Positions 1 through 64,000 of a stretch of DNA of 64,000 nucleotides are shown piece by piece (position 1 is the first letter of the stretch; each line of letters begins with the position of its first letter). Below the pieces are notes generated by a model. It worked only from the letters and a program-made list of their open reading frames with translations, made no database searches and had not been told where the DNA came from. The position numbers were made by a program, and so were the translations under genes. Source of the stretch: an uncultured Maribacter sp. (GTDB taxonomy: Bacteria > Bacteroidota > Bacteroidia > Flavobacteriales > Flavobacteriaceae); NCBI GenBank assembly GCA_947493885.1, contig CANLTE010000003.1:372001-436000 (forward strand), given 5' to 3'.

Positions 1-237
1 ACTACAATGATGAGTTTTATTTTAGATAGAATCGAAGACCAAAATATAAAAATTGGAAAGCACGTTGCAAGGCATAACAACGCCATTATAAACTTTTATT
101 ACACTCCTACAGTTTTAACAACCAATTCTTTAATTTTTGATAAAGAAAAAATGGCAAGTTGGTGGAAAAGCGGGTTTAATTTTGCCAAGCATAAAAACAC
201 GCAACAAAACCAAATTGAGCCTATTTCGGAAACTTAG
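1..237 (+). CDS. C-terminal part of an unidentified protein (partial at window edge)
   Basis: The reading frame is open from the first base of the window to the TAG at 235-237. The gene may therefore begin outside the window, although an ATG pair at positions 7 and 10 could also start a 76-residue protein. The product is basic and Asn/Lys-rich, with an aromatic stretch near the middle and a polar tail, and has no signal peptide or membrane segment. I do not recognise the family. It converges with the minus-strand gene ending at 241, leaving only 3 bases between the two stops, which favours a real gene end here. Confidence 0.45.
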   Translation, partial: TTMMSFILDRIEDQNIKIGKHVARHNNAIINFYYTPTVLTTNSLIFDKEKMASWWKSGFNFAKHKNTQQNQIEPISET

Positions 238-240
238 GTA

Positions 241-759
241 TTACCAAAGTTCACCTATTTCCTTTTTTACAAACGCTAATGCTGTTGCTGATGGAGAAGC
301 CTTATCCATGGTTTCATTCAAAACATCTTCACGTAACTTGTCAGCAGAGTCTGTTTCGCTCATGGCGGCTTTGCGTATCATTTGTATTGTGGCACTTTTT
401 GCTGCTTTAATAACATTCCAGCAATCGTCGGTCATATAAATTTGTTGTGACAAATTGTGCTCATATTCTGTTTCAATGCTTTGTATTAATAAGCTTTCAT
501 ACTTATTTTTATCCGAAGATTTAGGGCCAACACGTACGACCAAACTCGGAATTGCAATTCGCTCCAAAAATAAAGCCATGCGTTCATAAGCTTGTAAACG
601 TATTGGTAATGTGTTTGTTTGAGAATCTTTATGAAGTAAATAACGCCTGCGACCTTCTTCGTTATTGGTGTGCATTCTAAAAAAATAAAAAGCTATTGCT
701 CCGGTTACTACTGATGGCAATAAATATGCAAAAAGTTGAAAAATTTGGTCTCCAGTCAT
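241..759 (-). CDS. conserved hypothetical protein with one N-terminal membrane segment
   Basis: The 172-residue product begins with a hydrophobic segment at about residues 8-27 (LFAYLLPSVVTGAIAFYFF). A charged, Arg-rich juxtamembrane stretch and a largely helical cytosolic domain follow. The layout suggests a single-pass inner-membrane protein with its bulk in the cytoplasm. It contains no enzymatic motif I can name, and I do not recognise a characterised family. It is transcribed away from the agarase-like gene across a 309-base gap, so it is probably a single-gene unit. Real-gene status is supported by the length, the clean end 3 bases from the convergent neighbour and a normal amino-acid composition. 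Confidence 0.7.
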   Translation of the reverse strand: MTGDQIFQLFAYLLPSVVTGAIAFYFFRMHTNNEEGRRRYLLHKDSQTNTLPIRLQAYERMALFLERIAIPSLVVRVGPKSSDKNKYESLLIQSIETEYEHNLSQQIYMTDDCWNVIKAAKSATIQMIRKAAMSETDSADKLREDVLNETMDKASPSATALAFVKKEIGELW

Positions 760-1068
760 TATTTTGGTTGGTTTTTGATTACTGAAAATTAAAACGGCTG
801 TTTTTTGGAATTAGTATTTCTGCTGATATCATTTTATAATCAAAATTTACGCAATGGAAATATATAGTTAATTAAGAAAAGCTGTGCTCAGACTATTAAA
901 TGCGGGTAATTTCGATTAAAAACTAAGGTCATCAAGTTTTAGTCAAGTTATTTATTAGGCTTAATAACGACTCATATGTTAATTTTGAGAGTCGTTAATT
1001 GTTAATGTCGCAAAAGATGAGTCCTATAGTTACGATATTCTAAATTATATGTTTAAGTAAAGATTTTT
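760..1068. other. 309-base intergenic region between divergent genes
   Basis: No gene is visible. The right half holds a 9-base inverted repeat flanking a Bacteroidetes-type -7 box (listed separately), which is probably the promoter/operator of the agarase-like gene at 1069. I see nothing else that I can interpret in the left part. Confidence 0.5.
965..997 (+). promoter_or_regulatory. Operator-like inverted repeat around a -7 box, upstream of the GH16 gene
   Basis: TAACGACTC at 965-973 and GAGTCGTTA at 989-997 form a perfect 9-base inverted repeat with a 15-base spacer. Within the spacer, TAATTTTG at 980-987 matches the Bacteroidetes -7 consensus TAnnTTTG. A dimeric regulator bound here would cover the promoter. 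Transcription would begin near 993-997, giving a leader of about 75 bases before the ATG at 1069. No clear TTTG -33 element was found at the expected distance. The regulator is unknown. Confidence 0.5.
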
Positions 1069-2139
1069 ATGAAAAAGGTAATGTTATTTTTAGTTTTAAG
1101 TATAGCTATACAATCATGTTCTAGTTCAAGTAAAGAAATAGAAGATGATACCAAACCCGATAGCGAAATTCCAAAGGTAGAACAAGAACCTGAGCAAGAG
1201 CCTGAACCTGAACCAGAGCCTACCACCGATTGGAAAGCTATTCCCGTACCAGCTAGCCCTGGAGATGGAAAATCATGGGAGTTTCAAGAAGATTTTTCTG
1301 ATGATTTTAACTATGTATTTGAGCCAGTTACAACCTTAACCACTTTTGGAAATAAGTGGACGAACTTTTATCACAATACATGGCAAGGTCCAGGACCAAC
1401 TACTTGGAAACATGAGAATGTAAGAGTAAGTGATGGTGAGCTTTTGATTCATGCATCAAGGGTTGATGGAGAAACTAAACAGTTTAATTCGGGTAATCAG
1501 TCATACAATATGGCAGTAACCAGATTAGGGTGTGTTACATCATCTAAGAGAGTACAATACCCCGTTTTTGTGGAAGCACGTGTTAAAATAGCAAATGCAT
1601 TTTTTGCTTCTAATGTTTGGATGCTTAGCCCCGATGATACTCAAGAAATAGATATTTTGGAATCTTACGGAGCACAAAACACTAGAAACGATCAAGAATG
1701 GTTTAGTCAGCGATTACATATAAGTCATCATGTTTTTATAAGAGACCCTTTTCAAGACTACCAACCAAAAGACGACAGTACTTGGTATGCTGGTACCGAA
1801 CCAACTTTATGGTCTAATGAGTGGTTACGAATTGGCGTATACTGGAAAAGTCCAACAGAACTTGAGTACTATTTAAACGGAGAACTTATTAAAACTATGG
1901 AAAGCTTAGATAATGTAGGAGGGAAGGATGGTATTGATCCTTTAAACTATACATCTCCAACTGGAAATAGTGAGGATAGAACTGGTCTTAGTAAAGAAAT
2001 GGATATTATTATTAACGCTGAAGTACAAAACTGGAATGCTGCGGCAGGGAGAACACCAACTGATGAAGAACTCTTAAATGAAGATGATCATACCTTTAGA
2101 GTGGACTGGATTCGTATATTTAAACCAGTAGACAATTAA
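1069..2139 (+). CDS. GH16 beta-agarase/beta-porphyranase-like lipoprotein
   Basis: This is a secreted endo-hydrolase, probably acting on agar or porphyran galactans, and anchored as a lipoprotein. Residues 1-17 form a lipoprotein signal ending in Cys17 (lipobox IQSC). A Ser-rich stretch and a long Glu/Pro linker (about residues 38-52) follow, as is usual for surface-exposed Bacteroidetes enzymes. The GH16 catalytic motif EIDILE lies at residues 193-198, with E193 as predicted nucleophile, D195 as assistant and E198 as acid/base. The C-terminus (GRTPTDEEL ... VDWIRIFKP) resembles agarases and porphyranases rather than laminarinases. I cannot separate agarase from porphyranase specificity by eye. 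No SusC/SusD pair or sulfatase lies alongside, so it is an isolated polysaccharidase gene rather than part of a full PUL. A bidirectional terminator follows at 2163-2195. Confidence 0.88.
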   Translation: MKKVMLFLVLSIAIQSCSSSSKEIEDDTKPDSEIPKVEQEPEQEPEPEPEPTTDWKAIPVPASPGDGKSWEFQEDFSDDFNYVFEPVTTLTTFGNKWTNFYHNTWQGPGPTTWKHENVRVSDGELLIHASRVDGETKQFNSGNQSYNMAVTRLGCVTSSKRVQYPVFVEARVKIANAFFASNVWMLSPDDTQEIDILESYGAQNTRNDQEWFSQRLHISHHVFIRDPFQDYQPKDDSTWYAGTEPTLWSNEWLRIGVYWKSPTELEYYLNGELIKTMESLDNVGGKDGIDPLNYTSPTGNSEDRTGLSKEMDIIINAEVQNWNAAAGRTPTDEELLNEDDHTFRVDWIRIFKPVDN

Positions 2140-2162
2140 CATAATCTTTTATCTACTTATAT

Positions 2163-2195
2163 AAAAAAACGGCTATAATATTATAGCCGTTTTTT
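2163..2195. terminator. Bidirectional rho-independent terminator
   Basis: A perfect 22-base palindrome (2169-2190, arms ACGGCTATAAT and ATTATAGCCGT) is flanked by an A-run on the left and a T-run on the right. It can end transcription of both the agarase-like gene (+) and the OmpA-like gene (-), whose stops lie on either side. Confidence 0.85.
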
Positions 2196-2218
2196 GTGTT
2201 TTGTTAGTAATAACAACC

Positions 2219-2995
2219 TTAGTTTCCATTTTTTATTTGGTCGCGAAGTGCCGTGTAAAAACGTTCATAATCTGGGTGCAGTTTTAAGCTTACGCCTTCT
2301 TTAAAACCGCCGTCTTTTGCCTTTGAAACAATTCGTTTCGGAGCTATTTTAAACTGTTGTAACAGAGCTGAAGAAATAGCGGCTGCTTGTTGGTTAGAAA
2401 CATGAAACTCACCAGTCATACTAAGTCCTTCAACGGTAATCCCCATTTTAGGGTTAGCTTTTAATACATTCGCTACTTTTTCAAGCCATGTAATTCCTGT
2501 TTCAGAAATGGTATTACCTGTATCATTTCCAAAAACAGTAGTTAAACTATTGGAAAGTATTACTGTACCCCCATCTACTTTTATTTTGGCATCATCACCT
2601 AAAACTTGCTTTGCTCTGGTAAGTAAAACTACTGCTGTAGAATCGTTTATACTAATACCATCATTTATAAGTTTTAATTGACTCTCTTTTTCTTCCAATT
2701 GAGCCAAAGCTTTATTTACGTTTTCAGAATTCTTATTAGAAACTTGAGCAAAATTGTTTAAACTTTTTAATAAGGTTGCATTTGCATTTTGCAATTCTAA
2801 GACCTGAGATTCATAAGATTCGGCTTTAGCAGAACTTAAACTTGCTTTTTTTCTTACCTCAGCCAACTGAGTGGTTGTAGTGTCCAATGCTGTTCGTAGG
2901 CGTTCTACTTCTTCTAAAAGGTCTCTTCTTGATTGCCCTTGTAAACTTCCAAAAGCTACGAGCAAAACAAAAAGTAATACGTAATTTCTATTCAT
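2219..2995 (-). CDS. OmpA/MotB-like envelope protein with N-terminal coiled coil
   Basis: The start is placed at the ATG at 2995 (protein beginning MNRNYVLLF), because it gives a good signal peptide with cleavage after about residue 20. A longer in-frame start at 3034 would put a polar tail before it. After the signal, residues of about 22-115 are rich in heptad-like Leu, Glu and Gln and predict a coiled coil. The C-terminal half (about 125-240) resembles an OmpA-like peptidoglycan-binding fold: an ITVEGLSMTG strand followed by an NQQAAAISSAL helix, the place where OmpA proteins carry a GHTD motif and a helix listing individual Ser/Arg. The canonical GHTD is absent, so peptidoglycan binding is an inference. 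It probably spans the periplasm. Confidence 0.7.
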   Translation of the reverse strand: MNRNYVLLFVLLVAFGSLQGQSRRDLLEEVERLRTALDTTTTQLAEVRKKASLSSAKAESYESQVLELQNANATLLKSLNNFAQVSNKNSENVNKALAQLEEKESQLKLINDGISINDSTAVVLLTRAKQVLGDDAKIKVDGGTVILSNSLTTVFGNDTGNTISETGITWLEKVANVLKANPKMGITVEGLSMTGEFHVSNQQAAAISSALLQQFKIAPKRIVSKAKDGGFKEGVSLKLHPDYERFYTALRDQIKNGN

Positions 2996-3042
2996 ATTAT
3001 ACTGGTATTTATATGATGACAAAGATAATAGCAAATTATAAA

Positions 3043-4611
3043 CTAGCTATCTTTATTAGTATTTCCTCCTAAATATTCACATTCATGTAGTTTATGAACA
3101 TCAGAAAACGCTACCTCAGCCTTATGATATCCATAAGTAGATGCTAAGCTTTTGTTCAGCTTAGAATCATCTACATTTACTTGAACGTCTTCCATAGTAA
3201 ATTCACATGGATGTTCGTAACCCGCAGCATGGGTAATTTCTAAGAACTCTTTTCTAAAGGTCTTAAAATACTGTGCAAGTCTATCAGCTTTTAGCGGCAC
3301 ATCTATCCCTTTTTGTAACCACTTACTTTGCGTAGCTATTCCAGCAGGACATCTGTTAGTATGGCATATTTGCGCTTGAATACAACCTATACTCATCATT
3401 GCCTCGCGAGCTACATTTATGCAGTCTACACCCATAGCAAAAGCCATTGCAGCCTTAGCTGGAAAACCCAGTTTACCACTGCCTATAAAAACAATTCTAT
3501 CCGTTAATTGTTTATCTAAAAAAACTTTATACAAACTAGAAAAACCGTATACCCAAGGTAAAGAAACATGGTCTGCAAAACTCGGAGGTGCAGCTCCTGT
3601 TCCTCCTTCGCCACCATCAACAGTAATAAAGTCGGGGCCTTTTCCAGTTTTAATCATTAACTCTGCTAATTCCTTCCATTGATCTAACTTTCCAACGGCA
3701 CCTTTTATACCCACTGGAAGTCCCGTTTGTTCTGCAATGTCCTCAATTAATTGCATTAATTCAGGAATAGAACTAAAAGCTTTGTGTGTAGATGGAGATA
3801 AAACATCTTTACCTACCTCAACACCTCTTATCTTAGCTATTTCTGGAGTAATTTTTGCCCCAGGTAGCACTCCTCCTTTACCCGGTTTTGCCCCTTGTGA
3901 CAGTTTAATTTCAACAGCCTTTATACATGGATTTTCATCAACCAAAATTTTTAATTTTTCCATAGAAAAATTACCTTCCTTACTACGTACACCGAAATAT
4001 CCTGTTCCGAAATGAAAAACCACATCACCACCATTTTTGTGATAGGGAGAAAGACCTCCTTCTCCCGTATTGTGGTATGCCGATGCCTTTTCAACTCCCT
4101 TGTTTAAAGCCTCAACCGCGGCTGCTGACAATGAACCAAAGCTCATGGCAGAAACATTTATAACAGAAGCTGGTCTGTATGGCTTTTTTCTTTTATTATA
4201 TTCTCCAATAATCTTAGCACATGGTAAAAAGGTTTTATCTATAGCGTTTGGATGGTTCTCCAAAACCTTATACGCCATCATCTGATTTTTTATAAAAACG
4301 TGCTGATGTGCATAAATATCTCTATCAGTACCAAAGCCTTCATAATTATTTTCATTTTTAGCAGAAGCATAAATCCATCCGCGTTCAATTCTATTAAAAG
4401 GAAGCTCCTCTCTGTTATTAGCTACAAAGTATTGTCTCATCTCAGGACCAATACTCTCTAACCAATAGCGTAAATGACCAACTACAGGAAAATTATGACT
4501 AATTGTGTGTGCTCTTTGAAAAAAAATATCTCTAATTGCTACAATAAATATTATTATAATAATCCAAAACCACCATTGTATGCTAGAGATAAATTCTAAA
4601 ACGGAATCCAT
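3043..4611 (-). CDS. FMN-binding glutamate synthase family protein, membrane-anchored
   Basis: The 522-residue protein corresponds to the FMN/synthase half of GltB (the archaeal-type GltS-like family), without the amidotransferase or the NADPH subunit. A hydrophobic helix at residues 13-28 precedes the domain and probably anchors it to the membrane. The flavin-barrel core carries EGGLSPYHKNGG, KLSQGAKPGKGG and TVDGGEGGTGAAP. A cysteine cluster near residue 410 (CIQAQICHTNRCPAG) matches the iron-sulfur ligands of glutamate synthases. Family members without the other domains have unproven substrates, so actual glutamate formation is inferred. It sits 30 bases downstream of the M20 peptidase gene on the same strand and may be cotranscribed with it. 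Confidence 0.88.
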   Translation of the reverse strand: MDSVLEFISSIQWWFWIIIIIFIVAIRDIFFQRAHTISHNFPVVGHLRYWLESIGPEMRQYFVANNREELPFNRIERGWIYASAKNENNYEGFGTDRDIYAHQHVFIKNQMMAYKVLENHPNAIDKTFLPCAKIIGEYNKRKKPYRPASVINVSAMSFGSLSAAAVEALNKGVEKASAYHNTGEGGLSPYHKNGGDVVFHFGTGYFGVRSKEGNFSMEKLKILVDENPCIKAVEIKLSQGAKPGKGGVLPGAKITPEIAKIRGVEVGKDVLSPSTHKAFSSIPELMQLIEDIAEQTGLPVGIKGAVGKLDQWKELAELMIKTGKGPDFITVDGGEGGTGAAPPSFADHVSLPWVYGFSSLYKVFLDKQLTDRIVFIGSGKLGFPAKAAMAFAMGVDCINVAREAMMSIGCIQAQICHTNRCPAGIATQSKWLQKGIDVPLKADRLAQYFKTFRKEFLEITHAAGYEHPCEFTMEDVQVNVDDSKLNKSLASTYGYHKAEVAFSDVHKLHECEYLGGNTNKDS

Positions 4612-4641
4612 AAACTGAACTGTATTTTTTAATAAATTTTA

Positions 4642-5916
4642 TTACTGATTTAAAAAATCTAAGCTTAATTCGCTTAAAGTTTTAACACCCAAAAGTAATC
4701 CACTATCATCAATTTTAAAGTCTGGTGTGTGATGCGGGTAAGGAACTTTGTTTCCTGGAGTCATTCCACCTAGAAAAAAATAAAACCCAGGAACTTCCCT
4801 TTGAAAATATGAAAAATCTTCGGCACCCGTAATTGCTTTTTGAGTTTGTACATTATCTATCCCTGCAACACGTTGCATGGTAGGCACCATTTTAACAACT
4901 AAGTCAGGATCATTATAAGTAATATCGGTGGTTTCCTTTATTTCAATAGTAGCTTCGCCTCCATATGTTTTGGCTATTCCGGATACCATTTCTTCCATAC
5001 GCTTATTTATATGTTCTTTCATTCCATAATCTAAAGTTCTTATAGTACCAATCATTTCAGCACTTTCTGGAATTATATTATAACGGACACCACTTGTAAT
5101 TTTACCAACAGTTATTACTGCAGCTTCATTAGTTAAATTAGCTTCTCTACTAATAATGGTTTGTAACCCATCAATAATTTTTGCACTAATTAAAATGGGG
5201 TCCACACCGGACCATGGTTGAGAACCATGACTTTGTTTACCTTTTACTTTTATGGTAAAACTCTGTGCTGCCGCCATTGTACCACCAGATTTGTACCTAA
5301 TTACACCAACAGGTGTTTGCGAGTTAATATGTAAACCAAAAATAGCATCAACATCAGGGTTTTTAAGTACACCTTCTTTAACCATTAGCAAAGCTCCTCC
5401 TTCTTCACCTTCCGGTGGACCTTCTTCTGCTGGTTGAAAAATAAACTTTATAGTTCCTTTTATTTTATCTTTATTTTTTGATAATACTTCCGCAACTCCC
5501 ATTAAAATAGCAATATGCGTATCATGACCGCAAGCATGCATAACGCCAACATTTTCACCACCAAATTCAGTAACAACTTTAGATTTAAAAGATAAATCGT
5601 TACGCTCAGTAACTGGTAATGCATCAATATCGGCTCTAAGTGCAACCACTTTTCCAGGTTGATTTCCTTTTAATAGTGCAACTACACCAGTATGCGCAAT
5701 TCCCGTTTGCACCTCCATGCCCAATTCTTTTAAATGCTTGGCTATTTTTTCTGCAGTTTTAAATTCTCTGTTACTCAGTTCTGGATACTGATGAAAATGC
5801 CTTCTCCATTGTATTACTTTTTCTTCAATCGCATCATAATTTTTTTCGCCAATTTTTTCTTGAGCCACAAGCGATAAACCCATTATAAAGGCAAAAATTG
5901 TTAAAATTCTTTTCAT
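4642..5916 (-). CDS. M20D family amidohydrolase (N-acyl-amino-acid/hippurate hydrolase type), exported
   Basis: This is a two-metal carboxypeptidase/aminoacylase that removes acyl groups from N-acylated amino acids. The first 19 residues form a signal peptide ending VAQ, so it acts in the periplasm. Metal-binding motifs are visible as MHACGHDTHIA (H127-H131-D132 region) and QPAEEGPPEGEEGG (general base E164/E165). The C-terminal metal site appears as PGFYFFLGG and the YPHHTPDF motif near residues 395-405. The length of 424 residues is normal for the family. The exact substrate (hippurate, IAA-amino acid or N-acetyl amino acids) cannot be read from sequence. Confidence 0.9.
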   Translation of the reverse strand: MKRILTIFAFIMGLSLVAQEKIGEKNYDAIEEKVIQWRRHFHQYPELSNREFKTAEKIAKHLKELGMEVQTGIAHTGVVALLKGNQPGKVVALRADIDALPVTERNDLSFKSKVVTEFGGENVGVMHACGHDTHIAILMGVAEVLSKNKDKIKGTIKFIFQPAEEGPPEGEEGGALLMVKEGVLKNPDVDAIFGLHINSQTPVGVIRYKSGGTMAAAQSFTIKVKGKQSHGSQPWSGVDPILISAKIIDGLQTIISREANLTNEAAVITVGKITSGVRYNIIPESAEMIGTIRTLDYGMKEHINKRMEEMVSGIAKTYGGEATIEIKETTDITYNDPDLVVKMVPTMQRVAGIDNVQTQKAITGAEDFSYFQREVPGFYFFLGGMTPGNKVPYPHHTPDFKIDDSGLLLGVKTLSELSLDFLNQ

Positions 5917-6114
5917 ATTTATTTGTGTTTAATTAGTCCATAATTTTCACACCCTAACTCAATAAGGTGTATAAATATATTCAAATTGAAAAGATATTCT
6001 ATAGTATGTCTACTATTTCTATAAACCTTTATTTATTTGTTCATAATTATTAAAAGGCAAGCTGTTTCAACATCTTATTTATGGCTAAATTCACACTTTA
6101 AAAAAGGTTAGGAA

Positions 6115-8442
6115 TTGAGCAGTTTTATAAACGAATTAAATGAAGCCCAAAAAGCACCCGTTATTCATAAAGATGGGGCATTAATGGTAATAGCAGGCGC
6201 AGGTTCTGGTAAAACCAGAGTACTTACATATCGCATTGCGCACCTTATGAATCAAGGCGTAGATGCTTTTAACATACTAGCACTTACTTTTACTAATAAG
6301 GCAGCACGTGAGATGAAAATGCGAATTGCTTCCATTGTTGGTGGTTCAGAAACCAAAAACCTCTGGATGGGTACTTTTCATTCTGTATTTGCCAAACTGC
6401 TTAGAATAGAGGGTAACAAACTTGGTTTTCCAAGTAATTTTACAATTTATGATACTCAAGATTCTCAACGTTTAATTGCTTCCATTATTAAAGAGATGGG
6501 ACTGGATAAGGACATTTATAAGTACAAACAAGTACAAAACAGAATATCCTCTTATAAAAACAGTCTAATTACAGTTAAAGCCTATTTTAATGACCAAGAT
6601 TTGGTTGAAGCTGATGCCATGGCTAAAAGACCTAGAATGGGCGAAATATATCAGAATTATGTAGAAAGATGCTTTAAGGCTGGAGCTATGGATTTTGATG
6701 ACTTGCTTTTACGAACAAATGAACTTTTAAATCGTTTTCCTGATGTATTAATGAAATATCAAGACCGATTTAGATATATTTTGGTTGATGAGTATCAAGA
6801 TACCAATCATTCTCAATACCTTATTGTAAAAGCACTCTCTGATAGATATCAAAATATATGTGTTGTAGGGGATGATGCGCAAAGTATTTATTCTTTTAGA
6901 GGAGCTAACATTAGCAACATTTTAAATTTTCAAAAAGATTATAAAGATGCGGTAATGTATAGGTTAGAACAAAATTACAGGTCTACCAGAAATATAGTAA
7001 ATGCTGCAAATTCAGTAATAGCCAATAATACAAAACAATTAGAAAAAGTAGTTTGGACGGATAATGATGATGGACCAAAAATAAAAATTCACCGAAGTAT
7101 TACTGATGCTGAGGAAGGCCGATTTGTAGCGGGTTCTATTTTTGAAAATAAAATGCAAGAACAACTGTCTAATGGTGATTTTACAGTGCTTTATCGTACC
7201 AATTCGCAATCCAGGGCTATTGAAGATGCCTTGCGCAAAAGAGACATCCCATATAGAATTTATGGAGGATTATCTTTCTACCAGAGAAAAGAAATTAAAG
7301 ATGTACTCGCGTATTTACGACTTGTTATTAATCCAAAGGACGAGGAAGCGTTAAAGCGTATTATAAACTTTCCAGCAAGAGGTATTGGCGCAACTACTGT
7401 TGATAAATTAGTGGTAGCTGCAAATCATTATGGGCGTTCTGTTTTTGAAGTTATGGAAAATATTGACCGTATTGATTTAAAAATTAATTCAGGCACTAAG
7501 AGAAAGCTGCATGATTTTATAACCATGGTTAAAAGCTTTCAAATAATGAATGAAGGGGCTGATGCTTTTACCCTTGCAGAACACGTTTCCAAAAAAACAG
7601 GTCTTTTACTGGAATACAAAAAAGACGGTACTCCAGAAGGTATTGCCAAAATGGAAAACATTGAGGAGTTACTTAATGGTATAAAAGATTTCGTTGAAGG
7701 GCAAAAAGAACTTGCAGATGCAACAGGAAACATTAGTGAGTTTCTAGAAGATGTTGCTTTGGCTACAGATTTAGATAATGATGCTGGAGATGATGACCGC
7801 GTTGCATTAATGACTATTCACACTGCAAAAGGATTGGAGTTTCCTCATGTATATATCGTTGGTATGGAGGAAGATTTGTTTCCTTCAGCAATGAGTATGA
7901 ATACCAGAAGCGAGTTGGAAGAGGAGCGTAGACTATTTTATGTTGCTATTACGCGTGCGGAAAAACAAGCCTATTTAACATATACTCAAAATAGATATCG
8001 GTGGGGTAAGCTTGTTGATGCGGAACCCAGTAGATTTATTGAAGAAATTGACGAAAAATATGTTGAAAACCTTACTCCAGTAACAAAAACCTATCAATTT
8101 AAATCGTTTGTAGATAATGATATTTTTGGAGAAGTAGATAAAAGTAAATTCCGTCAAAGCAAACCAAAGACGGGAACGCCTCCAATTGTGGGCAAACCAA
8201 GTGAAAATCAGTTAAAACGTTTGCGTAAACTAAAACCCGAATTATCTTCTCCCACAGAAAACACAAATACAATTGACCCTAATCTAACTCCTGGAGCTTT
8301 AGTGAATCATACCAGATTTGGTAGAGGTAAAGTAATTAAAATAGAAGGTGTCGGAAGTGATAAAAAAGCGGAAATTCAGTTTGATAAAGGCGACATAAAA
8401 AAACTATTATTACGCTTTGCAAAGTTAGAAGTGATTTCGTAA
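6115..8442 (+). CDS. UvrD/PcrA-type superfamily 1 DNA helicase
   Basis: This is an ATP-dependent 3'-5' helicase for repair and replication-fork processing. It starts at a TTG, because no in-frame ATG lies between the upstream stop and the Walker A motif. Motifs in order are motif I AGAGSGKT (27-34), motif II VDEYQD, motif III VGDDAQSIYSFRGA, motif IV QNYRS, motif V MTIHTAKGLEFPHVY and motif VI YVAITRAEK. The C-terminal 50 residues form the small Tudor-like domain found in PcrA, with GALVNHTRFGRGKV. At 775 residues it has the size usual for Bacteroidetes PcrA homologues. A hairpin terminator follows at 8467-8496. Confidence 0.93.
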   Translation: MSSFINELNEAQKAPVIHKDGALMVIAGAGSGKTRVLTYRIAHLMNQGVDAFNILALTFTNKAAREMKMRIASIVGGSETKNLWMGTFHSVFAKLLRIEGNKLGFPSNFTIYDTQDSQRLIASIIKEMGLDKDIYKYKQVQNRISSYKNSLITVKAYFNDQDLVEADAMAKRPRMGEIYQNYVERCFKAGAMDFDDLLLRTNELLNRFPDVLMKYQDRFRYILVDEYQDTNHSQYLIVKALSDRYQNICVVGDDAQSIYSFRGANISNILNFQKDYKDAVMYRLEQNYRSTRNIVNAANSVIANNTKQLEKVVWTDNDDGPKIKIHRSITDAEEGRFVAGSIFENKMQEQLSNGDFTVLYRTNSQSRAIEDALRKRDIPYRIYGGLSFYQRKEIKDVLAYLRLVINPKDEEALKRIINFPARGIGATTVDKLVVAANHYGRSVFEVMENIDRIDLKINSGTKRKLHDFITMVKSFQIMNEGADAFTLAEHVSKKTGLLLEYKKDGTPEGIAKMENIEELLNGIKDFVEGQKELADATGNISEFLEDVALATDLDNDAGDDDRVALMTIHTAKGLEFPHVYIVGMEEDLFPSAMSMNTRSELEEERRLFYVAITRAEKQAYLTYTQNRYRWGKLVDAEPSRFIEEIDEKYVENLTPVTKTYQFKSFVDNDIFGEVDKSKFRQSKPKTGTPPIVGKPSENQLKRLRKLKPELSSPTENTNTIDPNLTPGALVNHTRFGRGKVIKIEGVGSDKKAEIQFDKGDIKKLLLRFAKLEVIS

Positions 8443-8466
8443 TTCAACGTATTGAGATACTTAAAA

Positions 8467-8496
8467 GACAGGAGCTCATTTTTTTGAACTCCTGTC
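8467..8496. terminator. Terminator hairpin between convergent genes
   Basis: GACAGGAGCTCA (8467-8478) pairs with TGAACTCCTGTC (8485-8496) in a 12-base stem with one G-T pair and a T-rich loop. It lies between the convergent UvrD-type (+) and NmrA-like (-) genes, and is followed by T-rich sequence on the plus strand. Confidence 0.75.
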
Positions 8497-8502
8497 CTTA
8501 TT

Positions 8503-9147
8503 TTATAAGTTATATATAAACGGAGCTTCTCCAATGTAAGTAGCATCTTCCAATTGCTGAATTAAAAACAAGGCTAAATTAGTAGCACTTATTTTTTCGC
8601 CAACACAATCAGTCATACTTATTTCAACCTCATTTTCCTCTTCGGTAAGTTCAATTAAAGGTAATCGAACCAGTGTCCAATCTAATTTACTTTGTTGTAA
8701 AAGCTCATATTCCTTTTGCCTATCAGCCGTGGACTTAGGAAAATTTGCGTACATCCAATCTGTAGAGAATTTGGTTTTAGGACTCTTTTTATCAAAATTT
8801 GTGTCTACATTTAATCCAGTAACCGCTACATATTTTTTTATTTGCAAGGCATGCATTGCAGTTACAATATTATTTGTCGCGGTACTAAAAATTGTGGGTT
8901 TACTGGGAGGAACACCTGCTCCTAAAGTACTTATAACAGCATTACAACCACTAAGTAATTTTAAAACAGTATTGTAATTACTTACATTACCATGAACTAC
9001 TTCAACCAAAGAACTATCAACAGTAAAATTTTGTGGATTTCGAACTAGAACTTTTATCTGAAGTCCCTTATTCAATAATTGCTGGACAACATATTTTCCT
9101 GACTTTCCTGTGCCACCTATAACGGCAACTTTATAATTTATTTTCAT
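8503..9147 (-). CDS. NAD(P)-binding NmrA/SDR-a5-like protein
   Basis: This is an atypical short-chain dehydrogenase of the NmrA/HSCARG or flavin-reductase-like type. The nucleotide-binding motif is VIGGTGKSGKYV at residues 9-20 (GxxGxxG form), followed by an Arg-bearing strand (VLVRNPQNF) typical of NADP binding. The usual Tyr-x-x-x-Lys pair is not evident. A WMYANFPKS... DRQKEYELLQQS region matches NmrA-like sensors and reductases. At 214 residues it is normal for the group. Substrate and partner are unknown. It is a monocistronic gene, convergent with the helicase. Confidence 0.8.
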   Translation of the reverse strand: MKINYKVAVIGGTGKSGKYVVQQLLNKGLQIKVLVRNPQNFTVDSSLVEVVHGNVSNYNTVLKLLSGCNAVISTLGAGVPPSKPTIFSTATNNIVTAMHALQIKKYVAVTGLNVDTNFDKKSPKTKFSTDWMYANFPKSTADRQKEYELLQQSKLDWTLVRLPLIELTEEENEVEISMTDCVGEKISATNLALFLIQQLEDATYIGEAPFIYNL

Positions 9148-9345
9148 TATTTCTCTAGATATTATTAAACATAAAATTGTAATCGGTATGAAAATACCAA
9201 CAATGCGTCAGACAAAAGCGCGGCTGACCTAAACTTAAATTTCTATGTTATTAAGAGAATATAATACTCCAAAGGTAATTAATAAAAGCTGTCCGTTAGT
9301 AATCATGAAAAAATATTGCGTAATTTGTTTTAAGGCTTAGTAAAT

Positions 9346-9966
9346 ATGGCAGAGTTTATAAAAATATACGAGGAGAATCCAAATCCTAAAGAAATAAAGC
9401 GGGTTGTACAAGTGCTACAAAAAGGGGGAATAATTATTTACCCAACAGATACTGTTTATGGCTTGGGATGCGATATTACCAATTCTAAGGCATTGGAACG
9501 TATTGCCCGTATAAAGGGTGTTAAATTATCTAAGGCCAATTGGTCATTTGTTTGCCCGAGCTTAAGCAACTTATCAGATTATGTAAGGCAAATAGATACT
9601 GCTACATTCAAAATACTTAAAAGAGCGCTCCCTGGACCTTATACCTTTATTCTCCCTGGAAATAATAACCTTCCTAAAGATTTTAAAAAGAAAAAAACCG
9701 TTGGTATTCGTATTCCGGATAATTTAATTGCCAGAACTATAGTGGAAGAATTAGGAAACCCCATTGTTTCCACATCTATTCGTGATGATGATGAGTTGTT
9801 GGAATACACAACAGACCCCGAATTAATTCATGAAAAATGGGATAATTTAGTTGATGTTGTTATTGATGGTGGTTATGGTGGCAATATAGCTTCAACCATA
9901 ATAGACCTTTCAGATGGAGAGCCTTCTGTAATTAGAGAAGGAAAAGGAAATCTTGATATCTTATAA
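9346..9966 (+). CDS. L-threonylcarbamoyladenylate synthase family protein (TsaC/Sua5/YrdC domain)
   Basis: The product belongs to the YrdC family, which makes threonylcarbamoyl-AMP from threonine, bicarbonate and ATP for the t6A37 modification of tRNA. Near the N-terminus it has the family signature GGIIIYPTDTVYGLGCD. The core continues with PGPYTFILPG and VGIRIPDN, and the C-terminal part has PIVSTSIRDDD and GEPSVIREGKG. At 206 residues it is the short TsaC form without the Sua5 domain. Flavobacteria often carry more than one YrdC protein, so this copy may not be the only one. Confidence 0.9.
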   Translation: MAEFIKIYEENPNPKEIKRVVQVLQKGGIIIYPTDTVYGLGCDITNSKALERIARIKGVKLSKANWSFVCPSLSNLSDYVRQIDTATFKILKRALPGPYTFILPGNNNLPKDFKKKKTVGIRIPDNLIARTIVEELGNPIVSTSIRDDDELLEYTTDPELIHEKWDNLVDVVIDGGYGGNIASTIIDLSDGEPSVIREGKGNLDIL

Positions 9967-10044
9967 ATATTTTAAAAACAACTTCTTAAAAAAACAACTT
10001 TGAACAATTAATTTGTTCTTTTTAACAAATATTAGTTTTTATTC

Positions 10045-10074
10045 TTTGTAAGCCTTTAAAAGACCATATTTTTG
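10045..10074 (+). promoter_or_regulatory. Bacteroidetes-type promoter of the DEAD/DEAH helicase gene
   Basis: TTTG at 10045-10048 and TATTTTTG at 10067-10074 match the -33 (TTTG) and -7 (TAnnTTTG) elements used by the Bacteroidetes primary sigma factor. The spacing is 18 bases. The ATG at 10094 lies 19 bases after the -7 box. Confidence 0.7.
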
Positions 10075-10093
10075 CATTCGGAAAAATTATGGT

Positions 10094-11650
10094 ATGACAG
10101 AAGATTTTGAGATAGAATTACAGGAAGAAAAATCGGGTAAGGAACTTTATAATTATCAAAAAGGAGCTATAAATCAAATTTTTGACAAATTTGAAACAGC
10201 AGCAGATGACTATCATCTATTATATCAATTACCTACTGGAGGTGGAAAAACCGTAATATTTTCAGAAATAGTTCGCCAGTACTTAAAGAAGCACAATAAA
10301 AAAGTTTTGGTAATGACTCACCGTGTTGAGCTATGTAATCAAACTTCAAAAATGCTTACAAGTTTTGGGGTTACCAATAAAATAGTTAACAGTACAGCTA
10401 ACCTTGAGGATCAAGACCAATATGACTGTTTTGTTGCCATGGTGGAGACACTAAATAATCGTTTAAATGATGACAAATTAGACATTTCCGATGTTGGATT
10501 GGTGATTATTGATGAAGCACACTACAACTCATTCAATAAATTATTTAAATTTTTTAGTAACTCTTTTATTTTAGGAGTTACCGCAACACCCCTAAGTTCA
10601 AACAAAAATTTACCGATGTACGGTAATTACCATGAGTTAATTACTGGAGAAAGCATTGAATCTCTTATTGAAAATAGATTTTTGGCAAGAGCTGAAGTTT
10701 TTAAATACGATATGGGATTAACCTCCTTAGAAGTTGGTTCTAATGGAGATTATACGGTAAAATCATCAGAAGACCTGTATACCAGCTCTGTAATGCTGGA
10801 TAAACTTGTAGAAGCATATAAAAAACACTCCGCCGGTAAAAAAACGTTAATATTTAATAACGGAATAAACACTTCTATTCAGGTATACTATTCCTTTAAA
10901 GAAGCTGGTTTACCTGTAATGCACCTAGATAATTCAGCAACAAAAAAACAACGTGCGCAAATATTAAAATGGTTTAAAGAAACTCCGGATGCCATATTAA
11001 CTTCAGTTAGTATTTTAACTACAGGGTTTGATGAACCAACTATTGATACCATTATACTAAACAGAGCTACAAAATCGCTTACATTGTATTACCAAATGAT
11101 AGGTCGTGGTTCTCGTATTTTAAATAACAAATCAAAATTTACGGTTATAGATTTAGGTAATAACTATCACAGATTTGGTCCTTGGGGAGCCGATTTAGAT
11201 TGGCAAACCATTTTTAAGAATCCAAATTTCTATATGGATCGCTTAAAAGATGATGAAGAGATTGAGAGTACTTTTAGACATGAAATGCCAGAGGAACTTA
11301 AAGCCGAGTTTTCAAAATCTGAAGAAGTCTTTTTTGATATTAAGAAGACTTATATTGATGCTACCTCAAAAGGAGAGTCTTCTAAGGTAGTTTTAGAACG
11401 TTCCATTGAACACCATGCCAAAATGTGTATAGAAAATAGCGAAGATGTATATGACGCCATTGCTCTAGCCAAATTATTAAGTGGAGATATCAATAACAGA
11501 ATTCAAACCTACGCAAAGTGCATAAGTAGAAGTACCCATAATTTTTTAAGTTGGTTAAAGGATGACTATCAAAAAAAATTAAATACATATTTACGTCAAA
11601 ATTTTGATGAAGTATTTGAACAAATACATGGGTACCCGCCAGAGGAGTAG
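10094..11650 (+). CDS. DEAD/DEAH-box superfamily 2 helicase
   Basis: The 518-residue ATPase has the helicase core of type III restriction R subunits and the RadD/YejH group. Motifs are LPTGGGKT (Walker A), MTHRVEL (Ia), VIIDEAHYNSF (II, DEAH), GVTATPLSS (III), LTTGFDEP (V) and QMIGRGSRI (VI). A 140-residue C-terminal extension of charged helices carries no nuclease motif that I can see. No methylase or specificity gene is adjacent, so a restriction role is unlikely. A RadD-like housekeeping repair role is more plausible but remains inference. Confidence 0.88.
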   Translation: MTEDFEIELQEEKSGKELYNYQKGAINQIFDKFETAADDYHLLYQLPTGGGKTVIFSEIVRQYLKKHNKKVLVMTHRVELCNQTSKMLTSFGVTNKIVNSTANLEDQDQYDCFVAMVETLNNRLNDDKLDISDVGLVIIDEAHYNSFNKLFKFFSNSFILGVTATPLSSNKNLPMYGNYHELITGESIESLIENRFLARAEVFKYDMGLTSLEVGSNGDYTVKSSEDLYTSSVMLDKLVEAYKKHSAGKKTLIFNNGINTSIQVYYSFKEAGLPVMHLDNSATKKQRAQILKWFKETPDAILTSVSILTTGFDEPTIDTIILNRATKSLTLYYQMIGRGSRILNNKSKFTVIDLGNNYHRFGPWGADLDWQTIFKNPNFYMDRLKDDEEIESTFRHEMPEELKAEFSKSEEVFFDIKKTYIDATSKGESSKVVLERSIEHHAKMCIENSEDVYDAIALAKLLSGDINNRIQTYAKCISRSTHNFLSWLKDDYQKKLNTYLRQNFDEVFEQIHGYPPEE

Positions 11651-11684
11651 TAATAGGTATATTCTTAAAACTTACTTGATAAAG

Positions 11685-11717
11685 TTTGGTTTTATATGAA
11701 TTTAACTTTACTTTTTG
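11685..11717 (+). promoter_or_regulatory. Possible promoter of the GntR gene
   Basis: TTTG at 11685-11688 is followed, 20 bases on, by TACTTTTTG at 11709-11717, which is the TAnnTTTG consensus with one extra T. It lies 35 bases before the ATG at 11753. Confidence 0.45.
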
Positions 11718-11752
11718 CGATAATACGATTCATTAAATTCTAACAACTAGTA

Positions 11753-12766
11753 ATGTCGCTTCTAGAGAATATACAAAATCTTCAAAAAATTAATACCCTT
11801 TCTAAACACGAACAGCTTGTACAAGGCGTTGTGGAATCTATAGATACTAAGGTTTTGGTTATTGGAGATAAACTACCTTCTATTAATGCAATGGTTAGTG
11901 ATTTGGGCTATGCCCGTAAAACCATTGTAAAGGCGTATGAAGAGTTAAAAGAGCGTGGGCTTGTTGAATCTAAAAAATTAAAAGGATATTTTATCGTCAG
12001 TAATGAAACCAAAGTAACGCTAAAAATTGCTTTAGTTTTATTTTCGTTTCAACGTTTTCAAGAAGAATTTTATAACGCTTTTAGAAAAGAACTTGGAAGT
12101 AAATTTCAAATAGATGTTTTTTTTCATCACAGTAATATATCAATTTTTAAAAGTATTTTTAATACGGTAAAGGGAAAGTATGGTATGTATGTCATTGCAC
12201 CAATACCAGACCCATCATTACAACCACTTCTACACACTATTACCCCTAATAAGTTATTAATTATTGACAGGTTTATCTCTTTAAATAATGAATATTCTTT
12301 TATTTCACAGGAATTTGAGGAGTCAACGTATGCTAAATTAACCGAGTTACTTCCTAAAATTTCTAAGTATAAAAAGTTTATCTTGTTTTTTGACAAAACT
12401 ACAGATCACCCTCCAGGAATTTTAAAAGCTTTTGAAAGGTTTTGCAGTCAACATAAGCTTAATGCAAGCGTAGAAAAAAAATATACCCAAAATTCTGTGG
12501 AAAAAGAAAATTTGTATTTTTTTATTAGTGATACGTTTTTATGGGAAGTATTGAGGGATGCTAAGGAAAATAAATACACAATTGGTGATGATATTGGCAT
12601 ACTATCACATAATGACCATGTAGTAAAGGAAATTGTTTTTGGAGGTATCACCACAATTTCCTCTGATTTTAAGCAAATGGCCATAATGGCGGCTAATCAT
12701 GTTAAGTTTAAAAAGGAAACTCAACAAATAGTTCCATCTCATTTAATCCTAAGAAATTCGTTGTAA
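11753..12766 (+). CDS. GntR-family transcriptional regulator with a periplasmic-binding-protein-like sensor domain
   Basis: The N-terminal 75 residues form a winged helix of GntR type (LPSINAMVSDLGYARKTIVKAYEELKERGLV), the usual DNA-binding arrangement. The remaining 260 residues resemble a LacI/type-1 periplasmic-binding-protein sensor, ending with GDDIGILSHNDHVVKEIVFGGITTIS, a typical LacI-family effector-domain ending. Bacteroidetes use GntR-LacI hybrids to control sugar catabolism. The next two genes encode an alpha-galactosidase-like hydrolase and a sodium-sugar symporter, so a galactoside or the derived sugar is the likely effector. That assignment is from context only. Confidence 0.88.
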   Translation: MSLLENIQNLQKINTLSKHEQLVQGVVESIDTKVLVIGDKLPSINAMVSDLGYARKTIVKAYEELKERGLVESKKLKGYFIVSNETKVTLKIALVLFSFQRFQEEFYNAFRKELGSKFQIDVFFHHSNISIFKSIFNTVKGKYGMYVIAPIPDPSLQPLLHTITPNKLLIIDRFISLNNEYSFISQEFEESTYAKLTELLPKISKYKKFILFFDKTTDHPPGILKAFERFCSQHKLNASVEKKYTQNSVEKENLYFFISDTFLWEVLRDAKENKYTIGDDIGILSHNDHVVKEIVFGGITTISSDFKQMAIMAANHVKFKKETQQIVPSHLILRNSL

Positions 12767-12852
12767 GGTAGATTTGTTTTTTTATTTGGGCAATTATCAT
12801 ATATTTGAAAAGTAGCATAGACTATCATAGCATTAATTTGATTGATTTAAAA

Positions 12853-14601
12853 ATGAAACAAACAGAAGATTTTACTATTAATGGAGCCCAAAACACTCAA
12901 CATTGCTCTATTACCAAGGTAAACGAAAACAATGGTGTTGGTATATATGATTTTAAACTAAGTTTTAAAGAAAGCACACAACCAACACCAATAACGCTGG
13001 AATGGAAAATACCTGCAGTAAACGTAAAAGGAGTTTGGAAGCCCACAACCGATTTTAATAAACGTATTCAGGCTGACTGGGAATTGGATCATATGGAATC
13101 TAGAATTTCAATAGATTCCCCAGTAATTAACCTGTTTGGACATACGGATAATAATGTACTAACCTTTGCATGCTCCAATGCAATAAACAAATTAGAAATG
13201 AATGCTCGTCTTCGAGAAGAAGACAATCATTTTTATTGCCACATTACTTTTTTTACAGAACAACACTATTCAATTAAAAATTTTAACGCGCAATTGCGGT
13301 TGGATTACAGACCAATACACTTTTCAGAAAGTTTAAAAGATGTATCTAAATGGTGGGAAACTTTTGAAAACTTAAAGCCCGTAACTGTTCCTGAAATAGC
13401 TAAAACGCCATTGTATTCTACATGGTATCAATTTCATCAAGATTTAGATTGCGACCTGCTTTTACAGGAGTGTAAATTGGCTTATGAAATGGGATATAGA
13501 ACTGTTATAATAGATGATGGTTGGCAAACAAATGACAATAATAGGGGGTACGATTATACTGGTGATTGGCAACCTGACCGAATACCTAATATACAAGACT
13601 ATGTCTCCAAGGTACATGATACCGGAATGAAAGTAGCTCTGTGGTATTCGGTTCCTTTTTGTGGAAAAAAATCCAAAGCGTATAAAAAGTTTAAAGGTAA
13701 ATTTTTAACTGAAGATCATAGGTGGGCACCAGTTTTTGATCCTCGATACCCAGAGGTTAGAGACCACTTAATAAATATTTATACCAATGCAGTAAGAGAA
13801 TGGAATTTAGATGGATTTAAACTGGATTTTATTGACGACTTTAAACGATATCCAGATACTCCGCTTTATAAAGAGAATGGTAGAGATTATGCTTCAATAA
13901 ACACCGCTGTGGATAGGTTATTAACAGATGTAATTACAGCCGTTAGTAAAGTAAACCCCGATATTTTTATTGAATTCCGACAAAAATACACTGGACCTGC
14001 AATGCGTAAATATGGTAATATGTTTCGCGCTTTTGACTGCCCAGGAGATGCTACCATGAATAGAATTAGAATCGCTGATTTAAAATTGTTGAGTGGAAAT
14101 ACTGCTGTACATTCTGATATGGTTACCTGGCACAAAAATGAGCCCGTTGAACTAGCAGCATTACAACTCATAAATACATTATTTGGAGTTCCGCAACTTT
14201 CCATTTTTTTAACGAAAGCTTCTGAGGAAGAAAAAAAAATGATTGCTTTTTATACCCAATATTGGAACGCTAATAAAACAATTTTTACTGAAGGTTATTT
14301 TATTCCTTGTAATCCATTATCAAATTATAATATTCAAAGTGCTTCCGATGAAAATCAAATTATAGTTGGAATTCATGATGCTGTAATTGCAGACATCAAG
14401 CAACAGTATACTAAAATGGACTTTTTAAATGCTACCACAAATTCACAGTTAGTGGTTAATTGTCACTCAGATTTTGGAGATTATGAGTGTACTGTATTCA
14501 ATTGTTTGGGTGAAATAGTTTCTAAAAAAAATATTTATATTAAAAAAGGGATACTTTCACTATCCGTACCATCTAGTGGATTAATTCAATTAAAAAAGTA
14601 A
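12853..14601 (+). CDS. GH36-like alpha-galactosidase family protein
   Basis: This is a glycoside hydrolase of clan GH-D, expected to release alpha-linked galactose (or a related sugar). The start is set at the ATG at 12853. A TTG at 12805 would add 16 residues. The catalytic barrel carries IIDDGWQTND and GDWQPDR for substrate binding, and DGFKLDFIDDF, whose Asp (residue 325 from this start) matches the GH36 nucleophile. FRAFDCPGDA is the region where the acid/base Asp lies in relatives. There is no signal peptide, so it acts in the cytoplasm on sugar imported by the adjacent symporter. The protein is 582 residues, shorter than the 700-residue classical GH36 enzymes. It lies 86 bases after the GntR gene and 4 bases before the symporter gene. 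Confidence 0.85.
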   Translation: MKQTEDFTINGAQNTQHCSITKVNENNGVGIYDFKLSFKESTQPTPITLEWKIPAVNVKGVWKPTTDFNKRIQADWELDHMESRISIDSPVINLFGHTDNNVLTFACSNAINKLEMNARLREEDNHFYCHITFFTEQHYSIKNFNAQLRLDYRPIHFSESLKDVSKWWETFENLKPVTVPEIAKTPLYSTWYQFHQDLDCDLLLQECKLAYEMGYRTVIIDDGWQTNDNNRGYDYTGDWQPDRIPNIQDYVSKVHDTGMKVALWYSVPFCGKKSKAYKKFKGKFLTEDHRWAPVFDPRYPEVRDHLINIYTNAVREWNLDGFKLDFIDDFKRYPDTPLYKENGRDYASINTAVDRLLTDVITAVSKVNPDIFIEFRQKYTGPAMRKYGNMFRAFDCPGDATMNRIRIADLKLLSGNTAVHSDMVTWHKNEPVELAALQLINTLFGVPQLSIFLTKASEEEKKMIAFYTQYWNANKTIFTEGYFIPCNPLSNYNIQSASDENQIIVGIHDAVIADIKQQYTKMDFLNATTNSQLVVNCHSDFGDYECTVFNCLGEIVSKKNIYIKKGILSLSVPSSGLIQLKK

Positions 14602-14605
14602 TTAC

Positions 14606-16261
14606 ATGGATCTATTACCTATTTTATCTTTTGTTGGTTTTACATTATTAGTAGCTGTAATTGCCTGGTATGCCACCCGAAAAACCAATGAAAAATCCGC
14701 TGATGGATATTTTCTTGGAGGGCGAAGTCTTGGTGCTGTTACCATTGCAGGTTCATTATTGCTTACCAATCTTTCTGCGGAGCAAATAGTTGGTCTTAAC
14801 GGGCAAGCATTTACGGAGGGAGTTTTAGTAATGGCATGGGAAACGTTAGCTGCAATCGCCATGATTGTAACAGCTGTGTTTTTACTACCGCGATATATGC
14901 GTGGGGGTATTACCACAATACCACAATTTGTAGAAAATAGGTTTGATCATCAAACTAAAGCCATTCTCACCACTTTATTTTTATCTGGTTATGTTGTTGT
15001 AATTCTGCCATCTGTATTGTACTCGGGTTCATTAGCCTTTAGTACTATGTTTAATTTACCAGAAGTATTGGGCATGTCACATAACACTACTATTTGGTTG
15101 TGTGTATGGAGCATTGGAACTATTGGAATTATTTATGCCATTTTTGGAGGATTAAAGGCCGTTGCGGTATCCGATTTAATTAATGCTATTGGATTACTTA
15201 TTGGTGGTTTGTTAATTCCTGTTTTTGGTTTATTATTAATTGGAGATGGTAGTATATCAGCAGGTATATCAACATTATGGGAGAGTAACCCTGAAAAATT
15301 TAATGTTAAAGGAGAAGTAGACGCTTCTATTCCTTTTGGTACAATTTTTACTGGAATGATGTTAGTTCAAATGTTTTATTGGGGAACCAATCAGGCTATT
15401 TTACAACGTGTATTTGGCGCTAAAAACTTAAAAGAAGGACAAAAAGGAATGATTTTGGCCGCTCTTGTTAAGTTTTTAATCCCCATTATAGTGGTATTAC
15501 CTGGTATAATTGCATGGCATGTTTTTAATGGTAATTTAGAAAACCCTGATCAGGCATATCCGCAATTGGTAAGAACAGTTTTACCTTCTGCTTTTATGGG
15601 CTTTTTTGCCGCTGTTTTATTTGGAGCGGTGCTAAGTTCTTTTAATAGTTTATTAAACAGTAGTGCGACCTTATTTGGTTTTGATCTGTATCAACAATAT
15701 TTTAAGAAAAGTGCCTCTGAAAAAGAAATTGTGAGAGCAGGCAAAATATTTGGTTTGGTTTTAGGAATTTTAGGAATGTGTGTAGCTCCCTTAATTGCTA
15801 ATGCACCAAAAGGATTATTTGCATGGCTACAGGAGGCCAATGGTTGCTATAGCATTCCAATACTAACTGTAATTGTAATAGGTTTTTTTACTAAAAAAGT
15901 TCCTGCAATTGCCGCAAAGGTTGGTGTAATTTCTGGAGTTGTTTTGTATTCTATTAGTCAGTTTGCATTAAAACCATATTTTGTAGCAAAAGCTCTAGAC
16001 AAGGCTAAGCTGGAGAACATTACTGATACTAAACTTTTAAGTGTAATTGAAGCAGAAGCATATCCTCATTTTTTACATGTAATGGCTATTCTTTTTGTAT
16101 TGAACATCGGAATAATGCTGTTAATAGGTTATTTTAACCCTAGAAAAGAAGCCTATCAGCCAATGACAACGGACCAAGTTAATATAACACCTTGGAAGTA
16201 TGCATTACTTGCAGGGAGCTTAATTACCGTATTGGTGCTAAGCACATATTTTATCTTTTAA
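14606..16261 (+). CDS. Sodium:solute symporter, SGLT/SSS family
   Basis: The 551-residue inner-membrane protein has about 14 transmembrane helices and imports a sugar with Na+. Family marks are GYFLGGRSLGAVTIAGSLLLTNLS in two adjoining stretches near the N-terminus, GGLKAVAVSDLIN, and SSFNSLLNSSATLFGFD, the last including the SSS signature. These match the vSGLT/galactose subgroup more than the proline or pantothenate transporters. Its ATG is 4 bases after the stop of the GH36-like gene, which implies translational coupling. Import through this carrier followed by cytosolic cleavage is the likely pathway. Confidence 0.9.
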   Translation: MDLLPILSFVGFTLLVAVIAWYATRKTNEKSADGYFLGGRSLGAVTIAGSLLLTNLSAEQIVGLNGQAFTEGVLVMAWETLAAIAMIVTAVFLLPRYMRGGITTIPQFVENRFDHQTKAILTTLFLSGYVVVILPSVLYSGSLAFSTMFNLPEVLGMSHNTTIWLCVWSIGTIGIIYAIFGGLKAVAVSDLINAIGLLIGGLLIPVFGLLLIGDGSISAGISTLWESNPEKFNVKGEVDASIPFGTIFTGMMLVQMFYWGTNQAILQRVFGAKNLKEGQKGMILAALVKFLIPIIVVLPGIIAWHVFNGNLENPDQAYPQLVRTVLPSAFMGFFAAVLFGAVLSSFNSLLNSSATLFGFDLYQQYFKKSASEKEIVRAGKIFGLVLGILGMCVAPLIANAPKGLFAWLQEANGCYSIPILTVIVIGFFTKKVPAIAAKVGVISGVVLYSISQFALKPYFVAKALDKAKLENITDTKLLSVIEAEAYPHFLHVMAILFVLNIGIMLLIGYFNPRKEAYQPMTTDQVNITPWKYALLAGSLITVLVLSTYFIF

Positions 16262-16340
16262 TCATTGTTTAAAACAGCCCGTTTCCCAAAATTACCATTC
16301 ATTCTCTATTTATAGCAGTGATAAGTGGTATAGCTCGTTA

Positions 16341-16348
16341 TAATTTTG
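16341..16348 (+). promoter_or_regulatory. -7 box upstream of the SDR operon
   Basis: TAATTTTG at 16341-16348 matches TAnnTTTG, 26 bases before the ATG at 16374. A matching TTTG -33 is not evident. Confidence 0.45.
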
Positions 16349-16373
16349 CTGTATAATTATTAAAATATATACA

Positions 16374-17123
16374 ATGAAAAAAAGAGCTTTAATTATAGGA
16401 GGAAGTAGTGGAATTGGAAAAGCAACAGCCGAAAACCTATTAAACGAAGGAGTAGAGGTACACGTTGTTGGTACAAATTCAGCAAAATTGGATGCCTTTA
16501 AACAAGAAACAAATCAAAATATAGTTACACACAAAGTAGATATTACAAACTCAGAGGAGGTTGCTACTTTAAACAAAACTATTTCTGGATTAGACAATCT
16601 AGACTATTTGGTAAATGCTTCTGGTATTTTTGGTCCTAAATCTTTTTTAGATCACACAGAAGCGGATTATGATTCATACTTAAATTTAAACCGTGGTTTC
16701 TTTTTTATTACACAAGCAGCAGCTAGAAAAATGGCTGATACTAATGGTGGAGCTATTGTTAATGTTGGTTCTATGTGGGCAAAGCAAGCTGTAAAAGCAA
16801 CGCCTTCTTCTGCATATTCAATGCAAAAGGCAGGATTACATAGTCTTACACAACACTTAGCTATGGAACTTGCAGACCAAAAAATACGTGTAAATGCGGT
16901 TTCTCCTGCAGTTGTTGAAACACCTGTATACGAAAGCGTTTTTGGAGGAAAGCAAGAAGCTAATGATGCCTTGCAAAACTTTCACTCATTCCATCCAATT
17001 GGAAGAAATGGTAAAGCACAGGATGTTGCTGATACTATTTCGTACTTATTGTCTAATAAAGCATCATGGGTTACTGGAGCTATTTGGGATACCGATGGTG
17101 GTGTAATGGCAGGACGAAACTAA
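16374..17123 (+). CDS. Short-chain dehydrogenase/reductase (classical SDR)
   Basis: This is an NAD(P)-dependent oxidoreductase of 249 residues. The cofactor motif is [11 protein letters not shown] near residues 8-18 and the NAG-type motif appears as VNASG. The active-site Ser is in [10 protein letters not shown], with the catalytic pair YSMQK (Y-x-x-x-K). The C-terminus ends with the typical [12 protein letters not shown]. The substrate is unknown. It is the first gene of a same-strand run with an AhpD-like protein, a flavin amine oxidase and an AraC regulator, and these may form one redox pathway. Confidence 0.9.
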
Positions 17124-17151
17124 AGAAAGTAAAAACGAATTATTTAATCAC

Positions 17152-17175
17152 AAGGTGTAAAGACCTTTTTTTATA
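17152..17175 (+). terminator. Weak hairpin with T-tract after the SDR gene
   Basis: AAGGT (17152-17156) and ACCTT (17163-17167) can form a 5-base stem followed by a run of T. It may attenuate rather than end transcription, because the next gene begins at 17191 on the same strand. Confidence 0.3.
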
Positions 17176-17190
17176 CTAAAAAAGAAGATT

Positions 17191-17493
17191 ATGTATAACA
17201 TGAATCATCTCAAGAAATTGGGTACATTGGGCAAAAATGCAGAATCTGCGATGAAAGCTTTTCAAGAATTAGACAAAGTGGCTTTAGCGGAAGGTAGCAT
17301 TCCAAAAAAATATAAAGAATTAATGGCAGTTGCCGTTGCATTGACGACCCAATGTCCATATTGCTTGGAAATACATAAAAAACATGCGGTTGATGCTGGC
17401 GCAACTCAGGAGGAATTGGCAGAGGCTACCTTTGTGGCTGCAGCCCTTAGAGCTGGTGCAGCTGTAGTTCATGGAACACATATCATGGAATAA
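17191..17493 (+). CDS. Carboxymuconolactone decarboxylase/AhpD-like protein
   Basis: The 100-residue protein is a single AhpD-fold domain with the redox motif CPYC followed by EIHKKH, and the proton-relay His and Glu residues of AhpD-type peroxidase partners. This makes a thiol-peroxidase or disulfide-reductase role more likely than true lactone decarboxylation. A second possible start is the ATG at 17200. It is followed after 5 bases by the amine oxidase gene, so the two are very likely cotranscribed. A different, longer protein of the same family is encoded at 37094. Confidence 0.88.
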   Translation: MYNMNHLKKLGTLGKNAESAMKAFQELDKVALAEGSIPKKYKELMAVAVALTTQCPYCLEIHKKHAVDAGATQEELAEATFVAAALRAGAAVVHGTHIME

Positions 17494-17498
17494 CTATA

Positions 17499-18554
17499 AT
17501 GAAAACTATACATTCAAAATATATCATTGTGGGAGCAGGGTTATCTGGTTTGACCACTGCGCATAAACTTATAGAATCTGGTGAAACCAATATTCTTCTT
17601 CTTGAAGGTAGATCAAGAATAGGAGGGCGTATAAAAACCAAAAATAACATTGATTTAGGCGCTACTTGGTTTCAAGAACCGCATACACTAGTTAATAGCA
17701 ATTTAAAAAACCTTGGAGTACAAAAGTTTCCTCAATACCAAAAAGGTAAAAGCGTATTAGTATACAGTACTATGGCTCCCGCTCATTATTTTGAAAGTGA
17801 TACCAATGGTCCGTCAGCACTAAGAGTTGCTGGCGGTTCATTTTCTTTAATTGATGAATTATCAAAGTCTTTTAAAAATAAAATCGTTTTAAACACCACA
17901 GTAACCACAATCTCTGAAAAAGAAAACCAAATAGAATTAGAAACGAATGAAACAAGATATACCGCCGAAAAAGTTATTATAACAGTTCCACCTAAACTGG
18001 CAAGTATACTTATATATTCTCCCGAGTTACCAATGGATTTACAAACACTAATGAAGCAAACTCATACCTGGATGAGTAATGCTATAAAAGTGGGAATTTC
18101 TTTTACCTCACCTTTTTGGAGAAACAAACAATTATCTGGAACAGTAATTGGGCAAATAGGTCCAGTAATAGAATTGTATGATCACTCCAACTACGAAGAA
18201 AATTCATATCATCTTATGGGTTTTGTTAACGAAGGTCTTAGAGATATAGGTCCTATACAGCGGAAAGAACGAATTTTAGATTACTTAGAAAAATATCTGG
18301 GAAGCGAAATCAGAGATTATATAGCTTATGAAGAAAAAGATTGGTCTCGCGATAAATTTACCTCCTGTTCTAATTTAAAATCAGTTTATATGAGTCCGCA
18401 ATATGGAGATTCTAAATATTCAAGTTTTTATTTTGATGGTAAATTGTTATTTTCAGGTACCGAAACCTCTCCACATTATGGGGGATATTTAGAAGGAGCT
18501 ATTTATAGCGGGTTGCAAGCCGCAGAGAAACTACTGCAAAATCAACAAAAATAG
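17499..18554 (+). CDS. FAD-dependent amine oxidase (monoamine oxidase-like)
   Basis: This flavoprotein of 351 residues is shorter than eukaryotic MAO (about 500), as in many bacterial relatives. The FAD Rossmann motif VGAGLSGLTTA lies near residues 11-21, followed by the GG doublet (SRIGGRIKT) and GATWFQEPH. A typical C-terminal FAD motif, FSGTETSPHYGGYLEGA, is present. The expected substrate is an amine or amino alcohol. There is no signal peptide, so it is cytoplasmic. It sits between an AhpD-like gene and an AraC regulator. Peroxide made by the oxidase could be handled by the AhpD-like neighbour, which is inference from context. Confidence 0.88.
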   Translation: MKTIHSKYIIVGAGLSGLTTAHKLIESGETNILLLEGRSRIGGRIKTKNNIDLGATWFQEPHTLVNSNLKNLGVQKFPQYQKGKSVLVYSTMAPAHYFESDTNGPSALRVAGGSFSLIDELSKSFKNKIVLNTTVTTISEKENQIELETNETRYTAEKVIITVPPKLASILIYSPELPMDLQTLMKQTHTWMSNAIKVGISFTSPFWRNKQLSGTVIGQIGPVIELYDHSNYEENSYHLMGFVNEGLRDIGPIQRKERILDYLEKYLGSEIRDYIAYEEKDWSRDKFTSCSNLKSVYMSPQYGDSKYSSFYFDGKLLFSGTETSPHYGGYLEGAIYSGLQAAEKLLQNQQK

Positions 18555-18557
18555 AAT

Positions 18558-19436
18558 TTGGAAGAATCTTCGAAAATACAGCAATATCATCTTCATAAGG
18601 AGCATCCAGAAAAGCTGCAATTTGATATTTATGATTTACGAAGCTATCTAGACAAAAGTGGTTCGCATGCCACTAAACCACACTCCCATAGTTTTTATCA
18701 AATCTTATGGATTTTTAATAAAGGTGGTGTTCATTATATTGATTTTGACGAACATAGAGTTAGTGAAAATACTATGTTTTTTATTGCTAAAAATCAAATT
18801 CATTATTTTGATGATAGCGCTAAACACGAGGGTATTTTAATCCACTTTAATGAAATTTTTCTTTTACATTCAGATGTAGATATCTTTTTAAAGTATAACG
18901 TTTTTAATAATAAATCTAAACCTCTATGCTGTTTAGATAATGCATTTATTAAAATAGCAAACCACTATATTTCCATGATTAAGAGTGAATTGCCTAACCA
19001 TAAAGAGTTTGGCCATTCCAATATTATCAGAAACCTTCTAAAATCGTTATTAATTGTTTTAGAACGCTTACAAAGAGTAAATTCTGATTCCAATTTTCCA
19101 CTTACCAATCAGTATGAACTTCAGTTCTTACAATTTAGAGAGCATATTGAACAGTATTACAATACTGGATATGCTGTATCTGATTATGCTAATTTACTTC
19201 ATGTTTCACCCAAAACGCTGACCACAATAACTAAAAATATTAGCGGTAAGTCTCCTTCTGAATTAATTTCGGAACGTATTATTCTTGAAGCCCAACGATT
19301 GCTTTCATTTACATCATTGAAAATTAACGAAATTGGTTATCAATTAGGTTTTGATGATGCTTCATACTTTGTTAAGTACTTTAAAAGGCATTTAAAAAAA
19401 TCTCCTACGGACTATAGAAAAATAACCTCTATATAA
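18558..19436 (+). CDS. AraC-family transcriptional regulator
   Basis: The product is 292 residues long. The N-terminal cupin-type sensor shows the HSHSFYQILW motif common to AraC sensors with a sugar- or small-molecule-binding barrel. The C-terminal 100 residues are the double helix-turn-helix, with YAVSDYANLLHVSPKTLT and INEIGYQLGFDDASYFVKYFK. It starts at TTG (18558), 3 bases after the amine oxidase stop. No ATG lies upstream of the cupin motif in this frame. It probably controls the SDR/AhpD/oxidase genes with which it is packed. Confidence 0.88.
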   Translation: MEESSKIQQYHLHKEHPEKLQFDIYDLRSYLDKSGSHATKPHSHSFYQILWIFNKGGVHYIDFDEHRVSENTMFFIAKNQIHYFDDSAKHEGILIHFNEIFLLHSDVDIFLKYNVFNNKSKPLCCLDNAFIKIANHYISMIKSELPNHKEFGHSNIIRNLLKSLLIVLERLQRVNSDSNFPLTNQYELQFLQFREHIEQYYNTGYAVSDYANLLHVSPKTLTTITKNISGKSPSELISERIILEAQRLLSFTSLKINEIGYQLGFDDASYFVKYFKRHLKKSPTDYRKITSI

Positions 19437-19553
19437 CTGGTTAATATGCAAGCGTTTGTTAACGTTTTATAACTATAATTAGATTTTAAAAAGGTTTTAG
19501 TTGATTATTTTGCCTATTTTCCAATCTTTTAAGTTAAAAATCAACCAAAACAT

Positions 19554-20543
19554 ATGTTCTCATTCACAATTGAAGAAATTAATACCATTTTAGGAGGGGT
19601 ATTAATAGGCAACACTACCCAAAGCATAACAGGTCTTAACAAACTAAATAATGCAACCTTAAATCAAATAACATTTATTGGTAGTAAAAAATATACAAGT
19701 AAATGGCCTAAATCCAATGCTTGCGCAGTAATTGTAAATGATAATATAGATTTAGAAGCAATTGAAAACAAAGCAATTATAAAAGTTAAAAGCGCTGATT
19801 TAGCTATGGCTAAGTTATTAGATGTTTTTAGCCCTGAAAAACCAGAGTTTGAGGAAAAAATTCATTCTTCAGCCGTTATTCATGAAAGTGTTAAACTGGG
19901 CAAGAATTGTACAATAGGGGCAAACAGTTATATTGGAAAAAATGTGCAAATAGGTGATAATGTAACTATTTATCCAAACGTCAATGTTTTTGATGATTCC
20001 AAAATTGGCTCTGAAACAGTCATTTGGTCTGGTACTGTAATACGGGAACGAACTGAAATTGGGAATAATTGTATTTTTCACAGTAACGTAAGTATTGGCG
20101 CAGACGGGTTTGGATACAGACCCTCTGAAGATGGAAAATCTTTGGTAAAAGTACCGCACATTGGTAATGTTGTAATAGGTAATGCCGTTGAAGTTGGAGC
20201 TAATTCGTGTATTGACCGGGGTAAATTTGGGTCTACTGAACTTGGTGATGGCTGTAAAATTGATAATCTGGTACAAATTGGACATAATTCTGTTTTAGGT
20301 CGTTGTTGTATAATGGCAGGGAATAGTGGTTTAGCTGGCTCTGTAACACTTGGCGATGGTGTTATTATTGGAGGCAGCGCTTCAATAAATGACCATACCA
20401 CTATACACGCAGGAGCTATGGTGGGTGCAGGTTCTGGAGTTGTTAGTGATGTAGCAGCAGGTAGTTCAGTTCTTGGTTATCCAGCATGTAATTCCCGTGA
20501 TATGCTCAAACAATGGGTTGCACTTCGCAGACTTATTAAATAG
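19554..20543 (+). CDS. lpxD: UDP-3-O-acylglucosamine N-acyltransferase (LpxD)-like
   Basis: This is a lipid A biosynthesis acyltransferase that adds the second 3-hydroxyacyl chain to UDP-3-O-acylglucosamine. The N-terminal 95 residues form the UDP-sugar-binding domain. A left-handed beta helix of hexapeptide repeats follows (IGANSYIGKNVQIGDNVTI and onwards), with the conserved motifs FHSNVSIGADGFGY and VQIGHNSVLG that hold the catalytic His. At 329 residues it is the usual length. Flavobacteria commonly have another LpxD in the fabZ/lpxA cluster, so this stand-alone copy could be a paralogue with altered chain specificity. Confidence 0.85.
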   Translation: MFSFTIEEINTILGGVLIGNTTQSITGLNKLNNATLNQITFIGSKKYTSKWPKSNACAVIVNDNIDLEAIENKAIIKVKSADLAMAKLLDVFSPEKPEFEEKIHSSAVIHESVKLGKNCTIGANSYIGKNVQIGDNVTIYPNVNVFDDSKIGSETVIWSGTVIRERTEIGNNCIFHSNVSIGADGFGYRPSEDGKSLVKVPHIGNVVIGNAVEVGANSCIDRGKFGSTELGDGCKIDNLVQIGHNSVLGRCCIMAGNSGLAGSVTLGDGVIIGGSASINDHTTIHAGAMVGAGSGVVSDVAAGSSVLGYPACNSRDMLKQWVALRRLIK

Positions 20544-20588
20544 CGTTTTATATTTCTATCTAAAACAATCTAACATTTTAAATGTAGC

Positions 20589-20596
20589 TATCTTTG
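20589..20596 (+). promoter_or_regulatory. -7 box of the DEAD-box helicase gene
   Basis: TATCTTTG at 20589-20596 matches TAnnTTTG and lies 14 bases before the ATG at 20611. Confidence 0.5.
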
Positions 20597-20610
20597 CCAA
20601 AATTGGTATT

Positions 20611-21969
20611 ATGCAATCTTTTGAAGAATTTAAAATTTCTACTCCTTTACGAAATGCTATTAACGATTTAGGGTTTGAAAAACCTACTCCAATACAGGCA
20701 AAATCTTTTTCCTCAGTATTATCTGGACAAGATGTTATAGGTATTGCTCAAACAGGTACGGGAAAGACTTTTGCGTATATGCTACCTATTCTTCAAATGC
20801 TCCCTTTTTCAAAAGAAAAGCACCCAAGGGTACTTGTTTTAGTTCCTACACGAGAGCTTGTTTTACAAGTGGTAGAAGAAATTGAAAAGTTTGGGAAGTA
20901 CCGCAATGATAGAGTTATTGGTGTTTATGGAGGTACGAACATGAATCGTCAAAAAGAGGCACTCGCTGAAGGTGCAGACATTATTGTGGCAACTCCTGGG
21001 CGTTTGTATGATTTGGTTTTAAGTGGAGCACTTCAATTAAAACTCATTAAAAAATTGGTTATTGATGAAGTTGATGTAATGTTAGATCTTGGGTTTAGAT
21101 TTCAACTTAATAATATTTTTGAACTGCTACCAAAAAAACGTCAAAACATAATGTTTTCGGCTACTATGACGGACGAAATCGAAAATTTAATTAAAGATTT
21201 TTTCGTCGGCACAAAAAAAGTTTCAGTGGCTGTAAGTGGTACACCACTAAATAATATAGCACAATCGTGCTACGCTGTTCCAAATTTTCATACCAAAGTA
21301 AATTTGCTAAAACACTTAATAAAAGACGCCGACACCTATAAAAAAGTGCTGGTATTTATTTCAAATAAAAAAAATGCAGATTTATTATTCAGTCTTTTGG
21401 AAGAATTGTATAGTGAGGAAATATGTGTTATTCATTCTAATAAAACTCAGAATTATAGAATACGTTCTATTCGGCAGTTTGATGAGGGTAAAAATCGAAT
21501 TTTAGTAACCACAGATGTTATGGCTCGTGGTTTAGATTTAGATAAAATATCTCATGCTGTAAATTTTGATACTCCATCGTTTCCTGAAAACTACATGCAT
21601 CGTATTGGACGTACGGGTAGGGCAGAGGAGCAAGGTTCTTCGCTTTTGTTTTATACAGAGAAGGAAACTGAGGCAAAAGAAGCTATAGAGTCGCTCATGA
21701 AAATGAGTATCCCTGAAATTGAATTCCCTAGTGAGGTAGAAATCTCCGACCAACTTATTCCAGAAGAACGTCCAAGAATAATGGAAAGTAATAACCTAGC
21801 TAAAGAATTAAGGGACGAAAATAGAGGGGCAAGTTTCCATGAGAAAAAAGAAAAAAATAAAAAGACAAATCAGGGAGGCTCTTACAGAAGAACAGTGGGT
21901 AAAAAGTATAAAAAAGCGAAAACTAAGGGAGATAAAAATTATAACAAGCGAAATAAAAAACGAAATTAA
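20611..21969 (+). CDS. DEAD-box RNA helicase
   Basis: This ATP-dependent RNA helicase is 452 residues long, with the start set at the ATG at 20611 (MQSFEEFKIS). The same frame is open further upstream but overlaps lpxD. Motifs in order are Q motif (FEKPTPIQA), AQTGTGKT, PTRELVLQV, TPGRL, DEVD in place of DEAD, SAT, and HRIGRTGRAEEQG. The last 70 residues form a Lys/Arg/Asn-rich tail typical of RNA-binding helicases in ribosome assembly or mRNA decay. The DEVD variant keeps both acidic ATPase residues, so activity should be retained. Confidence 0.92.
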   Translation: MQSFEEFKISTPLRNAINDLGFEKPTPIQAKSFSSVLSGQDVIGIAQTGTGKTFAYMLPILQMLPFSKEKHPRVLVLVPTRELVLQVVEEIEKFGKYRNDRVIGVYGGTNMNRQKEALAEGADIIVATPGRLYDLVLSGALQLKLIKKLVIDEVDVMLDLGFRFQLNNIFELLPKKRQNIMFSATMTDEIENLIKDFFVGTKKVSVAVSGTPLNNIAQSCYAVPNFHTKVNLLKHLIKDADTYKKVLVFISNKKNADLLFSLLEELYSEEICVIHSNKTQNYRIRSIRQFDEGKNRILVTTDVMARGLDLDKISHAVNFDTPSFPENYMHRIGRTGRAEEQGSSLLFYTEKETEAKEAIESLMKMSIPEIEFPSEVEISDQLIPEERPRIMESNNLAKELRDENRGASFHEKKEKNKKTNQGGSYRRTVGKKYKKAKTKGDKNYNKRNKKRN

Positions 21970-22348
21970 AAAAATATAAAACAATCCTTTATGTTTCATA
22001 AAATACTCTTTATTAAAAAAAATAATTTTATCCTCGGTTTTTAAAAAAAATGTATTTCATTTGTAATTGAAAAGCTTTTCATAAAATAGCTTTTAGCTGA
22101 ACAAATTGAAACCTGTTTATAAATTCGGGCTTTTGAAAATTAGGAAGTCATATTCAAAAGCAGCTCAACGATTGAGTAACCGAAATTTAGAGCTAACTTC
22201 CGTATATAAACTTACATCTACGTTTTTATATCAACACTTTTTTTTAAAAGTGCCATTTCAAATTATGATTTAATAGTTGCCATTATTACCTAATTAGAGA
22301 CATTTCGTCCTTTCTAGTTTTTAATGTTTACAACTAATTGAGTTATAA
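21970..22348 (+). other. 379-base leader region before the arginine decarboxylase gene
   Basis: It holds no gene. The centre (22120-22201) folds into a compact three-way junction with a pseudoknot, listed separately. At 22235-22252 CACTTTT and AAAAGTG form a short hairpin with a TTTT loop. A possible promoter, TTTG at 22060 with TAGCTTTT at 22087, is off consensus in both spacing and sequence. Confidence 0.5.
22120..22201 (+). ncRNA. Candidate structured leader RNA upstream of the polyamine operon
   Basis: Four nested pairings are visible. P1 pairs 22120-22128 with 22180-22189 (9 pairs, one bulged A). P2 pairs GCTTTTGAA (22129-22137) with TTCAAAAGC (22153-22161). P3 pairs CTCAA (22164-22168) with TTGAG (22172-22176) around a CGA loop, extendable by one G-T pair. 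The 15-base P2 loop contains GGAAGT (22143-22148), which can pair with ACTTCC (22196-22201) just after P1. Such a three-way junction with a loop-tail pseudoknot resembles riboswitch or ribozyme architecture, but I could not match it to a named class. The ATG of the decarboxylase is 147 bases downstream. Direction is inferred from the G-T pair and the downstream gene. Confidence 0.5.
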
Positions 22349-23746
22349 ATGAATACTAAATATATTGATTTAATTAATCAAACTTTTGATTTTCCACAGG
22401 AGGAATTTTCCCTTGAAGAAGATTATCTGCGTTTTCATAACATTAACGTAATGGAACTTGTAGAAAAGTATGGTTCTCCGCTAAAATTTACCTACTTACC
22501 ACAAATTAGCAAAAACATACATAAGGTAAAAAATTGGTTTAAAAGTGCATTTGAGAAAAACAATTATAATGCTAAATATTATTATTGTTACTGTACTAAA
22601 AGTTCTCATTTTAAATACGTTTTAAACGAAGCGCTAAAAAACGATGTCCATATTGAAACCTCTTCGGCGTTTGATATTGACATTGTTACCAATTTAAAAA
22701 GGGAAGGGAAAATATCAGACGAAACTTATATAATAAGTAATGGTTTTAAAAGAGACGAATACATTACTAAAATCACAGAATTAATTAATAGCGGTCATAA
22801 AAACTGCATTCCCATAATAGACAATTATGAAGAAATAAATTTATTATCAAGTAAAATTATTTCTTCATATGATATAGGTATTCGTATTGCTTCTGAGGAA
22901 GAACCAAAATTTGAGTTTTACACCTCTCGTCTCGGTATTGGATATAAAAATATACTACCTTTTTATAACAAACAAATAAAGGAAAACAGTAAAGTTACCC
23001 TTAAAATGTTGCATTTTTTTATAAACACAGGAATAAAGGATAATGCTTATTACTGGAATGAACTTCAGAAATGTTTAAAGGTATATGTAAGTTTAAAAAA
23101 GGTATGTCCTACTTTAAATAGCCTAAATATTGGAGGTGGATTTCCTGTTAAAAATTCTTTAGGATTTAATTTTGATTATGAATATATGGTTGAAGAAATC
23201 ATAAATCAAATTAAAATAACATGTACCGAAGAAGGCGTTGACGTACCTAATATTTTTACTGAATTTGGAAGTTACACTGTTGGAGAAAGTGGTGGAGCAG
23301 TATATGAAGTACTTTATCAAAAGCAACAGAATGATAGGGAAAAGTGGAACATGATTAACTCATCATTTATTACAACCTTACCAGATACTTGGGCAATAAA
23401 TAAACGCTTTGTAATGCTTCCAGTTAACCGTTGGAATGATACTTATGAAAGAGTTTTACTTGGAGGTTTAACATGTGATAGTGATGATTACTATAATAGC
23501 GAGCAACATATAAACGCTATTTATTTACCTAAATACAATCAAAATAAGCCATTGTACATTGGTTTTTTTAATATAGGCGCTTACCAAGAAACAATAGGAG
23601 GTTATGGAGGGCTTCAGCACTGCTTAATACCAAATCCTAAACATATTTTAATAAATATAGACGAAAACGGGAATGTAATAACTGAGTTATTTAGTGAACA
23701 GCAAAAAAGTGAAGAATTACTTAAAATTTTAGGCTATGAAAACTAG
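22349..23746 (+). CDS. speA: Arginine decarboxylase, alanine-racemase-fold (biosynthetic)
   Basis: This PLP enzyme converts arginine to agmatine and CO2. Group IV decarboxylases bind PLP through a Lys in a Y-x-x-K motif, seen here as YCYCTKSSH (Lys84). Further marks are the glycine-rich NIGGGFPVK phosphate site, FTEFGSYTVGESGG, and the C-terminal LGGLTCDSDDYY region with its catalytic Cys-Asp. At 465 residues it is the compact Bacteroidetes form, much shorter than the E. coli SpeA (about 660). It overlaps the agmatinase gene by 11 bases, and a deoxyhypusine-synthase-like gene follows, so it begins a polyamine operon. Confidence 0.9.
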   Translation: MNTKYIDLINQTFDFPQEEFSLEEDYLRFHNINVMELVEKYGSPLKFTYLPQISKNIHKVKNWFKSAFEKNNYNAKYYYCYCTKSSHFKYVLNEALKNDVHIETSSAFDIDIVTNLKREGKISDETYIISNGFKRDEYITKITELINSGHKNCIPIIDNYEEINLLSSKIISSYDIGIRIASEEEPKFEFYTSRLGIGYKNILPFYNKQIKENSKVTLKMLHFFINTGIKDNAYYWNELQKCLKVYVSLKKVCPTLNSLNIGGGFPVKNSLGFNFDYEYMVEEIINQIKITCTEEGVDVPNIFTEFGSYTVGESGGAVYEVLYQKQQNDREKWNMINSSFITTLPDTWAINKRFVMLPVNRWNDTYERVLLGGLTCDSDDYYNSEQHINAIYLPKYNQNKPLYIGFFNIGAYQETIGGYGGLQHCLIPNPKHILINIDENGNVITELFSEQQKSEELLKILGYEN

Positions 23747-24668
23747 AACCTACGCAGGTATTCCAGAAGAATACTCCAAGCTGGAAAAAGCAAAAATTGT
23801 ACTAATACCAGTTCCATTTGACGGAACAAGCACTTGGCAAAAAGGGGCAGATAAAGGTCCAGATGCATTTTTGGAGGCGTCGGAAAACATGGAACTTTAT
23901 GACATAGAAACCAACTCAGAAGTTTATAAACATGGTGTCTATTTAACCAATCCAATTGCAGAAAGTGCAACACCAGAGTCAGTAATTAATACTGTTCATG
24001 AAATAACCAAAAAATATATAAAACGTAATAAGTTTGTTACTTTAGTAGGTGGAGAACATTCTATTTCAATTGGTTCAATAAGAGCGTTTAACGAATGTTA
24101 TAACAATTTAACCGTTCTTCACATAGATGCTCATGCGGATTTAAGAGCTTCTTATCAAGGTTCTTCTTTTAACCATGCTTGTGCAGCTTATGAAGCTAGT
24201 TCAACAACAAATTTGATTCAGGTTGGGATACGTTCAATGGATGCCATTGAAAAAACTGTGATGGATCAAAACAAAACGTTTTTTGCCCATGATATGGTGG
24301 AAGATGATTCTTGGGTTGACTCAGCCATAGACTTAATGACGGAAAATGTTTTCATAACTTTTGATTTAGATGCTTTAGACCCTTCTATTTTACCAAGTAC
24401 AGGAACACCAGAACCTGGAGGATTGTTTTGGTATGAAACCTTGTCTTTTTTAAAAAAGGTTTTTGAAGAAAAAAATGTTGTAGGTTTTGACATTGTTGAG
24501 CTTTGCCCAAACGAAAATGATAAATCTTCCAATTTTTTAGCAGCAAAATTGTATTATAAAATGCTGAGTTATAAATTTAAAAGGGGGTATTTAAAGGGGA
24601 CTTTTGATAACGATTATAGCCCTGTACTTCCTCATAAAACAACCAAAAAATTTAATGATGATGAGTAA
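23736..24668 (+). CDS. speB: Agmatinase (ureohydrolase family)
   Basis: This is a dinuclear manganese ureohydrolase that splits agmatine into putrescine and urea. The three metal-binding signatures of the family are present: GGEHS, HIDAHADLR and TFDLDALDPS, with STGTPEPGG after the last as in agmatinases. At 310 residues it has the normal length. Its start overlaps the arginine decarboxylase end and its stop overlaps the start codons of the next gene. The three are therefore translationally coupled and form arginine to agmatine to putrescine to a further product. Confidence 0.92.
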   Translation: MKTRTYAGIPEEYSKLEKAKIVLIPVPFDGTSTWQKGADKGPDAFLEASENMELYDIETNSEVYKHGVYLTNPIAESATPESVINTVHEITKKYIKRNKFVTLVGGEHSISIGSIRAFNECYNNLTVLHIDAHADLRASYQGSSFNHACAAYEASSTTNLIQVGIRSMDAIEKTVMDQNKTFFAHDMVEDDSWVDSAIDLMTENVFITFDLDALDPSILPSTGTPEPGGLFWYETLSFLKKVFEEKNVVGFDIVELCPNENDKSSNFLAAKLYYKMLSYKFKRGYLKGTFDNDYSPVLPHKTTKKFNDDE

Positions 24669-25635
24669 TAAAGGTTCTATTTCTAACTTTATAGAAAAGT
24701 ATTATTTACATTTTAATGCGGCAACGGTTGTTGATGCCGCTAAAGCTTATGAACATCAGATAAACAAAGGAGCCAAAATGCTAGTTTCTTTAGCGGGGGC
24801 TATGAGTACTGCCGAATTAGGGAAAATATTCGCTGAAATGATAAGACAAAATAAAGTTCAAATTATTTCTTGTACAGGAGCTAACCTTGAGGAGGATATT
24901 ATGAATCTGGTTGCGCACTCGTATTACAAACGTGTTCCTAATTATAGAGATTTAACACCTCAGCAAGAATGGGATTTACTTGAAAACGGACTTAATAGAG
25001 TTACTGATACTTGCATTCCAGAGGAAGAAGCTTTTAGAAGATTACAACAACATATTTATAAAATATGGAAAGAGGCTGACAATAGAGGTGAACGTTACCT
25101 TCCTCATGAGTTTATGTATAAAATGTTGCTTTCAGGAGTTTTAGAAGAGTATTACCAAATAGATTTGAAAGATTCGTGGATGTATGCTGCTGCAGAAAAG
25201 AATTTGCCTATGGTAGTTCCCGGTTGGGAAGATAGTACAATGGGAAATATTTTTGCCAGTTATGTTCTTAAAGGAGAACTTAAATCAAGTACCGTAAAAT
25301 CTGGAATAGAGTATATGACCTTTTTGGCAAACTGGTACACGGAAAATTCTGAGAACGGAATTGGTTTTTTTCAAATAGGTGGTGGTATTGCAGGAGATTT
25401 TCCTATATGTGTTGTACCAATGTTGTATCAAGATATGGAAAGAACGAATACGCCTTTTTGGAGTTATTTTTGCCAGATTAGTGATTCTACAACCAGTTAT
25501 GGTTCATATTCTGGAGCCGTTCCTAATGAAAAAATCACATGGGGGAAACTAGATATTAATACCCCAAAGTTTATAATAGAAAGTGATGCGACAATTGTTG
25601 CTCCACTAATATTTGCCTATTTATTAAACATGTAA
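24661..25635 (+). CDS. Deoxyhypusine synthase-like protein, probable homospermidine synthase
   Basis: The protein is homologous to eukaryotic deoxyhypusine synthase. The NAD- and polyamine-binding features are visible: LVSLAGAMSTAELG, SCTGANLEEDI, FFQIGGGIAGDFPI, and the motif ITWGKLD whose Lys (296 from this start) aligns with the catalytic Lys329 of human DHS. Bacteria lack eIF5A, so protein modification is unlikely. Several bacterial and plant DHS relatives are homospermidine synthases, joining two aminobutyl units. Three consecutive ATGs (24655, 24658, 24661) overlap the agmatinase stop, and the last is chosen arbitrarily. The position right after a putrescine-producing pair supports the function. 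Confidence 0.85.
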   Translation: MSNKGSISNFIEKYYLHFNAATVVDAAKAYEHQINKGAKMLVSLAGAMSTAELGKIFAEMIRQNKVQIISCTGANLEEDIMNLVAHSYYKRVPNYRDLTPQQEWDLLENGLNRVTDTCIPEEEAFRRLQQHIYKIWKEADNRGERYLPHEFMYKMLLSGVLEEYYQIDLKDSWMYAAAEKNLPMVVPGWEDSTMGNIFASYVLKGELKSSTVKSGIEYMTFLANWYTENSENGIGFFQIGGGIAGDFPICVVPMLYQDMERTNTPFWSYFCQISDSTTSYGSYSGAVPNEKITWGKLDINTPKFIIESDATIVAPLIFAYLLNM

Positions 25636-25641
25636 GAAAAT

Positions 25642-25917
25642 ATGAATCGAGTAATTGTTGATTATCAGAAGTTAAATAATAAAATATTAAACCTGCTGGT
25701 AGAAAAATTTCCAGATGGATATGATGATGATGACATTATTTCTTTTAGAAATAGCAAAAATGAAGTAGTTGAAACTGTAGAGGTTCGTACTGATGATACT
25801 ATTTATCTTGTTAAAATTGGTACTCGCTTAACAAAAGCAATGGAGCGCTTTACCTTTGAAGATTATGATGAGAATATTGATAATCAAGATTTACGAGGTG
25901 ATGATACCGGATTATAG
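25642..25917 (+). CDS. Small acidic conserved hypothetical protein
   Basis: The 91-residue product is strongly acidic, with Asp/Glu clusters near residues 26-32 and over the last 25 residues. It begins 6 bases after the DHS-like gene on the same strand, so it belongs to the polyamine operon by position. It contains no motif that I recognise, no signal peptide and no membrane segment. Its 3' end overlaps the convergent pseudouridine synthase gene by 34 bases. Binding of a cationic partner would fit its charge, but that is speculation. Confidence 0.65.
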   Translation: MNRVIVDYQKLNNKILNLLVEKFPDGYDDDDIISFRNSKNEVVETVEVRTDDTIYLVKIGTRLTKAMERFTFEDYDENIDNQDLRGDDTGL

Positions 25918-26489
25918 GTAATTTTCATTACCATGCCAGGTTGCAAATCGTTTAAACAAATATTTCCTACTCGTACACGAACCAATCGCAATGTTGGAAA
26001 ACCCACCGCAGCTGTCATTTTTCGTACCTGTCTAAATTTGCCTTCGGTTATGGTAATGCTAATCCATGAATTTGGCCTGTGCCTATTCAACCGTATTTTT
26101 GAATCGGGTAGGGGTAAGTCTGGTTCTTCTTTCAACCTATTAACTCTACAAGGTTTTGTAACATACTTTTTTCCAAAAACACCAATCTCCACACCCTTTT
26201 CAAGTTGAAAAATAGCGTCATTAGTTATTGCGCCATCCAATTGTGCATAATATTCTTTTTCAATTCCAGCCCTATTAATAGTATCACTTAGTTTACCATT
26301 ATTGGTAAGAAACAATAAACCTTCAGACTTTTCATCTAATCTGCCAACGGGCATAATTCCTTCTGGAAAATCATACAACTCCCCTAAAAATTGTTTTTTA
26401 CGTTTTTCTTTGGCGGTATTAGATATAAACTGACTTAATACTCCAAACGGTTTGTATAGTTTATATAAAATGTCGTCGTCTTGTTTCAT
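25884..26489 (-). CDS. RNA pseudouridine synthase, RsuA/RluB/E/F family
   Basis: This enzyme isomerises a uridine in rRNA to pseudouridine. The catalytic signature is GRLDEKSEGLLFLTNNG with Asp52 as the nucleophile, and the C-terminal part has EGKFRQVRKM, which is characteristic of the RsuA/RluE branch. At 201 residues it lacks an S4 RNA-binding domain, as in E. coli RluE. The exact target site cannot be deduced. It ends inside the 3' part of the small acidic protein gene on the other strand (34-base convergent overlap). Confidence 0.9.
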   Translation of the reverse strand: MKQDDDILYKLYKPFGVLSQFISNTAKEKRKKQFLGELYDFPEGIMPVGRLDEKSEGLLFLTNNGKLSDTINRAGIEKEYYAQLDGAITNDAIFQLEKGVEIGVFGKKYVTKPCRVNRLKEEPDLPLPDSKIRLNRHRPNSWISITITEGKFRQVRKMTAAVGFPTLRLVRVRVGNICLNDLQPGMVMKITYNPVSSPRKS

Positions 26490-26552
26490 TTAAATCAATA
26501 CAAATTTGGCTATTTTAATTTAGAATAAACATTTGTTATTTAAATTAGAATA

Positions 26553-26583
26553 CTATAACAATATAATGCCCTTATTGTTATAG
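26553..26583 (+). promoter_or_regulatory. Operator-like inverted repeat upstream of the CE2 esterase
   Basis: CTATAACAAT (26553-26562) and ATTGTTATAG (26574-26583) are perfect inverted copies with an 11-base spacer, centred 35 bases before the ATG at 26603. A dimeric repressor site fits the spacing. No Bacteroidetes -7 box is evident between the arms. Confidence 0.4.
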
Positions 26584-26602
26584 GTTTACAAAAAGAAGTA
26601 TT

Positions 26603-27721
26603 ATGAATCTTTCTAAAGTTATTATCTTATTCTTATTAGGTGGCTTTGTTTCATGTAGTGTTTCAAAAAACAAACCCAATTACGGTGCAAATCAACAAGC
26701 ATCATTAGAAATTGCGCACAATCATAAAGATGTATACTATGAAGGAAGGGTTTTTAAAAATGATATACAAAATGCTACAGAAATTTATTGGTCAGGTTCT
26801 AGTATAACATTGGAATTTAAAGGGACTTCTGTAAAAACTACAATAGCGGATGAAAATGGCACAAATTACTTTAATGTATTTATTGATGGGGATTTTGTGA
26901 AATATATTCAATTAGAAAAAGGAAAAAGAGAGTATATTTTAGCGAAAAATCTTAGTAATTCAAAGCATAAGATAGCTTTGACGAAACGAAATCAATGGAC
27001 CGATGGTAAGAGTTTGTTTTACAAGTTTACTATAGAAGGAGGTAAAACGTATCCTATCATAAAAAAACCATTGTTTATTGAATTTTATGGAAATTCAATA
27101 ACTGTTGGTCATGGCAATGAGGATTATACAGGCGCGGATGAACTTTCAGGAAAAGTCACCAACAATTATAATTCTTATGCAGCACTAACAGCGCGAAAGT
27201 TAAACGCAGAATATGCCTGTATTGCTCGTAGCGGAATAGGTTTAATGGTTAGTTGGTTTAATATGATTATGCCAGAAATGTACGATTTGGTCAATCCTTT
27301 TGACAAGAACTTGAAGTGGGATTTTGCTAAAAATCAACCAGACATCGTTATCATTAATATACTTCAAAACGATTCATGGATTGTTAATTTGCCAGACAAT
27401 GCTGAATATAAAAGGAGGTTTGGCAATAAAAAACCCTCGGAACAAGATTACATTGATGCCTACGTCGCTTTTATTGAAAAAATTAAAGGACATTATCCAA
27501 ATGTGAAAATTGTATGTTATTTAGGTAACATGGACATCACAAAGCAAGAATCTGTGTGGCCAGCACGCGTTGAAAAAGTGGTTGCTCATTTTTCTAAGAA
27601 TGTATATATGACTTCCGCTCCGTACATTGATAAAAAAGGTTTAGGGCATCCAAAAGTAAAGGATCATGAAGTATCTGCGGAAATTCTAACGGCTTTTATT
27701 AAAACAAATGTCTTAGAATAG
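26603..27721 (+). CDS. SGNH/GDSL esterase lipoprotein, CE2-type
   Basis: This is a secreted carbohydrate O-deacetylase by homology. A lipoprotein signal ends at Cys18 (FVSC). An N-terminal beta-sandwich (about residues 35-145) precedes an SGNH domain, as in CE2 acetylxylan/glucomannan esterases. Block I is FYGNSITVGHG with the nucleophile Ser165, where Asn replaces the usual Asp of GDS. Block III is INILQNDS, and the C-terminal catalytic His is in GLGHP (His349). It is unlinked to an obvious xylan or mannan PUL in this window. An operator-like inverted repeat precedes it. Confidence 0.85.
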   Translation: MNLSKVIILFLLGGFVSCSVSKNKPNYGANQQASLEIAHNHKDVYYEGRVFKNDIQNATEIYWSGSSITLEFKGTSVKTTIADENGTNYFNVFIDGDFVKYIQLEKGKREYILAKNLSNSKHKIALTKRNQWTDGKSLFYKFTIEGGKTYPIIKKPLFIEFYGNSITVGHGNEDYTGADELSGKVTNNYNSYAALTARKLNAEYACIARSGIGLMVSWFNMIMPEMYDLVNPFDKNLKWDFAKNQPDIVIINILQNDSWIVNLPDNAEYKRRFGNKKPSEQDYIDAYVAFIEKIKGHYPNVKIVCYLGNMDITKQESVWPARVEKVVAHFSKNVYMTSAPYIDKKGLGHPKVKDHEVSAEILTAFIKTNVLE

Positions 27722-27722
27722 C

Positions 27723-28622
27723 CTAAGAATAAAGTATTAAACCCACACCAAGCATTATTCCTAATAAAGGAATAAGCTTTTTACGCTTGTTTTTTTCTTT
27801 AAATAGTAACCCACCAATCACCACCGCAATAAGTATTTGACTTCTTTTTATAGCTGATAAAAGCATAATTAGTGCCTCAGGATCTTGTAAAGCTTTAAAA
27901 TAAAAATAATCTGCAGTTTGGAGCAAGACACCTACAGCCGGAATACTCCAACGCCAAATAAATGATTTTCGTTTTTCAATCTTTGGAAACCAAATAATCA
28001 ACAAAATAATCAAAAGAATCACTACCGTATATAAGCAAAACCAAAACTGTAACGTTTGTGGGTTAAACTGCTGATATTGAATCAGAAATTTGTCATATAA
28101 ACCACTTGAAGCTCCTAAAAACGTGGCTCCTATAATTGCAAATATCCATTTGTTTCGCTTAAAATTTATGCCTTCTTTTTTTCCTACTTTAGAGTATAAG
28201 AGTACCGAGAAAATGATTAAAAAGAAACCAATCCATTGCCAAAAATTAGGCTGCTCTTGGTAAATACATATTGCTCCAATAAAGGTAAAAAATGGACCAG
28301 CAGACCTAATTGGGGTTACAATGGTTATAGGCAAATGTTTTAACGCCTGATATGCCAATAACCAGGAGGATACCATTATTACAGATTTTATAAAGATATA
28401 GCCATGCTGTGTCCAGTTAATTGGTTGAATATAGAACCCTAAGTTTTGAGTGTATTCTGGAAAAAATTGTGATCCTATAAAAACGGGTAATAGCAATAAA
28501 AATCCTGCCGTTGTAGTTCCTAAAAGCACCGGAAGCACTTCGTTTTCACGTACAGCATGCTTTTTACATAAATTGTGTAATCCTAAAAATAAAGCCGATA
28601 ATAACCCCAAATACATCAACAT
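27723..28622 (-). CDS. EamA/DMT-superfamily transporter
   Basis: The 299-residue integral membrane protein has about ten predicted helices arranged as two EamA repeats. It is typical of drug/metabolite or amino-acid exporters in the inner membrane. The two halves begin near residues 1 and 150, each with hydrophobic segments ending in short Lys/Arg loops. The Lys-rich LFKEKNKRKK loop precedes the last helix. Substrate cannot be predicted. It converges with the esterase, the stops being 1 base apart. A second ATG two codons later is an alternative start. Confidence 0.85.
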   Translation of the reverse strand: MLMYLGLLSALFLGLHNLCKKHAVRENEVLPVLLGTTTAGFLLLLPVFIGSQFFPEYTQNLGFYIQPINWTQHGYIFIKSVIMVSSWLLAYQALKHLPITIVTPIRSAGPFFTFIGAICIYQEQPNFWQWIGFFLIIFSVLLYSKVGKKEGINFKRNKWIFAIIGATFLGASSGLYDKFLIQYQQFNPQTLQFWFCLYTVVILLIILLIIWFPKIEKRKSFIWRWSIPAVGVLLQTADYFYFKALQDPEALIMLLSAIKRSQILIAVVIGGLLFKEKNKRKKLIPLLGIMLGVGLILYS

Positions 28623-28765
28623 GGGCGCGAAGATAATTTTTTGACGATTCTATTTTGGTATGTTAGTCATAAAAATTAAAGCAGTACAATGGTAAGTGTT
28701 CATAACTAGTTAATATATAGTATAAAAGTGGCCATGTTAATTTTTTAACACTTTAAAATCATGAT

Positions 28766-28773
28766 TACTTTTG
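28766..28773 (+). promoter_or_regulatory. -7 box upstream of the envelope operon
   Basis: TACTTTTG at 28766-28773 matches TAnnTTTG, 55 bases before the ATG at 28829. A -33 TTTG is not clear. Confidence 0.45.
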
Positions 28774-28828
28774 CAAGAAATCTATTCTTTACTTTTTTAC
28801 GTATAATAGAATAATTAAAGAACACTAT

Positions 28829-30790
28829 ATGAACCATAAAAGGTATGTTTCTACCACATTACTTTTAGTAGGGGCTGTTTTATTTTTTTCCAGTACGATA
28901 TTTGGGCAGGAAACGCAAAATTATTCTGGTCCTTTTAAAATCGAAAAATATGCTGGAAGAGCAAACTACAATTACACTGTAGTTAACAGCGATACCATTT
29001 TAAATGGAGCTTTTAAAATGCATCGCTCTAGTTTAGAATCGTTACTAAACCATGAAGATTCTTCTTTTTTATTTCAAGGCACTTTTAGTAATAACTATCC
29101 TTCTGGAAATTGGATTTTTCAATTTGGAGAGTTTAAAAGTGATAAAAAATCACAATTGGTAGATTATCAATATCGTGTAAACATTAATGGAGTTCAAGAA
29201 GAGGCCAAAGGTAAAATCAATGAAGGAAGGCCAGATGGTAAGTGGTTGTACAGTGTGAATCAAATTAAAGACTCTGAAGTTGAAAAAACTACATTTAAAA
29301 GTAGCATTACATTTGACAAAGGAGTGCCACAAAAGGACTTTAGTATTGAAAATGAAGAAAGTACTTTAGTTGGTCGCTTTTTAAGAAGCGGTATTGCACA
29401 TGATCAATGGTCGTTGTTTTCAAGTAGTGTTAATGGAGCAAATGAAGATTGGACTTTTTCCAACGGCATTCTAAAAAGTATTGAAGTAAAAGGAGTAAAA
29501 AGTAAGCACATTAGTGTATTTAATACCAAAAATAAAAACACAAAAACAATACGGTTAAACAAGCGTTTTTTAAAGTCCATTGCGTTACAATTAACTTTAA
29601 AAGGTAATGAGAGTGTTTACCACGGAGGCATAGAGCAGTTATTGGCTCAAAATGTAAAATATTACAATAAAATTGACGGAATACTTTCCAAAATAGGGGA
29701 ATCTCATTTTTTACCAGAGTTCAATGTAAAAGTGCCGTACTATCCTTTAGATTCTATAGAAACAATTCGTATAAATGAAATATCTAGGCGTTTTGCTTCT
29801 GCCAAATCTATTAGTGCAGACTTGTTGACCAACACCCAGTTAAACATTTTAAAGCTATCCGATTCGGAGTCCTTCTACCTGTATAATGTTGTAGATACTA
29901 TTACCAATCAATTGGTAAATCCTTTAGAAAAATTGGTTGCGTATTACCAGGAAGACATATTTGAATTTGTTCCAAGAACTGCAATACTGGAAAATATTTG
30001 GCAAGGACAAAAACCAAGTACAGAAATTACAGTTGCCAATGACTTAACGGATGCAAACAGCATACAAACTTTTAAATTACCAAATGCAGCACTAAACAAT
30101 TTTGATGATAACCTTAGCTTATCGCAAATTGCTGAAGTAATAGCATACGCTGAAAAAAGTTTACTTCATGTTCAAGAAATTGTATTACAAAAAGTAACCA
30201 GAGAACAACGTCAGCAAGAATTAATTGCTATTGAAGAGCAGTTAATTTCACAAAACAATGCAATATCAAAATACATAGATTCCACAACCGTTGAAATTGA
30301 TAAAAAATATGCGCTGGCATTATCGGCAATTAAAACGGCATCTAAAAAACAATTGAGTGCTTACGCTGCTTTAGGTGATGATACCAATAAATTAGAAGAG
30401 GCAAAAGTTATTTTAAATTGTAATAAAACGTATCAAAACTTAGCATCATCTATTGCCCATTTACCGTTTCAAGTGGATTCTGTTCAACAGAAATATCTAG
30501 ACAGGGTTTGGAACCCCTTTACTGCCACTTTAATGAACGAAGAAGTAAAAAAACACATCACAAATGCCTATATCAAAATACTGGTTCCTCATTTTTTACA
30601 GCAAAGTCAAAACGACTTGAACTGTAAAAGAGCAAAAGAACTGATTGGGCAGATAAAAACTTCGTACACCAAAATAATGGCATTGCGAGAAAAGGATACG
30701 CATAAACTAGAGCGCAAATTAAAAAAGGAACAAGGCCCCAAAATCATTATGGAATTGTTTACTAGCAATAAAAAGACTGGAGACCACTAA
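28829..30790 (+). CDS. Secreted protein with YwqK/MORN-like N-terminal repeats, function unknown
   Basis: The 653-residue product starts with a signal peptide (about residues 1-26, ending FGQ). Residues of about 60-215 contain repeats of the pattern G-x-F-x-x-x-x-P-x-G-x-W, as in GTFSNNYPSGNWIFQFGEF and KINEGRPDGKWLY. These resemble YwqK-type or MORN repeats. The remaining 400 residues are helical and charged, probably coiled coil in part (EEQLISQNNAISKY), and have no enzyme motif. It is the first gene of three tightly spaced genes (3 and 11 bases apart) that also encode an outer-membrane-like DUF2490 protein and a MORN membrane protein. Confidence 0.75.
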   Translation: MNHKRYVSTTLLLVGAVLFFSSTIFGQETQNYSGPFKIEKYAGRANYNYTVVNSDTILNGAFKMHRSSLESLLNHEDSSFLFQGTFSNNYPSGNWIFQFGEFKSDKKSQLVDYQYRVNINGVQEEAKGKINEGRPDGKWLYSVNQIKDSEVEKTTFKSSITFDKGVPQKDFSIENEESTLVGRFLRSGIAHDQWSLFSSSVNGANEDWTFSNGILKSIEVKGVKSKHISVFNTKNKNTKTIRLNKRFLKSIALQLTLKGNESVYHGGIEQLLAQNVKYYNKIDGILSKIGESHFLPEFNVKVPYYPLDSIETIRINEISRRFASAKSISADLLTNTQLNILKLSDSESFYLYNVVDTITNQLVNPLEKLVAYYQEDIFEFVPRTAILENIWQGQKPSTEITVANDLTDANSIQTFKLPNAALNNFDDNLSLSQIAEVIAYAEKSLLHVQEIVLQKVTREQRQQELIAIEEQLISQNNAISKYIDSTTVEIDKKYALALSAIKTASKKQLSAYAALGDDTNKLEEAKVILNCNKTYQNLASSIAHLPFQVDSVQQKYLDRVWNPFTATLMNEEVKKHITNAYIKILVPHFLQQSQNDLNCKRAKELIGQIKTSYTKIMALREKDTHKLERKLKKEQGPKIIMELFTSNKKTGDH

Positions 30791-30793
30791 AAC

Positions 30794-31627
30794 ATGAAAC
30801 AGCTTACTAACATTTTTACGAGTATTGTGGTTGTTTTTGCTTTTGGTATTTGCTCCTGCTTACATGCTCAAGAAGATACCGAAAAGGTATTACCTAAAGA
30901 ATCTAATTTTAAAGAACCGCTAACAAAAACTTGGATAAATACTTACGGTAACATTCGTATAGCAAAGCGCTTGTTTTGGATTGCCCAAACACATTTTAGA
31001 TTCGAAGAAACTGAGGATACTCCTTTTGTAGGTCAGGTAGCGCAGATATACAACCGCCACGCTATTGGATACATTTATTCTAAAAAGTTTAATGCAAGTT
31101 TAGGTGGCGTTTTACGACTTAATTTTAATACCGATGAAGATTCCACAGATCGTAATTTAGTTCCGGAATGGCGTATTTGGCACCAGTACCAATTTGCTAT
31201 GCCATTGTCTAGAGTTATGGTATATCATCGTTTACGAATAGAACATCGTTGGACACAAGGTTTTGAGGATAATAGCAAATACATATTTAGAAACCGATGG
31301 CGTTATATGTTACGTTTAAAAATTCCACTTAATAACCATAAGCTAAAGCCTAAAACTTTTTATATCGCCCCAGAAACGGAGCTTATTATGCAAAGTGGAA
31401 AAGCAGTAGTTGCTAGCCCTATGGAAGATTTAAGACTTACCACAACCTTAGGATATATATTAACTCCGAGATTAACAGTTGCTGCCGGTGCTATGTATTC
31501 ACAAGGACAGTCGCTAAGCAATGGCGGAAATTATAAGCAGAGTTGGGCAATTCGTTGCCACCTATATTTCTCCCCAGATTTTAGAAGAGTGCGTAATAAA
31601 CTTCCTGAAATTCATTTAGACGATTAA
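30794..31627 (+). CDS. DUF2490 family outer-membrane beta-barrel-like protein
   Basis: The 277-residue protein has a signal peptide (ending CLHAQ). It then shows alternating aromatic/hydrophobic strands typical of a small outer-membrane barrel: IRIAKRLFWIAQTHFRFEE, YRLRIEHRWTQ-like strands and a C-terminal LYFSPDF. The pattern matches DUF2490, a Bacteroidetes family of unknown function. It begins 3 bases after its upstream neighbour and is followed after 11 bases by a MORN protein. A role in envelope assembly or secretion is possible, from context only. Confidence 0.8.
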   Translation: MKQLTNIFTSIVVVFAFGICSCLHAQEDTEKVLPKESNFKEPLTKTWINTYGNIRIAKRLFWIAQTHFRFEETEDTPFVGQVAQIYNRHAIGYIYSKKFNASLGGVLRLNFNTDEDSTDRNLVPEWRIWHQYQFAMPLSRVMVYHRLRIEHRWTQGFEDNSKYIFRNRWRYMLRLKIPLNNHKLKPKTFYIAPETELIMQSGKAVVASPMEDLRLTTTLGYILTPRLTVAAGAMYSQGQSLSNGGNYKQSWAIRCHLYFSPDFRRVRNKLPEIHLDD

Positions 31628-31638
31628 ATGTTATAATA

Positions 31639-32487
31639 ATGAAAAACAAACAAACCATTTTATACGTATCGTTAGCAATAACCGTATTAACGGCTGTGTA
31701 TTTTATTACCAAAACAGTTCGTACACAAAACCAACTTCAACAAAGTATTAATGCCCAAACACAATTGGAGGATAGGGTAGCGGTACAAGATGCTATTTTA
31801 GAGGCGGACTCACTTTTGGTGCGAGGACAATATAATCAGGCGTTAGAGGTATACGATGAACAATTATCAAATAAAGCACAGTTTAATAAAGAATTACAGC
31901 TTAAAATTGCCTTGACCCATAAATTGCAAGAAATGGGTACCCATTTAACCTCGTCTAAGGCTAGAGACACTACTGCTGTAAAAGATACTCTATCTGCTTC
32001 TTTAGCAAAATCTTCAGCTACTTTTACCCGTAAAATAGACTCTATAAGTTTTGCGTTAAAAAAAGCTAGAGTTGAGTTAAACAGTATGCGCAAACGATTA
32101 AATCAAAAATCAATTGGAGCTTACCTTACCTTTAAAAGTAAAAAAGGGAATCATATACATTATGTTGGCAGCGTAACTAACCAAAAAGCAAATGGTTATG
32201 GTATTGCACTACTAGATTCTGGAAGTAGATACGAAGGAGAATGGAAAGATAATCAGCGGCATGGAGAAGGCGTTTTTTATTGGAAAGACGGCGAGTATTA
32301 CGAAGGTAGTTATCAAAATGATCAAAGAAGTGGAGCAGGTAGCTACTATTGGCCAAATGGTGATAAATATGTAGGTCATTGGAAAAATGACAAACGTAAT
32401 GGACAAGGCTCTTTTTATGGTAAAAAAGGACCTGTAGTTACCAAAGGCATTTGGAAAAACGATAAGCTGGTTACCCAAGAAAAATAG
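31639..32487 (+). CDS. MORN-repeat protein with N-terminal membrane anchor and coiled coil
   Basis: The 282-residue protein has one hydrophobic helix at residues 7-25, then a charged helical segment (about 30-165) with heptad-like Leu/Gln. At the C-terminus there are four MORN repeats: GYGIALLDSGSRYEGEW, HGEGVFYWKDGEYYEGSY, SGAGSYYWPNGDKYVGHW and a last NGQGSFYG unit. MORN repeats bind lipids or proteins. The N-terminal helix would place the repeats in the periplasm or cytoplasm, and topology is not clear. It is the third gene of the envelope operon. Confidence 0.82.
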   Translation: MKNKQTILYVSLAITVLTAVYFITKTVRTQNQLQQSINAQTQLEDRVAVQDAILEADSLLVRGQYNQALEVYDEQLSNKAQFNKELQLKIALTHKLQEMGTHLTSSKARDTTAVKDTLSASLAKSSATFTRKIDSISFALKKARVELNSMRKRLNQKSIGAYLTFKSKKGNHIHYVGSVTNQKANGYGIALLDSGSRYEGEWKDNQRHGEGVFYWKDGEYYEGSYQNDQRSGAGSYYWPNGDKYVGHWKNDKRNGQGSFYGKKGPVVTKGIWKNDKLVTQEK

Positions 32488-32513
32488 GGGTTTTTGTTAT
32501 TTCAGTAAACATT

Positions 32514-32550
32514 TACTAATATTATAAGGTAAGCGGTCCTAATATTAGTA
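32514..32550 (+). promoter_or_regulatory. Inverted repeat upstream of the Mpo1-like gene
   Basis: TACTAATATTA (32514-32524) and TAATATTAGTA (32540-32550) are perfect 11-base inverted copies with a 15-base spacer, 29 bases before the ATG at 32580. They may be an operator or a hairpin at the end of the preceding operon. Confidence 0.35.
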
Positions 32551-32579
32551 TAAAAGTAGGGCGCATTAAATTTTAAGCC

Positions 32580-33065
32580 ATGCGAAAAATCGATGATTTA
32601 TTGAGTCAATATGGAGAAAGTCACCAAACAAAATTTAATAAACTAATACATTACTTTTGCGTACCTGCCATTTTCTTTAGTTTAATAGGATTATTGGCAA
32701 GTATACCTATCGTAAACTTATTTCAAGGAATATTACCAAATGCACTACTACCATATTCACATGTAGGTACTGTTGTAATACTTTTAGGTTTAGTGTATTA
32801 CTTGCGTTTATCTATTCCATTATTTATTGGAATGCTTATTTTTTCGGGATTGGTACTTTTTGGAATTTATCAAATACAATTGTTTGATATTGCACCATTA
32901 TGGGCTGTAATGCTTGGAATTTTTGCTGTTGCATGGATACTTCAGTTTATTGGGCACAATCATGAAGGTAAAAAACCATCATTTTTAAAAGATGTACAGT
33001 TTTTAATGATAGGTCCTGCATGGACCATGAGTCATTTATTTGAAGCTTTGGGAATAAAGTTTTAA
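32580..33065 (+). CDS. Mpo1-like (DUF962/YGL010w) membrane protein
   Basis: The 161-residue protein has four hydrophobic segments and the family's conserved N-terminal stretch SQYGESHQTKFNKLIHYFCVP. It also has the C-terminal FIGHNHEGKKPSFLKD with its His pair. Yeast Mpo1 is an iron-dependent dioxygenase that removes one carbon from 2-hydroxy fatty acids, and the His residues match its metal site. Bacterial relatives are largely unstudied, so oxidation of hydroxy fatty acids from lipids (abundant in flavobacteria) is inferred. Confidence 0.85.
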   Translation: MRKIDDLLSQYGESHQTKFNKLIHYFCVPAIFFSLIGLLASIPIVNLFQGILPNALLPYSHVGTVVILLGLVYYLRLSIPLFIGMLIFSGLVLFGIYQIQLFDIAPLWAVMLGIFAVAWILQFIGHNHEGKKPSFLKDVQFLMIGPAWTMSHLFEALGIKF

Positions 33066-33118
33066 TCAATCAATGGTTATGCGTTAATATTTTATATTCG
33101 TGACCTTAAAAAATTCTT

Positions 33119-33817
33119 ATGAAAAATAGCATTGCATTACTTTTAGTCGTTTTATTAATTTCATCATGTGATCGTAATAAGACTAAAAATCTGTTCAACG
33201 GAAAAGATTTAAAAGGATGGCATGTAGATGTACCTGCTAACGATACCGTGGCAAATCCTGTAAATCCGTTTGTAATTGAGGAAGGAAACCTTGTTAGTTT
33301 AGGAACACCACGAGGGCATTTAATTACGGACAAATCATATGAAAATTATAGGCTAGAGGTGATGTATCGTTTTACTGGAAAACCTGGTAATTGTGGGGTA
33401 TTAGTGCATGCATCAACACCTAGAGCGTTATATAAAATGTTTCCAAAATCAATTGAAGTTCAAATGGAATATCAAAATGCAGGCGATTTTTGGTGTATTG
33501 TAGAAAATATTGAAGTAGATGATATGGTAAATCGTCGCGGGCAAATGTCTGAATGGGGGATAACCGAAGGTAAAAAAAGAAGAATACTAAACCTTACTAA
33601 TGGTTCTGAAAATCCAAAAGGGGAGTGGAATACCATGAAAATAGAGTGCTTAAATGATAAAGTAAAAGTTTGGGTAAATAACGATTTGGTAAACTATGGC
33701 TACAATGCTACCGCATCAAAAGGTCAAATTGCGATACAGGCGGAAGGTAGTGCTGTTGCTTTTAAATACATTAAACTTACTCCAATTACGGAACTGACTG
33801 AACCCGAAGCAAAATAA
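33119..33817 (+). CDS. DUF1080 (3-keto-disaccharide hydrolase-like) lipoprotein
   Basis: The 232-residue protein has a lipoprotein signal ending at Cys17 (LISSC). It then shows the concanavalin-like DUF1080 fold: LFNGKDLKGWH at the start, ENYRLEVMYRF, GNCGVLVHAS, IEVQMEYQNAGDFWC and GEWNTMKIECLND. DUF1080 members cleave 3-keto-glycosides or bind sugars. It stands alone, ending one base before the convergent Rossmann-like gene. No adjacent oxidoreductase for 3-keto sugar formation is seen, so the partner must lie elsewhere. Confidence 0.88.
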   Translation: MKNSIALLLVVLLISSCDRNKTKNLFNGKDLKGWHVDVPANDTVANPVNPFVIEEGNLVSLGTPRGHLITDKSYENYRLEVMYRFTGKPGNCGVLVHASTPRALYKMFPKSIEVQMEYQNAGDFWCIVENIEVDDMVNRRGQMSEWGITEGKKRRILNLTNGSENPKGEWNTMKIECLNDKVKVWVNNDLVNYGYNATASKGQIAIQAEGSAVAFKYIKLTPITELTEPEAK

Positions 33818-33818
33818 T

Positions 33819-34406
33819 TTAGGCTACTACAGAAGTGTTTTTTATCACGGCGTTAACACAATCCATGGCAAGTTTTTTTATTTCGGTATGGTCAACGGTA
33901 ACGTTTTTGCTTTTTAGTCTTAAAAGGCTATTGTGGTTGCTAATTGCTTTGTCAATATTAATAACGGTAGAGTTAATTTTTGAATTATCTAGTTGTTCTA
34001 TAAAGTTATTTCGAAGAGTGAGAGCTTTGTTTCTTTTAAAAAATCCAAACTTAGAATTGCACAGATATATAAAATTTTGAACGCCTTCTTTTCGTCCTTC
34101 AGTTAGTAAATTGCAATTCATATGGTAGTCTACATAACGATCAAAAAGACTCCTTTTTTTGGTGAAATTAGGAATAGAAATTATTGTACTAATATTATTA
34201 AAGTGCCCCTTTAATAGTTCGGGTTGTGTAGCAGACGCGACCACAAATTCTACATTAGAATGTGTAAATTTTTTGGCAGTATCTGTATTTCTAATTAGTA
34301 TTTTGACCGGTATGCCAAGCGAAATAAATTCTTTTATTATGAATTCCCCTAAAGCACACTCGGCACCGGCCAACAGTACCGATTCAATAACTTCACTTTG
34401 TAACAT
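33819..34406 (-). CDS. Degenerate NmrA-like Rossmann protein
   Basis: The 195-residue protein resembles NAD(P)-binding NmrA proteins in layout: beta-alpha-beta start VLLAGAECALGEFIIKEF, strand IPVKILIRNTD, and a helix-strand pattern with VIN near the end. The nucleotide-binding motif lacks the usual GxxGxxG (it reads GAECALG), so cofactor binding may be lost or altered. It could be a sensor-like relic. It is not in an operon with clear partners. The convergent DUF1080 gene ends one base away. Confidence 0.65.
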   Translation of the reverse strand: MLQSEVIESVLLAGAECALGEFIIKEFISLGIPVKILIRNTDTAKKFTHSNVEFVVASATQPELLKGHFNNISTIISIPNFTKKRSLFDRYVDYHMNCNLLTEGRKEGVQNFIYLCNSKFGFFKRNKALTLRNNFIEQLDNSKINSTVINIDKAISNHNSLLRLKSKNVTVDHTEIKKLAMDCVNAVIKNTSVVA

Positions 34407-34633
34407 TAATATAATCTTTTACACTTAATACAGTTTAACGAAAGGTTTAAATGCAATGATTAATTCTTAAAGTTCAGCATTAAGAACGATACTATACTTC
34501 TTAGATATATAGTCTTTAAATATGTCATAATGGTTGTTAGTTAGTGGTTTATTTCTAAACCAAAACTATATAGAAACATAAAAAGAAAAGAACCCCAATA
34601 AGACATAAATAGCCCGATAAGACATTTTGATGA

Positions 34634-35695
34634 TTATTTTCTGTATTCAGAAGGAAGTATTCCCTGACATTTTTGAAAAGTTTGGGAAAATTTGCTCACA
34701 TTTTCGTATCCAAATTTCGCAGCTATATCCTTGATTTTAAGGTCAGTGTTCTTAACGTATTGTTCAGCTAGCTGCATTTTATTCGTTTGAAAATATTTAA
34801 AAATGGAAGAACCATACATAATTTTAAAATTCTCTTTAAGTCTGGTTGGTGAAATTTTATGGTCTTTAGCTAGCGCATCTATACCCGGAAATTTATGATA
34901 TAAGTTTTGGGACAAATAGTGCTCAATTTTACCAATTTTAATGCGGTCACCATGACTTAATTCATTAGAATTAATATTGTCTTCCTTTTCAATTGAGTCA
35001 AAAAATACACTAAAATAGCTATATGTGAGCTTTTTTAGTTCAAATACGTTAGGCTTTTTCTTATGGTTAAAGGCCGTTGAAAGTTGCTCAATTAAATCTT
35101 TAAATGCCTTTTTATCGTAGCTGTAATTTAAAAATTCTTTTTGCGTATCGTTTAGTAGCTGTTTTACAGTATCTGGTGCAGTAGTGGACTCCAGAATATT
35201 CTTTTTAGCCCATTCTTGATTAAAGTACAGAATATACATAATTTCTGTAGCGCCCTTAAAATGGCCATTTAAAAAATCTGTAGCGGGCTTTGAAAAGGAA
35301 ATTGAATGATTTTTAATTTTTACATTATTAAATTCATACGTATCATCGGTTAATTTATTTTCAATACTATTAATAGAAATAAAGTAATAATCAGATGGTA
35401 GAAATTTGTCGTAAATAGGTTGATACGATACATTGTTTTTATATAACATATCAGACTTCATAATCCACAAACCTTCTTCCAATTCTACATAATAAAATTC
35501 GCCTTTAACAAAGGGAGTATCAGCATAAAGTACTTGGCGTTCTTCGTTATGCTTCATAAAAGGCATTTTCGCAGAGCTTTTTACAATAAGTTCTGGAGAA
35601 TTCGATAAGTACGAAAGATTAAAAAAGCCGTTGCGGTATGTAAAAAAGTACTGTTTTGATAACGTAAACCAATTGTTAATCCGGTCAATAATCAT
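34634..35695 (-). CDS. AraC-family transcriptional regulator
   Basis: The 353-residue protein has a long N-terminal sensor without a clear cupin motif. The C-terminal AraC domain of about 100 residues includes PGIDALAKDHKISPTRLKENF and LKIKDIAAKFGYENVSKFSQTFQ. The sensor is rich in aromatic residues and may bind a ligand. It is next to the ParDE toxin-antitoxin genes, but its targets are unknown. The 222-base upstream region contains the inverted repeat at 35815-35842. Confidence 0.85.
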   Translation of the reverse strand: MIIDRINNWFTLSKQYFFTYRNGFFNLSYLSNSPELIVKSSAKMPFMKHNEERQVLYADTPFVKGEFYYVELEEGLWIMKSDMLYKNNVSYQPIYDKFLPSDYYFISINSIENKLTDDTYEFNNVKIKNHSISFSKPATDFLNGHFKGATEIMYILYFNQEWAKKNILESTTAPDTVKQLLNDTQKEFLNYSYDKKAFKDLIEQLSTAFNHKKKPNVFELKKLTYSYFSVFFDSIEKEDNINSNELSHGDRIKIGKIEHYLSQNLYHKFPGIDALAKDHKISPTRLKENFKIMYGSSIFKYFQTNKMQLAEQYVKNTDLKIKDIAAKFGYENVSKFSQTFQKCQGILPSEYRK

Positions 35696-35814
35696 TAGAG
35701 AGTTGCAATTTTTAAAATGAATTATTTAGGGGAGCGGCAAGATACTTCTTTTTTATAGATGTAGAAAATAAACAGAGTAAGCGTTAATGTAATATTCTAT
35801 TTTACATAATATAA

Positions 35815-35842
35815 ATTATAATTCAAAAAAAAGAATTATAAT
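35815..35842. repeat. Perfect 10-base inverted repeat with an A8 loop
   Basis: ATTATAATTC (35815-35824) and GAATTATAAT (35833-35842) flank eight A residues. It lies upstream of the AraC gene (34634-35695) and downstream of the ParDE genes, and could form a hairpin in either transcript. On the minus strand the loop is T8. Confidence 0.4.
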
Positions 35843-35917
35843 CAGACGTTATATAAAATGTCATTATAACATTTAAAAGATTGGTTTTATTGTAATCTCG
35901 TATAGAAAAACCTCTGA

Positions 35918-36208
35918 CTATAAATTATTTTCATAATCCATACTTTGATTTAATACTCGTACAATTAAAATATCAATGTCTGAAGCTAAATAAAAAATAG
36001 TATGAGACTTATACGAAAACCTTTTTAATGACATCATGAATTCTGATGCATCACGCCCAAGAGTTGCATTATCAGCTAATACTTGAAAAAGCGTGTGCAT
36101 TCCTAATAAATATGTTTGAGCTTGTTTTAATCCAAATGATTCAATACCATACTCGTACATTTTGGTAATATCCGTTTCCGCTTTTCCTGACACTTTATAA
36201 ACGCCCAT
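35918..36208 (-). CDS. ParE/RelE-type toxin
   Basis: The 96-residue protein has the ParE fold: VSGKAETDITKMYEYGIESFG at its start is the typical AxxDL..I..Y motif region, followed by SLKRFSYKSHTIFYLASDIDILIVRVL. ParE toxins poison DNA gyrase, but RelE-fold relatives cut mRNA. The toxin begins 14 bases inside the end of the upstream antitoxin gene, which is the normal antitoxin-first order. It lies next to an accessory region with repeats. Confidence 0.9.
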   Translation of the reverse strand: MGVYKVSGKAETDITKMYEYGIESFGLKQAQTYLLGMHTLFQVLADNATLGRDASEFMMSLKRFSYKSHTIFYLASDIDILIVRVLNQSMDYENNL

Positions 36209-36452
36209 CAGCTCGCATACGTTCTTCGACTTCTTTCATAATATCAGGGACAGATTTAGTACTAATACCGCTTTCCATACCCTCGGTTATAGCTGCTTTA
36301 AGTGCTGAAAATTTAGCATTTTTTGCTTGATCACGTCTTACTAAATCACGAAGATATTCACTATCATTAGTAAATTCTCCCATAGTAATTCGGGACTTTA
36401 TCCACTTATCCTGTTTTTCCGTGAATGTTATTGTTTTTCTAATTGTAGACAT
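36195..36452 (-). CDS. ParD-like antitoxin (ribbon-helix-helix)
   Basis: The 85-residue protein has an N-terminal ribbon-helix-helix DNA-binding region (TIRKTITFTEKQDKWIKSRI) followed by the conserved TNDSEYLRDLVRRDQ, which matches ParD. The charged C-terminus would wrap the toxin. It overlaps the toxin gene by 14 bases. Such proteins usually repress their own operon, probably at the region just above 36452, where a palindrome was not clear to me. Confidence 0.9.
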   Translation of the reverse strand: MSTIRKTITFTEKQDKWIKSRITMGEFTNDSEYLRDLVRRDQAKNAKFSALKAAITEGMESGISTKSVPDIMKEVEERMRADGRL

Positions 36453-36570
36453 AATGCATCTGTTTTAATAATCATACTATTGATGCAATTTAATGCATTT
36501 AATTGAATATTACAAAATTAGAGAATGTACATTTATGTATTTGGTAATTATTCTCATTCTATACATATTA

Positions 36571-36665
36571 CACTCCCCTCCTTCCCTACGACTTCCCTTT
36601 GGAAGGTCAGATCGCATAATAAGTGTTCCATTACCTTGTAGAAAGAAACTTTTAGAAGAAAAATT
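36571..36665 (+). repeat. Structured repeat copy A
   Basis: This copy begins CACTCCCCTCC and contains the shared core TCCCTACGACTTC and then ATAATAAGTGTT. The 36571-36625 part can fold, with CACT/AGTG ends and CCTTCC/GGAAGG inside. The following stretch, CCTTGTAGAAAG and AACTTTTAGAAG, is also found after copy C, so the unit here extends to about 36665 with an internal deletion. Confidence 0.75.
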
Positions 36666-37054
36666 TAAAGAAAGTGAAGTGCCAAATAGGCCAGCGCATC
36701 AACCCGATCAAAAAAGAAAAGGCCTCCAGACCTTCCCTTTTTATGCCGTTTACCAAAGCAAAGTTACCCTTCAACAAAAGTTCAGGGTTAAAGCAACTTG
36801 GTTCATTTTGCGTTTTAAGTTTAGCTAGGGATTGAAGTTAAAATCAAGAAAGATGGTGCGCTGGCAAAATTTCACAAAAGTATAATCTAAGTAGCTATAT
36901 TATATAAAATTGCCCTAAACCCTTGGAAATCGATTAAAACTTATAGTAGGGTCATTAAACTTTTTTAAGCGGTGTCTGCGACGCATTAATACTTTGTACC
37001 ATAACTAGCCATAGAGCCTGACTGAGCATATCGAAGTATAAAATAGCCACTGCT

Positions 37055-37068
37055 CCTGAAGCTTCGGG
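37055..37068. repeat. Short palindrome CCTGAAGCTTCGGG
   Basis: A 14-base near-palindrome with one mismatched pair lies between the repeat A region and the stop of the AhpD-like gene at 37094. It is the kind of dispersed palindrome common in flavobacterial intergenic DNA. It has no T-run, so I do not call it a terminator. Confidence 0.4.
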
Positions 37069-37093
37069 ACTAAAATAAAAAGAATACTTAATA

Positions 37094-37699
37094 TTATTCC
37101 TCTTTATTTACATGGTGTCCTGGTTCCCAGTCCTCTTTACGTAAGTTTTTCGTAGCAAAGTTTAAAGGTGTTTTTTCAAGTTCGGTTGCAATGGTATCAT
37201 TCCATCGATTGAGTAACCCAAATACAGTAATCATACCCATTATTTCCATTATCTGGCGAGTGTTGTAATGCTGTTCAAGTTTTTTGAAATGCGCATCGGT
37301 TGCTGCATTTGGTTGTACTCCCGCAGCAAAAGCCAAATCAAGAGCAGCACGTTCTGCATCTGAAAATAATGGATTACGGGCATACTCCCATACGTGTTTA
37401 ATTTTTTCAGCATTTACACCAACCATTTTCACAGCACCATGGGCCGTATGGGCTTGACAATATCTACAGCCTGCGGCACCGCTGACAATTGTGGCAACCA
37501 TACGTTTCAAAGACATATCTAGTTCGCCCGGTGCATAGACAACATCTACAAGAGCTTTTACTGCCGATAAATAAGCTGGCCAACGTGCCATAGTTAAAAC
37601 ATCATTTGGGGTAAAGCCCATTAGTTCTTCAGCATATTTTAAGTCCATACGCACGCTTTCTGGTAATTCATCTAAACTAAGTGGAGAAATTCTAGCCAT
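37094..37699 (-). CDS. Carboxymuconolactone decarboxylase/AhpD-like protein, long form
   Basis: The 201-residue protein has the AhpD fold with the redox pair CRYC (Cys78, Cys81) and following His84 and His87, in GAAGCRYCQAHTAHG. It is therefore more likely a peroxidase-type or disulfide-handling enzyme than a decarboxylase. The coding sequence is locally GC-richer than neighbours: in the 60 bases 37441-37500 I count 34 G or C. A truncated HxlR regulator reading in the same direction lies upstream at 37984-38108, separated by repeat copy B. HxlR proteins often control redox enzymes, which suggests the pair was once a unit. Confidence 0.88.
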   Translation of the reverse strand: MARISPLSLDELPESVRMDLKYAEELMGFTPNDVLTMARWPAYLSAVKALVDVVYAPGELDMSLKRMVATIVSGAAGCRYCQAHTAHGAVKMVGVNAEKIKHVWEYARNPLFSDAERAALDLAFAAGVQPNAATDAHFKKLEQHYNTRQIMEIMGMITVFGLLNRWNDTIATELEKTPLNFATKNLRKEDWEPGHHVNKEE

Positions 37700-37919
37700 A
37701 ATTTATTTCTTGGATTATTAACTAATTGAGTCTAAAAGGGCCTATTATCACCCGCAGTGCATTTTGATTGAAAGATAAAAACTCATATAAAATACTTAAT
37801 ATCAGCAAATTGCAGCAACAATAAAACAATTTCAATGCAAAACTTTGATGTAATTTACTAAAGAATATTGGAAATATTAAAAGGAATAACTCCGGAACAA
37901 TTAGCAAAACTTACCATTC

Positions 37920-37983
37920 CACTCCCCTCCTCCCTACGACTTCGCTGTGGGGTGTCGGTACGTTTAATAAGTGTTTATTCATT
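37920..37983 (+). repeat. Structured repeat copy B
   Basis: It begins CACTCCCCTCC, contains the core TCCCTACGACTTC and ends with AATAAGTGTTTATTCATT, which copy C shares exactly. Internal pairing is by CCCC/GGGG instead of the CCTTCC/GGAAGG of copy A, which looks like a compensatory change. Its right edge coincides with the break in the HxlR remnant. Confidence 0.75.
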
Positions 37984-38108
37984 ATCAGATATTTCTTTGA
38001 AGGTTTTTTGCGCTTAAGGCGCATATCTCTGATTAACAAAGACCATTTATAACCTGCAACATCTAGTGCAGATATGATTGGACAGCCAGAGCGAAATTCT
38101 TTTTTCAT
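37984..38108 (-). pseudogene. 5' remnant of an HxlR-family regulator gene
   Basis: The first 41 codons from the ATG at 38108 read as an HxlR regulator: MKKEFRSGCPIISALDVAGY followed by KWSLLIRDMRL and KKPSKKYLI. They include the signature Cys and the KWSLLI segment of the winged helix (usually GDKWSLLIIRD; here one residue is missing). After that, the frame passes straight into repeat copy B and stops at 37911. The dimerisation and recognition parts (normally about 70 more residues) are not found on the far side of the repeat. The gene is thus truncated by repeat insertion or recombination. Confidence 0.8.
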
Positions 38109-38331
38109 ATTCTATAAATTACTACATCAATTCGATAGTAATTGTTATTTTCACTATTATGGAATTATTTTTATGCTACACGTTAAAACATGCTCTTTTA
38201 GAGACTTATTTAGTATTCCAGAATTTGATTTGGGTTTTAACACCACTATGTCCACGCTCATTTTTATTTATGGTGTAATGCTATATTGTTTGAACTATTT
38301 TGTACCAAAATTTACTATAAAAAAAGAACTA

Positions 38332-39231
38332 ATGTTTAAAAAAACGTATTCAGGATTTGTATTTCTTATTATAATGATGATTGCATTTATATTGACACAA
38401 TGCAAAGCTCAAGTACAATCTATTTCTAAACCATGGGAGTATAATAATAATCGCTTAGCAGTTAGCTATGACGGTAATAGTGAGCCAGATAATGCCTATA
38501 AATGGCCAACAGGAGATCCTGATGATTGGGGAGCTGCGGCAGCCTCTTTAGCAATTATTGCAAAATTGGGCTTGCAAGATAAGCTTGTACATTGCTCATA
38601 CAATAATTTTATTGATGCTCCTGCTGGTCCTGATAATGAAAATGAACTTAAAATAAGTTGCGATGGGGCTATAGAAAGGTGGGATTTTGATGAAAGTAAA
38701 TTTTTTGATGTGACAAAACAACTTGAAGTATCTAAATTTAATTTGGCTTCAGAAATGGGCAAATCAACTGCTGCCAACCCTTTATATTTTATGCACGCAG
38801 GTCTTTCAGAATTTTTATATCAAGTTGTAGAAGAAGTTATAAAGCAGGGCAATATTGAAGCACTTAATCATGTATATCTTTTATCTCATAGTGAGTTTAA
38901 TGAAAAAGAAAAAAGACGAAATTATCATAGAACCTGGAATGATGTTCAGGAATTATCTGGGAATCGTATTAAATATAAGAAAATTAAAGATCAAAATAAT
39001 AAAACTGTTCCAACCGATTTATGGCATTCGCAAAAAGACTTTTCTGTTTGGTATTGGATGCGCGATCATAAAGACCCTGATGTAAAATGGATGTATTCTA
39101 GACTAAAAGCTCATAGTGGAGGTGATGCAGATATTTCTGATTGTGGCTTATTCTATTACCTTTTAATGGGAGATGATAATGGTAGTCCTTCTAAATTCGA
39201 AAAATTTATTGGAGATAGTATTATGAATTAG
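38332..39231 (+). CDS. Lipoprotein of unknown family, possibly nucleoside-hydrolase-like
   Basis: The start at 38332 (MFKKTYSGF) gives a lipoprotein signal with Cys24 (LTQCKAQ). The frame is open 86 codons further upstream, but that part lacks a usable signal. The mature 275 residues begin with AVSYDGNSEPDN and TGDPDDWGAAAASLAIIAKL, an Asp cluster on a beta-strand/helix pair. This recalls the calcium-binding DxDxxxDD start of nucleoside hydrolases. Near the end is GGDADISDCGLFYYLLMGDD. The resemblance is only by eye and I do not recognise the family. The next gene (Kelch lipoprotein) shares the CKAQ lipobox context, so both are surface or periplasmic proteins of one accessory unit. Confidence 0.7.
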   Translation: MFKKTYSGFVFLIIMMIAFILTQCKAQVQSISKPWEYNNNRLAVSYDGNSEPDNAYKWPTGDPDDWGAAAASLAIIAKLGLQDKLVHCSYNNFIDAPAGPDNENELKISCDGAIERWDFDESKFFDVTKQLEVSKFNLASEMGKSTAANPLYFMHAGLSEFLYQVVEEVIKQGNIEALNHVYLLSHSEFNEKEKRRNYHRTWNDVQELSGNRIKYKKIKDQNNKTVPTDLWHSQKDFSVWYWMRDHKDPDVKWMYSRLKAHSGGDADISDCGLFYYLLMGDDNGSPSKFEKFIGDSIMN

Positions 39232-39310
39232 TTCATACTTTTTTTAAATCATTAATTCTATCAATTGAAATTGCAAAATTTATTTAATTTAAATTGAAAA
39301 TATACTTCAT

Positions 39311-40612
39311 ATGAAATATAAAATTATTTTGACTTTGGTCTTATTTTCTTTTACCATGTCATGTAAAGCACAGGATTTACATTCCGATGTTTGGATTGAT
39401 AAAAATGAAAATGAAAATTACACAGCGCGCCATGAATGTTCTTTTGTTCAGGCTGGAGATAAATTTATAATGTTTGGTGGTCGAGAATCTGCAAGGAAGT
39501 TAGACAAGTACCATTTTGAAACGGATACATGGAGCAGTAATACTAATTTTGCACCTAAAGAGTTTAATCATTTTCAGGCTACATTTTATAAAGGATTTGT
39601 TTGGGTTATAGGAAGTTTTAAAACGAATAGTTTTCCTAGAGAGGTTCCTGAAGAAAATGTTTGGTTATACTCCCCTTCATTAGATACTTGGATAAAGGGT
39701 CCAGAAATTCCTAAAAATAGAAGAAGAGGCGGAGCAGGTTTAGTTGTTTATAAAGATGTCTTTTACTTAATAGGAGGAAACACAATTGGTCATGATGGTG
39801 GTTATGTTAATTGGTTTGATTCGTACGATCCAAAAACAAATACTTGGACTATTTTACCCAATGCATCTCAAGAAAGAGATCACTTTCATGCGGGAGTAAT
39901 AGGCAATAAATTATATGCTGCTGGCGGAAGAAAATCTGGAGGAGATGGTGGTGTTTTTGCACCTTTGGTCGGTGTGGTTGATACGTATGATTTTGACACC
40001 AAAAAGTGGTCTATTCTTAAAACTGACTTACCAACACCAAGAGCTGCTCCTGGTATAGCTACTTTTAAAGGAGAATTATTTGTTATGGGTGGCGAAAGTG
40101 AGCACACGGGTCCTGCATATAAATTAGTTGAAGCATATAATCCAGCAACTCAAAGTTGGTCTAGAAAGGCTGACATGCATTTTCCCAGGCATGGAACACA
40201 AACTATTGTATCTGGAGATGGTATTTATATAGCAGCAGGGTCTCCAAAACGTGGTGGTGGAAAACAATTAAATATGGAAGTGTATAATGAAGATAAACCG
40301 CAAGGAAATGTAATTACCGCTTCTTATTTGGAGGCTCCGGAATTGGTTGTTGTAAAATCGGGGAATAAAGCCATTGTTAAAATAAAGAATACAGGTGGAA
40401 ATTCTGCAAGCTTTATTAATTCTGTGATTTTAAGTGATGTGTCTAACTCTAAATTTAAAATTAACTCCGATTACAATTTAAAATTAGTAGATGCCAATAG
40501 TACTTTTGAAATTGAAGTAGCTCATATCGGTGACTCAGTAAAAGACATAGGATATATAATGGTTAGTTATAATGGGGAATTAACAAAAAAAATCCAGCTA
40601 GTTTGTGAATAA
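39311..40612 (+). CDS. Kelch-repeat lipoprotein
   Basis: The 433-residue product has a lipoprotein signal with Cys18 (FTMSCKAQ). It then shows five or six Kelch repeats with the GG doublets and downstream Tyr/Trp: FIMFGGRES, FYLIGGNTI, LYAAGGRKS, LFVMGGES and IYIAAGSP. Together these form a beta-propeller. Residues after about 335 form an Ig-like beta domain (VVKSGNKAIVKIKNTGG) found at the end of many secreted Bacteroidetes proteins. Kelch propellers in this setting may be sialic-acid mutarotase-like or sugar-binding, but no catalytic residues are evident. Confidence 0.85.
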   Translation: MKYKIILTLVLFSFTMSCKAQDLHSDVWIDKNENENYTARHECSFVQAGDKFIMFGGRESARKLDKYHFETDTWSSNTNFAPKEFNHFQATFYKGFVWVIGSFKTNSFPREVPEENVWLYSPSLDTWIKGPEIPKNRRRGGAGLVVYKDVFYLIGGNTIGHDGGYVNWFDSYDPKTNTWTILPNASQERDHFHAGVIGNKLYAAGGRKSGGDGGVFAPLVGVVDTYDFDTKKWSILKTDLPTPRAAPGIATFKGELFVMGGESEHTGPAYKLVEAYNPATQSWSRKADMHFPRHGTQTIVSGDGIYIAAGSPKRGGGKQLNMEVYNEDKPQGNVITASYLEAPELVVVKSGNKAIVKIKNTGGNSASFINSVILSDVSNSKFKINSDYNLKLVDANSTFEIEVAHIGDSVKDIGYIMVSYNGELTKKIQLVCE

Positions 40613-40780
40613 ATCACACAAATATGTATAAACAATAATATACAGAATTCTGTAATTAATTGAAAATTAGAGAGAATAATCCAATACCTCGTATCAATAC
40701 TTGGCTCCTATCGTCGATTTCCAGTAAAGTTTAATTTATGTCAGCTTTAATCAGCCATTATGTAAAATTACTCTGGAATG

Positions 40781-42292
40781 CTATTGCTCAGGCACAAGGC
40801 GTATCAATCTACCAGGGCCCTCTACCGCTATATAAAGATAACCGTCTGTTCCCATATGAGCATCACGTATCCTGCCTATACCATTTAATAGTGTTTCATG
40901 GCCAATCACTTCATTCCCATCCATCTTTAAACGATAGAGGTATTCGAATTTGAGCGAGCTTACAAACAAATCGTTTTTCCAATTTTTATAAAAATCACTG
41001 GATACAAATGTCATTCCACATGGTGCAATGGAAGGAGTCCAGTAATATACGGGCTGTTCCATCCCATCCAATTCGGTAAGGTCTGTAAATATAGTCCCGT
41101 CATAATTGATACCATATGAAATCACGGGCCAGCCATTGTTGTTCCCCGCTTCCAAAATATTGATTTCATCACCTCCTTGGGGCCCATGCTCGCCCTCCCA
41201 AAGTGCTCCAGTTTCTGGATGCAGACTCATTCCCTGAGGATTGCGTGTTCCATAAGTAAAAATTGAATTGACCGCTCCCGATGTATTATAAAAAGGGTTG
41301 TCGGCAGGTATTTCACCGTCATCATGGATACGGTGTATTTTTCCATGGGCATTGTCCAGTTCCTGAGGGTAAGTATCTCTATTCCCTCGATCACCCACGG
41401 AAACGTATAAGTAGCCATCGTTATCAAATACGAGCCTGGAACCATAATGATGAGAACTATTGAGATACGGAAGTGCCGTAAATATGTTCTCTACTTCAAC
41501 CAAGTTGTTACCCTCAAGCCTAGCTCTTGCAACTGCAGTCGTCCGCTCAGATGAATTATTTGGATTGACACGGGAATAGGATAGATACACGTATGCATTG
41601 TTTTCAAAATCTGGATGTATGAGTACATCCAACAACCCGCCCTGCCCTTGCGAAGCCACATCTGGGACACCGCTAATTGCTGTCAATTGTTTGTCATTAC
41701 TTATCAAAAATAGCCCTCCGCCACGTTCGGTTACCAAAATTTCACCATTGGGCAATTGTGCTATCCCCCAAGGAATACCAGGAATCTCATCGGTTAGGGT
41801 TTCTAGTCGGAAGGTGAGGTCATCTGATGAGATCAAACCTGATAAATCGAGATTCTCCTCCTGTAACATCGCTTTGGTTTTTCCATCGATTTCCGTAAGT
41901 ATATAGTTAGTTAAATCCTCGATCGCTTGCGCACCTAATGCAGCCCCGTATGCTGGCATACCATTGCTTGCATACCCTTCGGTTATGGAATTTATAATAT
42001 CTTCATGAGAATTACCGTGAGTCCAATCGCGTTCCACAAATGAGCCTAGGTCTTGTCCATGGCAACCTCCACAGTGGTTTCTATAATTGAGGGCGACATC
42101 TCCTAAATCAACAATTTCATTGTCTGGGTCAATTTCTTCTTCCGGAGACACAGGTTCCGACGAATTGTTACAGCTCAACAGTATGGACAAAAAAGACAAC
42201 AATACCAATTTCGATGTTGTTTTCAACCATTTGCAAGCGCACTTTAATTCGAAAGTCATTTCAGAAAACTGATTTGAAGTAATCGGGGCCAT
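40781..42292 (-). CDS. Cytochrome c / PQQ-type sugar dehydrogenase fusion lipoprotein
   Basis: This lipoprotein has a signal ending at Cys41 of the long start (LLSC). A start at 42259 would shorten the N-terminal part by 11 residues. A class I cytochrome c domain (about 60-140) follows, with haem motif CGGCH at 74-78 and axial Met112 (NGMPAYG). The rest is a six-bladed Gdh/sorbosone dehydrogenase beta-propeller with PWGIAQLPNGEILVTERGG, DPQ-type loops such as GGLLDVLIHPDFENNAYVYL and TYGTRNPQGMSLHP. Electrons from sugar oxidation would pass through the fused haem. The gene has higher GC than its surroundings: in 41161-41220 I count 33 of 60. This suggests later acquisition. Confidence 0.88.
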   Translation of the reverse strand: MAPITSNQFSEMTFELKCACKWLKTTSKLVLLSFLSILLSCNNSSEPVSPEEEIDPDNEIVDLGDVALNYRNHCGGCHGQDLGSFVERDWTHGNSHEDIINSITEGYASNGMPAYGAALGAQAIEDLTNYILTEIDGKTKAMLQEENLDLSGLISSDDLTFRLETLTDEIPGIPWGIAQLPNGEILVTERGGGLFLISNDKQLTAISGVPDVASQGQGGLLDVLIHPDFENNAYVYLSYSRVNPNNSSERTTAVARARLEGNNLVEVENIFTALPYLNSSHHYGSRLVFDNDGYLYVSVGDRGNRDTYPQELDNAHGKIHRIHDDGEIPADNPFYNTSGAVNSIFTYGTRNPQGMSLHPETGALWEGEHGPQGGDEINILEAGNNNGWPVISYGINYDGTIFTDLTELDGMEQPVYYWTPSIAPCGMTFVSSDFYKNWKNDLFVSSLKFEYLYRLKMDGNEVIGHETLLNGIGRIRDAHMGTDGYLYIAVEGPGRLIRLVPEQ

Positions 42293-42670
42293 AATTATCC
42301 AAATTAAATTGGTGATGAAAATCTATAACTTATTGTACCACAGATGAATCTATTTTACAGTATTATAGCACTTGGTGTATCAACCATACATTATATGTAA
42401 CGTTATTTATGAAATTAAAGTATTGGGTTAAGTTACCAAAAGACCCCTCGATATCGGCGAATTACTACTAAGTGCTTGTTTAGTGAGACGGTTATATAAG
42501 TAAAGGGAAATTGGTCAAGGTTTCCATACCAAACACTTTCACCTTCCCTACGACTTCGTTTTGAGATATCGGTTCACATAATAAGTGTTTATTCATTGCT
42601 AGTTTATTGTTTTTTAGAGGTATTCATGAACCTTGTAAAAAGACTTGATTTTATCTTTTAGAAGAAACTT
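42293..42670. other. Intergenic region with repeat copy C
   Basis: The stretch contains repeat copy C (42534-42680, which runs slightly into the next gene) and otherwise no gene. Divergence of the two flanking genes is not involved: both flanking genes are on the minus strand. Confidence 0.5.
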
Positions 42671-42680
42671 TTAGGAAGAA
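42534..42680 (+). repeat. Structured repeat copy C
   Basis: CACTTTCACC begins the unit, TCCCTACGACTTC is the core and ATAATAAGTGTTTATTCATT the end of the first part. AACACTT (42532-42538) and AAGTGTT (42583-42589) are inverted ends. A second part from about 42630, CCTTGTAAAAAG then TTTTAGAAGAAACTTTTAGGAAG, matches the sequence after copy A. The far end overlaps the stop region of the gene ending at 42671, so the element may have supplied that protein's C-terminus. Confidence 0.7.
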
Positions 42681-43522
42681 AAAGGAAATAAATCTGGTTC
42701 TACAAATTCTCTTTTAGCTTTAGTAGATTTAAATATATTAAAACTGTAATAACTATCTATTAAATCGTTGAAGTTGATTTTCAACTGTAAATTTTCAGCA
42801 ATAAAATCTTTAAAATTATCTGCATTAGATTTTTGCATAAAATGATTTACCATTTTCATAGCAACCAAAGTAATAGTTACATGATATTTATCCCCAGCGC
42901 CAACATGAACCACAAAATTTTGTAACTGCTCCTGGATTTGCACTTCGGCTTTTTTTAACCCATATGTATTAATAAGTAACCACGCCAACCGCAAATGAGC
43001 TTCATGACTAAATACTTTTGGATTTAAAGTGCAATTTGAAAACCGTTTAACAAACTCTTCATCCGAAAGTTGGAAATGTGCTTCAATATTTTCTTTTATT
43101 TTAATATTTTTAATATTTCCATTAATCCATTGACTTCGTGCTTGTTTTGAAAATAAAAGTTCCTTTGTATAATATCGTAGCGGTGTATATTTTGATGCCA
43201 TTTCAGTTTTAAAGAAATTGGCACAGGCTTCTTCCAAACGATCGAACCTGTTTTCTTTTAAAAAATTAGATGTTAGTACCATCCAAAATACCGTTAGGGT
43301 TTCATGGTAACCAGAGTTTTCGGTATTTGGTGTACCAACCGAAATATTATATGTTTTGATTTTAGTACGTACCAAATTAAGGGCATTTTCAAAATTGTAA
43401 TTAAAATTATACCACAACGCAACCGTAATATGAGCATCATGTGTCCACTTTTCTTTTTGCAATAATTTTTCGGAAAATTGTGTAACTAAGTTTTCAATTT
43501 CGGTGATTGAATTCTTGTTCAT
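42671..43522 (-). CDS. Protein with two copies of an unrecognised His-containing domain
   Basis: The 283-residue protein is an internal duplication. The first unit has WTHDAHITVALW (26-37) and then GYHETLTVFW (71-80). The second has FSHEAHLRLAWL (171-182) and then KYHVTITLVAM (212-222). Each unit therefore has an H-x-x-H motif followed about 40 residues later by Tyr-His and a Thr. These could be metal ligands, but there is no known family that I can name. No signal peptide is seen. It is 84 bases downstream of the Crp/Fnr gene on the same strand, so it could be its target. The last residues overlap repeat copy C. Confidence 0.75.
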   Translation of the reverse strand: MNKNSITEIENLVTQFSEKLLQKEKWTHDAHITVALWYNFNYNFENALNLVRTKIKTYNISVGTPNTENSGYHETLTVFWMVLTSNFLKENRFDRLEEACANFFKTEMASKYTPLRYYTKELLFSKQARSQWINGNIKNIKIKENIEAHFQLSDEEFVKRFSNCTLNPKVFSHEAHLRLAWLLINTYGLKKAEVQIQEQLQNFVVHVGAGDKYHVTITLVAMKMVNHFMQKSNADNFKDFIAENLQLKINFNDLIDSYYSFNIFKSTKAKREFVEPDLFPFSS

Positions 43523-43606
43523 TTCTTAGTGTTAATGTATACTTTACTTTGTTTTTGGTTTTAAATTACCTTCTGCAAAAGTATAGTTACGACAAATGGT
43601 TTTCGT

Positions 43607-44143
43607 TTACATTTGTTGATAAAATTGCTTTCTTGCTCTACTTAATTGAGTGGGCGTAATTCCAAGAAAATTGGCAACCAAATAATGTGGAATTCTGTTT
43701 ATTAGGTTAGGATACTCTTTTAAAAACAGTTTATATTTTTCTAAAGAATTTAAATTGATTAGAGATACTAACCTTGATTGCAATTGCGTATTGAGTGTAT
43801 GAAAAGCCTTATTTATAATATTGGTTATTTCAATATTCTTGTTTACATAAGACATTATCTCTTTGAACCTTCCTATAGAAATAGTACAATCTTCCAGTGC
43901 CTGAATATAAAGTGTTGAGGCAACATTTGGGATGTAACTCGCGAGAACCATATCTTTTTCCTGGTAAAAATGTGTTGTTATTTCGTTGCCATCCTCATCA
44001 ATCACATAACCTCGAAGTACTCCAGTTACTAATTGCCCAATGTACGTATTGAGTTGACCTTTTTTAACGAATAAATCTCCCTTTTTTAGCGTTATGGTTT
44101 TATGGAGCGATGCTACAAGCATATTTAAATAGTCTTTACACAA
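43607..44143 (-). CDS. Crp/Fnr-family regulator
   Basis: The 178-residue protein contains the cyclic-nucleotide-like beta-roll (TITLKKGDLFVKKGQLNTYI, VLRGYVIDEDGNEITTHFY). The HTH region has IPHYLVANFLGITPTQLSRARKQF. It is slightly short at the N-terminus, compared with about 190-200 residues for relatives. No cysteine pattern of FNR is seen and the effector is unknown. It is followed downstream by the duplicated-domain protein gene on the same strand. Confidence 0.88.
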   Translation of the reverse strand: MCKDYLNMLVASLHKTITLKKGDLFVKKGQLNTYIGQLVTGVLRGYVIDEDGNEITTHFYQEKDMVLASYIPNVASTLYIQALEDCTISIGRFKEIMSYVNKNIEITNIINKAFHTLNTQLQSRLVSLINLNSLEKYKLFLKEYPNLINRIPHYLVANFLGITPTQLSRARKQFYQQM

Positions 44144-44227
44144 AGATATTTAAATGGAATGAAAGTGGGCATAATAAGTATTTCACAACCTATGTCAATA
44201 AATTTAAGTTAGTGGTAAAATTCCATA

Positions 44228-45082
44228 TCATTGTATTAGGCCTGATAACCAATACATACTTTGCACTGCGGTCATAGGAAATGCGGTTTGATGGCTACCT
44301 TCTATAATTATAGGCTTTAACAACACGCTCTTATCATTTCTAGATTTAAGCATACTAATGAGTTTTTCGGCATTGGAACCTAACTCCTTTTCTAAGGTAC
44401 CATATGAAATGAAAACATTAGCATTTAGCTTTTCGTGTTTAAACTTAAGCTCAGAAAGTAACGGAATATCATTATTAAGCGATGGACTGCCAAGAATGTA
44501 GTTTTTAAAAGTATCTGGTTGTGTTAGTAATATATATGCTCCGAATTCACCTCCCATGGAATAGCCAAAATAGGTACGGTTATTTTCATCGGTTTGATAC
44601 TTATTTTCTACATATTTAAATACATCATTTCTAATAAAATTTAAATGGTATTCTGCTCCTCCATACTGATATTTATCCTGATGTTCTTTGTTGTCTGATT
44701 TTATAATGGAGTAATCTCGATATCTACTTACATGTTCGCCTATTTCCTTTTTTAAGGTTTCATCAATGTTTTTTTGCCAGGAAATTCCAACCAAAATGGC
44801 ATCTTCCAATAGGTATTCAGTAGTACCTGAAAGTATTTCTATTTGCCACATCGCATCCGTAAAATATAGCACAGGGTACTTTTTGTTACTCTTTTCTGAA
44901 TACCCTTCTGGAAGTTTTATATAAAGCTCATAATGCCTATCTGTGTTAGTATCTGTTATAGGAACTACCTTTACGCGAGGCAATTCTAAAGACGATTTTT
45001 TGATATGGTCACTATTACTTTTTTGAGCAAAAACAGGACATATTGTTATAAGAAATGTAAAAACAAAACAGTGGTTTCTCAT
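44228..45082 (-). CDS. Secreted alpha/beta-hydrolase esterase (Fes/esterase-D-like)
   Basis: A signal peptide (about residues 1-20, ending VFAQ) is followed by an alpha/beta-hydrolase. The nucleophile elbow is GYSMGG with Ser175, and a late His in EGSHQTAFP (His264) completes the triad. Its closest resemblance is to the putative-esterase family that includes Fes/IroE siderophore esterases and feruloyl-type enzymes. The true substrate is not readable. It is close to the class-C-type hydrolase gene upstream on the same strand (28-base gap), and a PD40 protein gene follows further upstream. All three may form one unit. Confidence 0.85.
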   Translation of the reverse strand: MRNHCFVFTFLITICPVFAQKSNSDHIKKSSLELPRVKVVPITDTNTDRHYELYIKLPEGYSEKSNKKYPVLYFTDAMWQIEILSGTTEYLLEDAILVGISWQKNIDETLKKEIGEHVSRYRDYSIIKSDNKEHQDKYQYGGAEYHLNFIRNDVFKYVENKYQTDENNRTYFGYSMGGEFGAYILLTQPDTFKNYILGSPSLNNDIPLLSELKFKHEKLNANVFISYGTLEKELGSNAEKLISMLKSRNDKSVLLKPIIIEGSHQTAFPMTAVQSMYWLSGLIQ

Positions 45083-45110
45083 TGTTTAGATTTTATATTA
45101 TTTACTATTA

Positions 45111-46304
45111 TTACTCCACAAAAGCAGGCAAAATTCTCTCTGCTACTATTTGCAGGGTGCTGTTATCGTTTTCATGAGAAGTAACTACAATCATTAAATC
45201 TAACTCTTCAATTAGAATAATATATTGACCGCCACCACCTTGAGCTGATACGCAGAAATAGCTTTTATCATTGTATTTTAAATCTGCACTCCACCAGTAA
45301 TAACCGTAGCCTTGATTCGAAACATCTTTACCTCCACCATAGACATCATCATCACCAGTTACAAGTATTCTACTAGTTGCTTTGGTAATAAAGGCTTCAG
45401 GAATCAACTGTTCGCCCTTCCATTTGCCTTTGTTCGAAGTTAAGATACCCCATTTGACCATATCTCGCGATGTCATCCTTGACCTACTAGCAGATACAGG
45501 AAGGCCGTTAATGTCAGTCTCCCAAGCATAAGTTGTTATCCCCATTTTGTCAAGGAGTTCTTTTTTAATAAAATCTTGAGCAGTTCCTGGCACCACGGCT
45601 TCAATAACTTGCATCACCAACCTTGGGTCATCTTGATACAAAAAACTTTGAGACGCTGGAGTAATAGGTGTGCTGTGTTCAAGAAAAGTCTGAACTTGTT
45701 TTTGACCTTTTAATTGAGCAGGCGTTTTCTCAAATGCTTTTCGTTGTTCTTTACTAAGGCGAATACCAGAACGCATGGTCATTGCCTTGTGCAGTGTTAT
45801 TTTTTCTGCGCCTTCCACAAATTTTGTGGGGTCTAGGTCTTTTAGAAAACTAATTAAAGGCTTGTCTAAATCGTCCATGGATAGGTAACCCAATTGAATA
45901 GCACGACCCAATGCTAAGCAAGTATAAGCTTTAGTTGCAGAGGCCTGAAAATGAGGTAGATTGATGCGACCTTTTCTATAATAGGATTCAAAGAGCAGCT
46001 TACCTTGGTACACTATAAGAAAACTATCATTAGGGTCAAGTTTATTGTCAGCAATTTCTTGTGCTAACTTAAGAATCATGACTTTATCTCCCCCATCAAC
46101 TCCCAATTCACCCACAGGGATATCATCTTTTTTATTAGAAGGAGCTGCATCTATAAAAGCCTCATTGAGTTCAGGAATATCTTTGAAAGAGAGTGTGGTT
46201 TCAGCAGTTGTAGCCCTAGGTGCAACGCTATTACTTTGCTGCGCAAAACCACTATGGGTTAGTATTAGTACTATTAAAAGTAATCCTCCTGTTTTGTTTT
46301 TCAT
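45111..46304 (-). CDS. Class C beta-lactamase-like serine hydrolase, exported
   Basis: The 397-residue protein has a signal peptide (ending GFAQ) and the serine-hydrolase motif SATK (Ser122 to Lys125). The second motif, usually Tyr-x-Asn, reads YQDD around SFLYQDDPRLVMQV. A late Gly-rich QGGGGQ stands where the KTG-type motif lies. The degenerate second motif means that true beta-lactamase activity is unlikely. An esterase or peptidase role is more plausible. It is in a minus-strand group of secreted proteins. Confidence 0.85.
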   Translation of the reverse strand: MKNKTGGLLLIVLILTHSGFAQQSNSVAPRATTAETTLSFKDIPELNEAFIDAAPSNKKDDIPVGELGVDGGDKVMILKLAQEIADNKLDPNDSFLIVYQGKLLFESYYRKGRINLPHFQASATKAYTCLALGRAIQLGYLSMDDLDKPLISFLKDLDPTKFVEGAEKITLHKAMTMRSGIRLSKEQRKAFEKTPAQLKGQKQVQTFLEHSTPITPASQSFLYQDDPRLVMQVIEAVVPGTAQDFIKKELLDKMGITTYAWETDINGLPVSASRSRMTSRDMVKWGILTSNKGKWKGEQLIPEAFITKATSRILVTGDDDVYGGGKDVSNQGYGYYWWSADLKYNDKSYFCVSAQGGGGQYIILIEELDLMIVVTSHENDNSTLQIVAERILPAFVE

Positions 46305-46338
46305 GTTTTTTCTTATTTATAAATGAAGTGATAATGCA

Positions 46339-47235
46339 TTAGAGTTTAGGTCTTAACTCATCAATAATTTTAGCATCCACCCAATATTTTGTGGACTCCC
46401 AATAGGTACTTCCATCTTCCTTTAGTTTTTCTTCAGACCTTGAAAAAAGCAAGTATTTTCCATCTGGTGTTAAAAACGCACCATTTTCTTCCAATTCTGT
46501 ATTTATCTTATTTCCCATATTTACAGCTGCCCCCCATGAACCATCTTCCTGTTGAAAACTGATATAATTATCAGACGTACCATAGCCATCTTCTCGCTCA
46601 CTACCCCATATTAAGAAGGATTCATCCGGTGCTATAAAAGGGTGCGCTGTCCATTTACCGGAGTTAATTTCCTTTCCGAGTAATTTTGGTGCTTCCCGTT
46701 TGCCATCTATAATCTTTGACATACGAATGACATCGTTACTTTTATAATCATCAAAAACCATAGTTCCTTTATCAGAAACAGACAATACCATTATACCCCA
46801 ATCTTCTCTATCAAACATGGGACCCAGACTTTTTATTTTTGACCAACCTGAAGCCGTACGTTCAATATAATTATGTCTTGAGTATAATATGTTGCTATTT
46901 TTAGAACCACTATGGCGAAATGTGTATTTATTAGTTTTGTAATAATTCCCACCTTGTTTATAAACCACAACCGCCAGCTCAAAAGGATTGTTACCTGAGT
47001 ACGTAAAGTAAAACTCCTCCATATCCAAAGAACCCTCGTACCCTAATTCCCAATCTTTAGAAGTATCCGCTTTGGGAACAAAAATTTCAGGAGTTAGTCC
47101 TGGCGTATTATATCCGAAGTATGGATTTTCGATTGTTGAAGCATCATTCTCTATTGTTTCTGATGTCTCATTTTTACAAGCAGTAATAAATATCGCAAAT
47201 AACAGTATGTATAATTTTATAGTAATTTTTTTCAT
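46339..47235 (-). CDS. PD40/WD40-like beta-propeller lipoprotein
   Basis: A lipoprotein signal ends at Cys20 (FITAC). The 298-residue protein then has strands with repeated S/D-x-D-G-x-x-L/I-x-F motifs, as in APDESFLIWGSER and TPDGKYLLFSRSEE. These resemble the TolB/PD40 propeller family that binds proteins or peptidoglycan-associated partners in the periplasm. It is first in its minus-strand group (46339 to 44228) and is divergently oriented to the LytS gene at 47454. Function is unknown beyond the fold. Confidence 0.75.
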   Translation of the reverse strand: MKKITIKLYILLFAIFITACKNETSETIENDASTIENPYFGYNTPGLTPEIFVPKADTSKDWELGYEGSLDMEEFYFTYSGNNPFELAVVVYKQGGNYYKTNKYTFRHSGSKNSNILYSRHNYIERTASGWSKIKSLGPMFDREDWGIMVLSVSDKGTMVFDDYKSNDVIRMSKIIDGKREAPKLLGKEINSGKWTAHPFIAPDESFLIWGSEREDGYGTSDNYISFQQEDGSWGAAVNMGNKINTELEENGAFLTPDGKYLLFSRSEEKLKEDGSTYWESTKYWVDAKIIDELRPKL

Positions 47236-47453
47236 GTATTTTGCTTTTATGTAAGTTTCACTCTGAATGACAGTTATTGCATAAAAGTATAGTATAATCT
47301 ATGTCTAAAACCATAAAAAGGATGTATGCAACAGTTACATGATAAAACCGTTTCGTCATTGATATACCACTTTTATAAGGAATTATAGAATACTGCATTT
47401 GTAGATAGTATCTTTATATTTTTTAGTAATAAAACCCATCTAGAAAACAGTTT

Positions 47454-48464
47454 ATGTTTAAAAAGTCTTTGAAGAATACCATACTCATAAATGCAGGCGC
47501 TTTTTTACTGGTTGCTATGCTTGAAATTTTGAGTGTGTGGTCCATCAAAGAGAAATTTGATAGTCAGTATAATTTTTATAAGTGGCAATTAAATTTTGCA
47601 ATTTTTATTATGGTAATTATATGGATAAATCATTTTATTCTCATTCCCTTTTTTCTAGATAAGAAACAATATGTTTTATACGGAATACTGCTCATTGGTA
47701 GTATATTTTTTGGTTCTTATTTGAAAGGATATACAGATGGATATGGCACTTTTAAATCATTTTTCTTTTTTATTTATACCACAGGAACGGGTATGGCTGC
47801 TTTTTTTTTAAGAAGAAGTATACTCATGCAAAGAGAAAATACTGAGAAAGATAAGTTACAAAGAGATATGGAGCTTAATTACCTGAAGGAGCAGGTGAAT
47901 CCCCATTTTTTATTTAACTCCCTAAATAGTATTTATGCGCTTTCCAGGCAGCAATCACCAGAAACTCCTGATGTTGTCATGCAACTCTCGGAATTAATGC
48001 GATATCAGTTAGAGAGTTCTAAAAAAGACACTGTTTTATTAAAAGAAGAGCTTGAGTTTATAGAGAACTATGTATTACTTGAAGAAAAAAGATTAAGTAA
48101 ACGTTGTACCATTGAATTCTTAATTGAAGGTGATTTGTTGCACTTAAGAATTGCTCCAATGCTGTTAATTCCGTTTGTTGAAAATGCTGTGAAACATGGT
48201 GCTCAAAGTACTAATGCCCAAAGTACCATTGATATCTCTATCTCTATAAAAAATACCACCCTTCACTTTTGTGTAGTGAACTCAAAACCTATCATGGTCT
48301 CTGAATCCAAAAGAAAAGGAATGGGGCTTGAAAATGTAAAAAGACGTTTAAATCTATTATATCCTAATTCCCATGTATTAGAAATTGATGATAAGGAAAA
48401 GATATATTGTATTAATTTATCTATTGATCTAAAAGATGCAACACAAAAAGTAATTAATGATTAA
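47454..48464 (+). CDS. LytS-type sensor histidine kinase
   Basis: The 336-residue protein has about four N-terminal membrane helices and a histidine kinase of the LytS/HPK7 type. The phospho-acceptor is in NPHFLFNSLNSIYAL (His151), and the ATPase part has MLLIPFVENAVKHGA and KGMGLENVKRRL. Sensing is by the membrane part without an extra domain. It overlaps the response-regulator gene by 8 bases. It is divergent from the PD40 lipoprotein and hydrolase genes, which are plausible targets. Confidence 0.92.
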   Translation: MFKKSLKNTILINAGAFLLVAMLEILSVWSIKEKFDSQYNFYKWQLNFAIFIMVIIWINHFILIPFFLDKKQYVLYGILLIGSIFFGSYLKGYTDGYGTFKSFFFFIYTTGTGMAAFFLRRSILMQRENTEKDKLQRDMELNYLKEQVNPHFLFNSLNSIYALSRQQSPETPDVVMQLSELMRYQLESSKKDTVLLKEELEFIENYVLLEEKRLSKRCTIEFLIEGDLLHLRIAPMLLIPFVENAVKHGAQSTNAQSTIDISISIKNTTLHFCVVNSKPIMVSESKRKGMGLENVKRRLNLLYPNSHVLEIDDKEKIYCINLSIDLKDATQKVIND

Positions 48465-49152
48465 AATTGGTATTATAGATGACGAAATATTAGCGCGTAA
48501 AGTGTTAGAAGATTATTGTTCTAAAATTGACAACTTTGAAATAGTACTAAGTACAGGTAACCCTCTTGAATTCATCAATTTTACTCAGAAAAATGACGTT
48601 GACCTTATTTTTTTAGATATAGAAATGCCGGAACTTAATGGCATGGAAGTTTTGCGTTCTATGATAAAACCTCCTAAAGTAATTTTAACTACAGCCTATT
48701 CTGAATATGCATTAGAAAGTTACAATTACGGTGTTGTAGATTATTTATTGAAACCTATAAAAATTGAACGCTTTTTAAAAGCAATAAATAAAGTTTCGGC
48801 TTCAAAAATATCAGAATCTAACAAAGTGAAAGGCAGTGAGGAACTTCAGGTAAAACATGATGGTATCCCTGTTAATATTGCACTTAAATCAATTTTGTAT
48901 ATTCAGAGTTTTGGAAATTATTTGAAAATCTTTACAGATTCCAGAATGTACCTGATTACTGAAACTCTCGTCAATATTTCAACATTATTGCCAGAGAATT
49001 TCCAACGTACACATAAATCATACATTGCCAATTTACAAAGGGCTACAAAAGCTACCAAAGTACATTTGCTAATTGAAAATAATAAAGTTCCTGTGAGTAC
49101 TACGTATAAAGTTGTTGTTTTTAAAAAACTAGAGGTATTAGCTAAATTATAA
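48457..49152 (+). CDS. LytR/AlgR-type response regulator with LytTR DNA-binding domain
   Basis: The 231-residue protein has a receiver domain with the acidic pocket Asp8/Asp9, the phosphorylation site Asp54 in IFLDIEMPELNG and the Thr/Lys residues TTAYSEYALES and YLLKPIK. A LytTR DNA-binding domain with VNIALKSILYIQSFGNYLKIF follows. It is the cognate partner of the overlapping LytS gene. LytTR proteins bind paired direct repeats. I did not find an unambiguous pair in the 218 bases before 47454. Confidence 0.92.
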   Translation: MIKIGIIDDEILARKVLEDYCSKIDNFEIVLSTGNPLEFINFTQKNDVDLIFLDIEMPELNGMEVLRSMIKPPKVILTTAYSEYALESYNYGVVDYLLKPIKIERFLKAINKVSASKISESNKVKGSEELQVKHDGIPVNIALKSILYIQSFGNYLKIFTDSRMYLITETLVNISTLLPENFQRTHKSYIANLQRATKATKVHLLIENNKVPVSTTYKVVVFKKLEVLAKL

Positions 49153-49247
49153 TACCTAATTTCCATTTCATATACGTTATTACCTCTCCTCTATTACGAT
49201 TTTGAAAAATAACTACTAATACTTAGATAAACCGTTGAAATTCGATT

Positions 49248-50297
49248 CTACAACGAACTATTTTTGCGATATAATGATGGCGTTGTGCCTACCATTTTTT
49301 TAAAAGCCGCATTAAAAGAAGAAAGGCTATTGAAACCAGAATCAAAAGCAATACTGGATATGGTCAGGTTTTGATTCTCTAAAAGTGTTTTCTTTGCTTC
49401 TTTAATCCTAAAATGATTTATAAAATCATTAAAATTTTGGTTTGCATACTGATTAATAATTTCGGAGGTTTTTTGAGTGCTTTTTCCAATTTGTTTACTT
49501 AAACTGGAAAGGGATACATCCAATTCAAGATATAACTTATTTGTAACCACTATTTCAGAAATTTCATTGAATAATAACAAATCATTATTCATTTTAAACA
49601 CATCTCCATTTATATCAGTGATTTTTAATTGAAACGCTTTATAGCTTAAAAAGTAAACAACTAAGGAGTACATAATAGGCCCAACAATATAGGGTACTGT
49701 ATCTTCAATAATATTTAAAAAATAAGACACCCAAATAACTATAAAACCAATTACTATAAGATGCAACCATTGAAATATAGTTTTTTGGAATTTTGTCTGT
49801 AATATATTTTTACATTCTTTTTTTATGTTTTGTAAAGATTTCCAAGAAATAAAAATATAGAAACCAAAGTGTGCGTAAATGCAAATTATAATGCTGCCAA
49901 ACAGAATTATAGTGTTTTTTTCTTTCGTACTAAATAGATTATCGTTGATAAAAAAACTCATTGCAAATATTAAAATAAAAGGTATTATTTCTAAGAAATA
50001 AATACTATTCAATTTAAAATTAGACCTAGTGAGTGCTAAAACATACCATCTTAACAATGGACCAATAAGTAGTAAAAATGCTAATCCTGCAAAAATAAAT
50101 TTCGGTTCTAAATCGTTTCCAAAATTTAGCAATACAGATTTTCCGATTCTGAAAGCCATTACTATTAAGATTAACCCTAATAGAATATTCGGAAGTGTTT
50201 TTTTACTTTTAATGAAGCATAAATATACAGCAAACAAAACACCATGTATAAGACCGGCACTACTAATTATTATAAGAAGAATGTCTAAAAAACGCAA
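49248..50297 (-). CDS. Membrane-bound AraC-family regulator
   Basis: The 349-residue protein begins with about seven hydrophobic segments (residues 1-230) and ends with an AraC DNA-binding domain (about 245-345) that contains SLSSLSKQIGKSTQKTSEIINQ and ISSAIAFDSGFN-like turns. This fusion of a membrane sensor with AraC is frequent in Flavobacteria. A ligand is unknown. It lies beside the DJ-1-like gene on the same strand (26 bases between them), and may regulate it. Confidence 0.88.
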   Translation of the reverse strand: MRFLDILLIIISSAGLIHGVLFAVYLCFIKSKKTLPNILLGLILIVMAFRIGKSVLLNFGNDLEPKFIFAGLAFLLLIGPLLRWYVLALTRSNFKLNSIYFLEIIPFILIFAMSFFINDNLFSTKEKNTIILFGSIIICIYAHFGFYIFISWKSLQNIKKECKNILQTKFQKTIFQWLHLIVIGFIVIWVSYFLNIIEDTVPYIVGPIMYSLVVYFLSYKAFQLKITDINGDVFKMNNDLLLFNEISEIVVTNKLYLELDVSLSSLSKQIGKSTQKTSEIINQYANQNFNDFINHFRIKEAKKTLLENQNLTISSIAFDSGFNSLSSFNAAFKKMVGTTPSLYRKNSSL

Positions 50298-50323
50298 TGG
50301 AATATTTTTCTCAAATGTAATTA

Positions 50324-51427
50324 TTATTTTGTTTTAGCTGTATCAAACCTTTTTGCATAAGAAGTTAGCTCTAACATATTCAGAAAACGTGAAACATCTC
50401 CTTTCATAATCGCTACAAGACTGTGTTGTGCTATTAGAACCCTATGAATTGGTTTGTTTTGTTTTTCCTCCATATTTCTTATCACTTCCTTAGCTTTTTC
50501 AAACCCTTTTTGTTCATATATGGATAAAACTTTTACAGCATTTTCTTCTGAAGTAATTACTCTTGGTTTTGGAGTATACCCTAATTGTTTAATCATAGTT
50601 TCTGCCAATGCCCATACTGACCATGGATTTTGACCAGTAATTAAATTACTATCATGACTAATTTGCTGTAAATACATAGCGCCTTCATTAAAATTGGCCC
50701 CTTGTTTTATTAATTTATTTTGTAAAAGAAAAGGAAATATAGTAGCTGCTTCTGGTATAAGGAGAAGCTCCTCTTCATTTGTGAAACCACTCACTGTTTT
50801 GTTTTCTACAAGGGGGCGTCCATTATCTAAAACTACATTGACCAGTGCAGCAGGACCATGACATACTGCACCAACTACTTTGTTTGATTGGTAATAATTA
50901 CGTACAATAGTTTGTATTGTTTTATTATCGGGAAAGTCGAACATAGCACCTTTTCCACCAACGAAATATACTGCACTATAATCTTCTTTTATTAAATCAT
51001 GTATTGGGTAAGTATTGTTTGCTTTTTGTTGTGCTTCTGAATCGTTTAAAAAGGCATAATCAAAAGCTCCCATGTCATCGCCATCAATTACTACAGATGG
51101 TTTTCCTCCTTTTGGACTTGCAATATCTACTTCAAAGCCATTAGCTTTAAATACATAGTATGCTCGTGCTAGTTCTGTAAGTTCGTAGCCTGTACTTTTT
51201 CCACTACTACCCATTATATTTGTGCTTGTTACTACTGCCAATATTTTACCTCTTTTTGGTACAATATTTTCTGATAAATATGGTAAATCTTCGACAGTCG
51301 TTGTTTCTAAATTTACTTCTTTAGGTGGTATTAAACCATTGAACCAAAATCCAAAAGAGACAATAACAACAATTAAAACAATAAAAAAGAGAGATATCCA
51401 TTTGAGGATTCGATATTTTTTAAACAT
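50324..51427 (-). CDS. Membrane-anchored DJ-1/PfpI (Hsp31-like) protein
   Basis: One helix at residues 9-27 anchors the protein. The DJ-1/PfpI domain at about 60-285 has the nucleophile elbow GAVCHGPAALV (Cys189-His190), the paired Glu82 in TGYELTELA and DFPDNK. Its glyoxalase/chaperone/amidase activity cannot be told apart by sequence. A C-terminal stretch of about 80 residues (ITSEENAVKVLSIYEQKG onward) is extra to the family. The combination of membrane anchor, DJ-1 domain and tail is unusual. It is next to the membrane AraC gene. Confidence 0.85.
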   Translation of the reverse strand: MFKKYRILKWISLFFIVLIVVIVSFGFWFNGLIPPKEVNLETTTVEDLPYLSENIVPKRGKILAVVTSTNIMGSSGKSTGYELTELARAYYVFKANGFEVDIASPKGGKPSVVIDGDDMGAFDYAFLNDSEAQQKANNTYPIHDLIKEDYSAVYFVGGKGAMFDFPDNKTIQTIVRNYYQSNKVVGAVCHGPAALVNVVLDNGRPLVENKTVSGFTNEEELLLIPEAATIFPFLLQNKLIKQGANFNEGAMYLQQISHDSNLITGQNPWSVWALAETMIKQLGYTPKPRVITSEENAVKVLSIYEQKGFEKAKEVIRNMEEKQNKPIHRVLIAQHSLVAIMKGDVSRFLNMLELTSYAKRFDTAKTK

Positions 51428-51649
51428 AACTTTTCATTTAATTTATTTTGGCTAAATAATATGATGTCCTCCATAAATACTGTTCAAATGATAATTTCGT
51501 CAGAGTAAATGATGATTTTAATTGATAATCGAGATTAAAATGTCCCGAGGCTTACTCAGAGGTTGTTTACTTTATTGTATAAAAATTTAATAGACTATTT
51601 TAAAATAATCTTCTTTTAAAAATCAAAATATTATTTACTTTTACCCTTT

Positions 51650-51952
51650 ATGATAAAAAACAGAAAGTCATTTATTTCTATGTTTTTTGTCGCTTTGTTT
51701 ATGTTATTCAAAGTGGCAGGTTTACATGCGCTTTCTCATGATGAAGATTCAGATGTTCAACACTGTGAAGTCTGTCACATTACAACAGCAGTTAATTTTA
51801 CACCTCTTTTAGAAGTAGAAACCACTGCTTTACCCCATATTGAATATTTTTACTTAGAACAAAAAACGATTAATAATGCGTTTTTTGTTGCTTTTAAGAG
51901 CAATCATTTATTAAATTATTTCTTTACAAGACCCCCTCCGAAAAAAAATTAG
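51650..51952 (+). CDS. Small membrane-associated protein with His/Cys cluster
   Basis: The 100-residue product has one hydrophobic segment (about residues 8-25, ISMFFVALFMLFKVAGLHAL) and then a His/Cys-rich stretch, LSHDEDSDVQHCEVCHITTA, with HCEVCH as a likely metal-binding site. A Pro/Lys tail ends it. I do not recognise the family. It is 243 bases upstream of the ABC/TonB operon, and small proteins like this precede metal-related TonB loci in Bacteroidetes, so a metal-sensing or metal-handling role is possible. Confidence 0.6.
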   Translation: MIKNRKSFISMFFVALFMLFKVAGLHALSHDEDSDVQHCEVCHITTAVNFTPLLEVETTALPHIEYFYLEQKTINNAFFVAFKSNHLLNYFFTRPPPKKN

Positions 51953-52089
51953 TCCATACTTTTTTTAGTGCAATCCTATCCATTAGGGTATGTGCAACAT
52001 TTGCTTACATGTTATTTAACTTGAGCTAATTCCTTTTGTTTTTAAATAAATAATTCAAATGTTGTAATGGTCCATAAAAATAATGGGCT

Positions 52090-52114
52090 TCACCCTTTTA
52101 TTGGGTGATTCTTT
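52090..52114 (+). terminator. Weak hairpin after the His/Cys protein gene
   Basis: TCACCC (52090-52095) and GGGTGA (52103-52108) form a 6-base stem with a 7-base loop, followed by a T-rich stretch. It lies between the small protein gene and the ABC operon and may partly separate them. Confidence 0.4.
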
Positions 52115-52195
52115 TATAACTACAAACGCTTGTTTACTGGAGTTTACACCTGGATAGGCGTTAATTATTCTTACAATTAATTTAATAAAATAGAT

Positions 52196-52885
52196 ATGCT
52201 AAAAGCATTGAACATTACAAAATCTTACAATGGAAAAGTTGCATTGAAAAACGTTTCCTTTGAAGTTTCTAAGGGTGAAATATTTTGTCTATTAGGTCAA
52301 AATGGAGCAGGAAAAACAACTACTATAAATATTTTTTTGGGTTTTATTTCAAAAGATGATGGTAAGGCGTTTATAGCGGATAAAGAAGTCGGTAAAGACG
52401 ATACCAACCAACTTACAGCGTACATTCCAGAAACGGTTCAACTATATGGTAATCTTACAGGTATAGAAAATCTAAATTTCTTTACACGCTTAGCCGGATT
52501 TAAATATTCCTCACCTGAACTAGAAGGTTTTCTTAGTAAAACCGGACTTCAAGAAGATGCACACCATAAAAGACTATCCGCTTATTCTAAAGGAATGCGA
52601 CAAAAAGTTGGTATTGCTGTTGCATTGGCCAAGAACGCAGAAGTAATTTTCATGGATGAACCAACTTCGGGTTTAGACCCAAAAGCAACTGCAGAATTTA
52701 CTAAAATATGTAAAGAATTAGCACAGGTGGGAAAAGTAATTTTTATGGCGACCCATGATATTTTTAATGCAGTAGAGCTAGGTACTACTATTGGGATTAT
52801 GAAAGAAGGCACTTTAGTGCAACAACTAAAAGCCAGCGAAATAAACGCTGGAGAATTAAACAAACTTTACTTAGAAACTATATAA
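52196..52885 (+). CDS. ABC transporter ATPase (ABC-2/NosF-like)
   Basis: This is the ATP-binding subunit of an ABC-2-type exporter or assembly system. Walker A is GQNGAGKTT (34-42), the signature is SKGMRQ where LSGGQ lies in importers, and Walker B is VIFMDEP (Asp154, Glu155). The H-loop is in ATHD. The length of 229 residues is short, as in the NosF/CcmA/gliding-type subunits. It starts an operon whose next gene is a TonB-dependent receptor (4-base gap) and then two ABC-2 permeases. NosF-like ATPases act with cuproprotein assembly, but no NosD/NosL homologue is seen here. Confidence 0.9.
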   Translation: MLKALNITKSYNGKVALKNVSFEVSKGEIFCLLGQNGAGKTTTINIFLGFISKDDGKAFIADKEVGKDDTNQLTAYIPETVQLYGNLTGIENLNFFTRLAGFKYSSPELEGFLSKTGLQEDAHHKRLSAYSKGMRQKVGIAVALAKNAEVIFMDEPTSGLDPKATAEFTKICKELAQVGKVIFMATHDIFNAVELGTTIGIMKEGTLVQQLKASEINAGELNKLYLETI

Positions 52886-52889
52886 AATA

Positions 52890-55388
52890 ATGAAAAACTA
52901 TATAATAATTGTACTAACGCTGTTGGTATATAACATAACATTGGCCCAAGTATCTGTAAAAGGTACTATTATTGATTTTGAAGGGCAAGCGATTTTTGGT
53001 GCCACTATTTCCTATTCAGATACTGAGGGAAATGTAAATAAAGGAACGGTTACTCAAGAAAATGGAGACTTTAATTTGGAACTTGCTGAAAATGGAAAAT
53101 ATAAGTTTAAAGTTAGTTACGTTGGAATGAAAACACTTAGGTTTCAAAAAACGTTTAATCAACTAAAAGAATATGATTTAGGTGTTTTGCAGTTGCAAGA
53201 GAATATAGAGCAATTGCAATCTGTAGAGGTTATTGGTAGAGCTAGAACAGATTATAATAGCGACTATTCTTTTTCAGCTACTAAGGTTGCCATTAAGAAT
53301 AAAGAGCTGCCACAAGCTATAACCTCTGTAACCAAAGAATTAATTGCAGATCGTTTGGCTTTTCAACTACCAGAAGCTGTTAAAACTGTAAGTAATGTTA
53401 CCGCCACGGGTTTATACAATCACTATAATATTCGCGGTATAACGCAAGCAGATGATGGGCAGGTTTTAAATGGTATGCGCACCCGCCAATATTATTTTTT
53501 ACAGCCAATTACCGCTCATCTTGAGCGTGTTGAGGTAATAAAAGGCCCATCATCAGTAACTTTTTCAAGTGCAGACCCAGGGGGTACGGTAAATATGGTA
53601 ACTAAAAAGCCATTAAAGGAAAAACGTAGTGAAGTGTCTTTAACGACAGGAAGTTTTGGAACGTTAAGAGCAACAGCAGATTTTACAGGGCCCTTAAATG
53701 AATCAAAGACTTTGTTGTATCGTTTTAATGCTGCTATTCAAGAAGCGGATTCATTTAGAGATGTTGTCAACAATAATGCTATTTTGTTTGCGCCTTCTTT
53801 AAGTTACATTCCCAACGAAACCACATCTTTAAATGTGGAAATGATTTACAGCGATGCAGAAGGTAATCTTGATAGAGGTCAACCAATATTCGGGGCGTTT
53901 AATGGCGAATTTGATTTAAATAGCACCCCAATTACTAGAAATGTTGGTGCATCAAGTGATCATTATAAAAACAAAGAGTTCATCTTTATGGTCAATTTTA
54001 ATAAAAAGTTTACCGAAAATTTTGGATTCAATGCCCAGTTCATGAAACAAACTTGGGATGAAGATTTGGCTGAACATAGAGTTGGTGGTAGCATAGTGGA
54101 TATCGATGGTAATGTGATTCCTACCCTAGCAAGATTGCGATATGATGAACGGCAACAATATTGGGAAACGGATAATTTTAGTGCCTATTTTACATATGAT
54201 ATCAACAAAGGTAATGTTACCAATAAACTACTAGTTGGTTACGATGCTACACGTTGGGAACGAAAAATAGGAGCCGGATTCTTACGTGCTAGAAGATATT
54301 TAACCGTTAGCGGAGGTCAGTCTAATTTTGATCCAAGTAACGCGGCTAATTTTGAACAAATAGTTGTTGATGGTGTTACTATACCAAAACCAGCTGCAGC
54401 TTTTTTTAATTTGGCAAATCCTTTTAACGGTGCTAGAGATGTTAGTGATTACAATCTTTCTGAATTATCTATACCTGCAAATTTGAATACTTCAAACGGA
54501 TTCTATATTCAAAACCAATTTAAAGTCGGCAAATTTTCAGCTTTATTGAACTTGAGGTATGAATCTTTTACTGATATTTTTAATTATAAAGGTGATGAAG
54601 AAGAATTTAAAACCAATGCTTTTGTACCTAGACTAGGTTTAACCTATGAAGTTACAAATAACATAAGCGCATATGCCACCTATCTTGAAGGATTTCAACC
54701 ACATACAAATACCGTTTCATTGTCACCAACTGCTGAAGGTTTCTTTTGGGCCGCTTCACCTGCTAGATTCGACCCTCTAGAAAGTAGCTTAACAGAAATA
54801 GGTGCAAAGGGAGAATTCTTAAACGGAAAAATATTTGCTAATCTTTCTATTTTTAACATCACTCAAAAAAATATCTTGTTAGGAGATACTTATGATTTAG
54901 ATAACCTAACAAGTAGAGGTGAGCAGAAAAGTACAGGATTTGAAATGGATATTTCTGGTTACGTATCATCAAATTTTAACCTTACAGCATCTTATGGTTT
55001 TGCAAATGCTGAAATTGTAGAAGATGCCATAGAAGAGTTTATTGGAGAACCAATAGGAGGAGCTCCAAAGCATACTGCAAATTTTTGGGGTCGCTATGAT
55101 TTTATGAATAATATCTTGAAAGGTATTGGTATTGGTATTGGTGCTCAATATGTGGATGAAAGATTTACTTGGTACAATCCTACATATGCTACAGATAGAG
55201 TGCTATTACCTTCGTATAGAGTTTTTGATGCTGCTGTATATTATAGACCAAATAACACAGGAATTCAATTGACACTTAAATTGAATAATTTATTTGATGA
55301 AACATATTGGTTAGGTGGTCTTAACCCTTCTAGATTAGGTCCGGGAGCTCCAAGAAATTTCTTGCTAAACGCAACCTATAAATTTTAG
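52890..55388 (+). CDS. TonB-dependent siderophore-type receptor
   Basis: This is an 832-residue outer-membrane receptor. A signal peptide (ending TLAQ) is followed by a carboxypeptidase-regulatory-like domain (about 22-105). The plug domain is about 130-235 and has RVEVIKGPSSVTFSSADPGGTVNMVTKKP. A 22-stranded barrel follows, ending in the aromatic Phe at the C-terminus (NATYKF). The plug and barrel resemble ferric-siderophore receptors (FhuA/FoxA-like). It lies inside an ABC operon, after the ATPase and 2 bases before the first permease gene, an uncommon placement that suggests its substrate is handled by that ABC system. Confidence 0.9.
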   Translation: MKNYIIIVLTLLVYNITLAQVSVKGTIIDFEGQAIFGATISYSDTEGNVNKGTVTQENGDFNLELAENGKYKFKVSYVGMKTLRFQKTFNQLKEYDLGVLQLQENIEQLQSVEVIGRARTDYNSDYSFSATKVAIKNKELPQAITSVTKELIADRLAFQLPEAVKTVSNVTATGLYNHYNIRGITQADDGQVLNGMRTRQYYFLQPITAHLERVEVIKGPSSVTFSSADPGGTVNMVTKKPLKEKRSEVSLTTGSFGTLRATADFTGPLNESKTLLYRFNAAIQEADSFRDVVNNNAILFAPSLSYIPNETTSLNVEMIYSDAEGNLDRGQPIFGAFNGEFDLNSTPITRNVGASSDHYKNKEFIFMVNFNKKFTENFGFNAQFMKQTWDEDLAEHRVGGSIVDIDGNVIPTLARLRYDERQQYWETDNFSAYFTYDINKGNVTNKLLVGYDATRWERKIGAGFLRARRYLTVSGGQSNFDPSNAANFEQIVVDGVTIPKPAAAFFNLANPFNGARDVSDYNLSELSIPANLNTSNGFYIQNQFKVGKFSALLNLRYESFTDIFNYKGDEEEFKTNAFVPRLGLTYEVTNNISAYATYLEGFQPHTNTVSLSPTAEGFFWAASPARFDPLESSLTEIGAKGEFLNGKIFANLSIFNITQKNILLGDTYDLDNLTSRGEQKSTGFEMDISGYVSSNFNLTASYGFANAEIVEDAIEEFIGEPIGGAPKHTANFWGRYDFMNNILKGIGIGIGAQYVDERFTWYNPTYATDRVLLPSYRVFDAAVYYRPNNTGIQLTLKLNNLFDETYWLGGLNPSRLGPGAPRNFLLNATYKF

Positions 55389-55390
55389 GT

Positions 55391-56830
55391 ATGAGAAAAA
55401 ATGTAATTTATTTGTTGGCACAACAACTTTGCATGGATGCCATTAGGTCAAAAGTAATGGGCATAGCTTCAATTTTAATGGTGTTTTTGCTTAGTTTTTC
55501 GGTCTATAGTGGTTGGGAAAACTACCACGATCAAAACAATACCCGTGATGTAATTCAAGGTGAAGTACAAGAGAGTTGGGAAAATAATCCTGATAAACAT
55601 CCTCACAGAATGGCTCATTATGGTTCTTTTGCCATTAGGATAAAACATATACTTAGTGTTTTTGACCTTGGAATGGAAAATTTTGTAGGTAATGCTGTAT
55701 TCTTGGAAGCCCATAAGCAAAATACAGTTAATTTTAGTGAGGCTAGTATGTCTACTGGATTGTTGCGCTTTGGTGAAGTAAGTCTAGCGATGCTATTAAA
55801 GGTAATTGTTCCTTTATTAATTTTTTACTTAGGGTTTGCAACTATTGCTCGCGAACGTGAAAATGGTACGTTAAAATTACTAATTGGTCAGGGTATTACG
55901 AGAAGGGAGATTGTTTTTGGAAAATGGCTAGGGCTTTGGAGTTTATCCTTGCTATTTCTGTTCACTGTATTTATTGTTTTATTGTTTTTTGTGGTTATAG
56001 AATCTCACGATGTTATGCAAGCAGAGAGTCCATTCAGATATACTATACTTTTGGTCTCTTATATTTTATTTTTCGGTATTTTATCAGCTATTACCATTTT
56101 GGTTTCAGCCTTTAGTAAAACAGCAAAAGGTGCTTTGGTAAAACTTTTAGGAATATGGTTGCTTTTTGTAATCATTGTTCCAAAATCATTACAAGCAATA
56201 GGATATTACCTATACCCTACACCTTCTAAAATAGAAATGGAAACAGCTGTAGAGCACGATTTGATTAAGCAAGGTGATAGTCATAATCCAGATGATCCAC
56301 ATTTTAAAGCAATAAAAGATTCAGTTCTTTTAGCAAATAATGTAGAAAAAGTAGCAGATCTTCCTTTTAATTATGGTGGCTTTATTATGGCCAAAGGAGA
56401 AGCTTTAAGCACTAAAGTTTATCTAGAACATCAAGAAAAGCTTTATGATGTTTACAATAAACAAAATAATCTAGAGCGCTACTCCGCTTTTGTAAACCCT
56501 TATACAGCTATCAAAAATTTATCTATGGCTTTATCTGGTACCGATTTTAAATCGTTTTTACATTTTAAAGGTAAAGCAGAGGCCTATAGATTTAAACTAG
56601 CTCAAGAAATGAATCGTTTACAAATGGATTTAATTCCGAATAAGGGAAAGGCGGGTCCAAACACTATTTCTGGGGATTATTGGAAAAAATTTCCTCCTTT
56701 CGAATACAACTTTTTGAGTACTACAAAAGTGTTTAAAAATGAAATGATTTCTATACTAGCCCTGTTTTTATGGGGAGTATTGGGAGTTTTAGGACTATTA
56801 AGATTATCAACTAACCTAAAAGCCATTTAA
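55391..56830 (+). CDS. ABC-2-type permease with large periplasmic loop (DUF3526-like)
   Basis: The 479-residue membrane protein has an N-terminal helix and a long soluble region (about 50-125), then a cluster of five or six helices with GTLKLLIGQGITRREIVFGK. Such ABC-2 permeases with large loops belong to the NosY/DUF3526 group. It begins 2 bases after the receptor stop and is followed directly by a second similar permease, with which it should form a heterodimer. Substrate is unknown. A metal-siderophore complex or an envelope component is possible. Confidence 0.85.
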   Translation: MRKNVIYLLAQQLCMDAIRSKVMGIASILMVFLLSFSVYSGWENYHDQNNTRDVIQGEVQESWENNPDKHPHRMAHYGSFAIRIKHILSVFDLGMENFVGNAVFLEAHKQNTVNFSEASMSTGLLRFGEVSLAMLLKVIVPLLIFYLGFATIARERENGTLKLLIGQGITRREIVFGKWLGLWSLSLLFLFTVFIVLLFFVVIESHDVMQAESPFRYTILLVSYILFFGILSAITILVSAFSKTAKGALVKLLGIWLLFVIIVPKSLQAIGYYLYPTPSKIEMETAVEHDLIKQGDSHNPDDPHFKAIKDSVLLANNVEKVADLPFNYGGFIMAKGEALSTKVYLEHQEKLYDVYNKQNNLERYSAFVNPYTAIKNLSMALSGTDFKSFLHFKGKAEAYRFKLAQEMNRLQMDLIPNKGKAGPNTISGDYWKKFPPFEYNFLSTTKVFKNEMISILALFLWGVLGVLGLLRLSTNLKAI

Positions 56831-58171
56831 ATGTATACGTTGTTATTTAAATCTTTTTTTAGAACGAAGATATTTTTGGTAAGTCTTATGTTACTAATAA
56901 CTGTAGGTACTGTTAGTATTTTAATTGGAAAACAATATTTGGTAAAGCAAGAAAAAACTATTGTCGCTGCTCAGGAGTTTCAGAAAGAAAGTGTTAAACG
57001 AATATTGAAATATAACGATAAGGATATAGGGTTATTATTGTATTATCTTAAATTCACGCTGGTGAAAAAACCAGCCAATATTAGCGCAATTTCTATTGGT
57101 CAAAGTGATGTGAATCCTTTATTGCAAGCGGTAACTATTCGTGGATTAGAAGGACAGAAATATGATACTGATTTTGGAAATCCTTCATTGTTAATGTCTG
57201 GAAACCTAGATTTAGGTTTTGTTATTATTTACTTATTTCCATTAGTATTAATTGCAATGACCTTTAACCTATACTCTGAAGAAAAGGAACTAGGTACCTG
57301 GCGAATTTTGGCAGCACAAACCTCTAAAAAAGGCAAATTTTTATTTAATAAATTAATAGTTAGAATTCTTTTTGTTTTTGCCATTTTTGTTTTTCTTATG
57401 TTTTTAGCGTCTGGTATTTTGCAAATACCTATGAACCAAAATTTTTGGGCTATATTTTTTCACAGCCTTTTATACCTTTTGTTTTGGAGTGCGTTATGTC
57501 TATTTACAGTCTCTTTATTGAAAAACTCAAGTTTTAACGCTCTAGCTTTAATTTCAATTTGGGTAGTACTTACCATCTTGTTTCCTGCAGTGGTAAACAA
57601 TTACGTAATTAATAAATACCAAGTACCTGAAGCTTTAGATGCAATGGTGGAACAGCGAGACGGTTATCATGAAAAATGGGATTTAGAAAAAAATGCTACC
57701 ATGGCAGGTTTTTATGAAGCATATCCTCAATTTAATAATTATCCTGTTCCAGAAGATAGGTTCAGTTGGATTTGGTATTATGGAATGCAACACATGGGAG
57801 ATTTAGCAGCTAAAGAAACCAGTACTGAAATGGTAGAAAAAGTAAAGCTCCGTAATGTTATAAGTGAAAAAATTGCACTTTTTGTACCAACAATGCACGC
57901 GCAACTAAGCTTTAATAGTTTAGCCGGAACGGATATGGTGAGTCACTTGAATTTCTTGAAGGCTCTTACACAATTTCATGAGCGCTTACGAGTAGATTTT
58001 TATCCTCGAATTTTTGATAAAAATCCTTCGGATTCAGTTGATTGGTCAAACCATAAAGCTAAGTTTTATACTTTAAAAAACAATTTCAGTTGGATATATA
58101 TTATGCTTCCAACAATACTTATCACAATGTTAATTACTGTTTTTGGATTGTTTAATCTAAGAAAGTTGTAA
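56831..58171 (+). CDS. ABC-2-type permease, second subunit (DUF3526-like)
   Basis: The 446-residue protein resembles the preceding one: an N-terminal helix, an extended periplasmic region, and about five hydrophobic segments with SEEKELGTWRILAAQTSKKGKF. Its ATG immediately follows the upstream stop, so the subunits are translationally coupled and probably pair. A strong terminator at 58175-58209 ends the operon 3 bases after the stop. Confidence 0.85.
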   Translation: MYTLLFKSFFRTKIFLVSLMLLITVGTVSILIGKQYLVKQEKTIVAAQEFQKESVKRILKYNDKDIGLLLYYLKFTLVKKPANISAISIGQSDVNPLLQAVTIRGLEGQKYDTDFGNPSLLMSGNLDLGFVIIYLFPLVLIAMTFNLYSEEKELGTWRILAAQTSKKGKFLFNKLIVRILFVFAIFVFLMFLASGILQIPMNQNFWAIFFHSLLYLLFWSALCLFTVSLLKNSSFNALALISIWVVLTILFPAVVNNYVINKYQVPEALDAMVEQRDGYHEKWDLEKNATMAGFYEAYPQFNNYPVPEDRFSWIWYYGMQHMGDLAAKETSTEMVEKVKLRNVISEKIALFVPTMHAQLSFNSLAGTDMVSHLNFLKALTQFHERLRVDFYPRIFDKNPSDSVDWSNHKAKFYTLKNNFSWIYIMLPTILITMLITVFGLFNLRKL

Positions 58172-58174
58172 AAT

Positions 58175-58209
58175 AAAAAAGGGTTAGATTTTATTTCTAA
58201 CCCTTTTTT
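58175..58209 (+). terminator. Rho-independent terminator of the ABC/TonB operon
   Basis: GGGTTAGA (58181-58188) pairs with TCTAACCC (58196-58203), extended by an A-run against a T-run, around a 7-base loop. The T-run follows on the plus strand. It is one of the strongest terminators in the window. Confidence 0.88.
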
Positions 58210-58250
58210 ATAAATATTGTTTACCTAATAAAGTTTTCTTTTAGTAAAAC

Positions 58251-58334
58251 CTATTTTGCTCTAACAATAATGTCACCATTATAACTTTTCATCATGATTT
58301 CTGGTCCACCACCATTTATTTTTACACGATACAT
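58251..58334 (-). pseudogene. C-terminal remnant of a DUF4097-family gene
   Basis: Between the ABC operon and the DUF4386 gene, the minus strand encodes a short frame ending at 58251, reading MYRVKINGGGPEIMMKSYNG then DIIVRAK. The motif KINGGGPEI...SYNGDI is the hallmark C-terminus of DUF4097 putative adhesins in Flavobacteria. Only the last 27 residues are present, and there is no upstream part in frame. This is therefore the remains of a lost gene, close to the palindrome at 58377-58406. Confidence 0.7.
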
Positions 58335-58376
58335 AATTGAATTGGTATTGCATAAATAGCATATGCATTATCAATA

Positions 58377-58406
58377 TAGAAGCCTCTCCAATTGGAGAGG
58401 CTTCTA
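58377..58406. repeat. Perfect 30-base palindrome
   Basis: Fifteen bases on each side (TAGAAGCCTCTCCAA and TTGGAGAGGCTTCTA) form a perfect inverted repeat without a loop. It is downstream of the DUF4386 gene on the minus strand and has no T-run. It may be a bidirectional hairpin or a dispersed palindrome. Confidence 0.6.
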
Positions 58407-58460
58407 TAAATCATATAATATTCCCTGAATATTATGTTTTACTAAAAGAATTGATGCGAA

Positions 58461-59159
58461 TCATACATTCTCAATAGCATCATAATTTTTCAATCCCATA
58501 AATAGCAGCCATAAACAAAGGGATATCTCTCCGATATCTGCTGGAATTGTAATATTTTGTAAAAACACAGAATTAATATTTGGATACAAGAAATACACAA
58601 TAAAATCTATAATATCTACAATAGCCCCCAACATTAAGAAAACTCCAATTACTTTTGGAGCCAATCCTGATTTAAAAATCATATACCCTAATGGAAACAT
58701 ATATAAGCCATAAAATATTTGATTTACCAAATAACCGTCCATGTGAATATTTGTAAAGAACGTTGCTAAACTCTGTAATTGCTCATAACTTAGAGCTCCC
58801 ACATAATAATCTGTAGTAAGCAATTTTAAACCAGCAAATTGATTCAAAGCGTTTTGACAAAACATAGCCACAGATATAACTGTTAAAAGCAACATTAATA
58901 ACGATAAATTCTTATTAACCTTCTTAAACACGGTATACATAACGAATACATAAAAGAAAAAGGAAGTAGACATCAATAAGTCACTTACAAAACCTAAACG
59001 AAACAGCCATTGGTTTTCTGTAATATTTGTATACGTTGCTGCCAAGTCTCCTGGCACATATAATTTTTGTCTCACAAAAAATTCTGCAAAAATTCCTGTG
59101 ATGGCTAGAATTAAAAAAATTAAACCCGCTAATCTTCCTAGTTTTTTGTTTGAATACAT
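58461..59159 (-). CDS. DUF4386 membrane protein
   Basis: The 232-residue protein has about six to seven transmembrane segments. It has the typical start KKLGRLAGLIFLILAITGIF and LYVPGDLAATYTNI, which match DUF4386, a family of uncharacterised membrane proteins. There is no recognised catalytic motif. It is a single gene, downstream of the DUF4249/TonB operon on the same strand, with 156 bases between them. Confidence 0.82.
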   Translation of the reverse strand: MYSNKKLGRLAGLIFLILAITGIFAEFFVRQKLYVPGDLAATYTNITENQWLFRLGFVSDLLMSTSFFFYVFVMYTVFKKVNKNLSLLMLLLTVISVAMFCQNALNQFAGLKLLTTDYYVGALSYEQLQSLATFFTNIHMDGYLVNQIFYGLYMFPLGYMIFKSGLAPKVIGVFLMLGAIVDIIDFIVYFLYPNINSVFLQNITIPADIGEISLCLWLLFMGLKNYDAIENV

Positions 59160-59315
59160 GTTGATATTATTTTTTGATTGATATTATTACGACGGTTTAA
59201 ATGATGATTTTGTTACAAACAAGTCATTATTGCTTTTGTAATTATTTGATTATCTTCTAGTTACATAAAAACAAAAGTTATTCATTTTAATACCTATAGC
59301 TTTCATCCCTACACC

Positions 59316-60152
59316 TTAAAAACTCTTAATAAACTCACTTGAACTCTGTATTCCAAAAAAACCAAGTGCTTTGGTATTATCTGAAGTATTAATAATATTT
59401 CCTGTTAAATTAGCTGGCGGCGGCCAGAATAGTTGGCTAGGGTCATCTTCGCTTCCTGAATTTGTTATTTGGCTTTCTAATTGTTCAAACTGATTAAAAT
59501 AAAACTGGTATGTGTTGTAGTTTAAATTGGCAATGGTGACACGTACCTCATCTGGGTTATCAATAAAAAATTCGGTAGAATCAAAAGTGGCATTGTCGTT
59601 TCCATTAAAGAGCACATCATTAGTAAGATTATTAACTTCTAAAGCCAATCTTCCATTTTTATAAAAACGATAATTGATTAAATAAAAATTGGTATCATCT
59701 ACTGGATCTGAAAATATAACGCGGTTATAATCATTAGTGATTTCTACATCTTTTATGATAATTTCTTCTTTTAAAATTTCCTCATCAGATGTATACGTTG
59801 TTCCATCTTCTAATTCTATTTCCACCCAATAGGTATTCCCAACGGTAGCAACTACCATATTGTTACTTCGGTATGTTCTGTTGAAGTAATTAAAATCATA
59901 AGTCAGTAAAGTGTTTTCTCCATTTGAATTTTTAGTATAGATTGCTATTTGCGCATTGGGTATGTATTCCGAAGATGTTATGTCTACAGGAACAGTTCTT
60001 TGTATTCTTACATTTACATAATTGCTCCCATCTAAAAGAAACCCTGAAATAAATACTTGAGGTTCGTAATTAGAAGCATTAGGCACTTCTTTCACACAAC
60101 TCACAAGAGTTATGAGAAGTATAATTATTGATGTATTTTTAATTGATTTCAT
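59316..60152 (-). CDS. DUF4249 lipoprotein (TonB-receptor partner)
   Basis: The 278-residue protein has a lipoprotein signal with Cys19 (LVSCVKE) and the DUF4249 pattern: FISGFLLDGSNYVNVRIQRT, IPNAQIAIYTKNS and the loops around EEILKEEIIIKDV. DUF4249 proteins are found next to STN-domain TonB receptors in Bacteroidetes, perhaps as surface ligand-binding partners by analogy with SusD. It follows the receptor gene by 6 bases and ends the FecR/receptor operon. Confidence 0.88.
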   Translation of the reverse strand: MKSIKNTSIIILLITLVSCVKEVPNASNYEPQVFISGFLLDGSNYVNVRIQRTVPVDITSSEYIPNAQIAIYTKNSNGENTLLTYDFNYFNRTYRSNNMVVATVGNTYWVEIELEDGTTYTSDEEILKEEIIIKDVEITNDYNRVIFSDPVDDTNFYLINYRFYKNGRLALEVNNLTNDVLFNGNDNATFDSTEFFIDNPDEVRVTIANLNYNTYQFYFNQFEQLESQITNSGSEDDPSQLFWPPPANLTGNIINTSDNTKALGFFGIQSSSEFIKSF

Positions 60153-60158
60153 CTTAAA

Positions 60159-62509
60159 CTAAAATTTAAAGTTGTAGGTTATAAAAGGGATTGGAGCTCC
60201 AAAAACTGAAAATTGAAAGGTCTTCAGCTGGTCTCCATGAAACGTCGAAAATACCGAAAATGCATTGGGGCTTCCGTAAACATTATACAAACCAAAATTC
60301 CAACTACTTTGCCAGCGTGTATCTGCGTTGCCTTCCGGAGTATAGGTGAATGAAATATCTAGTCTATGTGTATCAGGAATTCGGTATGCATTTCTATTAG
60401 AATAAGTTAAATACGGATTTCCATCAAAAGACAATCGACCAGTAGGTACCGTAGTGGGTCTACCCGTTTGATAAGTAAAGAACAGACCTACATCCCATTT
60501 TTCTTTTAAATCATAATTCGCAGTGAGATTCAGCAAATGTGGTCTATCATAATTAGAAGGATAATAGCCTCCGTTGTTTATATTCTCTTCCTTGAATTTA
60601 CTAGTTGTTTTTCGTTTGGAAACAGAATAGGTATAATTAAAATTACCCGTAAGTCTTCCTTTGTTTTTATAGGCTGCAAGTTCTAAACCGTAAGCATATC
60701 CGTCAGCAGGTAATAACTGGGTTTCTAAATTTTCATTGATGAACAAATCGGCGCCTTCTTTATACTCCACAAAATTGGAGAAGGTTTTGTAATAGCCTTC
60801 AACTGAAAAATTATAAGTAGCGTCTTCTGTATCATAAGCATAGCCTCCTGAAACCTGATTTACTTCCAATGGTTTGATATGAATTCCTGAAGGTTTCCAA
60901 ATATCAAATGGTAACGCTGCTGCGGTGTTAGACATTAAGTGTATATACTGATAGTTTCTGTTATAGCCTAGTTTTAGGGCCTTCCTATCATTTATATCAT
61001 ATTTTAAAGATACCCGTGGTTCAAAGCCCGAATACCTTTTAATTACCTCTCCTTTTTTATACGTTTTAATGTCAGTAATGGTATTGACCGTTGACGGAAA
61101 ATCTGGATGAGATGTAGCCACTGAATTTGGACCTATATTACCGAACCATGAATAACGAAGTCCTAAATTCATAGTAAACTTATCCCATGTTTTTTCTATT
61201 TCGTAGTAAGGTGCAATTTCAAGTCCCTTGTCTTTGTCTAAATCTTCAGGAGTGAAGTTATCTACAACGTTTGATAATTCGGCAGGATTAAATTGGTAAA
61301 GCGTACCATTCACTCCAAATCGCATGGTTGTATTTGGATTAGCATAATAGGTGAAATCTGGTTTCACAATCCAGTTTTGTACTCCAGAACCCCATTCAAA
61401 GGTTTGTCCGCTAGGTATAATACCTCCGTTATCATTTTTTGAAATGAATTTGTAGGTGTAATTACTATAAATCCCTGATAAGTTCATGAACAATTTGTGA
61501 TTAAAAATATGATTCCATCTAACGGTAGCTGTGGAACTTTTCCACCTAAAATCAATGGAACCACTTGCGCCATCAGAGTTTTCTGCTTCTTCCTCAGGAC
61601 TCTCTTCAAGCTTCATGACATCTGCTCCAAAATAACCCGAAACATATAGTTTGTTATTGTCATTTATGTTCCATGTTAGCTTGGTATTCAAATCATAAAA
61701 AGACAATTTTGTATTTTCTAATTCGCCTCCTATCAATGGAAAAAATATGTCGAAATATGACCGACGTCCCGACATTAAAAAATTTAGTTTTTCTTTTACT
61801 ATAGGACCTTCTAAAGTAACTCTTGAGAATAGTGTCCCTAAGCCCCCTTCACCTTTAAACGCTTTGGTATTGCCTTCTTTTTGGCGAATATCTAACACTG
61901 ATGATGCTCTACCTCCGTACCTAGCTGGCATGCCACCTTTATACAGTGTCATCCCTTTTATAGCATCTGCATTAACTACCGAAAAAAGGCCCCACAAATG
62001 CGAAGAAATATACATAGGTGCTTCATCTAAAAGCACTAGATTTTGGTCTATGTTTCCACCTCTAATATTAAATCCAGCAGTACCTTCACCCACTGAGGAA
62101 ACGCCGGGTTGAGTTAATATTGCTCTTGTAATATCGGGCTCACCAAAAAAAGCAGGTAATTTTTTAATTTCTGCTGCGCTTAAATTATTGACGCCTGTTA
62201 AGACTTTACGTACTTGACTTTTATTTTTGTTTTCTGAAGTTACTATTACCTCGTCCAGTGTATCAGATGATGGTTGCAGTTCAAAATTCTTTTTAATATT
62301 GGCATTCAAATCTAAAGTTTCCTCTAATGAAGCGTATCCTAAATAAGATATTTGAAGTGTATGTGTTCCTTGCGGAAGGGTTAGGGAATAAAAACCATAT
62401 TCGTTAGTGGTAGCACCAATGCTTTTGTCAACTACTATAACATTGGCTCCAAGTAGAGTTTCTTCTGTTTCAGCATCTGTAATAGTTCCGCTTAAGGTAT
62501 AGGTTTTTT
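60159..62509 (-). CDS. TonB-dependent receptor, main part (frameshifted from its STN domain)
   Basis: The frame from about 62509 to 60159 encodes the carboxypeptidase-regulatory-like domain (KKTYTLSGTITDAETEE, then GATTNEYGFYSLTLPQG). The plug has LLDEAPMYISSHLWGLFSVVN and MTLYKGGMPARYGGRASSVL, and a barrel ends with ITYNFKF. There is no ATG before these domains in this frame. The first internal start candidate is a TTG at 62309, inside the domain. The upstream STN domain (62492-62878) ends in another frame at the A8 run at 62504-62511, so the two parts are one gene interrupted by a -1 shift. It is followed by DUF4249 and preceded by FecR. Confidence 0.8.
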
Positions 62510-62878
62510 TTGTGCTTTTTGATTGGAAAGCACCACCAAGTTTTTTCGGAATTTGTACTTTATATCTGTATTCTTAAATAACGCATCCATAGTAGATGCA
62601 ATATCTTTTTCAAGTACGTTTATACTGAATTTCTGTTCAACATTTACTTCGTCATTATTATATACAAAGCTATAGTCTGTTTGATTTTCTATCTGATTAA
62701 GAATGGATTGCAACGAAGCATCCTCTAGTTTGAGGCTGATTTTATTTTGAGAAAAACTGGTAAGTGCCATCAGTTGAAAGCAGCCTACCAGATACATTGT
62801 TAGTGATAATTTCATTAAAAAAATAGTTCTTTTTGAAACGCGTTTTCGTTTTAATGAAACAGCTGTTTTTATTTTCAT
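62492..62878 (-). CDS. Signal peptide and STN domain of the same TonB receptor
   Basis: The 128 residues comprise a long positively charged N-terminus, a signal helix (about residues 21-43, ending FSQ) and a secretin/TonB short N-terminal (STN) domain. The STN domain shows SLKLEDASLQSILNQIENQT and IDALFKNTDIKYKFRKNLVV-type strands. STN domains contact FecR in cell-surface signalling. The frame stops 12 bases into the carboxypeptidase-like part of the receptor. A single-base -1 shift at the A8 run would fuse it with the 60159-62509 frame to give about 905 residues, the normal size. Confidence 0.8.
   Translation of the reverse strand: MKIKTAVSLKRKRVSKRTIFLMKLSLTMYLVGCFQLMALTSFSQNKISLKLEDASLQSILNQIENQTDYSFVYNNDEVNVEQKFSINVLEKDIASTMDALFKNTDIKYKFRKNLVVLSNQKAQKKPIP
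62504..62511 (-). other. A8 homopolymer at the frame junction (slippery site or indel)
   Basis: On the minus strand the sequence is GCACAAAAAAAACC. In frame 0 it reads CAA AAA AAA CCT and ends at a TAA 4 codons later. Slipping back one base, or inserting one A, gives CAA AAA AAA ACC TAT, which continues in frame into the carboxypeptidase-like domain. The run is suitable for -1 ribosomal or transcriptional slippage, and also for indel mutation or a sequencing error. Confidence 0.6.
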
Positions 62879-62965
62879 AACTTTGAAAGTTGTTAATTAA
62901 TACTAATCTTAGGCGATTGGTTTTATTGACAGTTATAGTGGGAAAGCGGCAATTTTCCCACTTTT

Positions 62966-63940
62966 TTATTTAATCATCCACTCATTTGTTTCTGGATTTA
63001 GGTTATACGTAAAGTTTTTAGTGTCTTGCAACACCTCTAATATGTGTTTTACTGGGGTTGATTTATCAAAAACAGCCGTAAATCTAGACTCGGCAATAGT
63101 TGTATTCTTAAATATTAGTTTAATATTCAACTGATTATTAAGGTCATCAGCAATATCTCTAAATGCCATATTTTCAAATCTGATTTTGTTTTCTCTCCAT
63201 AGCAACACAGCTTTCTTATTCTGAATGGTCGATTTTAAAGGAATACCATCTACTTTTAGAATTTTAATATTGTCATTGGGTATCATGATGATTTTCTCAT
63301 CAAAATAATTTTCTGAAGTCACTTCTACCTTACCCGTTAAAAGTGTAGTTTCTAAATAGCTATTTTCTGGATAGGCTTTCACATTAAAGCTGGTACCCAA
63401 AGCCTTTACGATTACATGGTCTGGTGTTTCTACAGTAAAAGGATGCTCTTTGTCTTTGGCTACTTCAAAAAAGGCTTCTCCATTTAATTGGATGGTTCTG
63501 GGCGCGTCTTTTTTATATGAAATATTACTTCCTGAGTTTAACCAAACTGTTGAACCATCTGGAAGTTCAACTTTCTTTTCTTCTCCAAAATTTGTGGCTA
63601 TGGCTACAGTGTTATTTGAGAAACTTTGGTAAGCAATACCTGCAATTGAAATGAACAACACGACCACTGCGGCGTATTTAAAATACTTTTGTAATCTGTT
63701 ATTTTTCTTAACCGTTGGTGCTACTGTCTCAAAGAATTTAGCTTTTTCATCTTCTACATTTATACTTTCTGTATATGGATTTTCTGCTGTTGTCTCGTAA
63801 AGTTTAGCAATAGTATTGAAACGTTGTTCATTAAAATCAGGTGAGTTTTTCCAAGTCTCAATTTTACTTAGAATGGTTTCATCTGCAGTTTTGGAAACAT
63901 AGGCCCAAATCTCAGTATCTTCAACTATGTTGTCTTTCAT
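62966..63940 (-). CDS. FecR-family anti-sigma factor
   Basis: The 324-residue protein has a cytoplasmic N-terminal region, one membrane helix at about residues 88-106 (YAAVVVLFISIAGIAYQ), and a periplasmic FecR domain with ELPDGSTVWLNSGSNISY and VKALGTSFNVKAYPENSYLETTLL. A C-terminal DUF4974-type domain has IRFENMAFRDIADDL. It relays the ligand-bound state of the STN receptor to an ECF sigma factor, which should lie just beyond the window end. It precedes the STN receptor by 87 bases. Confidence 0.92.
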   Translation of the reverse strand: MKDNIVEDTEIWAYVSKTADETILSKIETWKNSPDFNEQRFNTIAKLYETTAENPYTESINVEDEKAKFFETVAPTVKKNNRLQKYFKYAAVVVLFISIAGIAYQSFSNNTVAIATNFGEEKKVELPDGSTVWLNSGSNISYKKDAPRTIQLNGEAFFEVAKDKEHPFTVETPDHVIVKALGTSFNVKAYPENSYLETTLLTGKVEVTSENYFDEKIIMIPNDNIKILKVDGIPLKSTIQNKKAVLLWRENKIRFENMAFRDIADDLNNQLNIKLIFKNTTIAESRFTAVFDKSTPVKHILEVLQDTKNFTYNLNPETNEWMIK

Positions 63941-64000
63941 AATTAGGTATTTACTAAAAGACGTTTGTCAACCAGTAACACCCTATTTTTATTTTACAAA

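What the first reader, a model, noticed from the sequence alone, without database searches (positions are those of the whole stretch)
22120..22201. Unclassified three-way-junction RNA with loop-tail pseudoknot upstream of the polyamine operon
Four mutually compatible pairings are directly visible: a 9-pair closing stem with one bulge, a perfect 9-base stem, a 5-6 base hairpin, and a 6-base pairing between the P2 loop (22143-22148) and the tail just 3' of the closing stem (22196-22201). The P1 and P2 strands abut without a spacer, as in coaxially stacked riboswitch helices. It sits 147 bases before arginine decarboxylase, the first gene of a three-enzyme polyamine pathway, so control by arginine, agmatine or a polyamine is a natural hypothesis. 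I could not match it to purine, TPP, preQ1, SAM or hammerhead cores. It could be an undescribed regulatory RNA, or a known Flavobacteria motif I failed to recognise.
Basis: partly seen in the sequence, partly recalled or inferred. Interest (0 to 1): 0.72.

Follow-up and report, generated by a model that had tools for sequence, protein, structure and literature searches.

The report
Folded RNA inside polyamine leader ORF
Ahead of their polyamine-making genes, many Flavobacteriaceae carry a short leader gene whose own RNA folds into a conserved three-way junction with a pseudoknot; it looks like an undescribed switch for polyamine synthesis.

Summary
In 60 speA leaders, 13 of 31 pairs show two-sided compensatory changes; in 77 more diverse copies 29 of 31 do, including 5 of 6 pseudoknot pairs, which the search model did not contain. 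Inside the RNA, synonymous change is four times lower than in speA; the ORF tail shows moderate peptide-level constraint. Most leader peptides end in -[RQ][IV] (46 of 60), with stop TGA in 57 of 60. No Rfam family matches. The element occurs in 192 of 397 sampled genomes of the family; in 63 of 64 returned loci speA follows directly. Five second copies precede genes tied to the polyamine neighbourhood. Most likely it is a cis-acting attenuator of the polyamine operon, in which the fold gates a leader peptide that stalls. Ligand, direction and mechanism are untested.

The parts
22094..22098 (+). P0, 5' arm (UAGCU), upstream of the leader start codon; pairs with 22191-22195
   Evidence: 87.8% of cells paired, 5 of 5 pairs with two-sided changes
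22191..22195 (+). P0, 3' arm (AGCUA), in codons 29-30 of the leader ORF, next to the pseudoknot strand
   Evidence: L077 has TTGCT / AGCAA
22124..22128 (+). P1 core, 5' arm (UUCGG)
   Evidence: 95.8% of cells paired, 4 of 5 pairs with two-sided changes
22180..22184 (+). P1 core, 3' arm (CCGAA)
22129..22137 (+). P2, 5' arm, abutting P1 without a spacer
   Evidence: 85.1% of cells paired, 9 of 9 pairs with two-sided changes
22153..22161 (+). P2, 3' arm
22163..22168 (+). P3 hairpin, 5' arm (innermost pair often not formed in relatives)
   Evidence: 79.1% of cells paired, 6 of 6 pairs with two-sided changes
22172..22177 (+). P3 hairpin, 3' arm
22143..22148 (+). Pseudoknot strand in the P2 loop (GGAAGU)
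   Evidence: 95.7% of cells paired, 5 of 6 pairs with two-sided changes, though absent from model R1
22196..22201 (+). Pseudoknot partner (ACUUCC), directly 3' of P0
22106..22273 (+). Leader ORF, 55 codons, start TTG, stop TAA (TGA in most relatives); codons 1-32 overlap the RNA; peptide ends VPFQIMI
22274..22348 (+). 75-base gap between leader stop and speA start; no conserved intrinsic terminator seen
22056..22063 (+). TTCATTTG, resembling the Bacteroidetes -7 box (TAnnTTTG, recalled); would place the transcript start shortly upstream of the element
   Evidence: sequence, similar stretches in relatives; inference
22349..23746 (+). speA, arginine decarboxylase family, first gene of the operon
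23736..24668 (+). speB, agmatinase
   Evidence: TIGR01230 over its cut-off
24604..25635 (+). deoxyhypusine-synthase-like protein, probably homospermidine synthase (ORF as listed; true start probably later)
   Evidence: PF01916 over its cut-off; NCBIfam models below theirs
25642..25917 (+). 91-aa acidic protein of unknown function, fourth gene; relatives in 58 of 80 speA loci

Best explanation
It is a two-module cis-regulatory leader of the polyamine operon. Module 1 is an RNA fold (P0, the P1-P2-P3 three-way junction, and a P2-loop/tail pseudoknot) that closes around the start codon of a 55-codon leader ORF; when folded it should hinder initiation there. Module 2 is the leader peptide, whose conserved last residues and UGA preference suggest that the ribosome stalls at termination. 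How often the ORF is translated, and how long the ribosome dwells at its stop, would decide whether expression runs on into speA, most likely as feedback by a polyamine or a pathway intermediate. Shown here: the fold, the ORF, nucleotide-level constraint on the RNA part, moderate peptide-level constraint on the tail, and linkage to speA. Inferred: gating of initiation, stalling at the stop, the ligand, the direction of control, and Rho as effector.
For: Covariation in all five helices. Start codon six codons before P1 in 74 of 77, open frame in 76 of 77. Synonymous divergence 0.171 in the RNA part, 0.636 in the tail, 0.713 in speA; pN/pS 0.54 in the tail (57 loci). Stop TGA in 57 of 60 leaders against 9 of 267 long ORFs of the same loci. 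C-terminal [RQ][IV] in 46 of 60 leaders against 6 of 347 long ORFs, or 35 of 46 against 6 of 255 when repeats are collapsed. Leaders of some genomes without the RNA share that end. speA directly downstream in 63 of 64 whole-genome loci. Second copies at genes tied to the operon's neighbourhood. rho present in the genome. No conserved terminator in the gap. Precedents: Salmonella speF orf34 (PMC6386406, abstract), E. coli mdtU, speFL and Rho termination in the speA 5' UTR (PMC7815308, passages).
Against: No expression, probing or translation data. The window's own leader stops at TAA and ends QIMI. Arenibacter and Cellulophaga leaders stop at TAG or TAA. Of five second copies only 1 keeps the [RQ][IV] end and none has TGA, and L146 has no full ORF, so the RNA can persist without the peptide end. 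Tail constraint is weaker than in speA (pN/pS 0.54 against 0.13). The leader stop lies a median of 75 bases (52-205) before speA, too far for a stalled ribosome to cover its start directly. Rho dependence is untested. The leaders and long ORFs compared are related to one another, so the counts are not independent.
Confidence: 0.45

Rival explanations
1. A metabolite riboswitch: the pseudoknotted fold is an aptamer for a polyamine, agmatine or arginine, and the leader ORF is only the expression platform whose initiation is switched; the peptide sequence matters little.
For: The RNA is kept in second copies whose peptide ends are mostly not kept, and in L146 without a full ORF. Unpaired UUU 22116-22118 and T22188 are conserved beside a purine-rich pseudoknot strand, which could form base triples. 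A spermidine riboswitch of another fold exists (PMC10853860, abstract and passages).
Against: Junction nucleotides vary and few unpaired positions are conserved. The peptide tail is under some selection, and its end is shared with leaders that lack the RNA.
Confidence: 0.27
2. A platform for a protein or ribosome component: the fold is bound by a regulatory protein, or traps the ribosome as some ribosomal-protein leaders do, rather than sensing a small molecule.
For: Conservation lies in helices and pseudoknot rather than in junction nucleotides.
Against: No candidate binding protein was looked for or found; the gene context is metabolic.
Confidence: 0.13
3. The leader ORF encodes a functional small protein (for example one that binds SpeA), and the RNA fold merely tunes its synthesis.
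For: Moderate purifying selection on the tail; similar ORF length, about 50-63 codons, across diverse copies.
Against: The RNA-overlapping half shows little amino-acid-level constraint beyond the nucleotide one (pN/pS 0.85). Flavobacterium leaders align with the others at most at the C-terminus. No Pfam or NCBIfam hit near a cut-off.
Confidence: 0.08
4. No RNA function: the pairing is a by-product of conserved coding sequence.
For: P1-P3 and the pseudoknot lie inside an ORF.
Against: P0's 5' arm lies outside the ORF and covaries with codons inside it; synonymous sites are constrained; some compensatory changes alter amino acids.
Confidence: 0.01

Closest known systems
speF leader of Enterobacteria (SpeFL / orf34)
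   Same: Short leader ORF upstream of a polyamine-forming decarboxylase; its translation interferes with Rho termination and unfolds an inhibitory structure (PMC6386406, abstract); ribosomes stall just before its stop codon with ornithine (PMC7815308, passages).
   Different: No relation to this peptide was noted; different phylum. Here a biosynthetic speA operon, and a covarying three-way junction with pseudoknot spans the start of the ORF itself.
E. coli mdtU-mdtJI and yqgB-speA leaders
   Same: uORFs ahead of polyamine-related genes with 3' ends or Rho termination in the leader; MdtU conserved most at its C-terminus (PMC7815308, passages).
   Different: No comparable pseudoknotted junction in the passages read; different phylum.
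Spermidine riboswitch (SAM-I variant)
   Same: Leader RNA of polyamine synthesis genes, including speB; genetic off switch (PMC10853860, abstract and passages).
   Different: SAM-I aptamer fold, Gram-positive hosts, premature transcription termination; this region matches no Rfam family.
TnaC-type termination-arrest leaders
   Same: Small leader peptide with conserved residues, stalled by a metabolite (PMC8429421, search listing with the start of its abstract; the rest recalled).
   Different: No sequence relation known; arrest is not shown here.
Bacteroidetes motifs of the 104-RNA survey (Bacteroid-trp, Flavo-1 and others)
   Same: RNA motifs of the same phylum found by comparative genomics (PMC2864571, passages with parts of Table 1).
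   Different: None is placed at speA in the passages read; the Rfam families made from that survey did not match.

Membership tests
Any Rfam 15 family | Score over the curated gathering cut-off | tested here: not met
   0 matches in the window; five matches far below their cut-offs
SAM-I variant spermidine riboswitch | SAM-I aptamer fold | tested here: not met
   no SAM-I match listed
SAM-I variant spermidine riboswitch | Transcription termination switched by spermidine | tested here: inconclusive
   no conserved terminator seen in single-sequence folds of 60 gaps; ligand not testable here
Polyamine-responsive arrest leader (SpeFL/MdtU type) | Conserved uORF upstream of a polyamine gene | tested here: met
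   (conservation of the frame; translation itself not observed)
Polyamine-responsive arrest leader (SpeFL/MdtU type) | Conserved last residues before the stop | tested here: met
   [RQ][IV] in 46 of 60 and 32 of 47 further speA leaders; amino acids of the RNA-overlapping half are even more alike, through nucleotide constraint
Polyamine-responsive arrest leader (SpeFL/MdtU type) | Ribosome stalling at the end of the ORF in response to a metabolite | not testable with these tools
   needs toeprinting or ribosome profiling
Polyamine-responsive arrest leader (SpeFL/MdtU type) | Rho-dependent termination downstream | not testable with these tools
   rho gene present, nothing more
Antizyme-type programmed frameshift | Two overlapping frames joined at a shift site | tested here: not met
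   one frame runs through the RNA to the stop in 76 of 77 copies
Metabolite riboswitch | Strongly conserved unpaired nucleotides forming a pocket | tested here: inconclusive
   unpaired columns at 80% or more: start codon U, G and the next A, UUU 22116-22118, T22188
Metabolite riboswitch | Selective ligand binding | not testable with these tools
   needs in-line probing

The most novel reading that the evidence does not exclude
An undescribed class of regulatory RNA in which a ligand-sensing pseudoknotted aptamer and a ribosome-arrest peptide are written in the same nucleotides, so that one leader reads two signals (metabolite through the fold, metabolite or translation state through the peptide) to set polyamine synthesis across about half of the sampled Flavobacteriaceae.
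Probability: 0.22. Interest if true: 0.86.

Novelty: new variant of a known kind. Interest (0 to 1): 0.68.

Why it matters
I found no description of RNA-level polyamine control in this group in the searches named in the report. This would be a leader in which RNA structure and coding sequence are under simultaneous but separable selection: peptide end without the RNA (Flavobacterium), RNA mostly without the peptide end (second copies). It offers a natural system to test how a structured RNA and a leader peptide jointly control an operon in bacteria that lack Shine-Dalgarno sequences (PMC6847099, abstract as listed), and it points to two unknown small proteins as candidate members of a polyamine regulon.

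Tried and rejected
Folding energy as evidence: too weak. RNAalifold's own consensus keeps P1, most of P2 and four pairs of P3, but pairs other stretches in place of P0 and the pseudoknot (it draws no pseudoknots); the named structure was therefore counted directly. A start-codon hairpin (22099-22103 / 22114-22118) can form in most leaders but has no good covariation support (33 of 500 shuffles reach it). Frameshifting: rejected, single open frame. Intrinsic terminator in the gap: none conserved, though single-sequence hairpins occur, most clearly in the group of L004, L009 and L015. A pocket in the three-way junction: junction positions vary. Further copies in the own genome: only matches at E 4.8 and 7.7. 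Distribution beyond the family: 5 of 395 genomes of a phylum sample match, all five in the window's own family; all 25 rows shown are of that family and 370 rows are not shown, and strict filters were used, so absence elsewhere is not established. L164 (E 0.99) lies inside an unrelated long coding gene and was dropped.

What went into the counts: A1 holds the window and 59 of 80 named loci; the other 21 lacked the core. A3 came from 75 hand-chosen sources: the divergent copies plus a part of the A1 loci (25 rows), leaving out near-duplicates and L045, L048 and L157, which match weakly. A3 was fitted to the nested stems by model R1, so the counts for P0-P3 lean towards that structure; those for the pseudoknot and for A1 do not. 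L055, L057 and L078 were left out of the rate test (57 of 60 used). Double changes on the tree use Fitch parsimony on a tree of the same alignment, where 149 pair-breaking changes are inferred too. ATP-grasp-like genes after three second copies looked like a pattern; Pfam found ATP-grasp domains in two and nothing in the third, and it was not pursued.

Full report
WHAT WAS CLAIMED AND WHAT IS THERE. Neither the whole window at curated thresholds nor the region at E up to 10 matches an Rfam family beyond weak, below-threshold hits. The folding energy of the isolated stretch is not impressive (z = -1.84), so the case rests on comparison.

COMPARISON. Eighty speA loci of named genomes were fetched, the best 80 of 589 candidates. 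A fuzzy search found the core in 59 of the 80 and in the window. The 21 without it are 7 Arenibacter-type leaders with a similar ORF but changed RNA, 10 Flavobacterium-type leaders with a different 59-codon ORF, 1 with only 42 bases of upstream sequence, and 3 in which I saw no such ORF. On A1, 13 of 31 pairs have two-sided changes and 95.4% of cells pair.

WIDER SET. A covariance model of the nested stems only (R1) found the element in 188 of 397 sampled genomes of the family. In a phylum sample 5 of 395 matched, all in the window's own family; 370 rows of that sample are not shown, so how far it reached outside the family is not known. A second model (R2) found 192 of 397 and only the window copy in the own genome. 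An alignment of 77 copies chosen for diversity (A3) gives 29 of 31 pairs with two-sided changes, 244 such cells against a shuffled mean of 79.3, and a covariation score of 0.366 against 0.055-0.135 in slid registers. The pseudoknot was not in R1, yet 95.7% of its cells pair and 5 of its 6 pairs change on both sides. By parsimony on a tree of A3, 142 pair-keeping double changes are inferred against 6-29 in slid registers; 149 pair-breaking changes are inferred as well. A3 was fitted to the nested stems; the pseudoknot and A1 were not.

THE ELEMENT IS INSIDE A LEADER ORF. All 60 leaders with the core have one open frame through it, with TTG (50), ATG (7) or GTG (3) at the same place. In A3 the start codon lies 18 bases before the P1 codon and in frame in 74 of 77 (not in L146, L155, L160), and counted from that P1 codon the frame stays open for 44-57 codons in 76 of 77; L146 is the exception. 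In the window this is 22106-22273, TTG to TAA. Two constraints can be told apart (57 loci). In the 26 codons of the RNA part synonymous divergence is 0.171, against 0.713 in speA (lowest 26-codon window of speA 0.567, computed on 30 of the loci), while in the last 18 codons it is 0.636. pN/pS is 0.85 in the RNA part, 0.54 in the tail and 0.13 in speA. So the first half is held mainly by RNA, the tail moderately by peptide. P0 ties the 5' UTR to codons 29-30 and covaries in all five pairs, which coding alone cannot explain.

THE PEPTIDE END. The leader stop is TGA in 57 of 60 A1 leaders, against 9 of 267 ORFs of at least 250 codons in the same loci. In A3 it is TGA in 56, TAA in 13 and TAG in 7 of 76. 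The last two residues are [RQ][IV] in 46 of 60 against 6 of 347 long ORFs of L001-L080. In A3, 19 of 25 rows from A1 loci, 32 of 47 other speA leaders and 1 of 5 second copies have that end. These sequences are related, so the counts are not independent. Of 30 genomes without an RNA match, 18 have a speA homologue; among the 15 whose speA start I could place, 8 have an upstream ORF ending in [RQ][IV] and 10 one ending in I or V, picked by eye from the listed ORFs. With the more permissive model three of the RNA-negative loci give weak matches below E 0.01 (L215, L049, L048), so remnants may exist. The peptide end thus appears more widespread than the RNA. The window's own leader ends QIMI with TAA, so it is not a perfect example.

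GENOMIC CONTEXT. In 63 of 64 loci returned by the models (L082-L145, the window's own L101 among them) speA begins about 119-223 bases downstream on the same strand; the remaining one, L114, is a second copy in a genome whose own speA copy lies beside it (strands). Five second copies were found. L146, L150, L151:2039-2156 and L152:2077-2190 stand before a ~100-residue protein with a putative signal sequence; L147 stands before a paralogue of the 91-residue fourth gene of the operon, followed by a RimK-like gene. Two of those small proteins and the 91-residue paralogue were scanned and have no Pfam or NCBIfam match near a cut-off. Relatives of the small protein occur in 53 of 199 family genomes, for example a few kilobases downstream of the speA element on the same strand in G070, G133, G173 and G175, and in G213 next to the operon itself. 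The 91-residue gene is found in 58 of 80 speA loci. So the second copies sit on genes tied to the polyamine neighbourhood.

HOW IT MOST LIKELY WORKS. The start codon lies between P0's 5' arm and P1. A ribosome initiating there would have to open P0, so the folded state should lower leader translation (inference). A ribosome that translates on unfolds P1-P3 and ends at the conserved peptide terminus, where the UGA preference and the last residues suggest slow termination (inference). The gap to speA has a median of 75 bases (52-205) and no conserved terminator, and rho is present in the genome, so Rho-dependent attenuation or later RNA folding is a natural effector (inference; precedents in PMC6386406 and PMC7815308). 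The ligand is most likely a polyamine or pathway intermediate because of context only. The two modules can be lost separately, which suggests that each does a job.

WHAT IS KNOWN. Polyamine-linked leaders with stalling peptides (speF orf34, mdtU) and one spermidine riboswitch (SAM-I variant, PMC10853860) are published. My searches for a speA leader, leader peptide or structured RNA in Bacteroidetes or Flavobacteria listed no paper whose title or shown abstract describes this element; one search matched 1,980 papers of which 10 were listed, so it says little. The library holds open PMC papers only. PMC6386406 was seen as outline and abstract; PMC10853860 as outline, abstract and passages; PMC7815308, PMC2864571, PMC2659441 and PMC6847099 as passages. 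The verdict is a new variant of a known kind of control, built on an RNA fold that is not in Rfam.

Noticed in passing
25642-25917: 91-residue acidic protein without Pfam or NCBIfam match, fourth gene of the operon; relatives in 58 of 80 speA loci. A paralogue in G353 has its own copy of the RNA element upstream (L147).
   Followed up: partly
L151:1484-1786 (minus strand); also behind the second copies in L146, L150, L152: Small protein of ~100 residues with putative signal sequence (ATYDGYEDGTYYFTD in L151) behind second copies of the element; relatives in 53 of 199 family genomes, some a few kb downstream of the speA element.
   Followed up: partly
L151:2039-2498: Two copies of the element stand back to back within 460 bases, one ahead of speA and one ahead of the small protein on the other strand.
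   Followed up: partly
22116-22118 and 22188: Unpaired U's conserved in diverse copies, near a purine-rich pseudoknot strand; possible base triples.
   Followed up: no
Leaders of L065, L066, L068, L070, L071, L072, L074, L075, L079, L080: A different leader ORF (59 codons, in L072 with a longer first reading) ending NIRV-TGA upstream of speA, without this RNA fold.
   Followed up: partly
22070-22094: AAAAGCTTTT ... AGCTTTT directly before and overlapping P0 in the window, with a similar stretch in relatives such as L004 and L015; it could form a 5' hairpin competing with P0.
   Followed up: no
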